A DNA stretch of 64,000 nucleotides, taken from positions 2,232,001 to 2,296,000 of the forward strand of contig NW_006917093.1 of NCBI RefSeq assembly GCF_000516985.1, given 5' to 3'. Numbering within the stretch: position 1 is the first letter of the stretch; the number at the start of each line of letters is the position of its first letter. Of the stretch, positions 1 through 64,000 are shown piece by piece. This DNA is from Pestalotiopsis fici W106-1 (taxonomy: Eukaryota > Ascomycota > Sordariomycetes > Amphisphaeriales > Sporocadaceae). Both the position numbers and the translations under genes were made by a program. A model generated the notes under the pieces. That model saw nothing but the letters and a program-made list of their open reading frames with translations, searched no databases and was not told the origin of the DNA.

Positions 1-476
1 GGGTCATTTCATGGTGGGCTTTCAATGCCCGAAGATTTGATGCTTGATGCGCATTGTAAGCACTCAAATTCAAAGTTATAACCAAATGCAATAGGGGCAT
101 ATGTTCAGTGATGCCCAAGATGCCTTTTTCTCCCTAGGCAATATTCATCCGAGCAAGTTACATATTTGTGTTCAATGCAGGTATCATTATATGTACATGA
201 GAGAAGACATGGGCTTAAAGCAGCAGCAAATCATCGCTGCACCTACTAAAATCTGCTACCCATTGGCTCGGGTCTCTCGAGTTCCACAGGCCCGGTGACG
301 CCCAAGGAAGGAGGCTGTAAACGAACTGGGCTCGCTCGAAAAGAGAGCTGCCAAGATCAAAAGTGGCCAAGCCCCATCTCCCAGACGTGGCAATGGTGAT
401 CCAAAAGGGTAATCGGAAACAAGAAGCTAGGTTAGTTGGCTAGCAAAGTAGTCCACTGCCTGGCTGGAAGGGATTT

Positions 477-499
477 AAAAAAAAAAAAAAAAAAAAAAA
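477..499. repeat. poly(A) tract, 23 nt
   Basis: This is an uninterrupted run of 23 A. It has no target-site duplication or retrotransposon body next to it that I could see, so it is most simply a mononucleotide microsatellite. Confidence 0.9.
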
Positions 500-847
500 C
501 AGATTGCGTGAGCGGACCCGTCTACCCCCTGGCCGGCGTGCTCAGCTAGTCTGTGGCTCTTCGGGACCGGCGTGAAAAGAAATTATAGTATAACATTACG
601 ACTGCTTCTACCGGGTGTGAACGAACTGCTCTCGGTAACGGTAGTAAGGTAGTCTTAAATTGTCTGATGGGTAACGCATACTACAGATTTACTACATACT
701 TCATACAAAAGCCAGACTGATGACTGACTGATGTTCCTTGCACTGCCACCACGTGCGAAATGATATGACCTCGGGCCGGTGGAGCAATTGTGCACCGCCA
801 AGAACAGGGGCTGGCCTCGGCGGATCGCATCCGGGAAAGTCTTTGCA

Positions 848-876
848 AGTCAGTCAGTCAGTCAGTCAGTCAGTCA
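848..876. repeat. CAGT tetranucleotide microsatellite
   Basis: About seven perfect copies of a CAGT unit. Tetranucleotide repeats like this usually vary in length between isolates. The short open frames that cross it, rich in Ser, Gln and Val, are by-products of the repeat. Confidence 0.9.
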
Positions 877-3584
877 ACTTGCTACTGCTTCAGATACGAT
901 TACTGGGCAAGTCAAAGGTGGATTCCCAGAGCGTCATATCATGCAACTCGTCCATGTGTCTCTCCATTTTAGTGCGCTATGTATCATGAAGACAGTGTAA
1001 GAGCTGTCACTTATCAACATGGCAGCGCAACCGGGCCGAAGCTACACAGAGAGAAAAGAATAAGTTTCACGCAGATTGAGGTAGAATTAGCGGCCACCCA
1101 AAACCAACGCCATCATGTTGAAACGAACTACTAGTAGTACTGGCAAACCGTTACCTTTCTTGCCAAAACAGTCCCCCCAGCGCCGTCGATTTGCTAGACA
1201 TCTTTTTTGGCACTGCTATTTCCATGAAAACTGGCGCTTGTTTTTTAAGACCTGTTTATTACTTTCCGAAGCTACACTGTCTTGGTAGCTCTTCCCTTGG
1301 CGCTCGCTCGCGTCGGTCTTGTTTGATTTTTCCCTCACTTGATAATGATGGAGACTTATTTTAAAATGAAAGGAGACCTATGCGGGCGGCGCCACACCTA
1401 AATGAGCTGACTGCCCTAGTACTACTATGATGCACGCCAAAGAAAGAAAGAAAAAAGGTGTCAGAGGTGAGAAACCCCCCCACAACTTCAACCCATGGGC
1501 CAGTCTTGATGCAGGATTGGTTTGCTTTATCCCCGGTTTTCTCTATCACCCCCCCTGATCCGGTCCACGAACCAGAGACTCGGGTCACTGATTTCAGGTC
1601 ACTGAAGAAGAAGAAGAAAAATTAGTGTGCGGGAGGAATAAGCCGATCGGAGTGTTTTTTTTTTTTTTTTTGGGTTAATCTTCCTCATATCATATCATGA
1701 CCATCTAGATTTACGGTGCAGGTTGCGATTAGTCCAGCCCTCATTGATCCACGATGACAAGAGTCTGGAACCGTCTTGTCCTTACATCCGCCAGAACTGG
1801 CCAGTAGCAACAAGGTATCAGTTTCAAGGATCAGCGCCGTTTCCTGCCATTATGATTACTCACTTCCAAACTTGTCTATTCGTTCGTCTTGAAGGGGGGG
1901 TCTGGGTTTGCCGATCCGGCCCTGACGGCAACGAGGTACGGAGATACTACTGTATAGCTCCAGAGAAATTAAGATGAGAGGCTTGCTTTTTGTTTCTTTA
2001 TTTTATGTTATTATTATTTTTAACTCAGCTCTCGAGTTTTCATGTACTGTGTAGTACTATTATGTATGTGTATCAGGTTTAATCTTGGGAGCTATCCACC
2101 AAACTTGGATAGGCTGGCCTCATGAATAACCCGAACCCATGAACGAAAACGATAACCCGACGACACGGAAACTGCGACGATCATTTCGCGGGAACGAAGA
2201 CCATTGAGTATAAGATTGACAGCAGGCTGAGCTAATAACCTGGGGGCCTACCTACCCAGAAACCGAACTCGACCTTAAGACTACTTCTGTTGCGTCTCGA
2301 TATATACATAGTATGGCGACTTCTTACCTGTTGCAGAATTGTTGGCAACCTGCGAGCAACAGAATTGTTCGCTCGCAACTTGTCATATCCTGGCTCTAAC
2401 AGCTCGACCTGGCCATGATGAAGTGGCTGCAATATCTTATTCAGTAGTGCGTCTACTCACAGATTGGCACTTCCTTTCTGGGATGTCGAGCCTGGTCTTT
2501 TGGCGTCCATGGCATGCAGCTGTACCGGAGTCCAGCTGAGCCTGAGACCTCGGACGCCCGCCCCAACCAGGGGGGTGGTTGAACTGCCAAGATGTCCATG
2601 TGTAGAGTAATGATTATACTACTCCAATACGCCGGGCCCGTTTTCTCCAAAAACTTGCTACGTACTTGTTCATGGGATCCCCAACACCATAGCGTGAGCG
2701 CCACCTTTGCAAAGTAGTGGCATTCAAGTCCAGAGTCTAGACGATTGTTGTAGAGGTTCCACTAGATGATGGAGAAAACTAAGTCGACCTCGCTTCGGTC
2801 TTCTCACCTTTTGGTAGGAGATGACCGGGCTGGATAGTTCAGCCGCGTCAAGATGTTAAAGGGCCTTGGCAAAGACGCGGGAGATTGCCTCCAACACGCC
2901 TAGCCACCGTTTTTTCGTTTATTCTCTACACAGCACGTCCCCGTCTTCTTGTGCGGAAATATATGCCTTCTCGGATAGCTAGCAGCCTTGGAGGGTTCAC
3001 CCCCATCCTCCCAAGAGGCCGGCTGACATTGACCATGGAGATTTCTTCGGACTATACTTCCAACCTCGTATACACTACGCACATGTGGGCTCCCTTTCTT
3101 TTCGTGGAGGAGGAGCGGACCTTTGGTGGAGACTGAAGAAAACTACTACGGAATACACGCAACCGACCTCCATACCATCCTTGCTCCGGACGGCTCACAA
3201 TCATTTTTTTCTCTCGTTACGCGGACGATGGATAAAGTTGTCGTACTCCTTGTTATATGGAGACTCCCCTCCTACCCTCTTTCCGAAACGAAGCACCGAT
3301 TTTCGGTCCGTCGGCAAGTCGCATATATAGTAATAAAATACGGGGATATATAGCAGTAGTCAAGTAAGCGGTACAGGGTTCTCTGCTATCGGAAAGTGCG
3401 AGATGATACAATAATCCATGATGATGGAATATACACAGTAAATCCACACAGACGCATACTATGTCATGTATAAAAACACGCAAGGATGTTGGAGGACAAT
3501 ATCGTATGTCTACCGTTAACAGAGTACGTAGCCATCAACACTGCTGCGTGTTCCCAGCCAATTGATATGTTTGATATGTAATGA

Positions 3585-3613
3585 GGCGTGGCGTGGCGTG
3601 GCGTGGCGTGGCG
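3585..3613. repeat. GGCGT pentanucleotide repeat
   Basis: Nearly six perfect GGCGT units in tandem. It is G-rich on the plus strand and lies in the gene-free left region. Confidence 0.9.
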
Positions 3614-5527
3614 ACTTGGGTACTCAAGACTTCAAGTTTGTTCTCAAACTTTTTTCCCTCAGAGGAAGCAGTGTTATCATATTGTAAAAGCCATTTGCCT
3701 CGTCTAGGTGTTACGAAGCCTCGTCTAATTGTGGGACAAAAGTATTGGCTTGCATCTTATACATATTTCCTGCTTTCAACATGCTTGATCTGTTGGCCAT
3801 GCCTAGTTTGATGGGATTTCCCAGCAGTTTCCGGAAGCAGGTTCATCAGACCTCAGTGCCCAGCTTTGAGAATTATTGATCCTAGGTAGCCAAACAGATT
3901 TTTGACTTGCTTGTTTCCAAGACTTTCTACTCCCTATATTCACTTTTACCCTCGGATCTTCCAACAAGTCGAGTTTCATCGGTTCAAAACTTTTGATGTC
4001 GTTTTTCATGACAGTCTTGATAAAAATGATACAAGCTTGGTCTACGATCGAGCACACCGGACATTAAGACACTGAATATTCAGTGAGCTTGTCGAGAATG
4101 AGATAAATAGCCTCTTATCTAATTTTGATAAAGCCAGAATGTATTCAAAATCACGACATTTTCCATTGGCTCAAGAGCTTAATAGATGATCCGGATGTGT
4201 GCTTACATGGTATAGTTTTCATAACAATCTGTATGAGTGGCATTCGTCTAGCGGGGGATTCAGCCGCCTCTTCAGCTTCTTTTCATACCCATCATAAGAG
4301 CCACAGAATATATTAGAACGGTGTGAAGCACTTTGTCCATTTTTAATACTGGAGATGCTGTTCCTCTTCGGAGGAAATAGATCTCATGAGAGTGAACAAT
4401 GTCGGATTGCATGATGCACATTGCATTATTTGAAAAGATGCATACCTGTGCAATATTGAAATGGACCTTGTTTTGACAAACAAGGCCAAGAACAAGTTAC
4501 TCCTTCCATGGCATCTAGTTCCTCGCATCGTAGTCTATACACACGTGTTGGCATCCTCCCTACTGGCACCGAGACTTATGGAACGGGCCTCGTCGCAAAC
4601 GCAGCCTTTTCCAAAGTTGTGCAAGCCAGCATCATTTGTCTGCACCGCAGAGCTCAGGCCGCGAAACCATATCAGCCTACAAGGAAGGGATTAAAAATAG
4701 ACCCATGCGAGCTGAAAAGGTCAGAGTGGTCGCCACGCTGCATATTGGCATGGACTATATGCGCCTCAAGATGCAGCCCTTTCCACGTCCGTCCACATGA
4801 TGCACATGATGACTTGTTCGGCCTACAAATGATTGTCAGTGTTCTAGACCTGATCTTCCCATTCCCTAGGGGGGAGACACATGGCAAGAACGAGGGGTTG
4901 GTGTGACCTAGTCTATTTACCCGTCCGTTGTAGGGGAGAGCTGAGAGTGAGAGTGACAAGAAGGGCTGCAACCCCCCCGGCAAGGTCTAGAGTGAGGGGT
5001 CTCAAAATCCATCATATACGGGTGCGAACATCCGAGTAGGGCAGGGTCTTGGACGCGTATCAGAGAGCGTTCAACTTGCACGTTCTAGAAATGGCCTGCC
5101 CATCGACAAGCCGACTCTCGTGGGCGAGTACCGAGCGCACGGTACAGACCCTGGGTTGCCTTGCATGACAAGAAACGCCTGGCCCAAGAAGCAAGTCCAA
5201 GAGACCCGCAAATAGATAGGGGCCCTGTGACTGTGTAGTCAAGCTGCCCAACAAGAGACATTAAGGATAAAGAGATATATTCATAATTCAGATACAGATT
5301 GCCCGAAATCAGACAGCAACAATAGATGTAATCAATACATAATTACCATACATACAGCCGTGAGATCCCGTGACCAAGATATAAGAAAATAGGAAAAAGT
5401 AAGGAAAAAAAGCATCAGGAGTAGGTATTGTTCGCCTCTCTTCGCCGATAGTCAATAAGCAAGTCCACCCAACCCACGAAACTCCTCAGCCATGCAGATT
5501 GCTAGAATGGAAGCCGTACTTTCCATC

Positions 5528-7488
5528 TTACGATAGCAATGGAGAATGCGGTGGCGGCGAAGGGGCCGCTGACGACCAGGCTACCGGTGACTGTCCTGGT
5601 GACCAAGGTACAGGTGACTGGCCTGATGACCAGGCAGCTGGTGATTGTGCTGTTGCAGCTGACCAGGCAGGCGATGATGCTCTGGCCGGTATATCCAGCG
5701 AGCCAATAAAGCGAGTGAGCGCATCTTGTCGATTCTGCACCAGTGCTTGGGCTGCTGCAGTGTCACCATCCTCCAAGTGCCACTGCTCGAGGAGTTTCGA
5801 GTCCTCCCATATCTCCCTTAGTGCTCCACCACTCAGCCCTCCAAAAGTTGCGTGGGGGGCCAAATCCAAGGCCTGTTGCATATACTGCTTTGCATAACCA
5901 TACCGGGGGTTGGCTGCGGCCATTGCTGGTGATTCAGGTCGGCATCGGCCCATGTGGTAGTAAGCCAGCGCGCGTAATGATAACCGCCTTGAGTTGAGAT
6001 CTGTTTCTGACTTGTAAAGTTCTGTCGCTAGAGACAGACACCGCTCGTCTTTCCAGCCCGTCTCTAGGCCAATCGTGAATAATTCGTGGAACCGGAAGAG
6101 GGGGTTTTCTGGCTCCAAAACGTCCTTGGCGCGTGGAAGCGACTGGGATTCAATCGCTAATGTGAACCTCCGTACCGGCTGTATGTGGTAGTGGTGACGC
6201 GATTTGCTGTTTACCACACCCTGTAAGAATAGTTGCATGTTCTTCTTCGTACCCTGAACTACCATCAAAGGGTAGATGACCCCGACCTGTTCTGCCAAGA
6301 ATTCAAGGCACGTTTCGATTGGGTAGTTTTCAAAGAATTCGTGCAATGCCTTGAAGACGTTATGTAACCATTCCAAAGGTCCTTTTCCGGTCGCTGCATA
6401 ATCCGCCAAGAACTTCCAGATGAGCGTTTGGTGACCGTACTGAAGGACACCCATTTGGAACATGAGCAGATCACAGAGGGCCCAGGGATTTGGATCCTCG
6501 ACCAAGACATGAAGATGGTCAAAGGCTCGACGCACGAGCACGCCACCCTCCCTGGTCCGGTCTTCCTTGAAAAGCCACGCGGCATCGCGAAGGTTCCTGA
6601 TTGTAAAGTAGAGATCTGTTGTGGGGTAGTTGGTGTAGGCAGCAAGAGCAGAGTCCTTGTCAAGGACAGAGTCGGCACGAGCTCCCAGATGGCGGAAACA
6701 CTTGAACAATAGGTCCCTAACATTGTAATAACCCAATGGTTGAATATAGTCGGGCTTTGGGTTGGCGCTTTGCGGTGGCGGTGTCCGCGACCTGACATAG
6801 CTTGGTAGATTCTCCTCCTCAGCGGCCTCGAGGAGGTCTTCGGGGGACAGCTTTGCCCTCTTGATATATGATTCGAGATTGACGACCTTACCATTGCGGT
6901 AATAGACGGTCGACTTACCAGCAACTTTGCGCTGCTTTTGATGACTGACAATTTTTGCCACGTCTTTCTTGCGGTTATTCTTGTTGAAACCCCATTTGGC
7001 GAACTTGTCCTTGTACATCTTCTCGCTGGTAGGATGTGTCAGTATTTGGGATGGAGTTCTTGTCATGCAGCGACGGGGCCGAATTGAAAACAAGCCAGGC
7101 CAGTGCGCATATTTCAATGCACTTACGTTGCGACGAAGCCTTTCCGCATCATGATTTCGCGGACTTCCTTGAGAGGCAATTCTTCGTCGATGTAAAGGTG
7201 GCGAATCTCCTGTTTGAGACTCTCCCAGAGGCCGGGTGGATGCTGGCCGCGAAACTTGGCTGGTGCAGCCAGCGTCACCGAGCGTGGCATGGCAGCATTG
7301 TCGCCCGCGGCCACTGGGCTGGGGCTTGTGGTGGTGAAGGTGGTGACAGGTGAGCTGCCATCGGCCTCGCCAGCGCCAGGATCGGACTTGGGCGACTTGA
7401 CAGTAGCATCTTGTTCGATTGACGGCCAGACGGGGATGATGGTAGCCTGCTGTTCCACCTTGATGGTTGGGTATCGCTCAGCGGCCAT
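5528..7488 (-). CDS. Clr5-domain protein
   Basis: Two exons on the minus strand, 7488-7127 and 7025-5528, joined over a 101-nt intron with donor GTAAGT and acceptor CAG, give 619 residues. The start is the ATG at 7488; the frame is open further upstream but reaches no better start. The splice reconstructs a Clr5 domain at about residues 90-140: a helix around EIRHLYIDEELPLKEV, then IMMRKGFVATEKMYKDKF and the basic WGFNKN. The long remainder is helical and TPR-like. The C-terminus carries three imperfect 9-residue repeats of the type QSPVAWSSG. Clr5 domains are named after a fission-yeast heterochromatin factor and are abundant in Pezizomycotina, often in presumed DNA-binding or regulatory proteins. 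The specific role here is unknown. Confidence is high in the domain, low in function. Confidence 0.85.
5574..5654. repeat. 27-bp in-frame tandem repeat in the Clr5 gene tail
   Basis: Three imperfect 27-bp units, each beginning GACCARG on the plus strand, encode three 9-residue Ser/Pro/Trp/Gln repeats near the C-terminus of the Clr5-domain protein. Unit length is a multiple of three, so gain or loss keeps the frame. Confidence 0.75.
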
Positions 7489-10400
7489 GACCTCTAAAAA
7501 ACAATTACAGTCCCAGCCTACACGGCCAACCGCCGGTAGTGAGACATGAGCACCGCAAAGGCGTCCTAATATGAGTGCAGCAGTTGAGTCGCGACGATTT
7601 GGTGGCCGTTCAGCGTTGTAGGTGTTTTGCGCCGAGGGATGGGTTGAGGATTTGGTGATGATTTGGATGGAGCTGAATGAATTGTCGTCGGTCGCGCGGC
7701 TGCGGCCTCCGTCCGAGGGGTGAGAATGTGACTCGCGCACCCGTGGCGTCGGTCGCCAGCTAGCCTGGTTTTTTTTCTCTGGTTTGGGGGGGAAAGAAGA
7801 GGGCCCTGGCATTTGGATCCCTGCTCCCTGACCGCGACCGTGACCAGGTAACATGCGCTTAAATTGATGTACCGGATCGATCTATCATCTCATCAGTGTC
7901 GCACGGCTATAGTGCATATTTATGACCTGTCTATTCTTGTAACCAATCAACCAAACCGACGACTCCCGGCCCCCCTTCCAAAAAAGAGATCCAGAGTGAC
8001 GACCAGAGAATACTGGTAATGCGGGAATCCCAAGTTGTATACCTGGACAAAACGGGATATGGCAGACTATTCTATTGGTAAGATGGCATTTGCGCGCGCG
8101 CGCACAGGATTAGCACCTGTATTGAACCATACGATCAAATGTGGAGGATGATGGTGTTGGAATCTAGTACATCCCTGCGTTGCGACAGACCTCGTCGAGT
8201 GAGGGTCGGGTTGGTCCAAGACCTCCTTTAACCTACCTTGCCTATCTACATACCACCTTACATACACGAGATATCTGCGTACCTAGTAGTAGTTGTGGCT
8301 TGTGCTGCCGTTCGTCGTCACCGTCGGCACCGGGTGGTTGAGCTAAGCCGTGCCGCGTTTGGGGGTGGAAAAGCGAGAGACAGAGTGAGAGAGAGGCCAA
8401 GGAGACCAAGTAGACCTCACCATCTGCCAAACAGGTAACGTTGAGAGGGCCAAGATGGCATTACCCGCTTGCCCCTGTGTTACAGACGTGGCGATTGCGT
8501 CTATCCCTACTGTATGCAGCATTCGCACTAGGTATCTTTTTTTTTTTTTTTTTTTCGACTTATTATTTGCACTCGGTGACACTTTGTAGTCCAAACCGGA
8601 GATGGACGATTTATGCGTCAGTTCCAAACAGGCATGGCACAGGCTGCTAATCGTCAGTAGTCAGGTCCAACACTCCCGGAATGCCATAGCTTGCGTGTAG
8701 CTGGATGACACCAAGCCTAGGGGAATGCAGGCACATTGAATTTAAATAAGAGCCCGGCGAAAGCCCAGGCAATTTCCTTTGGCAGCCAACGATGCAGCTC
8801 GTGGTGACCGCGCCCTGGCAGTAAGCATACTTTCCATGAGTCGTTGTCTCAGCTTTAACGTGATCCCGACGGCGGCACACCGGAGCACGTCCAATCACGA
8901 CAAACACATCACACATAGCAGATGATGGCTCATGTTGTTTGTTATTGCTTGCAGTTGAGCTGATTGTGGACGGAGGCAAGGAGGCCACAAGGAGAAGGAA
9001 AATACGAAAAAGTAAGAACAAACACAATGCCCGTTCCATCTAACCCACCGGTATTCATTCCCAGTATGCTCTCTCCCATGACGTGCATAAACAAGGAGCC
9101 GATCACCTTGCTTGAGATACCATAGTATATCTGGGCACGCAGCACCAAGCCAGGGCGTTTGAACGGCGCAGAATACGGGGGAAATCTCTCCGAGCTCAGC
9201 CTGCCACTCTCGAGAACCCTGTCTGATAGATAGGTGTTTGAAGGCGCCATTTGGAGAATGTCTCACAGGTAGATGGAACAAGGACTTTCTTTGCGGAAAA
9301 CGGCGCACCCTTTCTCCTATCTTTTGCCTATCGATATGGAAGACAAGGTATTCCGTAGTGAAATATATCGGAACTGACGACAACAGCGACAGCGACAAAG
9401 GATTGAAACAGCATACGTAAAGTCCTATCCATCCTAGTACTACACTACTACGTAATTTTGCACATGCACAATGGGCACACATACATGGGATGCATGCATA
9501 GTAGCATACCACCTTGGACCAAATACCGAAGAACATGTCCAGGTACAGAGTATTCCAGACTGCCGGCAGTTCAGAGAATACCTAGGTAGGTATCCAGATC
9601 GATCGGGAGCCATCTGTGATCCATTCGCAATTTACCAGAAAAGAAGGGTCCAGAGACTACGTACTGTGTATTGCCTATGGCCACTCAGCCGTCTATCCGC
9701 TGGCATTAGTGACCCACCTCATCTCTGTTGTCCTTCCTGGTCTTTTCCACTGCAGCTCCCCCCCTCTTATCGTCCAAGCATCCCCTCTCTCCCCAGCTTC
9801 TAGCACACTCGGATGAACCCCGCACGCACACGTCCCAGCAGTTCCAATGGTTGGGTTTTTTGGTTTCTTTCCCTTCGCTGGACTGATCAATTATTCCGTA
9901 CTATTCCCCGCCCCAAGGCAATCATAAGCTGTCAGGGTGCCAGTGCTGCCACCTACACAGTACATTAGACTCAAGACCGCTGCAACTGGCAGGCTGGCAG
10001 GCGGGTGTTCAGTGCAGGTGCCAGAATAGGACCCCTACCGATGCACTGCAGATTCTCAGTTAGTGTAAGCTCAGAGGGACCCCGAACCCCTGGCAACTAG
10101 ACCACCATCTTCAGTTTATTCTCGAAGTTTCCCTCTGACAAATGGAGCGCCGCAAGCTTTCCGGCAACACCGCCCGACGTGTCTGCCCACCATCGCCGCC
10201 GCCGCCGCCGCCGTGTCTGACGGCAAGGCTGAACGAACGTGAATGGAGCTCTTGCAATCATGCGGTTGAAACAAGCCGCGACAGTCTCGAGACTGACATA
10301 ATCACTGCATCCTTTTTGTTCTCTGGTGTTGATCTGTGTTATTGCTTAGACCTGTGATACCCCGCCATTGCCCTTGCATCGCCATTAGCTTCTTCGTGCG

Positions 10401-10612
10401 GCCTTCGAGACACGCAGTATTGGCAGTACCACCTGTTTGGGCACCTCCAAACAAAGAATCCACCTTGCGCACGCCGCAAGAGGCACTGGTCTGGCCTGAC
10501 AATACCCAGTTCGACTTACCAAAGCGAGTTTGAATCCAAGGCTCTTTCGGCGCGCCTCGCGTACCTCGAACAGGCTCAAAGAAGCAAACGACGATTGCTT
10601 CATCAGGCCGTC
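7489..10612. other. intergenic region between two divergent genes
   Basis: This 3.1-kb spacer separates the Clr5 gene (minus) from the CHIP-like gene (plus). It holds a GC-alternating run near 8092-8102 and a 19-nt T run at 8537-8555. The 213-codon minus-strand frame at 8895-9536 resembles no family and has irregular, low-complexity composition. A frame continuous with the CHIP gene is open from about 10355 without an ATG, so an unrecognised 5' exon of that gene may lie here. Confidence 0.5.
8537..8555. repeat. poly(T) tract, 19 nt
   Basis: An uninterrupted T run in the spacer. No tRNA-like gene precedes it on the plus strand, so there is no reason to call it a Pol III terminator. Confidence 0.85.
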
Positions 10613-11614
10613 ATGCAACGCAATAGAGATCCCGAATGGGCCACCTCCCTTAAGAACGAGGGCAACAAGCTGTTCACAGCAGGTGACTACGTCGGCGCCG
10701 AAGGTCTCTACTCGAAGGCGTAGGTTCTGACTATTCAACAAGCCCCCCTCGATGGTGCTGCTCTGCCCACTCTCTATCGAGGTACTCGTACTGATCAGTG
10801 TCTTTCCCTATGTAGCATTCTTGCGGACAGCCAGAACCCAGCCATCTACACCAACCGTGCTCTCGCGAGGCTGAAACTGCAGTTATGGGATTCAACCATT
10901 GCCGATTGCCTGACATGTCTGCAGCTAAATAGCGAATCGATGAAGGCCCATTACTATCTAGCTCAGGCACAGGTCGAACTAGGGAACTATGACGAAGCCC
11001 TGCCCACAGCCTTGAAAGCACACGCCTTGTGTGTTGCAACCAACGATAAATCGCTTGGCCAGGTAACTGCGCTTGTTCTGCGATGCAAGAAAGAGAGATG
11101 GGAACACATGGAGAAGCGGCGGAAGCGTGAGAACCAGGCCCTGGAGAAGGAATTGCTACAAAATTTGGCCAGCGCACAAGAGGAGATGCTCCAGACAGTA
11201 GACTGCGATGGCGACCGGCAGCAAATCCGCCAAGAATTCGACGAGAAGTTTCTCATGCTAAAGAAGACATTTGATCGTGCACGAGACAATGAGCACAAGA
11301 AGAGAGTAGTGCCCGACTGGATGATCGATGAGATCAGCTTTAACATCTTTGTTGATCCGGTGGTTGTAAGTCATCTCAGGATGGATCCCGTTCCAGCCAG
11401 CCAATCTCAACCCTTCCATGCTGACCCAACGTTGTCATAGACCAAGACTGGCAAAAGCTACGAACGATCATCAATCCTCGAGCACCTCCGGCGTTCACCC
11501 ACCGATCCTCTCACCCGTGAGACTCTACAGCCGTGGGACCTACGCCCTAATCTTGCGCTCAAGCAGGCGTGCGAAGAATTCCTGGTCGAGAATGGCTGGG
11601 CTGCTGATTGGTAG
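10613..11614 (+). CDS. CHIP-like E3 ubiquitin ligase (TPR and U-box)
   Basis: Three exons, 10613-10719, 10816-11365 and 11441-11614, give 276 residues. Donors are GTAGGT and GTAAGT; acceptors are TAG and TAG. The N-terminal half holds TPR repeats (SLKNEGNKLFTAGDYVGAE, then NPAIYTNRALARLKL and MKAHYYLAQAQVELGNYDEA), which in CHIP/STUB1 bind the C-terminal EEVD of Hsp70 and Hsp90. A charged helical linker follows (residues about 125-195), then a C-terminal U-box around PDWMIDEISFNIFVDPVV and DPLTRETL, ending at AADW. This matches animal CHIP in domain order and roughly in size (animal CHIP about 300 residues). The expected role is chaperone-linked ubiquitination of misfolded clients in the cytosol. 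The start is uncertain: the frame stays open about 86 codons upstream with no ATG, so a 5' exon could be missing. Confidence 0.85.
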
Positions 11615-12121
11615 TAGTCCCTCGATAGCCACCTCAATTCTACTGAGCTCTACGTCGCATATTACTTCTAGTCATCATGATCGACTGTTTGAGATACCCA
11701 GTATTCATCGAGCCGGATTCTGGTACCTTTTTTTTTCTTTCTGTTTTCCTGCACCTTGAGCATGTTGAGGGAATGTATATATTGCATCGGATGGAGTTCA
11801 GGCATCGCACTCTGGATCAATTAAACTAAACAGCGTCTGTAAAATCAGGAATATGAAATACGAGATCATTTCTTTAAATTGGGTTTTGGAGAATTATCGT
11901 GATCGTGACTAGTATGGCATAGTGATACGGACATTCCAGAAGCACTCTGACGGATAGGCATCGCACACTTGATTGGCTTCATAAGCTACCACTACAAACT
12001 CGACTATTCCCGCATGTCTGCAGGGCCGCATAATCGACAGCTGACTAATCTCGGTTCTTGGAACATATAAGTCCACAAGAACGCCGATTTCCTGTTGATT
12101 TCAGTCTTGGAGATTCGAACA
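11615..12121. other. intergenic spacer
   Basis: AT-rich 3' region of the CHIP-like gene followed by the promoter of the acyltransferase gene. I see no further gene or repeat. Confidence 0.5.
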
Positions 12122-13573
12122 ATGGTAGTTGTCGCGACAAATAAACGAGATTTGTCCCAGTCGATGGATACCTGCTTGACTCCCTTAGACTGGCTTATGC
12201 CTCAAGTATACGTCAGCCAGATTTTATGCTTCCGAACCAACAACCATCACGCCTTCGAAGTCCTGAGGGACGGCCTGCGCGGAATAGTTCAGGATGTTCC
12301 GTATCTACTAGGCGGAGTGGCGGGCCAGGTGACCCCAAGAGGGTCGATACAACTGGTGGAACCATATCAGACTGTCGATGACCTGCTATCGACAGAGGAT
12401 CTCTCGGAGTCGCTAGATTACGCTTCACTCCAAGCAAGTCATTTCCCACCCTCGTCGCTCAGTGATCCCGCCATCAGACCGCCGGGTACGACGCCCCCAT
12501 ACCCAACACCGGCGCCCGTGCTGCGTGCTCGGTTATCACTAGTCAAAGGCGGCGCTCTCTTGTGTGTCGCGGTGCATCATGGCACAACGGACATTACCGG
12601 CATCGGTGCCTTGCTCAAGCTCTGGGCTGCGCATTGTCGGGCAAGGTCTTCAGCTGCTGTGCAGTTTGACCGATCTTGCTATGACCGCAGTGAATTGTTT
12701 CGAGCGGCAGTGACAGACCCAAACAACTCAGGCCCCCTCGTTACCCCCGAGCTCGTCCATGTTCTCGATGGGCTCGAGCAGCCAAAGGCGAAGATAGATG
12801 GAGCGGTCTATGTGACTAGGATCTTGCATTTCTCTCAAGCTCTCTTGCAGGACTTGAAGACGATTGTGAATGAGCATGTGCGTTCCGTGCAAGGCCCCAT
12901 TAAATGGGTCTCGACCAGCGATGTCCTTACCGCCATCTTGTGGAGTGCCACGGTTTGGATGAAGGGCAGCAGTGATGCCCATGATGATGAGTTGGCGGAC
13001 AAGTCGAAAGTACTCTGCACAATAGGCATTCCAGTCAATTTCCGCACACATCTCAATCCGGCACTGCCTCCAAACTACCTCGGCGCGGCCTTTGCCATGA
13101 CTACGGCTTCTGCGACCCGCGCAGACCTTTGCGTGGCATCAACAGAAACCTGTTCGACGGATTCTGCTTCATTGAGCCAAGACTCCGTGTCGAGCTTGGC
13201 AAGAATCGCCACAGCCATTCGCACCTCCCTGGGCCGGGTGAATGATGCCAGCGTCAAAGATGTACTGCGCTTCGTGGCAGCTCAGCCAGACACTACGCGC
13301 ATCAAGCTGGGACCTCGCCACAATGGCATCTCGCTCGTGTCGTGGGCAGACCAAGGCGTCTACGAGCTAGATTGGGGCCATGCCCTGGGACGCTGCGACG
13401 CCGTGAGACTACCCCGGATGGCAAACAAGCGGGACCCCATTGTGCTACCGCGCGTTCCGGAGATGCAAGGCGTGCCAGCGGGTCTCGAGGTGATTGCTAG
13501 CTATGAAATGGAGGCAATGGAGCGGTTTTGTCGGAATCCATTAATTCAACGCTTTGCATCTGTCAGATGTTGA
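12122..13573 (+). CDS. HxxxD acyltransferase (PF02458-like transferase family)
   Basis: A single uninterrupted frame of 483 residues from the ATG at 12122. It has the two signatures of BAHD and trichothecene 3-O-acetyltransferase type enzymes: HxxxD at His153-Asp157 within VHHGTTDITG, and a DWGHALG segment at about 417, the counterpart of the structural DFGWG motif. The N-terminal LTPLDWLMPQVYV segment also fits fungal members. The His acts as general base to move an acyl group from CoA to an alcohol or amine. Such enzymes commonly act in fungal secondary metabolism or toxin self-protection, but no backbone enzyme (PKS, NRPS, terpene synthase) lies in the window, so the substrate cannot be inferred. 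The second motif is degenerate, as in many fungal relatives. Confidence 0.8.
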   Translation: MVVVATNKRDLSQSMDTCLTPLDWLMPQVYVSQILCFRTNNHHAFEVLRDGLRGIVQDVPYLLGGVAGQVTPRGSIQLVEPYQTVDDLLSTEDLSESLDYASLQASHFPPSSLSDPAIRPPGTTPPYPTPAPVLRARLSLVKGGALLCVAVHHGTTDITGIGALLKLWAAHCRARSSAAVQFDRSCYDRSELFRAAVTDPNNSGPLVTPELVHVLDGLEQPKAKIDGAVYVTRILHFSQALLQDLKTIVNEHVRSVQGPIKWVSTSDVLTAILWSATVWMKGSSDAHDDELADKSKVLCTIGIPVNFRTHLNPALPPNYLGAAFAMTTASATRADLCVASTETCSTDSASLSQDSVSSLARIATAIRTSLGRVNDASVKDVLRFVAAQPDTTRIKLGPRHNGISLVSWADQGVYELDWGHALGRCDAVRLPRMANKRDPIVLPRVPEMQGVPAGLEVIASYEMEAMERFCRNPLIQRFASVRC

Positions 13574-15174
13574 AACGAGGGCTGCTTGGGATGCAGTACC
13601 ATCAATGATGGTGCCCTGGATACTTCAATATGATCATATTTTTGGCAAATACATACTCTTTGCAAGATTCATCAGATCACGTGTATACAACGCCCAGGAA
13701 GTGTAATCTGGGCCGAAACTGTTGCCAATGTATATACTGCTCGAGCCAGAGGATCGTAGAAAATTGGCATCCATGGTATCATCAGTCCGCGCTACTCAAA
13801 TGGTGATTCACAGAGTCTCAGACATCTGCAGGGTCCTTCAAATAGATCCAAAGGTTGTTTCTCTGGTGATTGGACCTGTTCCATCTCAGCTGTCAAATCG
13901 GCCGTAGAGATGGGAGCAACTCTTGTACCGAGACATGACTGGTCAATCATATATTGTGTGTGATTCGGCAACTATCGAAGTATAATTGTATTGCATGACG
14001 TCATTGTGTAGTCCATTGTATCTCCAGATAGTGGTGAATAGTTGCTAGAATGGTGAAATGAGATTGAGGGTAAAAAGATAAATCGTAATATGCGAGTTCG
14101 CAATGTTCGTTGTGTCCGTTTGGGACTGCAGAGCACAGCCAAAGGCTAGAATGACATTGATAGATCAATTCGAAAAGTAATATTGCAGGTGTCAAAAATG
14201 AAGAGGTTATGTGTAAAGTATAACTGCGACAGAACTCGGTTTTGGCTTGGGTCTCACACAGCCATCGGCCGGCAGGAACAGAGTTGACAATAGATCGGGT
14301 GTCGTTGAATAAGTCATGATTGCCGGCCATTCCCTCAGCTGCAGGGACCTTGTTATTGACTGACGAAAATCTTGCACTATCCACGAATGACCCAAAATAT
14401 GCATACACAAGAAGCTGTGTGCTGCGTGATTCTTGAAATATGAAAGGCCTGATATACGTACTTATGTAGCCTTCTTCCAAGCCATAGTAGAAAGCACCCA
14501 AATCAACCTGATTATTCTACCGCTCAGATACTTCGAAAGCACAAATTTAACTGCGAGACTTCGGATACTGACCTATAGCTCCCCTCTCTCAACTAAGTTT
14601 TTCTGTTTCCGGAAAACAAAGATACGAGATGATCCATTCGGGATCCAGGAGGATGCATCTCACCTGGATCCTACTCGATTACGAGCAGGGGGCGGAGGCT
14701 GCCCTACCATCGGGGCCAACTCGGCTGACCTCACTCGGGAGAGGGCTGAATAAGATGGGGCCAATATGGACTCGTGTTGTCTATACAAAATATCGCTGAT
14801 ATTATTTGGGGGCTTGATGCGGTGTCACTTCAAGTAGGCTGTTGTCTATACAAAATATTGCTGACATTATTTGGGGGCTTGATGCGGTGTCACTTCAAGT
14901 AGGCTATTGGTGGGCGTCAGCAGCAGGACTTTGCGTGGTGGGCATGTAAGGAAGAGGCGTGGTCAGCGTGTTCAGCCTGACAATCTTAAGTATGTATACC
15001 AACAAAAAGTCCCCTACGTCTGAGACAGGGTTCCTTTGCAGGACTGAATGTCTCCTGTGAGGGTAAAAGGTCGAATACTGGCAACTTTATATGTCTCTAT
15101 TTTCCTCTCCTTATCTTGCCTTCCTGTCTGCATCCGCCAGCCGACAGCGGTACTCGTTCAGCGATTTGGTAAAT
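13574..15174. other. intergenic region, contains a 65-bp tandem duplication
   Basis: AT-rich spacer before the lipoxygenase gene. The 166-codon minus-strand frame at 14001-14501 resembles no family. The clear structure is a 65-bp direct duplication at 14776-14905, 270 to 400 bp upstream of the lipoxygenase start, within its likely promoter. Confidence 0.5.
14776..14905. repeat. 65-bp tandem duplication
   Basis: Two adjacent copies, 14776-14840 and 14841-14905, differ at only two positions, one C/T exchange in each direction (TATCGCTGATATT against TATTGCTGACATT). The near-identity points to a recent duplication. It may add a second copy of a regulatory site to the lipoxygenase promoter. Confidence 0.9.
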
Positions 15175-17100
15175 ATGGGTTATACATCGATCGTCTCGGG
15201 AATTCTTATGAGCCTTGCTCTGCAAGGCACACAGGCTGCTTCCATACCAAGAGATGAGATCTTGAATAGGGCGTCGTTACTAGACCCATACACGTTGCCA
15301 TCAAAGGCGACCGACTCGTTTGCTCGCTCTTTGGCCATCACCCTGAAGCAAAGCGGCTACACGTACGGTCCTCCGGTCGCAGGTGGACCATACTTTCCAA
15401 CGGGCGTCCTAGGTTTAGTCAGGGTGGCAGCGGATGGAGTTGCGATTTCGGCCGACCTCGCACCCGTCACAGCTGCCGCTGGACTGGACAGTGCCGAGAG
15501 CCTTGCATCGGCAGCGGAATATAATGGCCTGCAAACGTTGCATGACTATACGCTACTCTACGATGGCCACTGGAAAGACACGCTACCCTCTGGGCCGGTG
15601 CCAGGAATTCTGACCAACTACACCCAGGACCTACTCTTTTCAATGGAGCGTCTGTCACTGAGTCCCTATCAAGTAAAGAGGCTCAATCCAACCTCAGACG
15701 AGCTACAGTTCAGCATTGATGATGCGGTCGCTCAGAATATCACTGGTTTGACGCTGCAAGGGCTCTTCAGCGACGGACGACTGTTTTACGCCGACTACAG
15801 AGACCAGAAGGACTTGACCAGGACAGAACGCTACGCTGCTGCTTGTGATGCCTACTTCTACATTGATCAAACGTCTGGAGACTTTTTGCCCCTGGCTATC
15901 CGGACAAATGTGGGCGAGAACCTGATCTATACCCCGAATGACGAGCCCAATGACTGGCTTCTTGCCAAGATCATGTACAACGTCAATGACTTTTGGTTTG
16001 CTCAGTGGAACCATTTGGCCAGCACGCATGAAGTTGTCCAGATCACCTATCTGGCCGCCATTAGGACGCTGAGTGACGATCATCCCGTCCTGGCCATTCT
16101 CGACCGTATCACTTACGAGGTAAAGAAACCCCCAATGACATTCACTACTTTCAGACGCATGCTCACTTCCATAGGTCTTTGCGATTCAGCCACTGGCTGC
16201 CAGCTTGTTGTTCAATGCGGGAGGCGCTGCTGATGAACTGTTTCCATTTACTGGCACAGAGGCTCAGGATTACTCAACTAAACGATACTCAGAGGACGGC
16301 AGCGGTCGTTTTGAGGCCAACTATTTGGAAACCGACCTTGAGTCTCGTGGACTCTTGAACAGCCAGTTTGGACCAGCACTCAAGCACTTTCCATTTTACG
16401 AAGATGCTTCTGTCATCCACGACGCCATTCACGCATTCATGACTTCATTTGTAGATTCCTATTACCAAAAGGACTCTGATGTGACTGGGGACACGGAACT
16501 GCAAGCCTGGGTGACTGAGGCACAAGGCCCAGCGGAGGCCATCGACTTCCCCACGATTCAGAGCAAGTCTGCACTGATTGATGCTCTGACACATATGGTA
16601 AGTTACAATTATTTGCGCCATGTCCCTTGCCTCGTAATAATCCTATCTGACCCATGTTACTCATTCAGGCTCATCTCGTCTCGGCGGCCCACCATACCAT
16701 CAACACCAACGAGCTCCTCTCGGCCAGCTCAACACTGCCCTTTCACACGCCCTCGCTATACCAAGCGCCGCCGGCATCCAAGGGATCCGTGGACAATGTG
16801 GCCACATTCCTCCCAAAGTTGGACAAGGTAGAGACGCAGCTTGGGTTCGCGGCGCTGTTTGCGCGTGAGGGCTTTGCCGGCACCAACCGCACTCTGTCGC
16901 ACATGTTTGACGACAACGACATGCTGGATCGCATGGATGATGATGTTCGGGCAGCCGCCGCTACCTTTTACGACAGCATGCAAGAGCTCAGCGCCCAAGT
17001 ATCCTCGCGGACATTTACAGCGGATGGGCTGAGCCAGGGCATGCCGTTTGTTTGGAAGGCTTTGGACCCAAATGTCGCCCCTTTCTCGTTGACTGTCTAA
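15175..17100 (+). CDS. secreted manganese-type lipoxygenase
   Basis: Three exons, 15175-16119, 16175-16597 and 16669-17100, with introns of 55 and 71 nt, give 599 residues. The ATG at 15175 is preferred over the upstream in-frame ATG at 15091 because it starts a clean signal peptide (MGYTSIVSGILMSLALQG, cleavage near TQA-AS). The five iron/manganese ligands of the lipoxygenase fold are all present: His280 and His285 in WNHLASTHEVVQ, His464 and Asn468 in SAAHHTIN, and the C-terminal carboxylate of Val599. C-terminal Val rather than Ile, secretion and length of about 600 residues are typical of fungal Mn-lipoxygenases of the Gaeumannomyces/Magnaporthe type. These oxidise linoleic and linolenic acid to hydroperoxides outside the cell. 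Metal choice is inferred, not seen. Confidence 0.9.
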
Positions 17101-17882
17101 GATATTTCTTCATGGTAGATTAGAATTAAGAATAATAATTTTGGTAATATGTTTATCAAACAACATGAAGTTGATGTTTACCGATGCACTGGTGATTCCT
17201 ATCGGGTTCCTATATGACATATATATTTGAGACCTTGCTATATCGCTAGGGAAGTATTACAGGTAGGTTTGCTTCATGTACTGTGATTGTTGTAAATTAT
17301 ATCATTAAAAGGATTACGTTACTCCAGCTCTTTCGTGGTAATGTATTGCTTCTTGTCCTGTTGTGAATGGCGTTCGCACGCACGAAGATTTTGCGGATGT
17401 CTCTGGGAATGACAGACCATACGCCTGGCTATCAATTCTTTCTGCACAAGTGGCTGCAGACATGAAATCCATATCAGGTGGCCCAATGTCCATTGATATC
17501 ACAGAAAGAGTTACTCGTGTGGAAATAATTTTTAACGCTCATCTGAAGTTGATCAATGGAGGGTTATTTATAACCCTTCATCAAAGAAATGATCGCTCAA
17601 AACCTGAAACAGCGATGATTCACGCGGCATACTCCATACCGACAATGAATCAATCCATATTCGAGTTAGGCAATTTGCGTTATTCATAGTCTGTCCTTCT
17701 CATCATCGACGCCCGTGGAGGGTCAACAACTGAGAACATCATAACGCCACCATGGCTCTGAAAATACATACCGCTCTATATAAATATCAGTATTTCCCCC
17801 AAAAAGAACGATGATTTGACCCACTGAATCTCTTGACTTCAGCCTCCTCCCAACCCATACCAGCATATTTCGGTGAACAAAG
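17101..17882. other. intergenic spacer
   Basis: AT-rich 3' region of the lipoxygenase gene and promoter of the kinase gene. A 108-codon plus-strand frame at 17363-17689 has no recognisable similarity and I do not call it. Confidence 0.5.
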
Positions 17883-19488
17883 ATGGCCTTTCTCAAGAAT
17901 CTCTTTCGCTGCAAACTCTGCAAAAGCAGAAAACATGAGCTCGAAGCAAGAAACACAGCAAACAGTAGAGTTACGCAAGAGCTCCAACCATTGCCTACAG
18001 ACATTACCAATCCGGTTCAACCCTCTCCTCCATACGATGCAACGCCACTATCCGCCACCGAAATCGCCGAGGCTTACCGCCGCAAGGTCGATTTGGAGAT
18101 GACACCCCCCGAGCCTACCTGGAAGCGCCTACCCCTGGACAAGAAGCTGGAAGAGGAGAGGAACCCCGGTTATCGAGCCGACACCTGGTATCACGTCCAC
18201 ATTGGCGAGGTCATCAACGAGAGGTATCAGGTATGCACCAAACTTGGCTGGGGCGACACTTCGACAGTCTGGCTGGCCAAGGACTTGCGGTATGACATTT
18301 ACCTTTTTATCCCATGAGTAAAAGAATGAACAAAAGTTGACTCTTTGGATTACTTTCTCCCGGGGCAGAAACGCACGCTACGTAAGCCTCAAAGTCTGCG
18401 CCAACCCTAATGACCAGCGCCTGCGCGAGCTCGACTTTCTTCTGCATATTACACGGCTCTACTCTGACCATCCGGGTGCACAAAGCGTCGCCACGCTGCT
18501 CGATCACTTCCGCGTCCACCGCCGAGGCTACGCCTACCTGTGCCTGGTGACCAATGTGTTGGGCCCCAGCCTGGCTGTTCGCGTCCGTCCCGAGGTCCGT
18601 CAGCTTGAGATTGACTGGCTCAAGGAGCAGCTCTATCGCCTCTTGCAGGCAGTGGATTTCTTGCACTCTGAGGCACACATTGTACATGGAGGTGAGATTC
18701 TTCACTTCTTCTTGAAACCACTTCATAGAACTCGAGCTAAAAACTCTTTTCAGATATATGGCCCCCCAATGTCCTCTGCGCCATCCCGGACCGACGCGTC
18801 CTCCAGGCCCTCGACGACCTCGAGGCGACGCAGCCCAGTAACCGTAAACTAGACGGCGGCCGGGTGATTTACGAGTCGCGGGCGGTACAGCTCACGGGAG
18901 AAGAGGAGCCGTCCTTGTTGACTGCGCGGGCGCCGCCCGTGCTCATTGACTTTGGCAACTCGCGCCTCAGCCCCGACGCCTTTGACCTCGAGCATATGCG
19001 CTTCCTGCGCGAGAGCGATAATATGCGCGCCGACGAGCCGTACCAACCCGAACGGGATATTCAGTGGATTGGTCGATTGGTGAGTCTTGTACTATTGACC
19101 AGAAGTCTTTTTAGCTTCTGCATTTTGTTTGGTGAGCTTGACAATTGGGAATTTGTCCACGAGCAAAACTAGAAAATTACGTTTGCTAATACTAGATTAT
19201 TAACAGTTCGTCGGTCTGTTGGAAGGTCGAGCCTTATACAAGAAGAACATGGCAAAGGAGGGCGATTGTACCAAGAACAAGGATTTGGAAGGCGAACTCA
19301 AGGGCGAAGAAAGCGACCTGCGAGCGCTCGTCTGGAGGATGAAGAACATTACGGTACCAAAAGAGAAACCGGCGAGCGCCGCAGATGAGGAGGCCAAAGA
19401 GGAAAAAGACATTGGCCCCGTCCTGACTGTGAAAGGGCTTCTTCGAGACCAGATCTTTCTGAGCGCGTCTTTTCATCATAGTTGGTAA
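17883..19488 (+). CDS. SRPK-like protein kinase, partly degenerate
   Basis: Four exons, 17883-18289, 18369-18691, 18754-19079 and 19207-19488, give 445 residues; all phases agree. The ERYQVCTKLGWGDTSTVWLA segment (about 112-132) is the glycine loop typical of fungal SR-protein kinases. Lys144 in YVSLKVC is the ATP-binding lysine. The catalytic loop reads HGDIWPPNVL (His242-Asp244, Asn249), with Gly in place of the usual Arg or Thr. IDFGNS (Asp309) supplies the magnesium aspartate. After this the activation segment is very short with no recognisable APE, passing straight to a helix F-like stretch DIQWIGRLFVGLLEGRALY; the C-lobe is cut short, ending with a Lys/Glu-rich tail. The core phosphotransfer residues remain, so activity is possible, but substrate docking must differ from true SRPKs. 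Such shortened SRPK-like genes are numerous in Pezizomycotina. Confidence 0.8.
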
Positions 19489-19713
19489 AGGAACTGGGAA
19501 AAAATTTAGATCCATGAGGGACCATTCAATGAGGTATCCTCATGTCTTCATCATTGCCATTAGAATAGCTGACTCGGAACTGCCAGGTAGAAAAACGTAA
19601 GGAGAATTTGTTCGCATTCATATCAAGTCATCTGCAGAGTAATAAACCTCGGAGCCCATCGAACCTGGGCCATCTGCCCCCTAGAAAAGACGGAACAAGA
19701 TCTAAAAGCCAGC

Positions 19714-19718
19714 AAAAA
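19714..19718 (-). terminator. Pol III terminator of the tRNA-like gene
   Basis: A five-T run on the minus strand directly downstream of the tRNA-like element, the minimal signal for RNA polymerase III termination. Confidence 0.5.
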
Positions 19719-19723
19719 TGACA

Positions 19724-19829
19724 TCCCAACTCCAGGATTCGAACCCGGCTCTTCTCCCCCCTAAGGGCCAGTTCCGCGCAATAGGCTTCCCTGGTGACTA
19801 CAGATGTGCTGCCACTACACCAAGCTGGG
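19724..19829 (-). tRNA. tRNA-like Pol III gene, isotype unclear
   Basis: Read on the minus strand, the ends form a complete 7-bp acceptor stem (CCCAGCT with AGTTGGG, one G-T pair) followed by an A discriminator. The D arm is GTGT-AGTGGCA-GCAC, containing an A box TGGTGTAGTGG. The T arm is CCGGG-TTCGAAT-CCTGG, containing a perfect B box GGTTCGAATCC. A TTTTT run follows 5 nt after the discriminator. Between D and T arms there are about 34 extra nucleotides, and no clean anticodon stem-loop. TCTGT can pair with GGAGA only with a mismatch, and an alternative hairpin ATCTG-TAGTCAC-CAGGG lacks T33. It is either an intron-containing tRNA with an unusual insertion or a decaying tRNA gene that keeps its promoter boxes. 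Confidence 0.45.
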
Positions 19830-20513
19830 CAAGACTTTTCCGCAAATACCGTCTCATAACCACAGGTCAAGCCAGGTTGCAGGATGGATAACCTAAAGAG
19901 GCTGTGAAACCTTCTTTTGGACCAGATTCCCAGACTCACGAGCCCACAAGCTTCCATAATCTGTACTTTGGTTACTAGTTCCCATCAGTCAAGCCTCTCT
20001 CACACGCCACGATAGCCTTGTACTCTTCCAGCACTAAGCTACAGATCTGCTAATATAAGGTGAATTTGGTATTGTGGACAAGGATCTATAAAGTTGATTT
20101 GATGATACAAGCACTAAGCGGGTAGAAGTTTACTGAAAATTTATAGCAGCAGGTCCGTCAGTAGTCGCAGCAGCTGTCCGAGCAACAATCCCATCAACCA
20201 AAGCAGCGTGGTTTGTAAGAAACAACTCCACGTTCAACAACATGCCCATGAGATGATTTAAATAATAGTTTCAGCAACATTAACAGCAACTTGTTCCTCC
20301 TGACCTAGACGAATCTCTGCAGTTCAGGACATCTGCCGTTACTGTTCTATGCTGTTTGATGCAAATTTCTCCATCGAAATAACCTATGATGAATGCCTTG
20401 AATGAAAATAAAATATTGGGTGTTTAAAAGGCTGTGACACAGACTACTAGGTACTTATGATCTGACCAGCGGGCGACTGAGAATGGTGAACTCGTGTTGA
20501 TACTCACACACGC

Positions 20514-21899
20514 CTATGTATCGACATGTGGTGCTCGAAAGACATCGGGCGTTATATTCCTAAGTACAGAACAATACCTGTCAGTCATTCGCGGTGTCGG
20601 AAGTAGTTCCTCTGCTTGACCCTTCTCATTGATCCTGTTCGCCTCGGCCAACTCGCCTTCTGTAAGCACGCTCCGCCAAGCCAGGAACAGTGAGTTCCAT
20701 TCAAAGGGAGCACATTTGACTTCGGGCAGCGTCGTAACGGGAGCGAAACGCGGCCACGTATCAATAAGTCCATAGCCCTGCATCCTCGCCTCACACCAAA
20801 AGGCAAACCCCCGGCGTCGATAAAAGTCCCACGGGACGCGCTGCAAGGGCGAGACCTCGCCGTAGGCGTGATGGCTATCGTCGGGATTGTGCACCACCTC
20901 CAAGACGGTCATCATTTCCGACCAGTAACTCTCCACCTCCAAGACATGTTGACGACAAGAAACCGGCGCCGGATAGTCCCTAGTCTTGGGCAGAGTATCC
21001 AGCGCCGCGGCAGCAGTAATGTTGGCAACCCCTTCCATGTCCTCGACATAGTCCATCACCGTATACACGAGCTCGTCCTCGAGACAAATCAACTGTCGCA
21101 GCCAATCGGTCGTACCAGAATTCTTGTTGAACCAACCTGCACAGGTCGGATTCAGCAGATAAATGGTTTCGAATCTCTGCACACCACAGACATCGGAGTC
21201 CGGCCAGTTCAGCTCGCCGGCCGCCGCCGCGGCCTTGAGGTCCTCGTGGACCTGCAGCCGCCACGAGGCGCGGAGCACGCGCTGCTCCTCGCACCACTTT
21301 GGCGGGCCTTCGTCGCGCTTAACCACGGGCACCGCCGCGGGCTGCTGCTCCCAGGCCCCGACGAACTCGGTCTTGTTGGGCCCGCGGAACTCGCTCTCCC
21401 AGACAAAGTCTTCATCCGCCACGTGCATGGGCGGCGGCATGTTGCGGAAGCGCGCCAAGTACGTGGACAGACAGCCCACCATGAGGCGCTCGAGGCGGTA
21501 GTGGCTGACGAGGACGCCGCGCAGGACCGAGGCGGGCACAATGGAAGCGTCCAGGCGCAGCGGCGGCCGTGTCCAGTGCGGGGGCTTGTAGGTATGCTCC
21601 GTGGTCTCGGAATTGCCCATGTGTTGAAAGTCTTTCAGATTGGAAACCCCCGGTAGATCCACACCGGCACGTATATAAGCCGACATGCGGATCAATGGGC
21701 CGGTGTACCGATGGACGGCACCCGAGGCCAGGTTCGCCTCAACAATCTCGGCGCCATATGTATCAAAAACGCGGGCTGCGGCGGGCGAGGCTTCGAGATA
21801 GTTGTGTAGAGCCGTTAGATCAGAAAGCTCTTTAAGAATGGATAGTGAGATTTCGACAGGAAGAGACTCCCAATCCCGCCCGGGAGTTGGTGGTGACAT
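20514..21899 (-). CDS. F-box-like protein
   Basis: An intronless frame of 461 residues from the ATG at 21899; the frame is open 18 codons further upstream but starts there only with TTG. The N-terminus ESLPVEISLSILKELSDLTA followed by a short helical stretch has the form of an F-box, which would recruit a substrate to an SCF ubiquitin ligase through Skp1. The rest shows no repeat or catalytic motif I recognise; Trp and Pro are frequent. A second F-box-like gene follows on the same strand at 22888-24183, but the two proteins are not obviously paralogous. The function beyond the F-box is unknown. Confidence 0.75.
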   Translation of the reverse strand: MSPPTPGRDWESLPVEISLSILKELSDLTALHNYLEASPAAARVFDTYGAEIVEANLASGAVHRYTGPLIRMSAYIRAGVDLPGVSNLKDFQHMGNSETTEHTYKPPHWTRPPLRLDASIVPASVLRGVLVSHYRLERLMVGCLSTYLARFRNMPPPMHVADEDFVWESEFRGPNKTEFVGAWEQQPAAVPVVKRDEGPPKWCEEQRVLRASWRLQVHEDLKAAAAAGELNWPDSDVCGVQRFETIYLLNPTCAGWFNKNSGTTDWLRQLICLEDELVYTVMDYVEDMEGVANITAAAALDTLPKTRDYPAPVSCRQHVLEVESYWSEMMTVLEVVHNPDDSHHAYGEVSPLQRVPWDFYRRRGFAFWCEARMQGYGLIDTWPRFAPVTTLPEVKCAPFEWNSLFLAWRSVLTEGELAEANRINEKGQAEELLPTPRMTDRYCSVLRNITPDVFRAPHVDT

Positions 21900-22887
21900 G
21901 GCTGCGCGCAGTGATTCTGGGATGAAAACAATAAACTTGAGAATGGTGTGCAATTACGTTGGTGGAAGAGGTCCCATATATAGGATCTATCATCATATGA
22001 TGGGTTATCTCAAGTATACTTTTCGAGTCATCATACAAGGGTTAGCCGGATGCAAATGCGCACTAAATCAACCAAGGGAAGTGGATCAATATGCTTAAAT
22101 ATGGGAATAAATCACAATCAGGTACCTGCTCATATCCATGGTTTGGTTGGAGCAGGGGTAGGAGAAGGGGCCCATTTGCGCCGCAGCCTGTGACTCAATT
22201 GAGGCACAGTGACAAGTGTTGAGCAGTAAAGGCGAGAATGGAAATTGCACTGACCAAAACTCACCTGCTGTACAACTGGGTCAAAACCACCCAGCAAACT
22301 CAGAGTCCCTTAATCATCAGGTCGATGATCATTTATCCAGCTGGGCGGCAACGGCAACAAAAGGCTAGCCCACTGTATGGGAGTTTGATGACAGCGAAAA
22401 GGCCACTGATCACAACCAAAGAAGAGAAGAAGAAGAAAAGACTCGACAACAACATTGTATAAGTCCCTAGCTAATAGTAATGATATTCAATGAGTAGAAT
22501 GACAATGGGTTCGTTCGCGAGAGAGTATGTCATGTCATGCAAATATACTCGAAAATAGAGGTGGAGAGACCAGAGGTTGGAAATGGCGACGAGCACAGTC
22601 GGCTTCCAATACAATTAATCTAGATGAATGACAATGATCTACGCTGTATACTTTTTGAACCTTTCAGGGATGTTCAAAAGAGCCCCGAGCCATAGAGATC
22701 ATTGAAAGTCCAAGCCGTTGATTCCAGCAGAGAGTACGTCATTACTACCATTTGCAAGTGTGAAATGTGGTTGGGAAAACATGAACGCTGTATATACTGT
22801 ATCGATCGCTATATCAAGTGGACCTTATTCAATAATCAGGAAGCGGCCATATCTCCTTGTGTCTTTCCAAAATCAATGTCAGCGCTG
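21900..22887. other. intergenic spacer
   Basis: AT-rich spacer between two minus-strand F-box-like genes. It should hold the promoter of the gene at 20514-21899 and the 3' end of the next. Small frames present have no support. Confidence 0.5.
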
Positions 22888-24183
22888 CTATCTATTCTGG
22901 GGAACATCTACGTCTCCCGTGTATCTCCAAGCATTCTCCGGCCACTTATTGTTGTCAAAGATATAACGGACTTGCGGCAGGGACTCTCGTGTTGGGTGCG
23001 CGGCATCCATCCAGTCCACGATAAGGATCCCGTCATGCAGTCTCAACGCGAGCTTTTCGAGTCTGAGTAACTGGAAATATACTTGAATGATATCCAGGAC
23101 CGGTTGTATTTCGTACGGCTGTGCCCAGGTTTGTGATGGCAGTGGCACCGTCAAACGCCTAAAATGCGCCAAGACTCGGAAGGAATCGGCCAGTTTCTAG
23201 ATGATCGAGTCAGCCTTCTTCGTCTAATCTAGTTGTGCATCCATATTGCACCTACTCGTGCTGCGAAAGTACCCTCAACGGCAAAACCATAACATCTACC
23301 GGCTCGGCTGCCATAAATGTCCAGCTCTTCCAAGTTTGGGAACCATCTGGGGACAAACTTGATAACATGGTCGACAAGTCGGTCATGTTCATCATTGAAA
23401 ATGATGACATCATCTGCGGCTCGTTCGATGTTGATCTGTAGATACTTCAAATTGAACATTGTAAAGTACCCCTGAATTCTCCAGGCTTGGGCATAGCTAG
23501 CATCGATCCCGACCGAGCTTAGGCGCTCCAAATATTGTTTTTGGCAGCATTTTAAAAATTCGCCAGCAATCCATTCATTGCCTGGTGCTTGAAAACTGAT
23601 GGATGCTATTCGGAACTTGAAATCCTTGCAGAAGAAGCTGAAAGCCACCATGGTTGACTCGGCAAGACCGGATAGGTCGAGCCATAGACTTGCTAGTACG
23701 CGACGCCTGTGACACCCTGCAATTGCATTGATGGCATTGGCAAGAGATTGCGGGAGTTGCCTGTTGTCAGAGTGTGTTTTGTGTGCAAACTTTCGATGGT
23801 AAAGGATAATACTGAGGTGTCTGGTCTCGCATATACAAAGTATCAATAACCAGCGTCATCTCTTCAAGATGGACCACACAAAAGACATACCGGATATGAT
23901 CCCGAATGTCTGGTAGACCAGTATGACGGCCCAATCTGGCAAAGTCCTGCAGCTTCGGGGTAATACTGTGATTGCCTTTGTCTTCATGGCCCTCAAGAGT
24001 GGTGGATCGGAATAGTATGGGAACAGAAGATTTGCGGAATTCTTTGTTGACCATTGAGAGCGACTTTGTGGAGGAAAATATAGCGCCTCCTCCATCGGAT
24101 GTAACCTGATCATTGACGTGGACCCATTTCGCGATCTCGCCACGCACTTCTGGTACCGAGAAACATTTGTGTTGTTCGGCCAT
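22888..24183 (-). CDS. F-box-like protein, three exons
   Basis: Exons 24183-23837, 23760-23256 and 23196-22888 give 386 residues. Intron 1 (76 nt) has donor GTATAT and acceptor CAACAG; intron 2 (59 nt) has donor GTAGGT, branch CTGAC and acceptor CTAG. The phases close across both introns, removing stops in each single frame. The N-terminus FSVPEVRGEIAKWV followed by LSMVNKEFRKSSVPILFRS is the typical pattern of fungal F-box and F-box-like proteins. The rest is Leu-rich with weak repeat-like segments such as FPNLEELDIYG and LLRLEKLALRL, suggesting an LRR-like fold. I infer a substrate adaptor, target unknown. Intron 1 has its branch-like CTGAC unusually near the acceptor, so that junction is the less certain one. 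Confidence 0.7.
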
Positions 24184-25052
24184 TTGATCGGTATGTAACT
24201 CGTCTCCGGATCGAGGTCTTGAATGGAATGGAACAGCAAGAGGTGGCGGAACGAAAGGTTCGATAATCGAGAAAAATGTGTAGCGAGGCCGTGAAACTAC
24301 TGAGTAAAAAGTATTACACGATTCTGGTGCTAGAAAGATATCTTGGGCAATCGGATGTTGGTGTTAGTGGTGAGAAAGCAAGATGAAATTCGTGCCAAAG
24401 CTACCGGGCAATTATAATTACACAAAGTAAACATACACGGCGCGATTGCCGTGTATGCAGAAGTTGGGTATATGGAAATTGCGACAGGTAAAAGTTTTGT
24501 GTTGCTAGCAGTCACCAGCTTGCCATCGTTGGTGGCAGTTGCACATTTGAAAATCGAATCACTGTCTGAGAAAGGGCGACAACGTTCCGAGCGGATCTAA
24601 TATAATGTTTGGGGTTCATATTGTGTTTGCATGTCGCCCGGGAGCACGAAATGCACTGGTCGTCTCGGTCAGAGCCATGCATAAAGTGGTCACGGAAACG
24701 GTGAATACAAATCCATTGAACGAGAAATCCAAATATATGATGCGAATCGTGGCATCTCCAGCCACTTCAGCACCAATTACCCATGCACTTGCGCTGGCGC
24801 CATGTGTACATCTAACCATCGTCTAATCAATCGAGTGTTGTCACGCAAGATGCAGTCTCGCGGAGTGGGATTAACATTGTATTATGCTATAGTAATCGTT
24901 CATGGTTTTATGTAAATATCAAAACGCCTGCGCATGAAGCAAGAGGAAGAAAAAACCTTTCCATCATGCACGTGATATCATCAAATCCCCGAACTCCAGA
25001 ATATGTCGTTAACCCGGACAAAACACTGGACATTCTCCATTTTTTGAATAAA
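24184..25052. other. intergenic spacer
   Basis: AT-rich spacer between two minus-strand genes. Two small overlapping frames near 24605-24826, on opposite strands, have no recognisable content. Confidence 0.5.
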
Positions 25053-28000
25053 TCAAAAGCTACTGAAATCGACATCTCCCAAAATATAGTTGACTTGCTC
25101 ATCCGTCAGGTTTATATCTGCCGGCATGGGCAGAGTGCTCGAGAAGTCCAAGGGATCGAGTGGCGTCACATCTGCTGGGAACGCCGGGGCAGCCATGGTC
25201 GAGGTGGCAGGGAACATGGTAGTCGTCAGATCTGCAACTTGTGTCTCGGTAGGAATGAACATAGATTGCATGGCCGTCTTGAACTTTTCAAGGAGGGTCG
25301 GGTCGTCGGCCGCCGTCTTTTGCATGCTCATAATCTGTCGGGCCCGGTCGCGGAGCTCCTCATCCGTGGGTAGGACGCCCGTCTTGGCTGTTTCCCGCTT
25401 GACGTACTCTGTGAGACCATTTTCCAGTTCTCTGGAGCAGAAAACCTTGGCGGGGACGGCGTATCGCTGGTTCAGAGTCTTTAGGAAACGGTTTGCCGTC
25501 GCAGCATCAGGCTCGAAAGGCTTCGACTCTTCGCGGCAGAAGATCTTGGGATTCTCCTGTAGTGGTTCCAACGTGACTTGCGGACTCAAGCACACGTAAG
25601 GAGGAGCAAAGCCAGTGCCACCATCCGCAACCTTCCATTGTACCACATCTTGTGCCAGACCAGGGCCTGGTGATTGTAATATTCCGTTATCTCGCTTAAA
25701 CCTTTGCAGCCACTCTGCATTGTCTGCCGCCGTTTGATTCCATGGATCATCACTATCGCTGGTTAGGAGCTGAAGAAAAGAGACAAAGATTGGGACAGGA
25801 AAGGTGCACGTACTCATCATAAACAATCCATCTGGCTTGGTGTTGAAGCTCTTCGTCTGTGGGTACATGGCAGTTTGGATTGTTTGGAGACATTGTAGAA
25901 GCCACAAAGCGACCAAGATGTGCGGCGAGTCGTCTGTAGCAATTGGCATCGTTGAGGAAGAATGGCCCAGGCCTCATTGAGCGGGGCGGTGGCAGGAAAC
26001 TGCCTGGAGAGGTACTCGCACCAGAAGAGGCACAAGCCGCCGGCTGTAGCGTCGGAATAAAGGACAGGCCTTGGCTGTAGGGTGAACTGTTGGTGGGGGA
26101 GATGGTCACTGGCGTGTTCAGAGGTGGATGACGCTGCCTAAACTGCACCAACCAAGCGGCATCATCTGCGGCCGTCTGGTTCCAATCGTCGGCTTCATCG
26201 TAGATGATGAGCCGAGCTTGTAATTGAAGGTCAGCATCCGTTGGCTCCATGCCCATTGATCTTTGCGTTTGCAAGAACTCTCCCAATTCACGGTCGAGCC
26301 TGCTATAGTTGTGGACGGTCGAGTCAATGAGCATCGGGTCTTTGCCTCTGATACTGTCCTCGACGATATCCTCGCTCCGTGGCAGGTGAGCACGCCTACG
26401 GAAGTCGGCAAGCCAGGTCGTGGAGGTTAGAATGAGACGCACCAACCAATTGGCCACGTCCTCGGAAGTGCTCGAAGACTTTTCCTCGATCCTACCGATA
26501 ATCTTACAGGCTTCAGTTTGGAGCTCATGGTCCATGGCTGTTAGGCCAAGTAGTTGACGAGCCTTGACAAAGTCCTGGAGCTGAGTCTCAAACTCGCAAT
26601 TCTCGAAAATATTGTCCTTCCCGTTGATGCGAAGGTTGTACAACTCATTCTCGGATGACTTTCGGATCGGTTGGAGCATAGCTGTTTGAGTCAGGTCATT
26701 TCTGCCCTTGATCAGATCCCTAAGCCACGATGAAGTCGCATGAGAAGACTTCTTGGAGTTAATGTCGGCACTGAATACGATTCGACAAGCTTCTTGCTGT
26801 AGCTCGTCATCCGTGGGAGGTCGGCCAGTATCTACTGTCTGTTTTTGTGCCCAGTAGGTCAGCTCCAGCTTGAGCAGCTCATAGGCATCCCTCGGAGTCG
26901 ATGGGTTGTTTGTGTTGGCCGTGAATGGCAGCGCGCTGTTGCGTTCGTCGTGAATAAGGTCTACATAGGCGAGTCATTAGATATGAAAAGGTTGTGAATC
27001 GGCTGGGGTCTCTCACAAGGCGGCACGGAATTCTCGACCATATCAAGCACAGGAGTGTCGAAACCCCAGTCACCTTTCCAGTCGGCCATGGTGTAACCAG
27101 TCTTGAAGTGCTCGGCGAGATGGTCCACACGAATGGACCAGCTGTCCATGACGGTGCCACAAAAACCACAGCGAGATCGAATGGCAGGCGTGTTGACACG
27201 CCACTGCTCCATGGCCCACGGCAAGAACTTGACATCGTGAACTAGTTTGAGGTGTTGGCGGAGATGATCCTTGCGGTAGAATGTGCGCTCCTCCAATGTC
27301 CTCTCGGTACAAGCAGTGAAGTTGTGAGACTCAATGTGAGCGTCGTCGGGGTTGGCCTCTCCGCAAAAGACGCAGCTCATGACACCAGTCAGAGGATTGA
27401 CAGCCTTGGCACCGTCTGGCGAGCAGACCCATCGCTCAAGTGAGAGATGGAGAGACTTCTCGTGCCGCTGCCAATCGTGTTTGGTTCTAAAGGTTTCCGT
27501 GCAGAAAGTGCACTGGAACGTCTTGAGAGGTTGTGCAAAAGCCTCATCGGCTCGCTTCGGTGGTGCTCGTCTGCGCCGTCTGCGGCCACGGTGGTTGCGG
27601 GCAAATGAGGGTAGAGACCCAAAGGAGCCGCGCGACTGGTGCGAGAAGGTCGAGGCAAAAGAGCCACCACTTGAGCCGTGTGAGTTGGAGAAACTGCTAG
27701 CCGACGACTGATTGCAGAGTGATCTGCTCGATCCATCGTCCGAGTAGCCAGAAATGTAAGGACTGTTACGTCCCGAGCTGGACGAGATGGCAGAACTGCT
27801 CGAGGCGGTAACGGCACGAGCAATGGCAGTGACGGAGGCGGGTTCGTTCTCGGGGGGCGAGTTGGCCCAACGCTGCAAGGGGTTCATGTGCTCCATGGAC
27901 CTCGGTGTTCCTCTGCGCTGCGGGATGTCCATTGCTTGTGCGTAGCCCATACCCACGTGCGGGGATATCGAGCGTGTTGGTTGAATCTTGCCTCGTCGCC

Positions 28001-28781
28001 GAGCATTGGCAAGCCAATTGGTGATTTGGGTCTTGTTTAGGCCTGTGATCTTTTGCAGGCTCTCTTTTTCCTCTTCTGATGGATAGGGGTGGCGGCTGTG
28101 TGTAGATACCCAGTTCTTGAGAATTCTGACCGACTCGCGAGAGAACCGAGCTCCAATCTTGGCTGCCGGTTTAGCGGAGGGGTATTGTGTCTCGCCATCA
28201 ATGGGCATGACGGGCTGCGAGACATTGATGGTACGGTTCGACAGTGCCGCAAGCTCATCTTCGTGGAGGATGGACGTCTCTGGACGATCACCCATCGTCG
28301 GCCACGGGTTTGCTGGAAAGGTTTCTCCCGCCTCGGACCCGGCATGGTTTCCCTTGGGACCGAAGCTGCACTCGCACCTCAAAGCAACACAGCTCGTGCA
28401 GTAACCCTTGTATTTACCCTCCCTAATACGCTTGCATTCATATCCGCCAACACGGCAGTGACTACATGGCGCTTCGGGAAACTCCCACGACATCTGGGCC
28501 GGAAGGGGAGGATCAAAACTCCCCTCGACAGGAAGCGGCCCAAAGGTGTCATCGCCAGACGTCATGGGAAGGTCTAGGGGTATCTGCGTCGAGTCAAAGT
28601 GCTCCAGAGCCCAGTAGGAAAAGTCATCGCCATCCACGTCGCCGAGAACCAAGTTCATGTTGGTGTCGTCTGACGGGTTGATTGCGCCCTCCGCAGGTGA
28701 CTGGAGGTCAAAGCCGGTTTCAGCACCAGCTGCATCCCAGTTAATGAAATCCATTTCCAGCTCCTCTTCAATGGTTGTCAT
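25053..28781 (-). CDS. homeobox and C2H2 zinc-finger transcription factor with repeat tail
   Basis: Exons 28781-27017, 26960-25814 and 25758-25053 give 1205 residues; introns are 56 and 55 nt with donors GTGAGA and GTACGT. Order of parts: an acidic N-terminus; a Cys-rich segment at 106-138 (CSHC, YCTSC, CEC) that could bind zinc; a TALE/KN-type homeodomain at about 211-265, with ITNWLANARRRGK as recognition helix; a Ser-rich region; then C2H2-like fingers near 435-560 (FQCTFCTETFRTKHDWQRH, CVFCGEANPDDAH, CGFCGTVMDSW). The C-terminal half has about five degenerate repeats starting PTDDELQ/PTDEELR and continuing toward a WL-x-x-F/I helix. The protein should be a nuclear DNA-binding regulator. 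This homeobox plus C2H2 combination is familiar from Hypocreales genomes, but no target is known to me. Confidence 0.85.
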
Positions 28782-31175
28782 TTAAGGGCGTAGATGACCA
28801 CAGGGCGAGAATTGGTGGATCGGCGAGCGTGTCTGCTAGGTAGCTGACATGTGGAATTGACACCTTGGCCGCGCGCCCTTTTGTCAGACAGAATGGAGTA
28901 GACAGGCAGTCAGTCAGAGGCTATAATGAGTTTCTGCTGAGTCAAAACATTGATTGCTCCCAGCAAAATTTTAGTAGTTTGATACTGGAAGAAGTCAGAT
29001 ATTGAAGGAGGACGGGAAAGATGAAAGTAAGTCAGTTCCTTCTCGGCAAGCGGGTCCCTTGGATACTAGGAAGTAGTACTATCAAGAATTACGAGAAAGA
29101 GTCATCAGACAAGGTCAAGCAAAGAGCGGATAAAACCGTTCGATAGTAGCAGCAATTTAGTCACGGGCTCAGCTTCTAACTGGCCAAGAAGATGAAAATC
29201 GCCAGATTTTCGTCAGGGTTCAGTCCGAGATTCACTGCTGAAGCGGACGGGCAGGCGAGGAGATCCGTAAGACCAGAGGCCGGAAGGGGTATAGGGCCGT
29301 GGGTTGATCGTGGGCGTCGGGCCCCACGTCATGTCAAGTCTGCGCCCTTCGTCGACGAGCAAAGGGCCGCGCTTGTCGACTCCAGAAGGGCCAGCCATGG
29401 ACCGAGACGACCCTGCGCAGCCCAGCCAAACTTGGATGGTGCGCGCCAGCGGGGGCGTGCTGGAAGCTTGGAGGGACAGGGAACGGCTGAGATTGGCCAG
29501 GAGCTACCGTCTCTGGTCCATTATCGCAGACTACTGCGACCGTACGGCGTAGACACAAGACACTGTACACTGACGGTACTGCGGAGCCGGAGACAAAAGG
29601 CTTCTTCTACGCGGCCTACCTATTGTCTTGCTAGGAATTCCATTCCCCGGAATCGCTCCCATTTGCTGCACCGTCTCTACGTTGACCACGGCAGCAAGAC
29701 AAACATGATCAGTCATGCCAAGCAATGCAAGAAGCGCGGCTTGACCCCAAGCCGAAGGTTATCTTCGGAAGCTAGGCTTCTAGAAATGATGAGAATTCCC
29801 ATGGTCGTCTGCCTATATCCACGGAACCCATCCCACGCATTTGAGCTCGAACCAGTCTGGCGGTGTGTCCATTCAGATACACGGCTCGAGTGAAGGTGCG
29901 TATTCAATGTCATACCGGTGACATACTCGGCATACATTGTGTTTATTCCCGTGGCCGTGAGCATCACTGGCATTTCTGCATTTCACAAGCTCTGCGCCAA
30001 TTCATGGACGGACCATGAGACTACTTGAGGACTACAGTATCATCACAGCAACTGATACCGTACGGCTTGACCGAGACAAATTCTTCTCCCATTTGAGATA
30101 TTCGGCTTCAAGGGTGCTATTACGCCCTAGAATCCCATGGAGGTACGGAGAAGGGATTTGAAGCCGAGCAGCACTGTACCGAACCCCCCATCATCATCAT
30201 GGCCGATGCCAATCGGTCTGCGTCGGTTGATGTGCACTTTTCAAAGCCGGACATAGGTGGAGCAACACGCGCGGCTCATGGCTACCGGAGAACCAGCAAC
30301 AATAATGGATTTGGGGTCTGCGAATCTCGGCCGCACTCTTTCTTTTGCGGGGATGCGAAGCGTTATTGGCTAGTCTAAATTCATGCGTCGCGATCCGAGG
30401 AGAAAGAGTTTGCAGGCACCCATCTCAACTTGGATTCTCCGTGCAAGTGATGATAGGACAGGTAGGCAAATTTGTTCTTCTTGTATCTAGTTTGTATCAC
30501 AGTAGTCAAGTCCCTATTGGTTTGCAATCATCGCCCCATTCACTGTCACGAGGAAAATTTCCCATCTAGGCTCTATGCTGGCCCGCACTGGAGGTTTATG
30601 ACCACCGCGTGTCGTTTCAAGACCATGATTACCTGAGTGATGTCTATTCAATCAGATCACCATGACGCAAAAGAAATGCTTACAACATTCAATTGCACGA
30701 GCGTTGCGACAGGCGTTATGTCTGTAGGTTACGTTACTGCGTATTCATGATCTGATTCCAACGGAATCCGACCCCACGCTCGCTTCCTCATGCGCCTTCC
30801 AGTGAATGCAACATTCCTGTCCAACAAGGGAAACAGAAGCCGATCACTGAGAGCCGCATCTGCCACATATGGATTGTGCATAAAGGTCGGCCGAATAGTC
30901 TCATGAGACTGCAATAGTAACATCGTATCTTGTTGTATAATAATTTATATCCCTCAAAAAAAGGATAAAATCCGTGGTATCATGAGCACCTATTTCTCAT
31001 ATTGCCGCCTAGTATTGCAAAGTAGTAGACATGTGGGAAATGTCTTGTAATATCGTCATCCCGGGCGCCGGCTTTATATCCCAAAAATGACCTCTCTCTT
31101 CCTCCAAAGCGTTTATACACTCCCTTTCGACCAGAGTCCAAAGCAACGGCATGCATGATTCGTATTGGACAGAAA
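28782..31175. other. intergenic region
   Basis: A 2.4-kb spacer with no gene I can support. The longest frame, 233 codons on the plus strand at 29192-29893, is Arg-rich, has overlapping frames on the other strand and resembles no family. No transposon ends or long repeats are evident. Confidence 0.5.
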
Positions 31176-32069
31176 TTAGGAATCAACAATAATGGCGGCA
31201 TGCGTCTCCTGTCCGTTGTTGGGCGTGTACAGCGATGTTTCATTCTGCGGTCCCGGTTTCAAGTAGCAATTGCCCGGCGCCGTACCGGCAACGGCCGTGG
31301 TCCGGTTCGTCCAGGCGGGGATGAAGCTGACGCCGGAGCATGTCTGGTTCGTCGCCGTGCCGTTGGGAAAGTCGCTGGGCGCGTAGTAGCTCCACGAGGA
31401 GCAGGCGTCCATGCAGTCGTCTAGGTTGGCGACGAACAGCGACGACAGCGGCGCGTTGGGAGTGTCCCGATTGCAGTAAATGGTGTATTGCGACTCGGTG
31501 AAAAAGGTGGAGGCGTACGTGTCGCCCGTCGTGCCGCTCGGGTTCGACGAGCAGTTGCGGTCCAGCGCGCTGTAGTCGTCAGACGTGGATGTCGACGACG
31601 GCGCCGTGCTGGTGGCCGACGCCTTGAGCGCCGCCAGGCTCGATTCCGCGTCGCTGGCGCGACTCGCCTCGACGCCGGTCCCTGCTGCCAGTCCTACCAC
31701 GGCCGCCGATAGCAATGCAATGATCATTGACAGTATAAAAACTACAACCGTGCATCCGCAAATGGTCCTGGCCTTGGATTGCCGTCCCGGACTGGGCGGC
31801 GCTATGGGTGCGTAGCCAGAGGGTTGGCCATGTCCGTAATATGAGCCGGGCGCATTCGGCGTCCCATAACCTGAGGTTCCGTATGCTGGCAGCACGTATC
31901 CTCCTCCCGGCTGTACAGGAGAAACATCAGGCTTGACGGGCGAGGCGCCTATGTGTTGTTGCTGATGGTGAAATGCATAGGGATTGAATTCGGGCCCCGT
32001 AGGCGGATGGTGCACTTCAGGCGAAACTGATGCTGCTACTTCGGGGGCTTCATCGTACTGCAGCGGCAT
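31176..32069 (-). CDS. single-pass membrane protein with Cys-rich extracellular domain
   Basis: An intronless frame of 297 residues from the ATG at 32069. Residues 1-100 are rich in Pro, Gly, Tyr and His (YGTSGYGTPNAPGSYYGHGQ) and should be cytosolic. One hydrophobic helix spans about 105-130. The outer part starts with a Ser/Thr-rich linker, then a domain with six or so cysteines and several N-glycosylation sequons (NCS, NGT, NQT, NRT, NET). The segment YTIYCNRDTPN with LDDCMDACSSW, then CSGVSF and NCYLK, looks like a PAN/apple-type or related fungal Cys-rich module, possibly carbohydrate- or protein-binding. It would be a plasma-membrane protein facing the wall. The overall plan is common in Pezizomycotina; the function is unknown. 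Confidence 0.75.
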   Translation of the reverse strand: MPLQYDEAPEVAASVSPEVHHPPTGPEFNPYAFHHQQQHIGASPVKPDVSPVQPGGGYVLPAYGTSGYGTPNAPGSYYGHGQPSGYAPIAPPSPGRQSKARTICGCTVVVFILSMIIALLSAAVVGLAAGTGVEASRASDAESSLAALKASATSTAPSSTSTSDDYSALDRNCSSNPSGTTGDTYASTFFTESQYTIYCNRDTPNAPLSSLFVANLDDCMDACSSWSYYAPSDFPNGTATNQTCSGVSFIPAWTNRTTAVAGTAPGNCYLKPGPQNETSLYTPNNGQETHAAIIVDS

Positions 32070-34673
32070 TATATTTCAGTTTTTCTTTTCTCCCCTAGCA
32101 ATCACTTCAGATGGTGTGTGTTGCAATCATGTCAGGACTCACCCTCGGTGCCATCATTTAAGTAGAGGAGAAGAAAGCATCGAAAACAACAATAATCAGC
32201 AAGCCAGAGCCATCAAGAAACGAACGGGCCTTGCTGGAAAGCGTTGCACAGCAAAGTAAAGACCAGTGTTTGAGAACAATGAGCGAGCGCTAGAAAGACG
32301 AGCGAAGGAAGCAAAGCGGCTTTTCATCAATGTCCCCATCTCAAGATGGGGACTAGGCGGCTATTATCTACTACACCATTGTGTACTACCAGCTCAGCTC
32401 AGCTCAGGGCCTAGAAAGGCATGCCCTGTCACACAAACACATAGCTGGACCCTGCCCCCGTAATCAGGCGCCTTGCTAGGCCTCCCAATGATGATCCTCG
32501 CGACCAAGGACTCCTGATTAGCTTCTTTTTCTGCTTCTTCTTGGACGTTTGGGGGGAATATGGGCTTGCAGGCAGCTGACGATAGGCTGAAGGTGAGGTA
32601 GCCACTCTTGTGCATACGAAGCGTACATTGCACTACTACGTACAGAAAACTTTCGACGGGACAGGCACAGATCTGCCGCAGAAACAGGGGGCTGATCATG
32701 GTAAAAGAGATGACCTAGAACTACTGGAACCCAGTCTGGTGGAGACCTCATTACTAGAACCGGCAATCGCCTAACAGCTTTTTAAAGTCCACGCCTTTAC
32801 GAACGGCCCCCATGACAGCAGTGTGTGTAGGGCAATGGATGTCTTTTTTTCTTCTTTGGCTTGGTTTGCTTGGTTGTCCCTTGGTTTCTCTCGTGGTTGT
32901 ACGGAAGAGACAAATTTTCGAGTCTTGGAATCCCACGGGTACACATAAACACAGACTACAGGGGACAGCAATGCTGACGCCATTGCCAGAATTTGACGTT
33001 CTCTTCATCTCTGGCTGTGCTGTCAACCGTAATCCAGCCTATTAGGGACAAAATACCCTGACCCGAGTGGGAAAAAAAGACAAGCAAATAAAGAGCCCCG
33101 CCAGACGGTTGACATACCAGTCATGCAACCTTATTGCTTAGAGCGGCCTTGTCACATCCATGACTCTGGGTCTTCAACGAAATTTGTACTATCGAAGTCT
33201 ATTCGCACGACGTTTTATCAATTTCTCCGACTCCCTACCACCTTGGCACGCACAAGCCCTGCTTGTTTTCTCGTCACGGAATACTATGTAGTGCTGCTGT
33301 AGTACCGGAATTCTGACTTTGATCATTACATGCATCGTGGCTTTCTAGTTCTGTCGGAAAATTTTAGTCTCTGTGCACAATGACAGAGCGCGCGGCCGCC
33401 CAAAACAGAGGCTATGAACGGCAGTGCTGACATTTTTTGGCCCGGCCGGCAGTGTTATTAAGCACTAAAAAGAGAGCAAAGTCTTTTACCTCCACAGCGC
33501 TAGAGAGCGGCTTGCTAAAGACTTGCTTGGCTTTCGTCCCTCACGACAAGCCCCAATGGCTTCTTCAAGACGCAACATTTGCAAAAGACCCCATGTTTGT
33601 ACAGATAAAATCAATCCATGTGTCTCCAGCTCGGATTAAATTGAAAAGAGTGCCGGACTTGTGCTTTGGTTTCTGTCCCTAGCGTACATGACTACCTTGA
33701 CTATCGCATCCGTCATCTCAGATTCCTGTACATATTCAGAGTAGTTTTTTATTCAATGCTGGAGACTCGACCAAATGCAATGGCCATAGACCGAGCGTTC
33801 CTTTATCCTTGGATCATGATCCAATGTAACACGTGATCTTCAAGCAGCTGCCCATCTCTCTCGTCCATATGACTGGTCAATGGCAATATCATAATATTGG
33901 CAGTGCAAGTGTGATTCAAGGCTCCATAGTCTTCTTGGTGGTAAGTATATCCAGGGTTTCCTTTCAATGCATTTGCTCAGAGGGCTTTTACAAGTCCAAA
34001 TCAACCGAGACTTCTCTGGCGTATATAGACAGCAACTCAAATTTTCTACATTTATGCCAGGTGTTGGGGATCAGGGTATGGCTTGTCGTAGTCATCCACC
34101 CGGCAGTGGGTGACTAGGTAGTATGACATCCGCATGATACTTGAAGACTCAACGGATGAGTTCTATCCAGTGGTCTTCTTATTCTGCAAAGTCCAATATG
34201 AATCCTTCTTCATTGACAGTGATCTCATCAATAAGAAGTACCATCTTCACTCCTCAGATCATCTTGACCGAGACAAAAATAAACCATCACGATGCTTCTG
34301 ACACAGGTTCTCATGGTGGCGGCCATGTCTGCTACGGTCTCCACAGCTGCCATGTCAGATACGTATCAACCATCCCGGCTGCTAATCACATTCTAGCGTT
34401 TCAGCTCAACCAGCACCTCGGGTAAGCAGACTGGCGCAAGTGAAGCTGCCACAAAGCGAGGTGAATCTCTCTGTATTTTGCCCAACCAAGCCAAGGTGGT
34501 GACACGGATGAGGTAGTCGCTCAAAAGCTTGTCAGATCTCAATGGCACATCCTTTCATCTAAGCAGGAGAGGAGATATGGATGGGACGAAGGTAGAGTCA
34601 ATCCGACAGGGAACCATATTCAGATGAGTTAATATATCATCAAGCAAGTCTCTAACTCTATTTGCTCCATAAG
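32070..34673. other. intergenic region
   Basis: A 2.6-kb spacer with no gene I can support. It contains a short AGCTC-type repeat around 32390-32410. It includes the promoter of the membrane-protein gene on the left and the 3' side of the NLR-like locus on the right. Confidence 0.5.
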
Positions 34674-36629
34674 TCACGACTCTCGCTTTCCCAGCCCAAA
34701 ATCCCTGAGCCACTCGGGCGCGCGTTGCCGTAATTGTAGACCAAGGCTACTATCAGTGCCCGACCTAGACTCACTCTCTTCAGCCTCATCATTCCAAACT
34801 ATCTTTCTGAATCCCATGACTATGCAAAGTTTTCCATTCTCGGTGGTCCAGTAGACATGTGCTCCGAAGCTGATCCGTAAGGATATTCGGTACAGCGATG
34901 GTATGTGTTGTTCTAGCATCACAAATGGAGGAGATTCCTGCTTTATCAGAACACGAAACGCTGCGTCCTGGACATGAGAGTCCGGATCCTCCAGGTGCGT
35001 TGCAATGGTGAGTAGAGTATCAATGTCAAGTCGAGTCCAAGTGCCAAGTGCCTGCAGAGCCTCTAACCGATTCCACGACGAATCGTGCTCGTGATGCACC
35101 ATGATTGCTTTGATGACTTCATTCGCAGGCTGAGGTTGGTTTCGGAACAATCTGCAAATTATATGATCCAGACCAGCCATGCCTTTATCAAATCCAAACA
35201 GCCCAGCGATAGCGCAGAGAACGTCACCGTCAAGTTCAGGCCATTTCACCAGCCCTTGGAGAAGTGTCCTCAGGACGTTAAGGGAGGACCCCCGCTTGTC
35301 CATCAATCGCCTCGCAATAGCTTTCATTGCATTGCCCTTTGGTTGAGGTCGGTTCATAAGTGCCATTGCCGCTTGATCCTCCACAGCATTATCTCTATCC
35401 CCCAATTTATCAGCAATGGTGCACAGAACAGTGTCGTTAAGTTGAGGCCATGCCCGAAGGGCGCAAAGTGCATCGATTTGTACAGATACGTTCCACTGAT
35501 CGTCTTTGAGATGCGCCACGACAAGGTCAACAACCTCAACATCAGGTGCAGACCAAAAGCAAACTGCCTTGAGAACTGCAGATCGATTCGATGCGTCCTC
35601 ATCGTGAAGCCGAGCTATGATTATATCGCGGGTGTCGTCATCAACTTGTGAATGGGTGATGAGGGCCCTGATGGCCTCTTCCAAGGCCTCTTCGTTATCA
35701 ACTCGCGCTCTAGTTTTGATCGCATCGAGGACACTATGATCAAGTTGCCGCCGGCTTCCAAGTGTTTTGATTGCTTGAGACCGCACATAGCAATCATGAT
35801 GCTCAAGTTGAACCGCGACAATGTCGAGAATCTTATCACTAATCTGAGACCAGTTCTCAAGTGCCCTTAGAACGTCTATACGGACGTAATTATTTTCGTG
35901 ATCAAGTTGAGTTTTGATCACATTGAAAATCCCGTCCTCAGACTGAGGCCAGACCCCCAGAGATTCAACAATGTGTCGCCGACCGAATACTTCTTCGCTC
36001 CGGTCAAGCAACGCTATCATCTTTTGGAAGACATCATTGCTACGCTGGGGCTGGCTTCTAAGTACTTCGAGAGCTGCGTCCCTGACATATTCGGTTGTAT
36101 CGTTGAGCCGCGTCGTGATAGACTGCAAGACGTCGTCGTTGAGGTGGTGTGCAAGAGCCTCAATGCAAGCAATCCGGATTTGTGGTCTGCCGCCTTGGAG
36201 TTCGTGCACAAGAAAGTCGACGAACTGATCATCCAGCCGAGACTGTTTCCCAAGTAATTTGATAGCACTGCATCGCACTGAAACATGCATTTCTGGATCC
36301 AAAAACTGTGTTTCGACAGCATGAAGCACTCGAGCTTCCAGCGCCGTGAATTTTGTGAGTGTGGAAATAGCTTCATACTGGACTAGATTGTCGTCGTCTT
36401 CCAATCGCGCTATGATAGCATTGAGGGCGTTGTCATCCAAGTTACCTTGTTGCCCTCCAAGTATGGCAAAAATGGCACGCTTGAGGTCATGCCGACGACG
36501 AAAATCAGCGTCGTCGCTAAGCCAACAGCACATCATATGAATGGCCTCAATGGACATTATCGGGCGATGCTGTAGTGATTGGGCAAGAGTGAGCCTATCG
36601 TCTATGGAGGCTGACTGCAGTACACTCAT
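34674..36629 (-). CDS. HEAT-repeat frame of the NLR-like locus
   Basis: A 651-residue frame from an ATG at 36629 whose first base is shared with the stop codon of the upstream hydrolase-NACHT frame (TAATG). It consists of about sixteen tandem HEAT-like repeats of roughly 31 residues, with recurring patterns such as VLxAIxxRLxDxD, then VRxxAxxAL, then W/RPQLDD. A C-terminal non-repeat segment of about 80 residues contains YWTTENGKLCIVMGF. In NLR-like proteins, such C-terminal repeats sense ligands and hold the NACHT in check. I think this is the sensor half of the same protein: an intron with donor GTCATA at 36685 and acceptor CAG at 36615 (71 nt, phase 0) would fuse the frames, removing the ATG. 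If that intron is not used, it is a separate HEAT protein or a broken gene. Confidence 0.8.
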   Translation of the reverse strand: MSVLQSASIDDRLTLAQSLQHRPIMSIEAIHMMCCWLSDDADFRRRHDLKRAIFAILGGQQGNLDDNALNAIIARLEDDDNLVQYEAISTLTKFTALEARVLHAVETQFLDPEMHVSVRCSAIKLLGKQSRLDDQFVDFLVHELQGGRPQIRIACIEALAHHLNDDVLQSITTRLNDTTEYVRDAALEVLRSQPQRSNDVFQKMIALLDRSEEVFGRRHIVESLGVWPQSEDGIFNVIKTQLDHENNYVRIDVLRALENWSQISDKILDIVAVQLEHHDCYVRSQAIKTLGSRRQLDHSVLDAIKTRARVDNEEALEEAIRALITHSQVDDDTRDIIIARLHDEDASNRSAVLKAVCFWSAPDVEVVDLVVAHLKDDQWNVSVQIDALCALRAWPQLNDTVLCTIADKLGDRDNAVEDQAAMALMNRPQPKGNAMKAIARRLMDKRGSSLNVLRTLLQGLVKWPELDGDVLCAIAGLFGFDKGMAGLDHIICRLFRNQPQPANEVIKAIMVHHEHDSSWNRLEALQALGTWTRLDIDTLLTIATHLEDPDSHVQDAAFRVLIKQESPPFVMLEQHIPSLYRISLRISFGAHVYWTTENGKLCIVMGFRKIVWNDEAEESESRSGTDSSLGLQLRQRAPEWLRDFGLGKRES

Positions 36630-39374
36630 TAGAGGTGCCTCTGGGAACTCCGTTTGGAGTAGTTTGCTTCATTTGTGAATATGACTTCCAAGTTCAGCCA
36701 ATCGGCAAACTTGTCTTCCAGCTTTTTTCTTTCTGTAATGAAAGCTCCCTCTTTCGCTTCTCCCGATACCTCGCTCAAGCAATGCATTAGTAGTCGCTGA
36801 TGGACGGGGCCGACGAGGTCAAGTGGTTCCTGACCAATCAGTTGGAAAAGTTCAAGCGTGAATGTCTGGTTGTTGGTGCTGAGTAGACCAGCGACGAAGC
36901 GCCAGAAAATATCGTAACTGGCATCGTATTTGTGAAGTCTCAAGAAGCACTCCACACTCTCTGAATAGTTGTCACTCTTCAAAATCAATGGCTTTCGAGC
37001 CTGCCACTGTCGAACGAAATATCTCGCCGCAAAGTATTCTTGAAACGTCAAGTGCAGAAAGTGGTAGACGGGGCTATTTGCTGAGGGATTCGACGTACGC
37101 AGAAAGGAGGTACGCTGGAGCACGTTGTCAGGTGAGAATTTCGAGTTCATGTGGGAAAACCTGTCAAAAGTTTCCATGCTGTTTGTTCTCGTGAAGTTGA
37201 TCATATCATAGGCCATGCCAGTAAAGGCTAGCCCCTCAAGAAGACAGACCTCATCGGGGACAAAATCTTCGATGCGTCTCAGTGGGAGGTTTTGAAGCTC
37301 CCCCTTTTCTATGATATCTCCATTATTGTTCTTCTTCCCCAAGGCAAGGATATCTTTTGTCCAAAGACTCCCGGCAATAGCTTGATAGATACCAGTCATG
37401 GTTTGTAGTTGAGATCCAATTGATACACTACTCTCGTCAGTGTCCCAAATGTAACAGAGGGCATCCAATTGAATAGGTATTCGGACAAGGTCGCGGAGAA
37501 GTTTGTGTTGCTGGAGTACCGAATGAAGGCGCTTGACCTTCTCAGGTTTCTCGGCGAAGACGGTCTTGACGTATGAATCAATTTGGTCTGGGTAAAATCC
37601 AATGGTTTCGAGTTCCAGGTCGAAATTTTGAACCGGCAGGGAGATTTGAGGTCGGGAAGTCACAATAAGTGCGGGCATTTCTAACAGGGATCCAAGCAAT
37701 TTGGACATACTGCCATCGCCCGATTCCTTGTACACTTCGTCCAGGCCGTCAAGTATGAAAAGGGTTTTCTCATACTTGCTTGCCTTGAGATATTTCCAGA
37801 ACTCTTTAGCAATTATTTCGCCGTCGTCAAGCTGCGAGAAATACTCTTGGTGAAACATTCCTTCTAGATTACAATCCCGATTGGCCAGTGTCTTGAGGTT
37901 TCTTAGAGGGATCCAGAGAATCCGGTCGAACAAGGCGTTCCACAGGCCATGCTCCTTGAAGTCGTGGACAAACTTCTTGCATAATGTAGACTTTCCAACG
38001 CCGGCTTGTCCTCGAATGAGAATTCTCCTAGGCGATGACCCACGATTATTGCCGTTTTTGTGCTTGTCGAAGAGGTCCGCTATTTTGATACGTCCATGGC
38101 CTTCACGACTTGTACTTTTGAGCTGACGGCGTAAAGATACTTCCGCAGGTTGTGTTCCGCCCTCTGCGGGTTGTTTGATGATGGCAAGATTGATGTAGCA
38201 CGTCTCCACTGATACTCTCTTGGTGGAGATACGCTCAATCTCAAGCATCTGAGTGGCGTAGTGTTGATTTTTGATATGGCTGTCTGCCCTTTCGTGATAC
38301 CGATCCTCCCGGATCTTTTCAAGAATCCTCTCAATTTGCCCAACGACAACACCGTAATCCCCGTCGTTAGGGCTGGGGAATTTGTTCATCTGAACGTGAG
38401 TACGGCTCAAGGGCAAACGACGATCACGTATTATCTCTAGAGATCCAGAGCTTTCTTCGACGATCTGAAAACAGTTAATGAAGTTCCTACCATGATACAT
38501 GGACGAATATACGGACCGGTTTCTTTTGAGATAGGAAATCAGGTAGCCAAGGAAAGATCTTCCGTGGCAGGCTCGACATCCCTGTCTCATAGAAGGTAAC
38601 CATACACTCAACGTACCCATCAACTCTACAAACTGTAGTAAAGTCTCCGACAAGGTCCTCTAGCTCACGGCTTGGCATGACCTCTTTCACTAACTTCGAA
38701 ACCCTTTCATTCCGCAGGAAAGCCCATAATCTGAGACCAGGCTCAGCCAACGCGGCAACATCGCGGAACGAAGTACCGCGAAACGGCGTTGCAAGAAATA
38801 CAATACCGCGTACAGCTGTCTTAATATTATTGTGATTGAAACGCGCCATAACAAGCGCCTTCATCAATATGATGCCACCTAGACATGACGCCACGAAGAG
38901 GATTGGCCGTGCCTGAGTTTTGGCGGGAGCTGATTGCCTGAGCTGTGCTTCGATGCCTGCAAGTAAAAGCCGAGCAGACTCATCAAACATCTTTTGACTA
39001 TAGGCTGCATGCTCGAAGAGGTTCGCCGGCCAGTCACACGTGAAGATGCGAGCTGATCCAACTCTACTAGGAAGCATGAAATTATCAGCGAGCCAGTTGA
39101 CGTCTCCCGTCTTCGACTTCCAGATCCACGTATCTGGCGATCTCGTGTCCAAGCCATGGACGGCAATGATGTCGATATCGGTTTCGATTTCTTTCCCTCG
39201 TGGAGGATGAACTTGTACAAGGCGAACAGATCGTGGGCTTGGGCTTTTGGTGGCCGACTCATTGATGGGATACTTGTCTGACGACTGTGACTGTGAAATG
39301 GACAAAGCAATTCTGAGCGAAGACCAGAGGAGGCAGACAAGGACGACTACGAGAACCAAAGCAAATGGACCCAT
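36629..39374 (-). CDS. NLR-like protein: alpha/beta-hydrolase and NACHT
   Basis: Exons 39374-38517 and 38464-36629 give 897 residues; the 52-nt intron has donor GTCCGT, branch TTAAC and acceptor TTTTCAG. Residues 5-20 form an N-terminal membrane anchor. An alpha/beta-hydrolase domain (about 65-285) has AVHGLDTRSPDTW and FVASCLGG, related to the lipase-like SesB domain of fungal NLRs; the usual GHSLGG nucleophile serine is replaced by Cys164. A NACHT domain follows, with Walker A GQAGVGKST (438-446) and Walker B LFILDGLDEV (521-530), then a YHFLHLTFQEYFAARY winged-helix segment. In fungi such proteins oligomerise on non-self or pathogen recognition, and the N-terminal enzyme domain triggers programmed cell death. 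The frame stops at TAA directly overlapping the HEAT-frame ATG; see that entry for the possible fusion to about 1525 residues. Confidence 0.85.
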
Positions 39375-40873
39375 TGTGCTGGGCTAAGGCGTCATTGATG
39401 GGTGTCGTGAATCCTCGACATGGATGTAAAGCCACAAGCAGGCTGGTTGCTGGATTTATGGCTCATCAGGGTTCAGATGCATTTGCGGGTTCAGAGAGGG
39501 AGCCTTCGAGTTTTTTATGTAAAAGAAAATGCGATAGAAAAAGGAGTCTTGAATAATGGCTTTGTAGCCTCAAACTCGACTCATTTGGGAGTCGGGACAG
39601 ATGTTTCCAAGTCAGTGGTCAATCCTGGACTAGGACCCCGCGTTTCTTTCTTTTTCTGACTGCGTAAGCTCGCTCCTGGAAACCATGACCAATCAAATCG
39701 GATCCAACACAATGTACCACACATATCTTCTGTCTGAAAATGTACCTAGTCGGAAGTGGCTATGCCCGAGTGCGTTGCATCGGCGCAATTTTTTTTGCCT
39801 GAAAGATTGAGGGCTTGTCAGGAGAAGCAGGCTGTGAGAATCTACCATTACAATCGGGAATGAAATCTCGCACGACCCGACTCAATTCGCGCCTCACTTT
39901 TCAAGTATTGAATATCAAGAAACATTGCACAACCAGTGCGCGAAAGAATGGCCTCTTGATAGCATCTCTATTATACATGAAAAATATCTCATCTGGAGGG
40001 ACTTTCATTTTCTATATCTCTAGAATAATTCATCCTTGAATGGCAAGAGTATTACAGTTGACGGGGATCTACAGGGGTTGGGATACGCCCAGCGCCCGCC
40101 GAAGCAGGTCATCTTACTTTCTGGATCATCTGACTTGTTTGAGCATAAATGACGCAAGCCTTTCGCTACTCTTATTGCTATGCAAGACAAATTTGCAGCT
40201 TGCGAGTCCTGAATTGAGATTTAGACAACACCTATCAGCGTTCCGTATGATAGATTACTGCGCCTTTATGACAGCGCTAGCCTATAAGCTCCGGGAACTA
40301 TAGCATTGAATCAATCGTGAAAGATTTTGAGGCTTTGGAAGACGACCCGCACCGTTAGAACATGTCAAAAAAGAAAAAATCATTTGCTCTTTCATTTATG
40401 CTTTGAAGCAGAATGCATAACATGCGGATGATGTCAAATGTAATCGCGTTCCCTTATCTTGCCCTTCAGCTTCAGTTGTCGACCTTCCTAACAAATAGCC
40501 TGGATTAACCATAACACCTTGGCGCGAGGTTGCACAACAACAAACGAGAGCTCAGACTTGCGCATGCCTCCTGCCGGGTTGATCAGACATTGCTCAAGAC
40601 TGAACATTCTGAGCCCCCTCTAGTTTCTATGGTGGTCAACTATGACAAAGTCATGGCACCGGATGATACCGTTCATCCCTAGGTACATACGCCAGGTGAG
40701 AGCGGGGTGGGGCCGCTCGCTTTGGTAGGTAGTATATCATGACGTGTACAATCAAAATCATAGACGATGATAGTGCACATTGCACCATATAACAAATGCA
40801 AATCCTCAACTATTCTCCAAAATCATACTCACCAAGCTTGAATTTAGTCTCAAATCCCGTTGTATATGCGAAT
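39375..40873. other. divergent intergenic region
   Basis: AT-rich spacer between the NLR-like gene (minus) and the MBL-fold gene (plus). It holds both promoters; no other gene is supportable. Confidence 0.5.
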
Positions 40874-42070
40874 ATGACGGCAAAGCCCATCTTCAATGTC
40901 CCATCTGGCGCAACCGCCAAGGTCTCCATCATTGATTCAACATTACGAATCTCAAACATGAAATTTGACTACCTCATGGGGCCACCGGTCAATGGCTTTG
41001 ATGAAATGGACAAGTTACCCACATGGTCATTTCTCGTGGAGAGCTCAACCGGCCACAAGGTGCTCTTTGATCTTGGCGTACCAAAGGACAAGAACGTCTT
41101 CACCCCTTCCGTGCGAAAGGACATTGAACACTACGGCTGGGACTTGCATGTGGATAAGGACGTTGCCGAGATCTTGAAAGAAAATGGAACAGATCCCAGT
41201 GACATATCAAGTGTGATTTGGAGGTTGGTTCATGAGTAGTTGCACTCATCCCACGACGTTCACCGACTGACACCGTGCCAGCCATTTTCACCTCGATCAT
41301 ATTGGAGATATATCCACCTTTCCTAGTTCCACAGAGTTGGTGGTTGGTCCCGGTTTCAAGCAAAATTTTGGCCGAGGATATCCAACTGACCCAGAGTCGC
41401 CCGTCCGTGAGAGCTATTGGGAGTAAGTGCATGTTCCCTCAGCCCAGCTCATCACTCCGCTCAGAGCACGACATGTAGGAACCGAAAACTGCGCGAGATA
41501 TCATATGACGAATCAGATCTCCTAGTCTTGAAAATAGGCTCGTTCCGTGCATTTGACTTCTTCGGCGACGGGTCGTTTTACCTCCTAGACACGCCAGGCC
41601 ACGCCGTCGGCCATCTTGCCGGGCTCGCGCGCACGACCCGGGATCCCGACACGTTTATTTTCATGGGCGGAGACCTCTGCCATCACGGCGGCGAGCTACG
41701 GCCCACGCCGCACGATCCCGTGCCCGACGCTGTAAAGTTTCCGTTGCCAGGCGCACTGCGCGCCCACATGTCCGTTTGCCCCGGTGGTGGGGACTTTCGA
41801 AAGCTCAATGTGCAGCGCGGGCGGAGGGAGGACGAGCCCTTTTTCGATACGCAGGTGGCTGCTGACATGAAGCAGGCCTTGGAGACTATCGAAAAGACGC
41901 AGGCAGCCGATGTCCAGGATAATGTATTCTTTATTTTTGCTCATGATACTTCCATTAGCGGAGTGGTCAACCTCTTTCCGAAACCAGCGAATGATTGGCA
42001 AGCACAAAGCTGGAGGGAGAAAACCCATTGGGGGTTCCTGAGAGATTTGTGCCCAGGAGTCATCTCTTAA
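40874..42070 (+). CDS. metallo-beta-lactamase-fold hydrolase
   Basis: Exons 40874-41223, 41282-41422 and 41479-42070 give 360 residues; introns are 58 and 56 nt with donors GTTGGT and GTAAGT. An in-frame ATG at 40796 would add 26 residues, but the protein from MTAKPIFNVPSG begins like other family members. The first junction rebuilds the zinc motif HFHLDH (His118-His123), and further metal ligands are likely His in TPGHAVGH and Asp in MGGDLCHH. This is the lactonase/thioesterase-like branch of the superfamily; in fungi it hydrolyses lactones, thioesters or other activated esters, and members near methyltransferases occur in secondary-metabolite loci. Its stop lies 54 bp from that of the convergent methyltransferase gene. 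The substrate is unknown. Confidence 0.85.
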
Positions 42071-42124
42071 GCATGAGACTTGATTGATACTCTTCCTTGA
42101 AACTACCTCGCAGATTGTCTAATC

Positions 42125-43118
42125 TTACCTTGTGCGGCATGTAGCTAGAATCATCGTCCACTCCAAGTCCCAGCCTTTGCCGTCATACTTCTCCCTGAGA
42201 TGATCTTCCATTCGCCGCTTGAGGGAGCCTTGGTATTTCGCCTTCTGCTCCGGGGTCCAGTAGGTGTTTACCAGCCAACTCATCATCATGGCGAAGCAGT
42301 CAAAAAAGTGCTCAGCGCTGTCAATGTGCTGCGTGTGCCGGATCGTCTCGACCCTAATGTCCTGAAACCCGTGTTCGGTGAGCTTGCGCTTGACACCCCC
42401 TGGATCGGCCCATTCCGAGTGACCGTTGGTGGTCATGGGCATGGGGTTCGGTAGGGCGGCTTCAAATGGCAGCGCTGCAAACGTGGAACGGATATCTGGA
42501 ACCCAGCCGGCATTATCTTTGCTCATTGTGCTGAGCGCAAATACTCCGCCTGGCTGGAGTATCCTTAGTGTATCTATGACCTAACGTGAGTCGTGCACCA
42601 GTGATATATTGCAAGTTCGGAGACATGGTTACCTTCAAGCACGAGATCGGGTTGAGGAATAATATGCAGTCCGTGGTGAATGGTGACATGACTGAATGAA
42701 CCTGGAGGTAACTTGGAGTGCTAGATACGATAAGCTTCCTTTCATAAATAGTCTCGACAGCAACATAGCTTACCTGGGCATCAATGATTGCGACTTTTGT
42801 ATTGACCCACCCATCCTTTTCTATTCTTTTCTTGAGAATGTCTAGCGACGGTTCAACAATGTCACCGCAAATGACGCTGCTCTTCTCGAGGACATCTGCG
42901 TCAACAATTTTCTGTAAACGTGAGCCCAGAGTGCCAGTAGCGCAGGCATTGTCGAGCAGGTAGAACGGCTCCGTCCTAGAAGCATCGATTCCAGCTCGGG
43001 CCAACAGCATTGAAGCAGGTCGGCCCATGATTGCGTCTGAACTTTTTAGTAATTTGTCTAGATTTTCATCATCCATGCCGCTGGAGAAGCTGTTGTAGGT
43101 CTTTTGGAGGGCGTTCAT
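42125..43118 (-). CDS. class I SAM-dependent methyltransferase
   Basis: Exons 43118-42774, 42701-42633 and 42580-42125 give 289 residues; introns are 72 and 52 nt with donors GTAAGC and GTAACC. The ATG at 43118 is used; the frame extends 11 codons upstream but only from GTG. The SAM-binding motif I is YLLDNACATGTLGSRL (Asp56), a later acidic strand is VICGDIVEPSL, and ILQPGGVFALSTM near the second junction is the usual post-motif III strand. The C-terminal part, with GGVKRKLTEHGFQDIRVE and a Trp-rich end, fits fungal UbiE/O-methyltransferase-like proteins. The 23-residue middle exon is small but phase-perfect. Pairing with the MBL-fold gene suggests a small metabolic module. The acceptor is unknown. 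Confidence 0.85.
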
Positions 43119-43962
43119 GTCTGTTACGAATTGAGTAGAATTTCGTGGCACAAGTCTCCTTGGTTATTTATAAGAAAGTATAGAGAGTCTGATGGGGATT
43201 CCAATCACTTCAATCAGTTGAAAAGCCAATCCTTTTAAATCCATCCTTTTGACGGAGACTTATGGAGAATATACTGCCTCAGTTGTCCTAATGTGGACAA
43301 AATGTCTCCGAGCGCCAACCAATCAGAAAACTCTCCGGGGCTACCTGTCAACCATACAGGAACGGTCGATTGATGCACTCAGGCGAATGGGAATGAACTC
43401 TCAATTCCAAACTATTGATGAGATCTAGGCTCAGCCCTTGAATTTGAATGGCCTCTAATTCACATCCATTCCTCCAAGAGGTAAGGACATCCACAATCCC
43501 CCATAAAAAGCAGACAATATAGCTGTGATTACAGCTGTGAGTGAAATGGCAACAAACAAATGCCCGCCGCAAGACTTTGATGATGAACATGACTGTCCCA
43601 TAACGACGCCAAGAAGAAAGCCAAGAACAGAGAGCAGGTTTCCGCCACTTGCTCTACATCCCGGATCCCTTTCCAGCGTACCATGCCTGGAGTCCTAGCC
43701 ATCCACTTATTCCTGGAATACGGTTTCCAATCCCATGGCTTGCTTATCCTTGCGGTTCCTATTCTTGTACAACCCGCTCGAAATTCTTGATACCTATAGC
43801 CGAACGCCATTTAATGCCCAAATAACATGCTTTTCCCAAGTATTTTTCCCCCCAGGATTTCCCCGCGACACACAACGCGAATATGCACAAGTCCTTCCTT
43901 TCCACATCAACAAACATCAAAAATTCCAATGGATATATGAGTCTCCACGTGACAGCATACTC
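43119..43962. other. intergenic spacer
   Basis: Promoter of the methyltransferase gene and 3' region of the Cys-rich gene. Nothing else is supportable; the 288-codon plus-strand frame starting at 43735 mostly runs antisense to that gene. Confidence 0.5.
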
Positions 43963-45081
43963 CTATCCTCCTGTGATTCGCTGCCAAAGCGAGCGCTTCT
44001 TGGGCTGCGTGTTGGGGCGTATCGCGTGGCCCCACGACGGGTCGGTCTCGAACATCAACTGCTCAAAGTCATGTTGCTCCTCCACCGACAGGCTACGTTG
44101 CCGCCGGGGCTTGGTCGCAGCGGACTTCTCTGGAAGCGGAGGCGCAGGCGGAGGCGGAGGGACCGGCACGGCAGACTCTGGCAGGTTGAAGAAGAAATCG
44201 TTGTGATTATACCCCTTTTCCTTCTTAAAGTCGCTGAACTCGGTGGCAAATGGGCTGAGAATGTAGGCGATACGTTCGTACAGGTTCAGGTTGTGCACTA
44301 CCTCCTGCTGGCTGCGTACTTTTTGGTTGTCGCTGTCACTGCTGCTGTCGTCGAACTGTGCGGCCAGGCGTTTGGACATCTCTGCACACCAACAGCACGG
44401 ATTCTTCCTGATGCTACGGACGACAAACTTCTGCATTGTCCACCGCCGACATGCTGTCAAGGGGTAGAGCGGATTGTGAGGCAAGAATCGGAGATCTATG
44501 GTACCGGGCGGATCATGCGACCGGCCGCATTCACAACCAAATTCACTTCCGACCCTTTTGCACGGGCACCCGAGCCGGTTGGTGTTGGCCGGCTTAGTTG
44601 AAGCGCTGCCAATATTCTTGCAGTGGTGACAGTTTTGGATCCAGCAGAGTCCCCAGTTGATGCCTCCCTTGCTAGGACTGTCTGGGCCTAACAGTGGGAT
44701 TTGTTCGTTCATGATCCAGTGAAAGTATGGATCCCAAGAGTTTGCGCCGCCGCTGCGTCCAATGAGCTTCTCTTGGAGGGCATGGGAGGCGATGCGGTGC
44801 TTTTTGCAAAGAGCGCAGTATTGGCACTCGACAATACGACAATCTCCATGAGACGATGAGGAGATTGTACCGTCATGCCTATACGGGTCATTTGCTGGTT
44901 CCGGAGCAGGCCGGAACCGTTGGCCGCCACTGGTAGTTATGCTATATACACATCTGCCTGTGGTAGGGATAATATTAATGTATCGGGACTGGTAGCAAGC
45001 CCCGTCTCCCTCCTCGTTACATCCGGTAATGATGATGATAGGAATTGATCTGCTTCCACCTCCCATCGATGGGCCGTCCAT
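43963..45081 (-). CDS. Cys-rich protein of unknown function
   Basis: An intronless frame of 372 residues from the ATG at 45081. About 20 cysteines are spread over residues 20-240, in groups such as CQYCALCKKH, CWIQNCHHCKN, CPCKRV and CECGRS, suggesting zinc binding. Residues 270-330 are charged and contain the segment ESAVPVPPPPPAPPLPEK, a possible SH3 or WW ligand. The tail is basic (KPRRQRSLS, PKKRSLWQRITGG). There is no signal peptide or membrane helix. I do not recognise the family. Continuous coding over more than 1.1 kb with strong cysteine patterning supports a real gene. Confidence 0.65.
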   Translation of the reverse strand: MDGPSMGGGSRSIPIIIITGCNEEGDGACYQSRYINIIPTTGRCVYSITTSGGQRFRPAPEPANDPYRHDGTISSSSHGDCRIVECQYCALCKKHRIASHALQEKLIGRSGGANSWDPYFHWIMNEQIPLLGPDSPSKGGINWGLCWIQNCHHCKNIGSASTKPANTNRLGCPCKRVGSEFGCECGRSHDPPGTIDLRFLPHNPLYPLTACRRWTMQKFVVRSIRKNPCCWCAEMSKRLAAQFDDSSSDSDNQKVRSQQEVVHNLNLYERIAYILSPFATEFSDFKKEKGYNHNDFFFNLPESAVPVPPPPPAPPLPEKSAATKPRRQRSLSVEEQHDFEQLMFETDPSWGHAIRPNTQPKKRSLWQRITGG

Positions 45082-46016
45082 TGTCGATATAAGCCGAGGG
45101 TCAGCGATATGTCACCCCCCAAAAAGTAGCCCAGATAGGGGAGTGCTTGCATCTGGTTGGATGAGTAGGAGCAAAATGATAGGAAGCGAGAGGTTCCGGA
45201 GCGAAGAAGATTATGAAAAGGCAGGTGAAGAAGTGGTTTAAGAGATGGAAACTTGTGGGAGTCGGAGATACAGTAGGCCACGGAACGCCCCAAGAATTTA
45301 AATTCCATTCTTTAGGCAGAAAACCGACTGAAGGGTTCTCGTGTTTACCTCATGATAGGTGGTGGCGCCGATGATAGAGTTCATGATTCGGCGATAACAA
45401 GTAAGTCGAGTACCTACTTCACGTAGACAAGCATCTCAACGGTCTGTTGCCTGATGTTGGTGGCATTCAAGGTGTTGTGTTCTAAAATCCGCACAAAATT
45501 TTCATCATATCCCATGTCCATCCATCCCTTGAGCTGGAGTTTTGGTCAAATGTCAAACTTATTGACGGGTTCAGTGGCATCGTCCAAATCCCATAATTGT
45601 GACGAGGAGTGGCGCGGAAACAATTCAATCGCGTGGACAGCCTAGGCGAACGCAGCCACTGTTAAGGTGCCAAGTTTGGGTATCTTTCGGCACAAGGTTT
45701 TGCTACAAAAATTGCGGACAAGACATACTTCAAGCTCTCTTTAATTTTGCTGTTGTTCTTCTCGCTGGACTGTGAAAAATCAGCGCAGATTTGCCGAATC
45801 AAATGCATCTCCATGTTCGCCAACCTTTCTATACTACACTTAGAGAGAATTACGTTCGCCATGATTCGCATAATGGTGGCAGCCTCGTCAGCCCGGCCTC
45901 AAAATCCCTTTGCAATATCCGTCATGCGCAAAGCACATTGCGCTAGCGCCAGTTTTATCGTCTACGTCGCCTCAAACGCCCTGGGAGGATGTGTCGCTGT
46001 CCTTCATACCAGCCCC
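45082..46016. other. intergenic spacer
   Basis: Promoter of the Cys-rich gene and 3' region of Nup170. A 265-codon plus-strand frame starts here at 45747 but two thirds of it is antisense to Nup170 exon 3, so I do not call it. Confidence 0.5.
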
Positions 46017-49000
46017 TCAGAGGAAACCCATGCTACCCCTGAAGCTTCCGATGCCAAGGCCACCAAGGCCATCGACCGTCTTCTTTACTTCTCTGACTTC
46101 CCTCAGCAGCTCCTGAGGTGGCAGTCCACCTTCGTTTTGGCTACGCGGTGGGTTCTGGGCAAAAGCCTCACACTCGGCAATCAACTCGCTCACCCAAGGT
46201 TCCAGGGCACGGTCAGATCGGCCCGCCCGCGCCAGCTGCCTAGCCCAGTCATGGACAGCATATGCTATCCACTCTACAACCCTGAGGCGTCCTGCGCCAC
46301 GGAAAGGCACATCTTGGCCTTCAAACATGGTTTCCAGGATCCGGACGAGCAAGTCATGGCTGACGCCAAGCTGGAGAAACAGAATCACCGGCCAGTTCTG
46401 ATCGGCACCAATCCTGTTATCTTGGGCATGCTCGATAGCATATCGGCATATCTCCGGAAGCAACGTTGTCACGGGGAAGATGAAACTATCGTTGGAAGCC
46501 CGATGGCATACCTCTTGTATTACACCAATGAGCTTCTCGTATGATTGAGGCGGTGCTTCTTCGTTGTTTCTGTTGGGGCTGCTCTCGTATTGTTCCCAAT
46601 CCTGCTCGTTTTCTTCGTGAACCTGGTTGATGAGGTTGATCCAAGTTTGGGCAATAGTTGTTGGGTTGCGGAAATCAGCTGCGTGGTAGATGAGCAGGCA
46701 CAAGTCGTAATACCCAGCTTGATCGGCAAAGTTGTTGAAGAGCTGTCATTTTACGTCAGCACTTGGCACTAATATCGGCGCGCAGCATCACGATGGAGAC
46801 AGAATCCATAATAACTCACCTCTGTAAGACCTTGAATTTGACCATCCAAGGTTCGCTCGATCTCGGGGCGTCGCTCCTCGGGGATCCGCGCGTCAGCTCT
46901 GAGGCGTTCCAGTAAATCATCCTGAATGTGAGCAACCTCCAACAACTCGGTCACCTCGTGGTTCAGGAGTTGAAGTTCTTGTCGACCAACGCCGTTCGTC
47001 ATTACACTGACATTGGTCTTTGCACGTGAAAGGAGCTGCAGTCTCTCTTTGATGGAGATGTCGAATTCAGACTTTGCCAAATCCGCTTGCACCTTGGCGG
47101 CTTGGTAGTACAGGTTACGCATTGTATAGTAGCGGCATAGCAGATCAGCGTGAACCAGATCTGAAGCTGCCAGAGTCTCGAGGAACTCAATGACGTGTGA
47201 GGACTCGATTCTAAGGAGACGATCTGTCCATCCCTGCTGAACGTACCATTCGTAAAGGTCGTTGTGAAAGACTTCATCGTTGGACGAGTTGACGACCTCA
47301 TATGCTTCGTTTCGTTTGATAGCAATCGAAGTAAGTCTGCCATCAATCATCTCAGGTTCTTTACTCGAGGCAGCATCTAGACTCTGCAGGATCTGGTGGA
47401 TGAGGTTATAGCAACGCTTCCGCTCTTCGAACTGGGCCGTTCTCGGGTCGTTGGCAGGCTTTCCCTCCTTGAACCAGGCTTGAGCTGCATTACCTCGGTC
47501 CTTTTCTTGAGCGACTGTTAAACACAGCTGAATGGCGCCAGCGTAATATCTCATTCCTAGATACTGTTCGACAGCCGACTCCAGGTTGGTCTGAGTAAGA
47601 CTACCGGCCACCCGTTGGAAAAGCTTGAGACTTTCACCGAGCAGTGCACGAGCAGTATTGGGGTTTTGCGTTGGGTCGGATGCTCGCTTGACCTGCTCTT
47701 GCGCCCTGAAAATCACCACGTCATCTGGGCTACAGAAGCTGCCACATCGTCTTCGGAGAGCATCTGCAACGGTTTCGACATTGGAACCGCTTTCGATATT
47801 GCGATTAACAATGGCTTTTACGAGGAGCTTTGCGAGTTCCTTGCCAGATTCTTGTGCAAACAGGCGCTCATATGTCAAGTCCCTAAGCTGCTGCTTGGAC
47901 GTGTCGTCAAGTCGGGTATAAATGTCGGCTACACGCTCATCAAAAAGCATCTGCACGAACGAGATACCCTCGGAGATACCGCTCATTAATACAAGCAGTG
48001 CATGCATTGCTTGGTGTTCGCCCTGGAAGGCAATTTGTTCCTGCTTGTTGCCTGCTCTGTGGATATCGGCAGGTCCGGATAGGCCATGGATGAAGCTCTT
48101 GTTTGCTTCGAGGAATGCCTTTAGCCGCTCCAGTTGCTCTTGGATCGTGCGAAGTCTACCCAGGGCAATTGTCGAGTCAACCACCAGGCCATTCACAGCA
48201 TCAGTGCCAATAGCAATGACGCGAGCGTTCCATACAGATCTGACAAGTCGACCGAGATACAGAGACAAGGCACCATGACGCGACGATGGCTTGACGCTCT
48301 CCACGGTCGGTTGTTGGCCATCTTGCTCGGGTAATGTAGGGTTGCCTCCATTGTTGACAAATACCGAGCGTGCGCGATCCTCGGTTGTCTGGTCCACGGC
48401 GCCGCGGCCTCCGCCAGTCTGTTGGTCACCTCCTTGGCCGCAAGCGACAGCAAGTGCAGCAGTTACCGTCTCAACACGTCCATACGAGTTCACAAAGGTG
48501 TTGTAAACATCGTTCAGCCCGTCTTCTCCGGCGGCATTCCTTATGGCAGCAGCGAACATGTCTACCAATCTTCTTCGTCGAATGATATGGACGCCGGTAT
48601 TGGTAAGCACGGCGATCTCGCAGCTCGGCTCATCAAACTGAACAGCTAACTCGTTTCCAAATCCCAGCGGCGAAGAAGTAGCAGCAAATGGTTTTGAGAT
48701 TATGCCAATAGCTTCGGGCTTGCCACCAATGTCGAGCCACTGACTATGCTCGTAGAAGCGAAGACCTTGGTGCACGCTGTTCTTGATACGGCCGGTATCG
48801 GGCGCTGATGCAAAGAGCACTTCCCTAGGTCCGCCGTCTTTATTGATAGAGGCAAGAAAGTACCCTGGAGCGAAGCGTGCGCCTGAATTCGTTATGGTCA
48901 AGGAATTTGATTGTGTGTCAAAGTCTCCTGGAACACCAAACGCATCCCGGCCCTGGCGTTGCAATCGTGACGAGTTTGACGGCGGAAATTTGATGGAATG

Positions 49001-50398
49001 CAGCTGCATGCTTTGGGGCACTTGGTTTGGAGAAGTCACATAGTACGATGCACCAGCAGCACTCATGAAAAGGCGGCAGCCAGTGTTGGTGACGGCTATC
49101 AGATGCACCTTTGCATCCTCATTCGCCGTAACAGGACATATCGAGACAATGTTGGTTTGGTCGTTCAACAAGGGTGTACTTCCGCTGAGAGAATGCATAA
49201 TATCGCGCAGACAGTCGTGCTTGGTCTTTTCGATCACCTTGGTAAGCTTGTCAGGTCCTTCCATGTGGTAGGTCCGGATAGTGGATATGTTCGAAAGAGT
49301 ATATAGCAGGTTCCTCGTATTGTCAATGACGATGTCGACAATGAACTCTGTGGTTTTGCTGCCCCAGAGAAGGGCTTGTGGTCCTTTTGCAAGTGGTACG
49401 ACTGAAGACCAGCCAGTGGCTGAGTGGTTGATCTTGCCGGTGCGATTGGAAAACCATTTCTCCTCCTGCTGATAGTATAGCTCATAGATATCACTATCGG
49501 TGGAGCCGGCGAAGAAGATTCTTCCATTTGCCGCACCGGCAATGACGTGACACTCGGTGCCTCTGAGAGTGAATTGCATTCTGGTCTGATACAGGGTGAC
49601 CGTTGTTGCGCCATTGGCAGCAGACTGGGCAGCGACACCGAGCAAGAACATGTCTGCCGAGGTTGAAATCACCAGCATATAATTGATTTCTTTAACGAAA
49701 ACGCCAGGCTTTGGAGCTACGAGCTTGACTCCCGTAATGCTGTGCTCGTTGTCCTCATATCCAATAAGCTCGGGGTTCGGGTGGGTGTAGTCCCAAAGGT
49801 ATAAACAATTGTCGACAGTGACCCAGGCATGGTTGAGTTCAGCAAACAAGCCCATGCTCGTCGAGACTTCTGCTCTCTCATATTGCTCAAACACTCTATC
49901 GGGAAGCGTGTACACTTGCGTAACCTTGTAGGGGGCGAAAGCAGGATCAGTTGTTCGGTTGTAGTCGGAGGACATCTCTGGGAGCACATCTTGTTAGCAC
50001 TTGGCCATGACAGGAGGGAGCGTTGCATTCATTCACTCACGTTTACAATATTGTTCCAACTCTGGGTACTGCCTGTCTGCAGCGAGCGAGCCATTCACAT
50101 AGCTAGCAGCCTTGGTCAAGGGCGGCTGAGGGGGCACGGCAGCCACTGTCGCCAGAGCTTGGCCTGCTCCTGCCACGGGCTGGCCCAATGGCTGCAGTGC
50201 CTGCTGAGGTGCCGTAGGCGCATCGAATCCCGAGTCACCAAAGCCAGTCACCGGACCGGCAGTGGGATGGTTCGAGGCATCGTCAAACAAGCGGCGGCGC
50301 AAGGGATCTTGGTTCGCACCGAACCTCGAGGCAACAGCCGGTGTGTGCATGAAGGCGCCGGGGACAGGGCGCATCGGCGTGGCCTGGGGGTAAGCCAT
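46017..50398 (-). CDS. NUP170: nucleoporin Nup170/Nup155
   Basis: Exons 50398-50041, 49977-46820 and 46742-46017 give 1413 residues, the usual size of the fungal protein. Introns are 63 and 76 nt with donors GTGAGT. Exon 1 codes for a disordered Pro/Ala-rich N-terminus starting MAYPQATPMRP. Exon 2 begins the beta-propeller; DYTHPNPELIGYEDNEHSI and VKLVAPKPGVF are characteristic of Nup155/Nup170. The remainder is an alpha-helical solenoid, ending in exon 3 with FADQAGYYDLCLLIYHAADF. The protein is a scaffold subunit of the inner ring of the nuclear pore complex, binding Nup53/Nup59 and Nic96/Nup188-type partners and touching the pore membrane. A second in-phase acceptor (AAG, 12 nt upstream) exists for intron 1; I chose CAG because it gives YCKQMSSDYN, closer to relatives. 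Confidence 0.95.
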
Positions 50399-51270
50399 TG
50401 CGGTTGGATGGCGATGTATGTCGTGGCTGCGTGTCTCAATGGCCTCGATTGGCACGGCAGCTCAGCAAAGGGCTTTAAAAGGGAATGTTGAAAGCGCCCA
50501 GTGATGCGGCCCAGGCACCGAAAATTGGTGGATTACCGGGGCATCCAAAGAATGATTCGATCGAAGCAAGTCGCAGGCGGCAGAAAAGAATGGTGCGCGT
50601 TGGGATCGAGAAGCTGCGCAACGGTCGTCGGGTCGAAGAATTAACTCGGTCCCTCTATGCGCGTCGTAGAAGGCGGATGGTGTTGTTTCGTCTCACTACG
50701 ATTTCGAGCTATGGAGCGAGCTCGAGCCCGGTGTTGATATGGGAGAGGCTGGAAATTTTTGGGAAGCTTGGACGCGACTTTCCGCCTTGTCGTTAGGTCC
50801 AAATCTGCAGAGCAAAAATGGGAGCTAGAGCTCAGGTAGAGGCTAGAGCTGTTGGCCTTGCTGCTTGCTGTACGCGTGCGTGCAGTCCAATTGCACTAAA
50901 CCTAATTCGGCTTTATTTAGGTAGGTGTTGGTAGACAATTGATGCAGACTGGTGCTGGAACTTCGAGCTTTGCTGCACGTATTATATGATCAAAGACTTG
51001 TTTATCATGCAGTTGCTTAGTTATTGATCAGTCACATGCACTGATCATTGTTTCATTCCAACATCATGTTATGGGCATGACACTTATGTTTGTCTATTAA
51101 ATGTAAGAGAGCTATCCCAAGTGTTCGACAGAATCTATCGATCATCTCGTTCTGCTCTAACCAGTAACTGAAATTATATTCTCCAAGATATAGAAAATTT
51201 CAGCATATTTTCATTCGTAGCCCCTATCGAAGCTCTCCAACGACAATCATTTTGACTCTAACACAACCTT
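50399..51270. other. intergenic spacer
   Basis: Nup170 promoter and 3' region of the ketoreductase gene. A 103-codon plus-strand frame at 50485 is Arg-rich and unsupported. Confidence 0.5.
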
Positions 51271-52336
51271 TTACTGCTTCTTGGCCTCGCGAGCAGCCTT
51301 GCGCAGGGCTCTGTTGCGGATGTCAATGTGCGTTGACACATTGTAAGATCGCAGCAACCTGTTGCCAACTCCCAGAAAGGTCTCGACCGCCCATCCCATC
51401 ACAGCATGACTCCACCAAGGGGTATAAGTGTCCGGCATGAATTGCCAACCACCTCTACCAATCTTGCCCAGAGCAGCCTTGACAAAAGGTCTGGGGCTAG
51501 GGACGATCAGGTTCGGGCGGCGGATCTTGGACATGGCGGTTGTGACCAGGTGCGACAGGCAGAGCTGAACATCAATGTTGCTTGGCTTCAGCTCGGCAGC
51601 CAGTGCTGACGACCAGTGCTGGAGGAACGCCTTGGAGCCTGAGTAGGTGGCGAGATAAGGGATGGGAGCCCAGCCGCCAAAGGAGCCCATGGTCAGGATG
51701 AGGCCCTTCTTGCGAGACTGCATACCAGGTGCCACAGCTTGGGTGACCTTCAGAGTTCCCAAGCAGTTAATAGTCACAATATCCTGCATTTCCTTCTTCT
51801 CGGTGAGAAGGAACGGAACTGGGATGCTGTGGGACTGTCCAACGTTGTTGATGAGAATGCCCACGTCCAAGCCATCGATCAACTGTTTCAGAGCCTCATA
51901 GTCCTCGTCTCTGTCGGCGCTGAAATCCATAGCTAGAATCTTTGTCTGCAGGCCGCTGTGCTTGGACTCGAGCTCCTTGGCAATCGCCTCAAGCTTGGAC
52001 TGGGTACGGGAAACGAGGACGAGGTTGAAGCCTTTGGCGGCTAGTTGTGTCGCATACTCTTTACCGAGGCCATCAGAGGCACCAGTGACAACAGCCCATG
52101 TGCCCTTCTTGCCATACTTGCGGAGCTATGGAGGATGTTAGCATCGTTTCTTTAGACATGGCGCAGCTCAAAGCGGGTGGATAGTTGCGTACGTTGGTGC
52201 CGCTCAGGACAAAGACATTGAGCACAAATCGCAAGTATGCAAAGACATGGCTGCCCAAGTATAGAGCACCAACTCCGGCAAGGGCCAATTGGACTGACTG
52301 TGGCACATTGGCCACAATCTCGTTGAAGTTGGACAT
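51271..52336 (-). CDS. IFA38: very-long-chain 3-oxoacyl-CoA reductase
   Basis: Exons 52336-52193 and 52125-51271 give 332 residues over a 67-nt intron with donor GTACGC and acceptor ATAG. Residues 10-45 form an N-terminal membrane helix. The short-chain dehydrogenase core has the nucleotide-binding VTGASDGLG (62-69), the NNVG motif (141-144), catalytic Ser196 in MGSFGG and YSGSK (Tyr209, Lys213). The tail AREAKKQ is lysine-rich like an ER-retrieval signal. This is the Ifa38/KAR family: reduction of 3-ketoacyl-CoA with NADPH in the ER elongase cycle, needed for C20-C26 fatty acids, ceramides and sphingolipids. It shares a 388-bp divergent promoter with ERG28. Confidence 0.92.
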
Positions 52337-52724
52337 GTTGTTAAGCTTCAAAGACTGAGCCGGCTTGTTGTCGTCGTTGGCCGAGTTGTTTTGGTAGCTG
52401 GGCAAGCCAAAACGGTAGGAAATTGAGTCGGAAGCTGGACCCAAAAAGTTGAGGGTGGAGAGCTAGCTTAAGGTGTGGTGGTGGTGGTGGGTGGTGTGGT
52501 CGACCCCTGAGCAGCAGGGGTAAGCTTAAAGTGCCGACCCTGCCGCCAGACCGAAGACGCGCGCAAAGGGTCGTCAATTGCCTGTGAGACCACTACCCAG
52601 ACTTGATTTGATCAGACCATCACCGACAACTCTGCCGAGCTATTGGAGTTGCTTCCATTCGTCTCAAACCAACGCAAGATCTTCTGACCTTCTGTCGACG
52701 CTTTACAGCCCAATTGAATCAAAA
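52337..52724. promoter_or_regulatory. shared divergent promoter of ketoreductase and ERG28
   Basis: The start codons of two ER lipid-biosynthesis genes stand 388 bp apart on opposite strands. The region has a GGT/GTGG-rich tract at about 52473-52501 and CCCCTGAGCAGCAGGGG, a near-perfect 17-bp inverted repeat, just beyond it (about 52504-52520). That palindrome could be a factor-binding site. TATA-like sequence is not obvious. Confidence 0.5.
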
Positions 52725-53311
52725 ATGGACGCGCTGAAGGATTACCTGCCAAATGGTGAAGGTTACCTGCCATGGTACATGTTTGGCGTAAGCATTCTTT
52801 CTGCCTCGCTTCTAATCCGAGTACTCCATAACTAATAGTTTCTGCTCAGCTCTCGGTGATTGCAGTAGGAAATTCTCTGCAGAATTATCTCACCCTGCAC
52901 TACTCGAGGCGCTTGTACAACGGCCAGTTCATCGCCAACCCGTCCCTCGCTCCGCGAACCTCTACTTTCAACCCCGACGATGCCACCAACAAGCTCGTCC
53001 CTGCGACGTCCGTCAATCTGAAGCCCGGCAGTACGACCGTCGACCAGGTTACACCATTGGCAGCCCGCCTTTTTGCCACCTATACCCTGATTTCAGCGAT
53101 TGTGAGGATATATGCCAGTTTCCACCTGGACAAGGAGCCCGTATATATGATGGCTATGTGGACATATCTGGTGGCACTTGGACACTTTGTTAGTGAGGGC
53201 TTTGTGTTCAAGACTTTCCGCATCACCGGACCACAGCTGTTCCCTCTGGTACTCGCGTCCGTAGGAACAACCTGGATGATCATGCAGAAGGACTTTTATG
53301 TTCAGGCATAA
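52725..53311 (+). CDS. ERG28: ergosterol biosynthesis scaffold protein Erg28
   Basis: Exons 52725-52787 and 52850-53311 over a 62-nt intron (donor GTAAGC, acceptor CTCAG) give 174 residues. The ATG at 52725 starts MDALKDYLPNGEGYLPWYM, typical of fungal Erg28. Four hydrophobic stretches fit its ER membrane topology: FGLSVIAVGNSLQNYL, ARLFATYTLISAIVRIYA, MAMWTYLVALGHFVSEGFVF and LFPLVLASVGTTWMIM. The insertion between helices 1 and 2 (PSLAPRTSTFNPDDATNK) makes it slightly longer than the yeast protein. Erg28 tethers the C-4 demethylation enzymes (Erg25, Erg26, Erg27) in the ER. The neighbouring ketoreductase is also an ER lipid enzyme. Confidence 0.93.
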
Positions 53312-54306
53312 TGTCAACGTCGATTAGAACGGGACACTAGTTGCACAAAGCTATTGTAATTGTAAAAAATAAGATAACTTTATAATTCTAATCAAGCAAT
53401 CAAGTCATTCTGGCATCGATATGGTATACAGAAATAAGGATGTTCATGTTCATCGTTATGGTTTCAAACTCTAAACTGGTACTACCGTTAATCACAGGTT
53501 TCTTCTTATTCCGCTGCAACATGGTGCTTCTGGCCACTGTTGCCAGTCTAGTTATAAGTTGTTTCTGGGGTGATAACAGATATATCAACATTTGAAATAA
53601 CAATTAAAATTACAACATTGTAGCTTTTCATTGCTTAAGTGATAACCACTCTCTTTATTAAAAATACCACAAGATGTACAAGAACTAATTAATACTAAAG
53701 GCTTTCATTACAGAGACATACCTGGTTCACATGTCTCGAAAGCGTGCTATAGATTGTTTTGATTGCGTTCTACATGATGATTCAGCCTTTCTTGTATTAA
53801 TATCGCACTCTGCCCAGCACGCTATGTGAGAACAATTATTGCAGTCCATTATGCCTTTTTCACCAAGATCAACCATGGCCATAAGTTCAGTCTCAGTGTT
53901 ACGCTGGAGTTGTCCATGTGACAAGGTGTCTTGTTCTGTGAGCATGAGTTTCAACGGGAATATTAAAACTAGATCCCACTTTGTTCTCGACTGAAAGCCC
54001 TGCTCCAACTCCGTGCCATCTTGACTGTAGGCTCACCTTTATAAACGGAATCTTACTCGCTCTAGTCCCGCTAAAACATTTCCTTAGTCGTTCGCCGACA
54101 CTATTCCCAACAACCCGTCCGTGATAAACGCATCAGTCCTCCACCAACTTCGTTCATCGTCGCCGGCATCATGCCCCCCCTCATCGTCGGCATCTCCTGG
54201 CAATATCACCCATGCCATGGACCCGCGTCTGCTCCGTTTCAGAGACCTAATAGACCGTTTTAAACGGACCTACTTCCAACCAAAAAGAAATCCAGTACAC
54301 ACTTAC
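53312..54306. other. intergenic spacer
   Basis: AT-rich region downstream of ERG28. Nothing supportable before the tRNA-like gene. Confidence 0.5.
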
Positions 54307-54448
54307 GGTTGAGTGGTGTAGTGGTAACACGCTGAGGTATAATACTTGTATTACTAGAAGGGCGGTTCCTTGGATCTATCTCGGGGGCTTATCTTGTAGG
54401 AATATTTGTACGATCTCAGAACCGGAGGTTCAAACCCTCCCTCGACCA
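54307..54448 (+). tRNA. tRNA-like gene with a long insertion in the anticodon loop
   Basis: The cloverleaf closes well except for the loop. Acceptor stem: GGTTGAG with CTCGACC (one T-G pair), A discriminator. D arm: GTGT-AGTGGTA-ACAC, with A box TGGTGTAGTGG. Anticodon stem: CTGAG (54332-54336) with CTCAG (54415-54419). A 4-nt variable loop follows, then T arm GGAGG-TTCAAAC-CCTCC. Nine T follow the discriminator. The 78 nt inside the anticodon stem imply an intron of about 71 nt, long for a tRNA. With the usual splice position (after 37) the loop begins GTATAA, giving anticodon ATA, not a normal decoder. A hairpin TAATAC-TT-GTATTA lies at the intron start. The isotype is therefore left open. 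Confidence 0.55.
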
Positions 54449-54449
54449 C

Positions 54450-54458
54450 TTTTTTTTT
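54450..54458 (+). terminator. Pol III terminator, nine T
   Basis: A nine-T run starting 2 nt after the discriminator base of the tRNA-like gene, a strong RNA polymerase III stop signal. Confidence 0.7.
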
Positions 54459-55131
54459 CTATTTTCTTTTTCTTTTTTGGTGGCTTCTTTTGTGTTTTCT
54501 TCCCTTATTCTCCTTCTCAATTTTGTTTGCCCATGTGAATGCTGCAATTCCAAATAGACACTGTAAAATATAAGCAAAGAAAAACTTTTATTCTTCTATT
54601 TAATTTTACGACTGAATTAGTACAGACAATATCGTGATCTTGGCCATACGCAGTGGAAGGCAACAGGAAATTACGTCGATTTTTTTTTTTTGACTCGTGG
54701 CCGCAAGAGTTGGATTCGCACATCATGGTGATACTGCTTGCTCCATTCGTGCTATTTCTGCCACGCAATACGATGATTGTATGGTTTACAAACGACTAGA
54801 AACCATGCTGTAAACGTGATACTGGTGCAAACAGACCATACCACTGGCAAGAGGGATAACAGGGTCAAGTCTACCGACAGGAGAGATGCCTTTGTGTGCC
54901 AAGCTGTTCCCAGCTTCGAGCAGAGGTTCTTGGGCTAAGAATAACAGAACCTAGGTCATTGTACGGCGCCTAGAATTGGAGGCTTTTCATGATACATATT
55001 TTAGGGCCTGTCAGAGGAGGCACTCCCAATGCTTTAAAGTTGCATTGAATGCTAATATCTATATATTCTCTTTGCCGATACTCCTCGCTTTTACACCCAC
55101 CAAGTACAACAATCATATACAAGATGCTTAT
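54459..55131. other. intergenic spacer
   Basis: AT-rich 3' region of the galactose-1-phosphate uridylyltransferase gene. No gene seen. Confidence 0.5.
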
Positions 55132-58106
<2,975 letters not shown>

Positions 58107-59135
58107 TCATTGCTCGACAGTGAGCATAATTAGAACCCTCAATTCGGGGATTTTGTCAAAATGCTTTAGCCTGGCATCTGGCTGGTCAGGATAAGTTTCG
58201 CGCGCAAACCTATCACCAGGGAAATGATCTTCCACGTAAAAGATACCCGAATCAGGGATCCGTGATAACCATCTATAGCGGAAATATTCCCGCAGACCAT
58301 TCCATTTAGAGGAATGGGAACCGGGACCATAGACAATTTCCATGTCGTCGAGAGAATCAATCTCGTCCCTCAATGTGGTCAGAAGCTGAGGTTGGTCAAA
58401 GAGTATTTTCTCGACAGTCTTTATCCCAAGTGGTCCACTGATGTTGATTGTTCGAGGTATTTGATAATCTGATAGCTGTCGCCAAACATTATGCTCCAAC
58501 GGCAGAGTTCCTTTGATAAAAGACACGGATTCCACCAGTCCTTGAAAATCACCCCTGTTCCAGTAGGTCGTGCAGAAAGCCCAGGGGTTCTCCAGAAGCG
58601 TCCAAAGAGTGTTGTGGCTCATCTTGTTGATAGGTAACATCCACCTCTTAAACGGACCCATACAACTATTCATGGCATTTAAGTGGTGAAATGGGAGGTT
58701 CTCGATAGCCCGGGAAGTGAAATATACACCGTCCTGAGAAGGATCAAAACATGCCCAGACCGGCGAAGCACAGCCAGCGATATACTGTAGGTTATGCGAT
58801 GGCGGACTGCACCATTTAGCCATGGCCTGCTGATCACGCTCTAATTCGACAGTTCGTGCCTCGCGACATGCATATGAGGGAATATGTTCTGATACCGACT
58901 TGACCGAGACCTTTGCAAGGGGTACCATCGGTTTCGCTCCCGGTTGACTTCTTTTCGAGACCGGATTGATGACAGTTTCGGCAAGTTCCACTGGTTTGTC
59001 TACTATAAGAATCCTGGGTCTACGTCTGTGAGAGAACCTCCATATCGCCAGCCGTATCTCTGTTGGAAGTTCGCTGAAACGTGGAAACCCCGCTGGAAGG
59101 GCAGGACCGTCTTGACGCGCACCACTAGACGACAT
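58107..59135 (-). CDS. 2EXR-domain protein
   Basis: An intronless frame of 342 residues from the ATG at 59135. The N-terminal FPRFSELPTEIRLAIWRFS is the hallmark of the 2EXR domain, a fungal module of unknown function resembling an F-box in its LPxEIRxxIW core. The middle has YACREARTVELE, the usual second conserved element, and later VYFTSRAIENLPF. No other domain is present. The gene shares a 537-bp divergent promoter region with ADA2. Its function is unknown. Confidence 0.85.
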   Translation of the reverse strand: MSSSGARQDGPALPAGFPRFSELPTEIRLAIWRFSHRRRPRILIVDKPVELAETVINPVSKRSQPGAKPMVPLAKVSVKSVSEHIPSYACREARTVELERDQQAMAKWCSPPSHNLQYIAGCASPVWACFDPSQDGVYFTSRAIENLPFHHLNAMNSCMGPFKRWMLPINKMSHNTLWTLLENPWAFCTTYWNRGDFQGLVESVSFIKGTLPLEHNVWRQLSDYQIPRTINISGPLGIKTVEKILFDQPQLLTTLRDEIDSLDDMEIVYGPGSHSSKWNGLREYFRYRWLSRIPDSGIFYVEDHFPGDRFARETYPDQPDARLKHFDKIPELRVLIMLTVEQ

Positions 59136-59672
59136 AATTTAGGCATGTGCTTAACATCTAGAGTCATATAGAATATGACGTCGCAACCGAGGGACCACCA
59201 ATGTTGCTGTCAAAAAGAATAATGGTACGTAGAGCGATTGACGAGGCGACGACTATCAAATGTGTTCACAGTCATGCAACAATACTACAACAAAAAGTCA
59301 CGTGAGTCAGATCGACGGAAGTGCTGACTCAGCTCGAGGTGTCAATTGGCTTTGGAGCCTGGACCTCCTCCTCCACCAAGCTTGACTAGCGCGCCAGCTC
59401 CGTATTCCCGCCCCGTATCGCGCGACCGCGATCGCCAACCGTCCCCCTGGCAGCATCCGACATTTGACGACGTCAGTCCATCAAAACATTCAATTCAAAG
59501 AGTGAAATCGATCAGACAGGGCGCGTTCTCCGGTTCCGTTGCTTAAGCGCCATCACCCAGACCTCATCGCGCACGGTCCGACTCTGAATTTGGACCATAT
59601 TCTCTGGTCAGCTCTTTCTCAACTACGTCGCCCGCCACCTGTGGCCTCTAGTATTACGTTACACATGCGCAA
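59136..59672. promoter_or_regulatory. divergent promoter region, 2EXR gene and ADA2
   Basis: 537 bp between divergently transcribed start codons. Pyrimidine-rich stretches occur before both genes; no distinct TATA box or repeat was recognised. Confidence 0.4.
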
Positions 59673-61448
59673 ATGGGCGTCATTCGGAAGAAGACCGCGA
59701 CTAGAGGTGGTGAGGGAGGCGTCAAGTATGTCTGCGACTCCTGCTCTGCAGATATCACATCAACCGTAAGTATTTGGTCCAGCTTATCCGACTTTGATCT
59801 GGCTGTTGTCGCCATGGCTACTGAGCCGGCTGCATCCCCGCGTCGACCGGGCCGGCAATCGGTCGGCACACACCTACCCATCTCCACCACCATTTCCACT
59901 CTTGCTATATTTCCAACTTCTGCTGTCATGTCATTCTAACATGAACTTTTGCAGGTCCGAATAAGATGCGCTCATCCCGATTGCAAGGAGTACGATCTAT
60001 GTGTGCAATGCTTCTCGAGCGGGGCATCCAGTGGCTCCCACCAGCCAGCAACACATGCATACAAAGTCATCGAGCAGAACTCCATACCAATCTTTGACCC
60101 GGAATGGGGCGCTGACGAGGAGCTCCTGTTGCTCGAAGGATGCGAAATTTATGGTCTCGGATCATGGGCAGACATAGCCGACCACATCGGCGGTTACCGA
60201 CACAAGGATGAAGTGAGGGATCATTACATCAAGACATATGTCGAATCACCATGCTTCCCACTGCCGAAACGATGTCGCCCATCCGACATGGAACTGGCCC
60301 AGGAGATATCGCGCGAAGACTTTCAAGCAAGAAAGAAGCGAAGGATCGAAGAGCGACGAGAGGCACAAAAGAACGCCGCACCACTGCCACCGAAAACCAA
60401 GCCTACAGCCAGTGTCCCGTCGTGTCACGAGGTCCAAGGCTACATGCCCGGTCGCCTGGAGTTTGAGACAGAATATGCCAATGAGGCAGAAGAGGCCGTT
60501 CAACTCATGCAGTTTGACCCCGGCGATGGCATCAACCCCCGGACTGGCGAGCTGGAGCCAGAGATGGAGCTCAAGCTCACAGTCATGGATATTTACAATG
60601 CACGCCTGACCCAGCGTGTAGAGCGGAAGAAGGTCATTTTTGAACACAACTTGTTAGACTACCGTGCCAACAGCAAGCTGGAGAAGAACAGGACCAAGGA
60701 AGAGCGTGATCTTCTCAACAAAGCCAAACCCTTTGCAAGGATGATGAATCACGACGACTTCGAGTCGCTGTGCCAGGGATTGCTTGACGAGCTTAATTTG
60801 CGCCAAGCTATCTCCCAGCTGCAAGACTGGAGGAGTCTCAAAATTGGCGATCTCCGCAGCGGAGAAAAATACGAAAGCGACAAGGCTACGCGTATACAAA
60901 GGTCGATACCAATGGGCTCTATGGACCGAGAACGCCTGGCTACCCAACAGCGCTCGAAGCAAAACATTCAGCCAGAGCCTCCGAGCGGTGCCGCTCTACT
61001 CGTTGCGCCAGAATTGCCTTTGCGACTGGCTACAAACGGGGCATCGGCACAAGTCGCGACGAATGGAGATTCGACGGCACTTACCAACGGTCATGCCAAT
61101 GGCCATGCCAACGGTGTTACTAATGGCAATGCACCAAATGGGACTTCAACAATTGCTAAGAATCGATTTGTTTCGCAACCCATCTCTGGGGTCACCCCAT
61201 TGCCGCTGAGCCAAGACACTGCGCCGGATGTTCATCTGCTCACGCCAGAAGAGGTCGAACTCTGCAAAGTATGTCGACTGCAGCCCAAACCATACCTAAT
61301 GATCAAGGAGCAAGTATTCAAGGAGGCCCTCAAAGGAAACGGAACTCTGAAGAAGAAGCAAGTCAAGGAGATTTGCAAGCTTGATGGCCAAAAGGGAGGA
61401 AGAATATTTGACTTCTTCATTAATTCTGGCTGGATTGGTAAAGCATGA
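59673..61448 (+). CDS. ADA2: transcriptional adaptor Ada2 (SAGA complex)
   Basis: Exons 59673-59765 and 59955-61448 give 528 residues; the 189-nt intron (donor GTAAGT, acceptor GCAG) is the longest accepted here. It splits the ZZ zinc finger: [13 protein letters not shown] in exon 1, and [20 protein letters not shown] in exon 2. A SANT/Myb domain follows ([20 protein letters not shown], about 80-130), then a coiled helical middle, a variable linker with repeated NGHANG units at about 395-410, and a C-terminal SWIRM domain ([20 protein letters not shown] to [11 protein letters not shown]). This order is diagnostic for Ada2. The protein activates Gcn5 within SAGA and ADA complexes for histone H3 acetylation in the nucleus. 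Confidence 0.95.
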
Positions 61449-63477
61449 TGAATAGATGCAGGACATTTATACCCATTAGAGATAGTATGTTAATATTTAT
61501 GAGAACAATCCGTCGATGTGTCCAATAAACAACTTGGTATGGAGGCATGTGAACTTTCTTTTCTTGCAAATGTTATATATCTCGAGGACATGAGGCTGAG
61601 TCAAGTAATGTTGCGTACTTGACACGGAAACAAGGTTCATCTCTTGGCAAGCGGAACTGTTGCGTATGCGGCCAGGAGATCTCGCATTGTCACACCTCAA
61701 GGTGCATTCAGACAACGATTCATTCAGCAGCCGGAACCAGCCAGCCAAATGTCGGCCTACCAGTAGCGGTAACACACACCTACATAAGGTAGCTTGGGTT
61801 ATTGTCTAGGTCATGGGGTGGATGGATGCCTTCAAACACGAGGATCTGAGCTCAATCCTGACCCCTAGCGCCGGGTGTCCATATTACATCCTATACACAA
61901 GTGACATCGTTTTGCTTTGGCGCATGACGTATTACCACTCTGTGAAGTATACTTACGTATGCGCCTACTCCTTGAGGAAGAATCCCTCCTCGAAAATAGA
62001 TAAACGCAATATCCTACAACTACGTGAAAGGCTATCGATGCACTAATGCAGCGGCCCAGCCTTTCTGACCATGCGCTGTTTACTCCGGTCATGGATGAAC
62101 CTTAAAACAGATCAAGATAAACGAACACATGCATGGCATGTGGGCTCTTAAGTACCCCCAGTATAGACAAGATGCTGGCTGGCCCTCTCATTACCCAGTA
62201 CGTACCTATCAACATTAATTCCCTGAGGTTATACATATCTTCAGAGATGCCCATTTTTAGCTGCCTTCTCTAATACCTACAGTGTTGTATTCTCAGGACC
62301 CGATATTGTTCCTTCTCATGTCGGGTGTGCTAATCTCGTAGTGCAATTCGGAGACGGCATGGACAGATGTCAGGGACAGGCCCGGTATCAGTAATGATAA
62401 ATAGTGGTCACTTTTTGCTACTACTATTTTGCCAAGTCGGCACACACGGCGCGCCCTACGCTCATGTAAGGAATGGGGTTGTTCGTAATTTCAGTGGCAT
62501 GCCATATGTAGCCAATCTGACCCAAGGATTAAAAACCTTGGCCTTCGCTGACGATTGTCGGAGTAGAAGGGATTGATCCCCCTCACAAGAAGAGGGAGGG
62601 AAGGTGCTGACCACTATCATATGTTCCCACAAAGTCGCTCTTTCTTCCAATCTGTCATTTCCTACAACTTCTCTCTGGAAATCCAATAGACTTTTCTCCC
62701 ACTTTCTCATGTGCACCAAGTAACAAATCACGACGACGCCGGCATCTGAATGCCATTGCCCAAGTGTCGACGGCTTCTTCCATATATTTGATCATCTCTG
62801 CAACGCGGCACATGGTCAAAGTTTGCGCTTGCAATTGCGTCGTCCTTCCGGTCCTCACGTAACCACTTGCTGGATCTCACAATTCATCCAAAAGAAGACG
62901 CTTGACTTCGTCAAGTCTCTGAGATTGCACCCCTTGTTTCATCACCATCAAGACATCTTCACACCATTTTCTGGACCCGAATAAGAGCAAAACCACTTTC
63001 CAAAGGACACAATCGATTGTGCAGGACCGTTTGCGGTCATCAATTCACCGAACCACTTGCGTCCAATCTTGCTCGCTCCGGGTACCGGCATATTCACCCA
63101 CGAATAGCAGTTGACTAAACCTATGAATACAACCCGGCACTCTTCCCTTCTTGCTCCGCACTTGGAGATTGCAACAACATTAGACTATCTTCATAGTCTT
63201 TCTGCTTCAACCATTTCGCAACTTTGAAATCCCGTCAACAACAAAGTCTGAGTGTTGTCGTGTCGTCAATCCACTTCGAGTTGAAAGCATACATAAACTC
63301 GTACCTCTCCCTGATTGCCGGCCGACCTGCCTAACTGGAGCCGGCCGTACTGGGGTTCCTCATAGAGCTTTGGCGATCCCTTTAGCGCCTCCGCGGCGCG
63401 CGATCCGCCTACGGACCGTTTTTTATTAATCTAACCAACGCTGGCTGAGACAGGTTCCTCCCTTTTCCTTCTTCAAT
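61449..63477. other. intergenic region
   Basis: A 2.0-kb spacer with no gene I can support. The last 150 bp, pyrimidine-rich before the ATG at 63478, should be the leader of the next gene. Confidence 0.5.
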
Positions 63478-64000
63478 ATGTCAATCGCCAGTCACATACC
63501 GCAACGCATTGCGGCATTCATGCCTCGACAAAACATTCTCATCCCGACGCTATGCATCGTCAGTCTTGTCGTTGTATGGTGTCTGCGCATCCCCTCGTCG
63601 TCATTGGTATGGACTAGCTCCAATGGCGCGCAACAGGTGCCTGTACTTCATCAACCACCTCCGCATAGCGATGTCGACCTCTCCGACCCCGACGCTCCCT
63701 TTGTTGGATGGCCACTGCGCCGTGTATGCGACGAAACGACCTGGGTAGATGGGCTGGTATATATTTGCGACAACAACTCAGGCGGCATTGGAAATGTTCG
63801 AAATTACATTCAGACATGCTTGCGCTATGCAATTGAGGCCGGCGCAACTGGCCTAGTTGTGCCCAAGATTCGCAAGCGATCCGAGGCCGACCTAGCCGAC
63901 CTGTTCACTTCCTATCTCCCATTATCCTACATGTTCGACGAAGAGCACTTCAGAGATGCCTGGCAAACCTACTGCCCCCGAATGAAGCTCTACAACGACG
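63478..64000 (+). CDS. membrane-anchored O-fucosyltransferase-like protein (partial)
   Basis: The frame opens at the ATG at 63478 (context TTCAATATG) and stays open to the window edge, 174 codons. Residues 20-37 (ILIPTLCIVSLVVVWCLR) form a signal anchor, as in type II Golgi enzymes. After a Pro-rich stem comes WVDGLVYICDNNSGGIGNVR, then LRYAIEAGATGLVVPKI, which resembles the start of the O-fucosyltransferase-like domain in a fungal family. The expected role is a Golgi sugar transferase, but the catalytic region lies beyond the window. Confidence 0.65.
   Translation, partial: MSIASHIPQRIAAFMPRQNILIPTLCIVSLVVVWCLRIPSSSLVWTSSNGAQQVPVLHQPPPHSDVDLSDPDAPFVGWPLRRVCDETTWVDGLVYICDNNSGGIGNVRNYIQTCLRYAIEAGATGLVVPKIRKRSEADLADLFTSYLPLSYMFDEEHFRDAWQTYCPRMKLYND

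What the first reader, a model, noticed from the sequence alone, without database searches (positions are those of the whole stretch)
36600..36700. Stop-start overlap TAATG between NACHT and HEAT-repeat frames of one NLR-like locus
The hydrolase-NACHT frame stops at TAA and the HEAT frame begins at an ATG overlapping it by one base. Such a long, intact HEAT array directly after a NACHT domain makes two unrelated genes unlikely. Three readings are possible: a 71-nt intron (36685-36615) with the weak donor GTCATA and a branch-like CTAAT near the acceptor, which is phase 0 and fuses the two into about 1525 residues; translation reinitiation at TAATG, giving separate effector and sensor chains; or a frameshift. 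Regulated retention of the weak-donor intron would switch between a full receptor and one lacking its sensor, a potentially novel control.
Basis: partly seen in the sequence, partly recalled or inferred. Interest (0 to 1): 0.75.

Follow-up and report, generated by a model that had tools for sequence, protein, structure and literature searches.

The report
Frame-broken fungal NLR receptor gene
A fungal immune-receptor-like gene that its relatives encode as one continuous protein is cut into two reading frames here by a small change in the DNA (or in the assembly), and the neat-looking stop-start overlap is most likely a by-product rather than a new control switch.

Summary
The TAATG overlap is real: TAA 36631-36629, ATG 36629-36627, minus strand. 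The gene is PFICI_04821 of Pestalotiopsis fici W106-1, a hydrolase-NACHT-HEAT NLR. The overlap marks neither a gene border nor, on the evidence, an intron. The HEAT frame is open 13 codons upstream of the ATG, and those codons encode an E-F-P-E motif. E and P of the motif are invariant in 40 of 40 aligned relatives, while the ATG falls on a variable residue (Met in 1 of 85). All 5 own-genome paralogues examined read NACHT into HEAT in one frame; 112 of 119 listed relatives hold both halves in one protein. The proposed 71-nt intron would delete that motif, and is one of 32 GT-AG pairs that could join the frames. Best reading: a small frame-changing indel near 36650 in an ancestrally continuous exon. 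It is probably real and recent; an error in the 454-based assembly is the main rival. One paralogue is cut by an 11-kb RIP-like insert, so decay in this subfamily is not unique. UAAUG-coupled reinitiation is not excluded, but nothing specific supports it.

The parts
38517..39374 (-). Exon 1: alpha/beta-hydrolase (sesB-like) effector domain
   Evidence: ORF 38487-39374; Pfam Abhydrolase_6 E=0.0013, below cut-off; paralogues at 47-60% identity; exon end from gene model P0003
38465..38516 (-). Modelled 52-nt intron between hydrolase and NACHT (GTCCGT...ATTAACT...TTTTCAG)
   Evidence: Gene model P0003 reads ...SQKKP|IVEESS...; sequence; paralogues also change frame or carry stops here
36629..38464 (-). 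NACHT half of exon 2, ending at TAA 36631-36629
   Evidence: NACHT E=5.2e-16, NLRC4_HD2 E=1.5e-8; gene model P0003 / PFICI_04821, 897 aa, ends here
36632..36668 (-). Stretch where both frames are open; homology passes from the NACHT frame to the HEAT frame inside it
36639..36650 (-). Conserved E-F-P-E motif in the HEAT frame, upstream of the ATG
   Evidence: E 84/84, P 83/84; E and P 40/40
36627..36631 (-). TAATG stop-start overlap (the finding)
   Evidence: 5' context CTA, C at -3
34674..36668 (-). HEAT half, open frame of 664 codons, with the C-terminal segment that the nearest relative P0004 also has
   Evidence: HEAT_2 E=4.2e-28, 5 stretches; sequences
36615..36685 (-). Proposed 71-nt intron (rejected)
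   Evidence: One of 32 frame-joining GT-AG pairs; would remove conserved residues

Best explanation
The locus is one member of a known fungal NLR family: alpha/beta-hydrolase effector, NACHT switch, HEAT-repeat sensor. NACHT and HEAT were ancestrally one uninterrupted exon. A small frame-changing indel near 36650, within the 37 nt where both frames are open, threw the NACHT frame out of register. It therefore runs into a TAA by chance about six codons later, and that TAA happens to overlap an internal methionine codon of the HEAT frame. The expected product is a truncated hydrolase-NACHT protein of 897 residues without a sensor, or no stable product; the HEAT half is stranded. The lesion looks recent. 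Shown: shared frame in relatives, conserved residues on both sides, no other stop in either half. Inferred: that the change is real in the living strain, and that function is lost.
For: Five own-genome paralogues (L026-L030) carry Walker A, the junction and the start of HEAT in one open frame without stops. Of 119 relatives listed besides the locus itself (at least two are the paralogues P0025 and P0027), 119 match the NACHT half and 112 match both halves in one protein. The nearest three (62-63% identity, one named Neopestalotiopsis sp. 37M) read through the junction with E-F-P-E 18 residues after a conserved W. In the window the stretch from that W to the motif is 50 nt; the commonest spacing in relatives is 18 residues = 54 nt (67 of 116; 17 residues in 1 of 116; no motif found in 5). 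My inference: a net 4-nt difference fits a real deletion better than one miscalled base. The HEAT half is not faster evolving than its sister clade: branch 0.42 against a sister stem of 0.59, and closer than the three sisters to 8 of 8 other proteins, so the lesion is young or artificial. The RIP indices of the gene do not indicate RIP.
Against: Only one assembly was available. It was built from 24.5-fold Roche 454 reads with Newbler (PMC4320822 passages), a method known (recalled) for indel errors, so the lesion may be artificial. An undecayed HEAT half would also fit a gene still in use by other means. No transcript data were available. 7 of 119 relatives did not match the HEAT half, and 2 of these stop near the same junction. 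Both halves have lost some residues invariant in the other 11 proteins (NACHT 10 of 167, HEAT 3 of 18), but the sister P0004 loses as many when treated alike (12 of 173 and 2 of 18, against 11 of 172 and 3 of 19 here), so this does not tell decay from ordinary divergence.
Confidence: 0.68

Rival explanations
1. The same frame change, but only in the assembly: a base-calling or consensus error in 454 data; the living gene is continuous.
For: 454 GS FLX at 24.5-fold with Newbler, Illumina used for scaffolding and gap filling; HEAT half open throughout and not accelerated.
Against: The longest homopolymer run in the 37-nt overlap is 3 bases. The W-to-motif distance is 4 nt short of the common spacing, so a single missed base would also need the 17-residue spacing seen in only 1 of 116 relatives.
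Confidence: 0.25
2. After the frame change the HEAT half is still made by coupled termination-reinitiation at UAAUG, giving separate hydrolase-NACHT and HEAT chains that might assemble.
For: UAAUG is a known coupled stop-start (review PMC5972666 passages); reinitiation on bicistronic mRNA is reported in yeasts and filamentous fungi (PMC10352335 passages); the HEAT half is open for 664 codons and not accelerated.
Against: The ATG column is Met in 1 of 85 relatives and conserved residues lie upstream of it; ATG context is poor (C at -3); no UGGGA core in the 150 nt upstream; 112 of 119 listed relatives have both halves in one gene model; a chain starting at the ATG would lack the E-F-P-E motif and the start of helix 598-607 of the P0016 model.
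Confidence: 0.04
3. A 71-nt intron (36685-36615), possibly regulated, fuses the halves.
For: GT-AG present, phase 0; CTAAT at 36632-36628, 13 nt from the end of the acceptor.
Against: It would delete the stretch aligned to residues 582-606 of P0016, including E and P invariant in 40 of 40 and most of helix 598-607, mean pLDDT 83-91 in these blocks. The 5 paralogues have no stop or frame change here. Donor GTCATA; 31 other pairs would also join the frames. The modelled intron of this gene has GTCCGT, ATTAACT and TTTTCAG.
Confidence: 0.01
4. Programmed ribosomal frameshifting joins the two frames.
For: Frames overlap by 37 nt and homology passes from one to the other inside the overlap.
Against: No X XXY YYZ heptamer in 36700-36629; the 5 paralogues need no such site.
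Confidence: 0.02

Closest known systems
Fungal N-NACHT/HEAT NLRs with sesB-like alpha/beta-hydrolase effector (e.g. Podospora Pa_6_7270, sesB-like/NACHT/TPR(HEAT), PMC4986451; N-NACHT/HEAT class, PMC12258605; passages seen)
   Same: Domain order hydrolase-NACHT-HEAT; NACHT and HEAT continuous in relatives
   Different: In this assembly the NACHT-HEAT exon is interrupted by a frame change, giving an 897-residue gene model without HEAT
Broken NLR family members in fungi (Podospora NWDp1-3 pseudogenes, PMC1805685; passages seen)
   Same: Loss of function in a member of an expanded NLR family
   Different: NWDp1/2 were inactivated by RIP and NWDp3 apparently by an inversion; here a small indel and no RIP indices
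UAAUG coupled termination-reinitiation (influenza B segment 7; SART1 by title in the reference list; review PMC5972666, passages seen)
   Same: Same pentanucleotide
   Different: No UGGGA core within 150 nt upstream and the AUG is an internal codon of an ancestral single frame

Membership tests
Fungal hydrolase-NACHT-HEAT NLR | NACHT domain with Walker A | tested here: met
   PF05729 E=5.2e-16, over cut-off; GQAGVGKS in the NACHT frame
Fungal hydrolase-NACHT-HEAT NLR | N-terminal alpha/beta-hydrolase | tested here: inconclusive
   Abhydrolase_6 E=0.0013 but 19.9 bits, below the 26.3 cut-off; similar to the hydrolase exons of paralogues, 47-60%
Fungal hydrolase-NACHT-HEAT NLR | C-terminal HEAT array | tested here: met
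   HEAT_2 E=4.2e-28, 5 stretches
Fungal hydrolase-NACHT-HEAT NLR | NACHT and HEAT in one polypeptide | tested here: not met
   Two frames in this assembly; met in 112 of 119 listed relatives and 5 of 5 paralogues. The locus is therefore filed as a broken member
Fungal hydrolase-NACHT-HEAT NLR | NACHT of the NAIP-like (N-NACHT) type | not tested
   NLRC4_HD2 match E=1.5e-8 is suggestive; no tree of NACHT types was made
Spliceosomal intron at 36685-36615 | Removed segment is non-coding and lacks conserved residues | tested here: not met
   Contains the E and P invariant in 40 of 40
Spliceosomal intron at 36685-36615 | Spliced reads | not testable with these tools
   RNA-seq GSE60046 exists but is not held
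UAAUG termination-reinitiation | Overlapping stop and start codons | tested here: met
UAAUG termination-reinitiation | TURBS motif 1 (UGGGA) upstream | tested here: not met
   None in 150 nt upstream; described for the calicivirus and influenza B cases
UAAUG termination-reinitiation | Second chain starts at that AUG | not testable with these tools
   Needs protein data; the conservation pattern argues against it
Programmed -1 frameshift | Slippery heptamer in the overlap | tested here: not met

The most novel reading that the evidence does not exclude
The frame change created a working two-chain NLR: ribosomes ending at UAA restart at the overlapping AUG and make a free HEAT sensor from the same mRNA as a hydrolase-NACHT effector. 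The undecayed HEAT half would then reflect continued selection, making this a newly born split immune receptor.
Probability: 0.03. Interest if true: 0.7.

Novelty: new member of a known kind. Interest (0 to 1): 0.15.

Why it matters
It shows how a stop-start overlap can look like a regulatory device when comparison with relatives points to a frame-changing indel in an ancestrally continuous gene. PFICI_04821 should not be read as a genuine short NLR without a sensor. If the lesion is real, it is a young loss-of-function allele in a family with at least one other decayed member in the same genome. The split-receptor reading, though unlikely, is cheap to test with one reporter or one resequenced amplicon.

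Tried and rejected
Intron: rejected on conservation, on the paralogues and on the count of alternative GT-AG pairs. Programmed frameshift: no slippery heptamer. RIP as the cause: indices of the gene are like those of the window, and RIP makes point mutations, not indels (recalled). Relaxed evolution as a dating test: not seen relative to the sister clade, which makes the lesion recent or artificial but cannot tell which. Literature: searches (Pestalotiopsis, NLR, NACHT, heterokaryon incompatibility; 53 papers with 3 of 4 terms, 8 listed; fungal NLR and intron retention; 56 papers with 5 of 6 terms, 12 listed) showed, by title and start of abstract, nothing on this locus; PMC5485727 and PMC4518210, which name Pestalotiopsis once each, were not opened. 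Pfam scan of five neighbouring ORFs gave nothing at E 0.001. The structure model of relative P0016 was used only to place the junction; no fold search was run. A HEAT-only match on C1 (1108844-1109875, with stops in one piece) was not examined.
Full report
Observation. The minus strand reads TAATG at 36631-36627, the stop of the NACHT frame overlapping an ATG of the HEAT frame by one base. Pfam gives NACHT (5.2e-16) and NLRC4_HD2 (1.5e-8) in the first frame and HEAT_2 (4.2e-28, five stretches) in the second; the upstream ORF is a weak Abhydrolase_6 match (0.0013, below cut-off). The window is C3:2232001-2296000 of a 51.7-Mb, 20-contig genome. The homology search names the locus PFICI_04821 of Pestalotiopsis fici W106-1, with a gene model of 897 residues that ends exactly at this TAA (P0003). 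A separate database gene call for the HEAT half (P0001, 627 residues) starts 24 codons after the ATG.

The ATG is not a gene start. The HEAT frame is open from 36668. Its 13 codons before the ATG read SKLLQTEFPEAPL. Of the 112 relatives that match the HEAT half, 85 align from before the ATG. At the motif, E is E in 84 of 84 and P is P in 83 of 84, whereas the ATG column is Met in 1 of 85. In an alignment of 40 relatives, chosen by me from the 119, E and P are invariant in 40 of 40. The conserved W and following residues of the NACHT frame lie just before. Homology thus passes from one frame to the other inside the 37 nt where both are open.

Relatives are continuous. The own-genome search with the NACHT half found five paralogues (C11 two, C10, C7, C5). 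In each, one open frame of 859-1449 codons holds Walker A, the junction and the start of HEAT with no stop. In one search the script's motif pattern missed L029, but the printed stretch shows the motif in the same frame. Of 1314 proteins passing E 1e-3 (7987 candidates scored), the best 120 were listed. Excluding the locus itself, 119 of 119 match the NACHT half and 112 of 119 match both halves in one protein; 104 are strictly in order and in 8 the two local alignments overlap by 1-11 residues. The 7 without a HEAT match include two Canariomyces models that stop 18 and 39 residues after the W.

Intron. The 71-nt pair is one of 32 GT-AG pairs of about 40-250 nt that would join the frames in 800 nt. 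It would remove the stretch aligned to residues 582-606 of relative P0016. These include the invariant E595 and P597 and most of helix 598-607, which in the structure model (mean pLDDT 82; 83-91 in these blocks) I read as the first helix of the HEAT array. The modelled intron of this gene, between hydrolase and NACHT (38516-38465, 52 nt), has GTCCGT, ATTAACT and TTTTCAG.

Reinitiation and frameshifting. UAAUG coupling is described for viruses (PMC5972666, passages; a retrotransposon case by title in its reference list), and reinitiation on bicistronic mRNA is reported in yeasts and filamentous fungi (PMC10352335, passages), so the mechanism is possible. Here there is no UGGGA core in the 150 nt upstream, C at -3 of the ATG, and no sign that the ATG was ever a start. 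No slippery heptamer lies in 36700-36629.

Nature and age of the lesion. From the conserved W (36700) to the motif (36650) the window has 50 nt. Relatives have 18 residues (54 nt) in 67 of 116 and 17 residues in 1 of 116; 3 of the 119 had no alignable W and 5 no motif by the pattern used. A net 4-nt difference argues mildly for a real deletion over a single missed base. Against this, the assembly rests on 24.5-fold 454 reads (PMC4320822, passages), and no second sequence of the strain was available. The HEAT half is open for 664 codons and not faster evolving than in its sister clade: branch 0.42 against a stem of 0.59, and it is closer than the three sisters to 8 of 8 other proteins (11 relatives chosen by me). 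Residues invariant in the rest are lost at a rate like the sister P0004's (NACHT 11 of 172 here, 12 of 173 there; HEAT 3 of 19 and 2 of 18), although several more distant proteins lose fewer in the NACHT half. RIP indices of the gene resemble the window's. The change is therefore recent or artificial.

Context. The C11 paralogue PFICI_13574 is itself cut. Its 1071-codon frame runs out just inside a 240-bp repeat; a second copy of that repeat (87% identical, same orientation) lies 11.3 kb on, the stretch between has GC 0.20, and the missing C-terminal HEAT part follows at C11:1945144-1945932. RIP indices in that stretch are strong (TA/AT 1.19, (CA+TG)/(AC+GT) 0.31). I infer an old LTR-type element; no target-site duplication was established. 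The genome paper reports 494 pseudogenes and RIP, and Podospora has NLR pseudogenes (PMC1805685, passages). A broken member is therefore ordinary in kind.

Verdict. A member of a known NLR family, broken by a small frame change (real 0.68, assembly error 0.25). The TAATG overlap is most likely a by-product. The boldest reading not excluded is a newly born two-chain receptor by UAAUG reinitiation (0.03). Interest 0.15.

Noticed in passing
L026, L033, L034 (G000 C11:1933372-1945175): Paralogue PFICI_13574 is interrupted by an 11.3-kb, GC 0.20, RIP-like stretch between 240-bp direct repeats (87% identical), LTR-element-like, with no open frame of 130 codons inside; the C-terminal HEAT part of the gene lies beyond it.
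   Followed up: partly
P0097, P0112 (Canariomyces notabilis): Two gene models of one species stop 39 and 18 residues after the conserved W of the same junction, so NACHT-only models ending at this place occur elsewhere too.
   Followed up: no
L028 (G000 C7): The HEAT array of this paralogue holds a run of about 100 N and changes frame across it, probably an assembly gap in repeats.
   Followed up: no
G000 C10:2405915-2406304, C13:742549-743073, C17:83225-83422: Further matches to the hydrolase effector domain with in-frame stops: introns or decayed copies.
   Followed up: no
G000 C1:1108844-1109875 (L015, L017): HEAT-only match to the HEAT half, one piece with three in-frame stops; no NACHT match beside it was listed.
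   Followed up: no
window 36557: The database gene call for the HEAT half (P0001) starts at a later Met, not at the ATG of the TAATG.
   Followed up: yes
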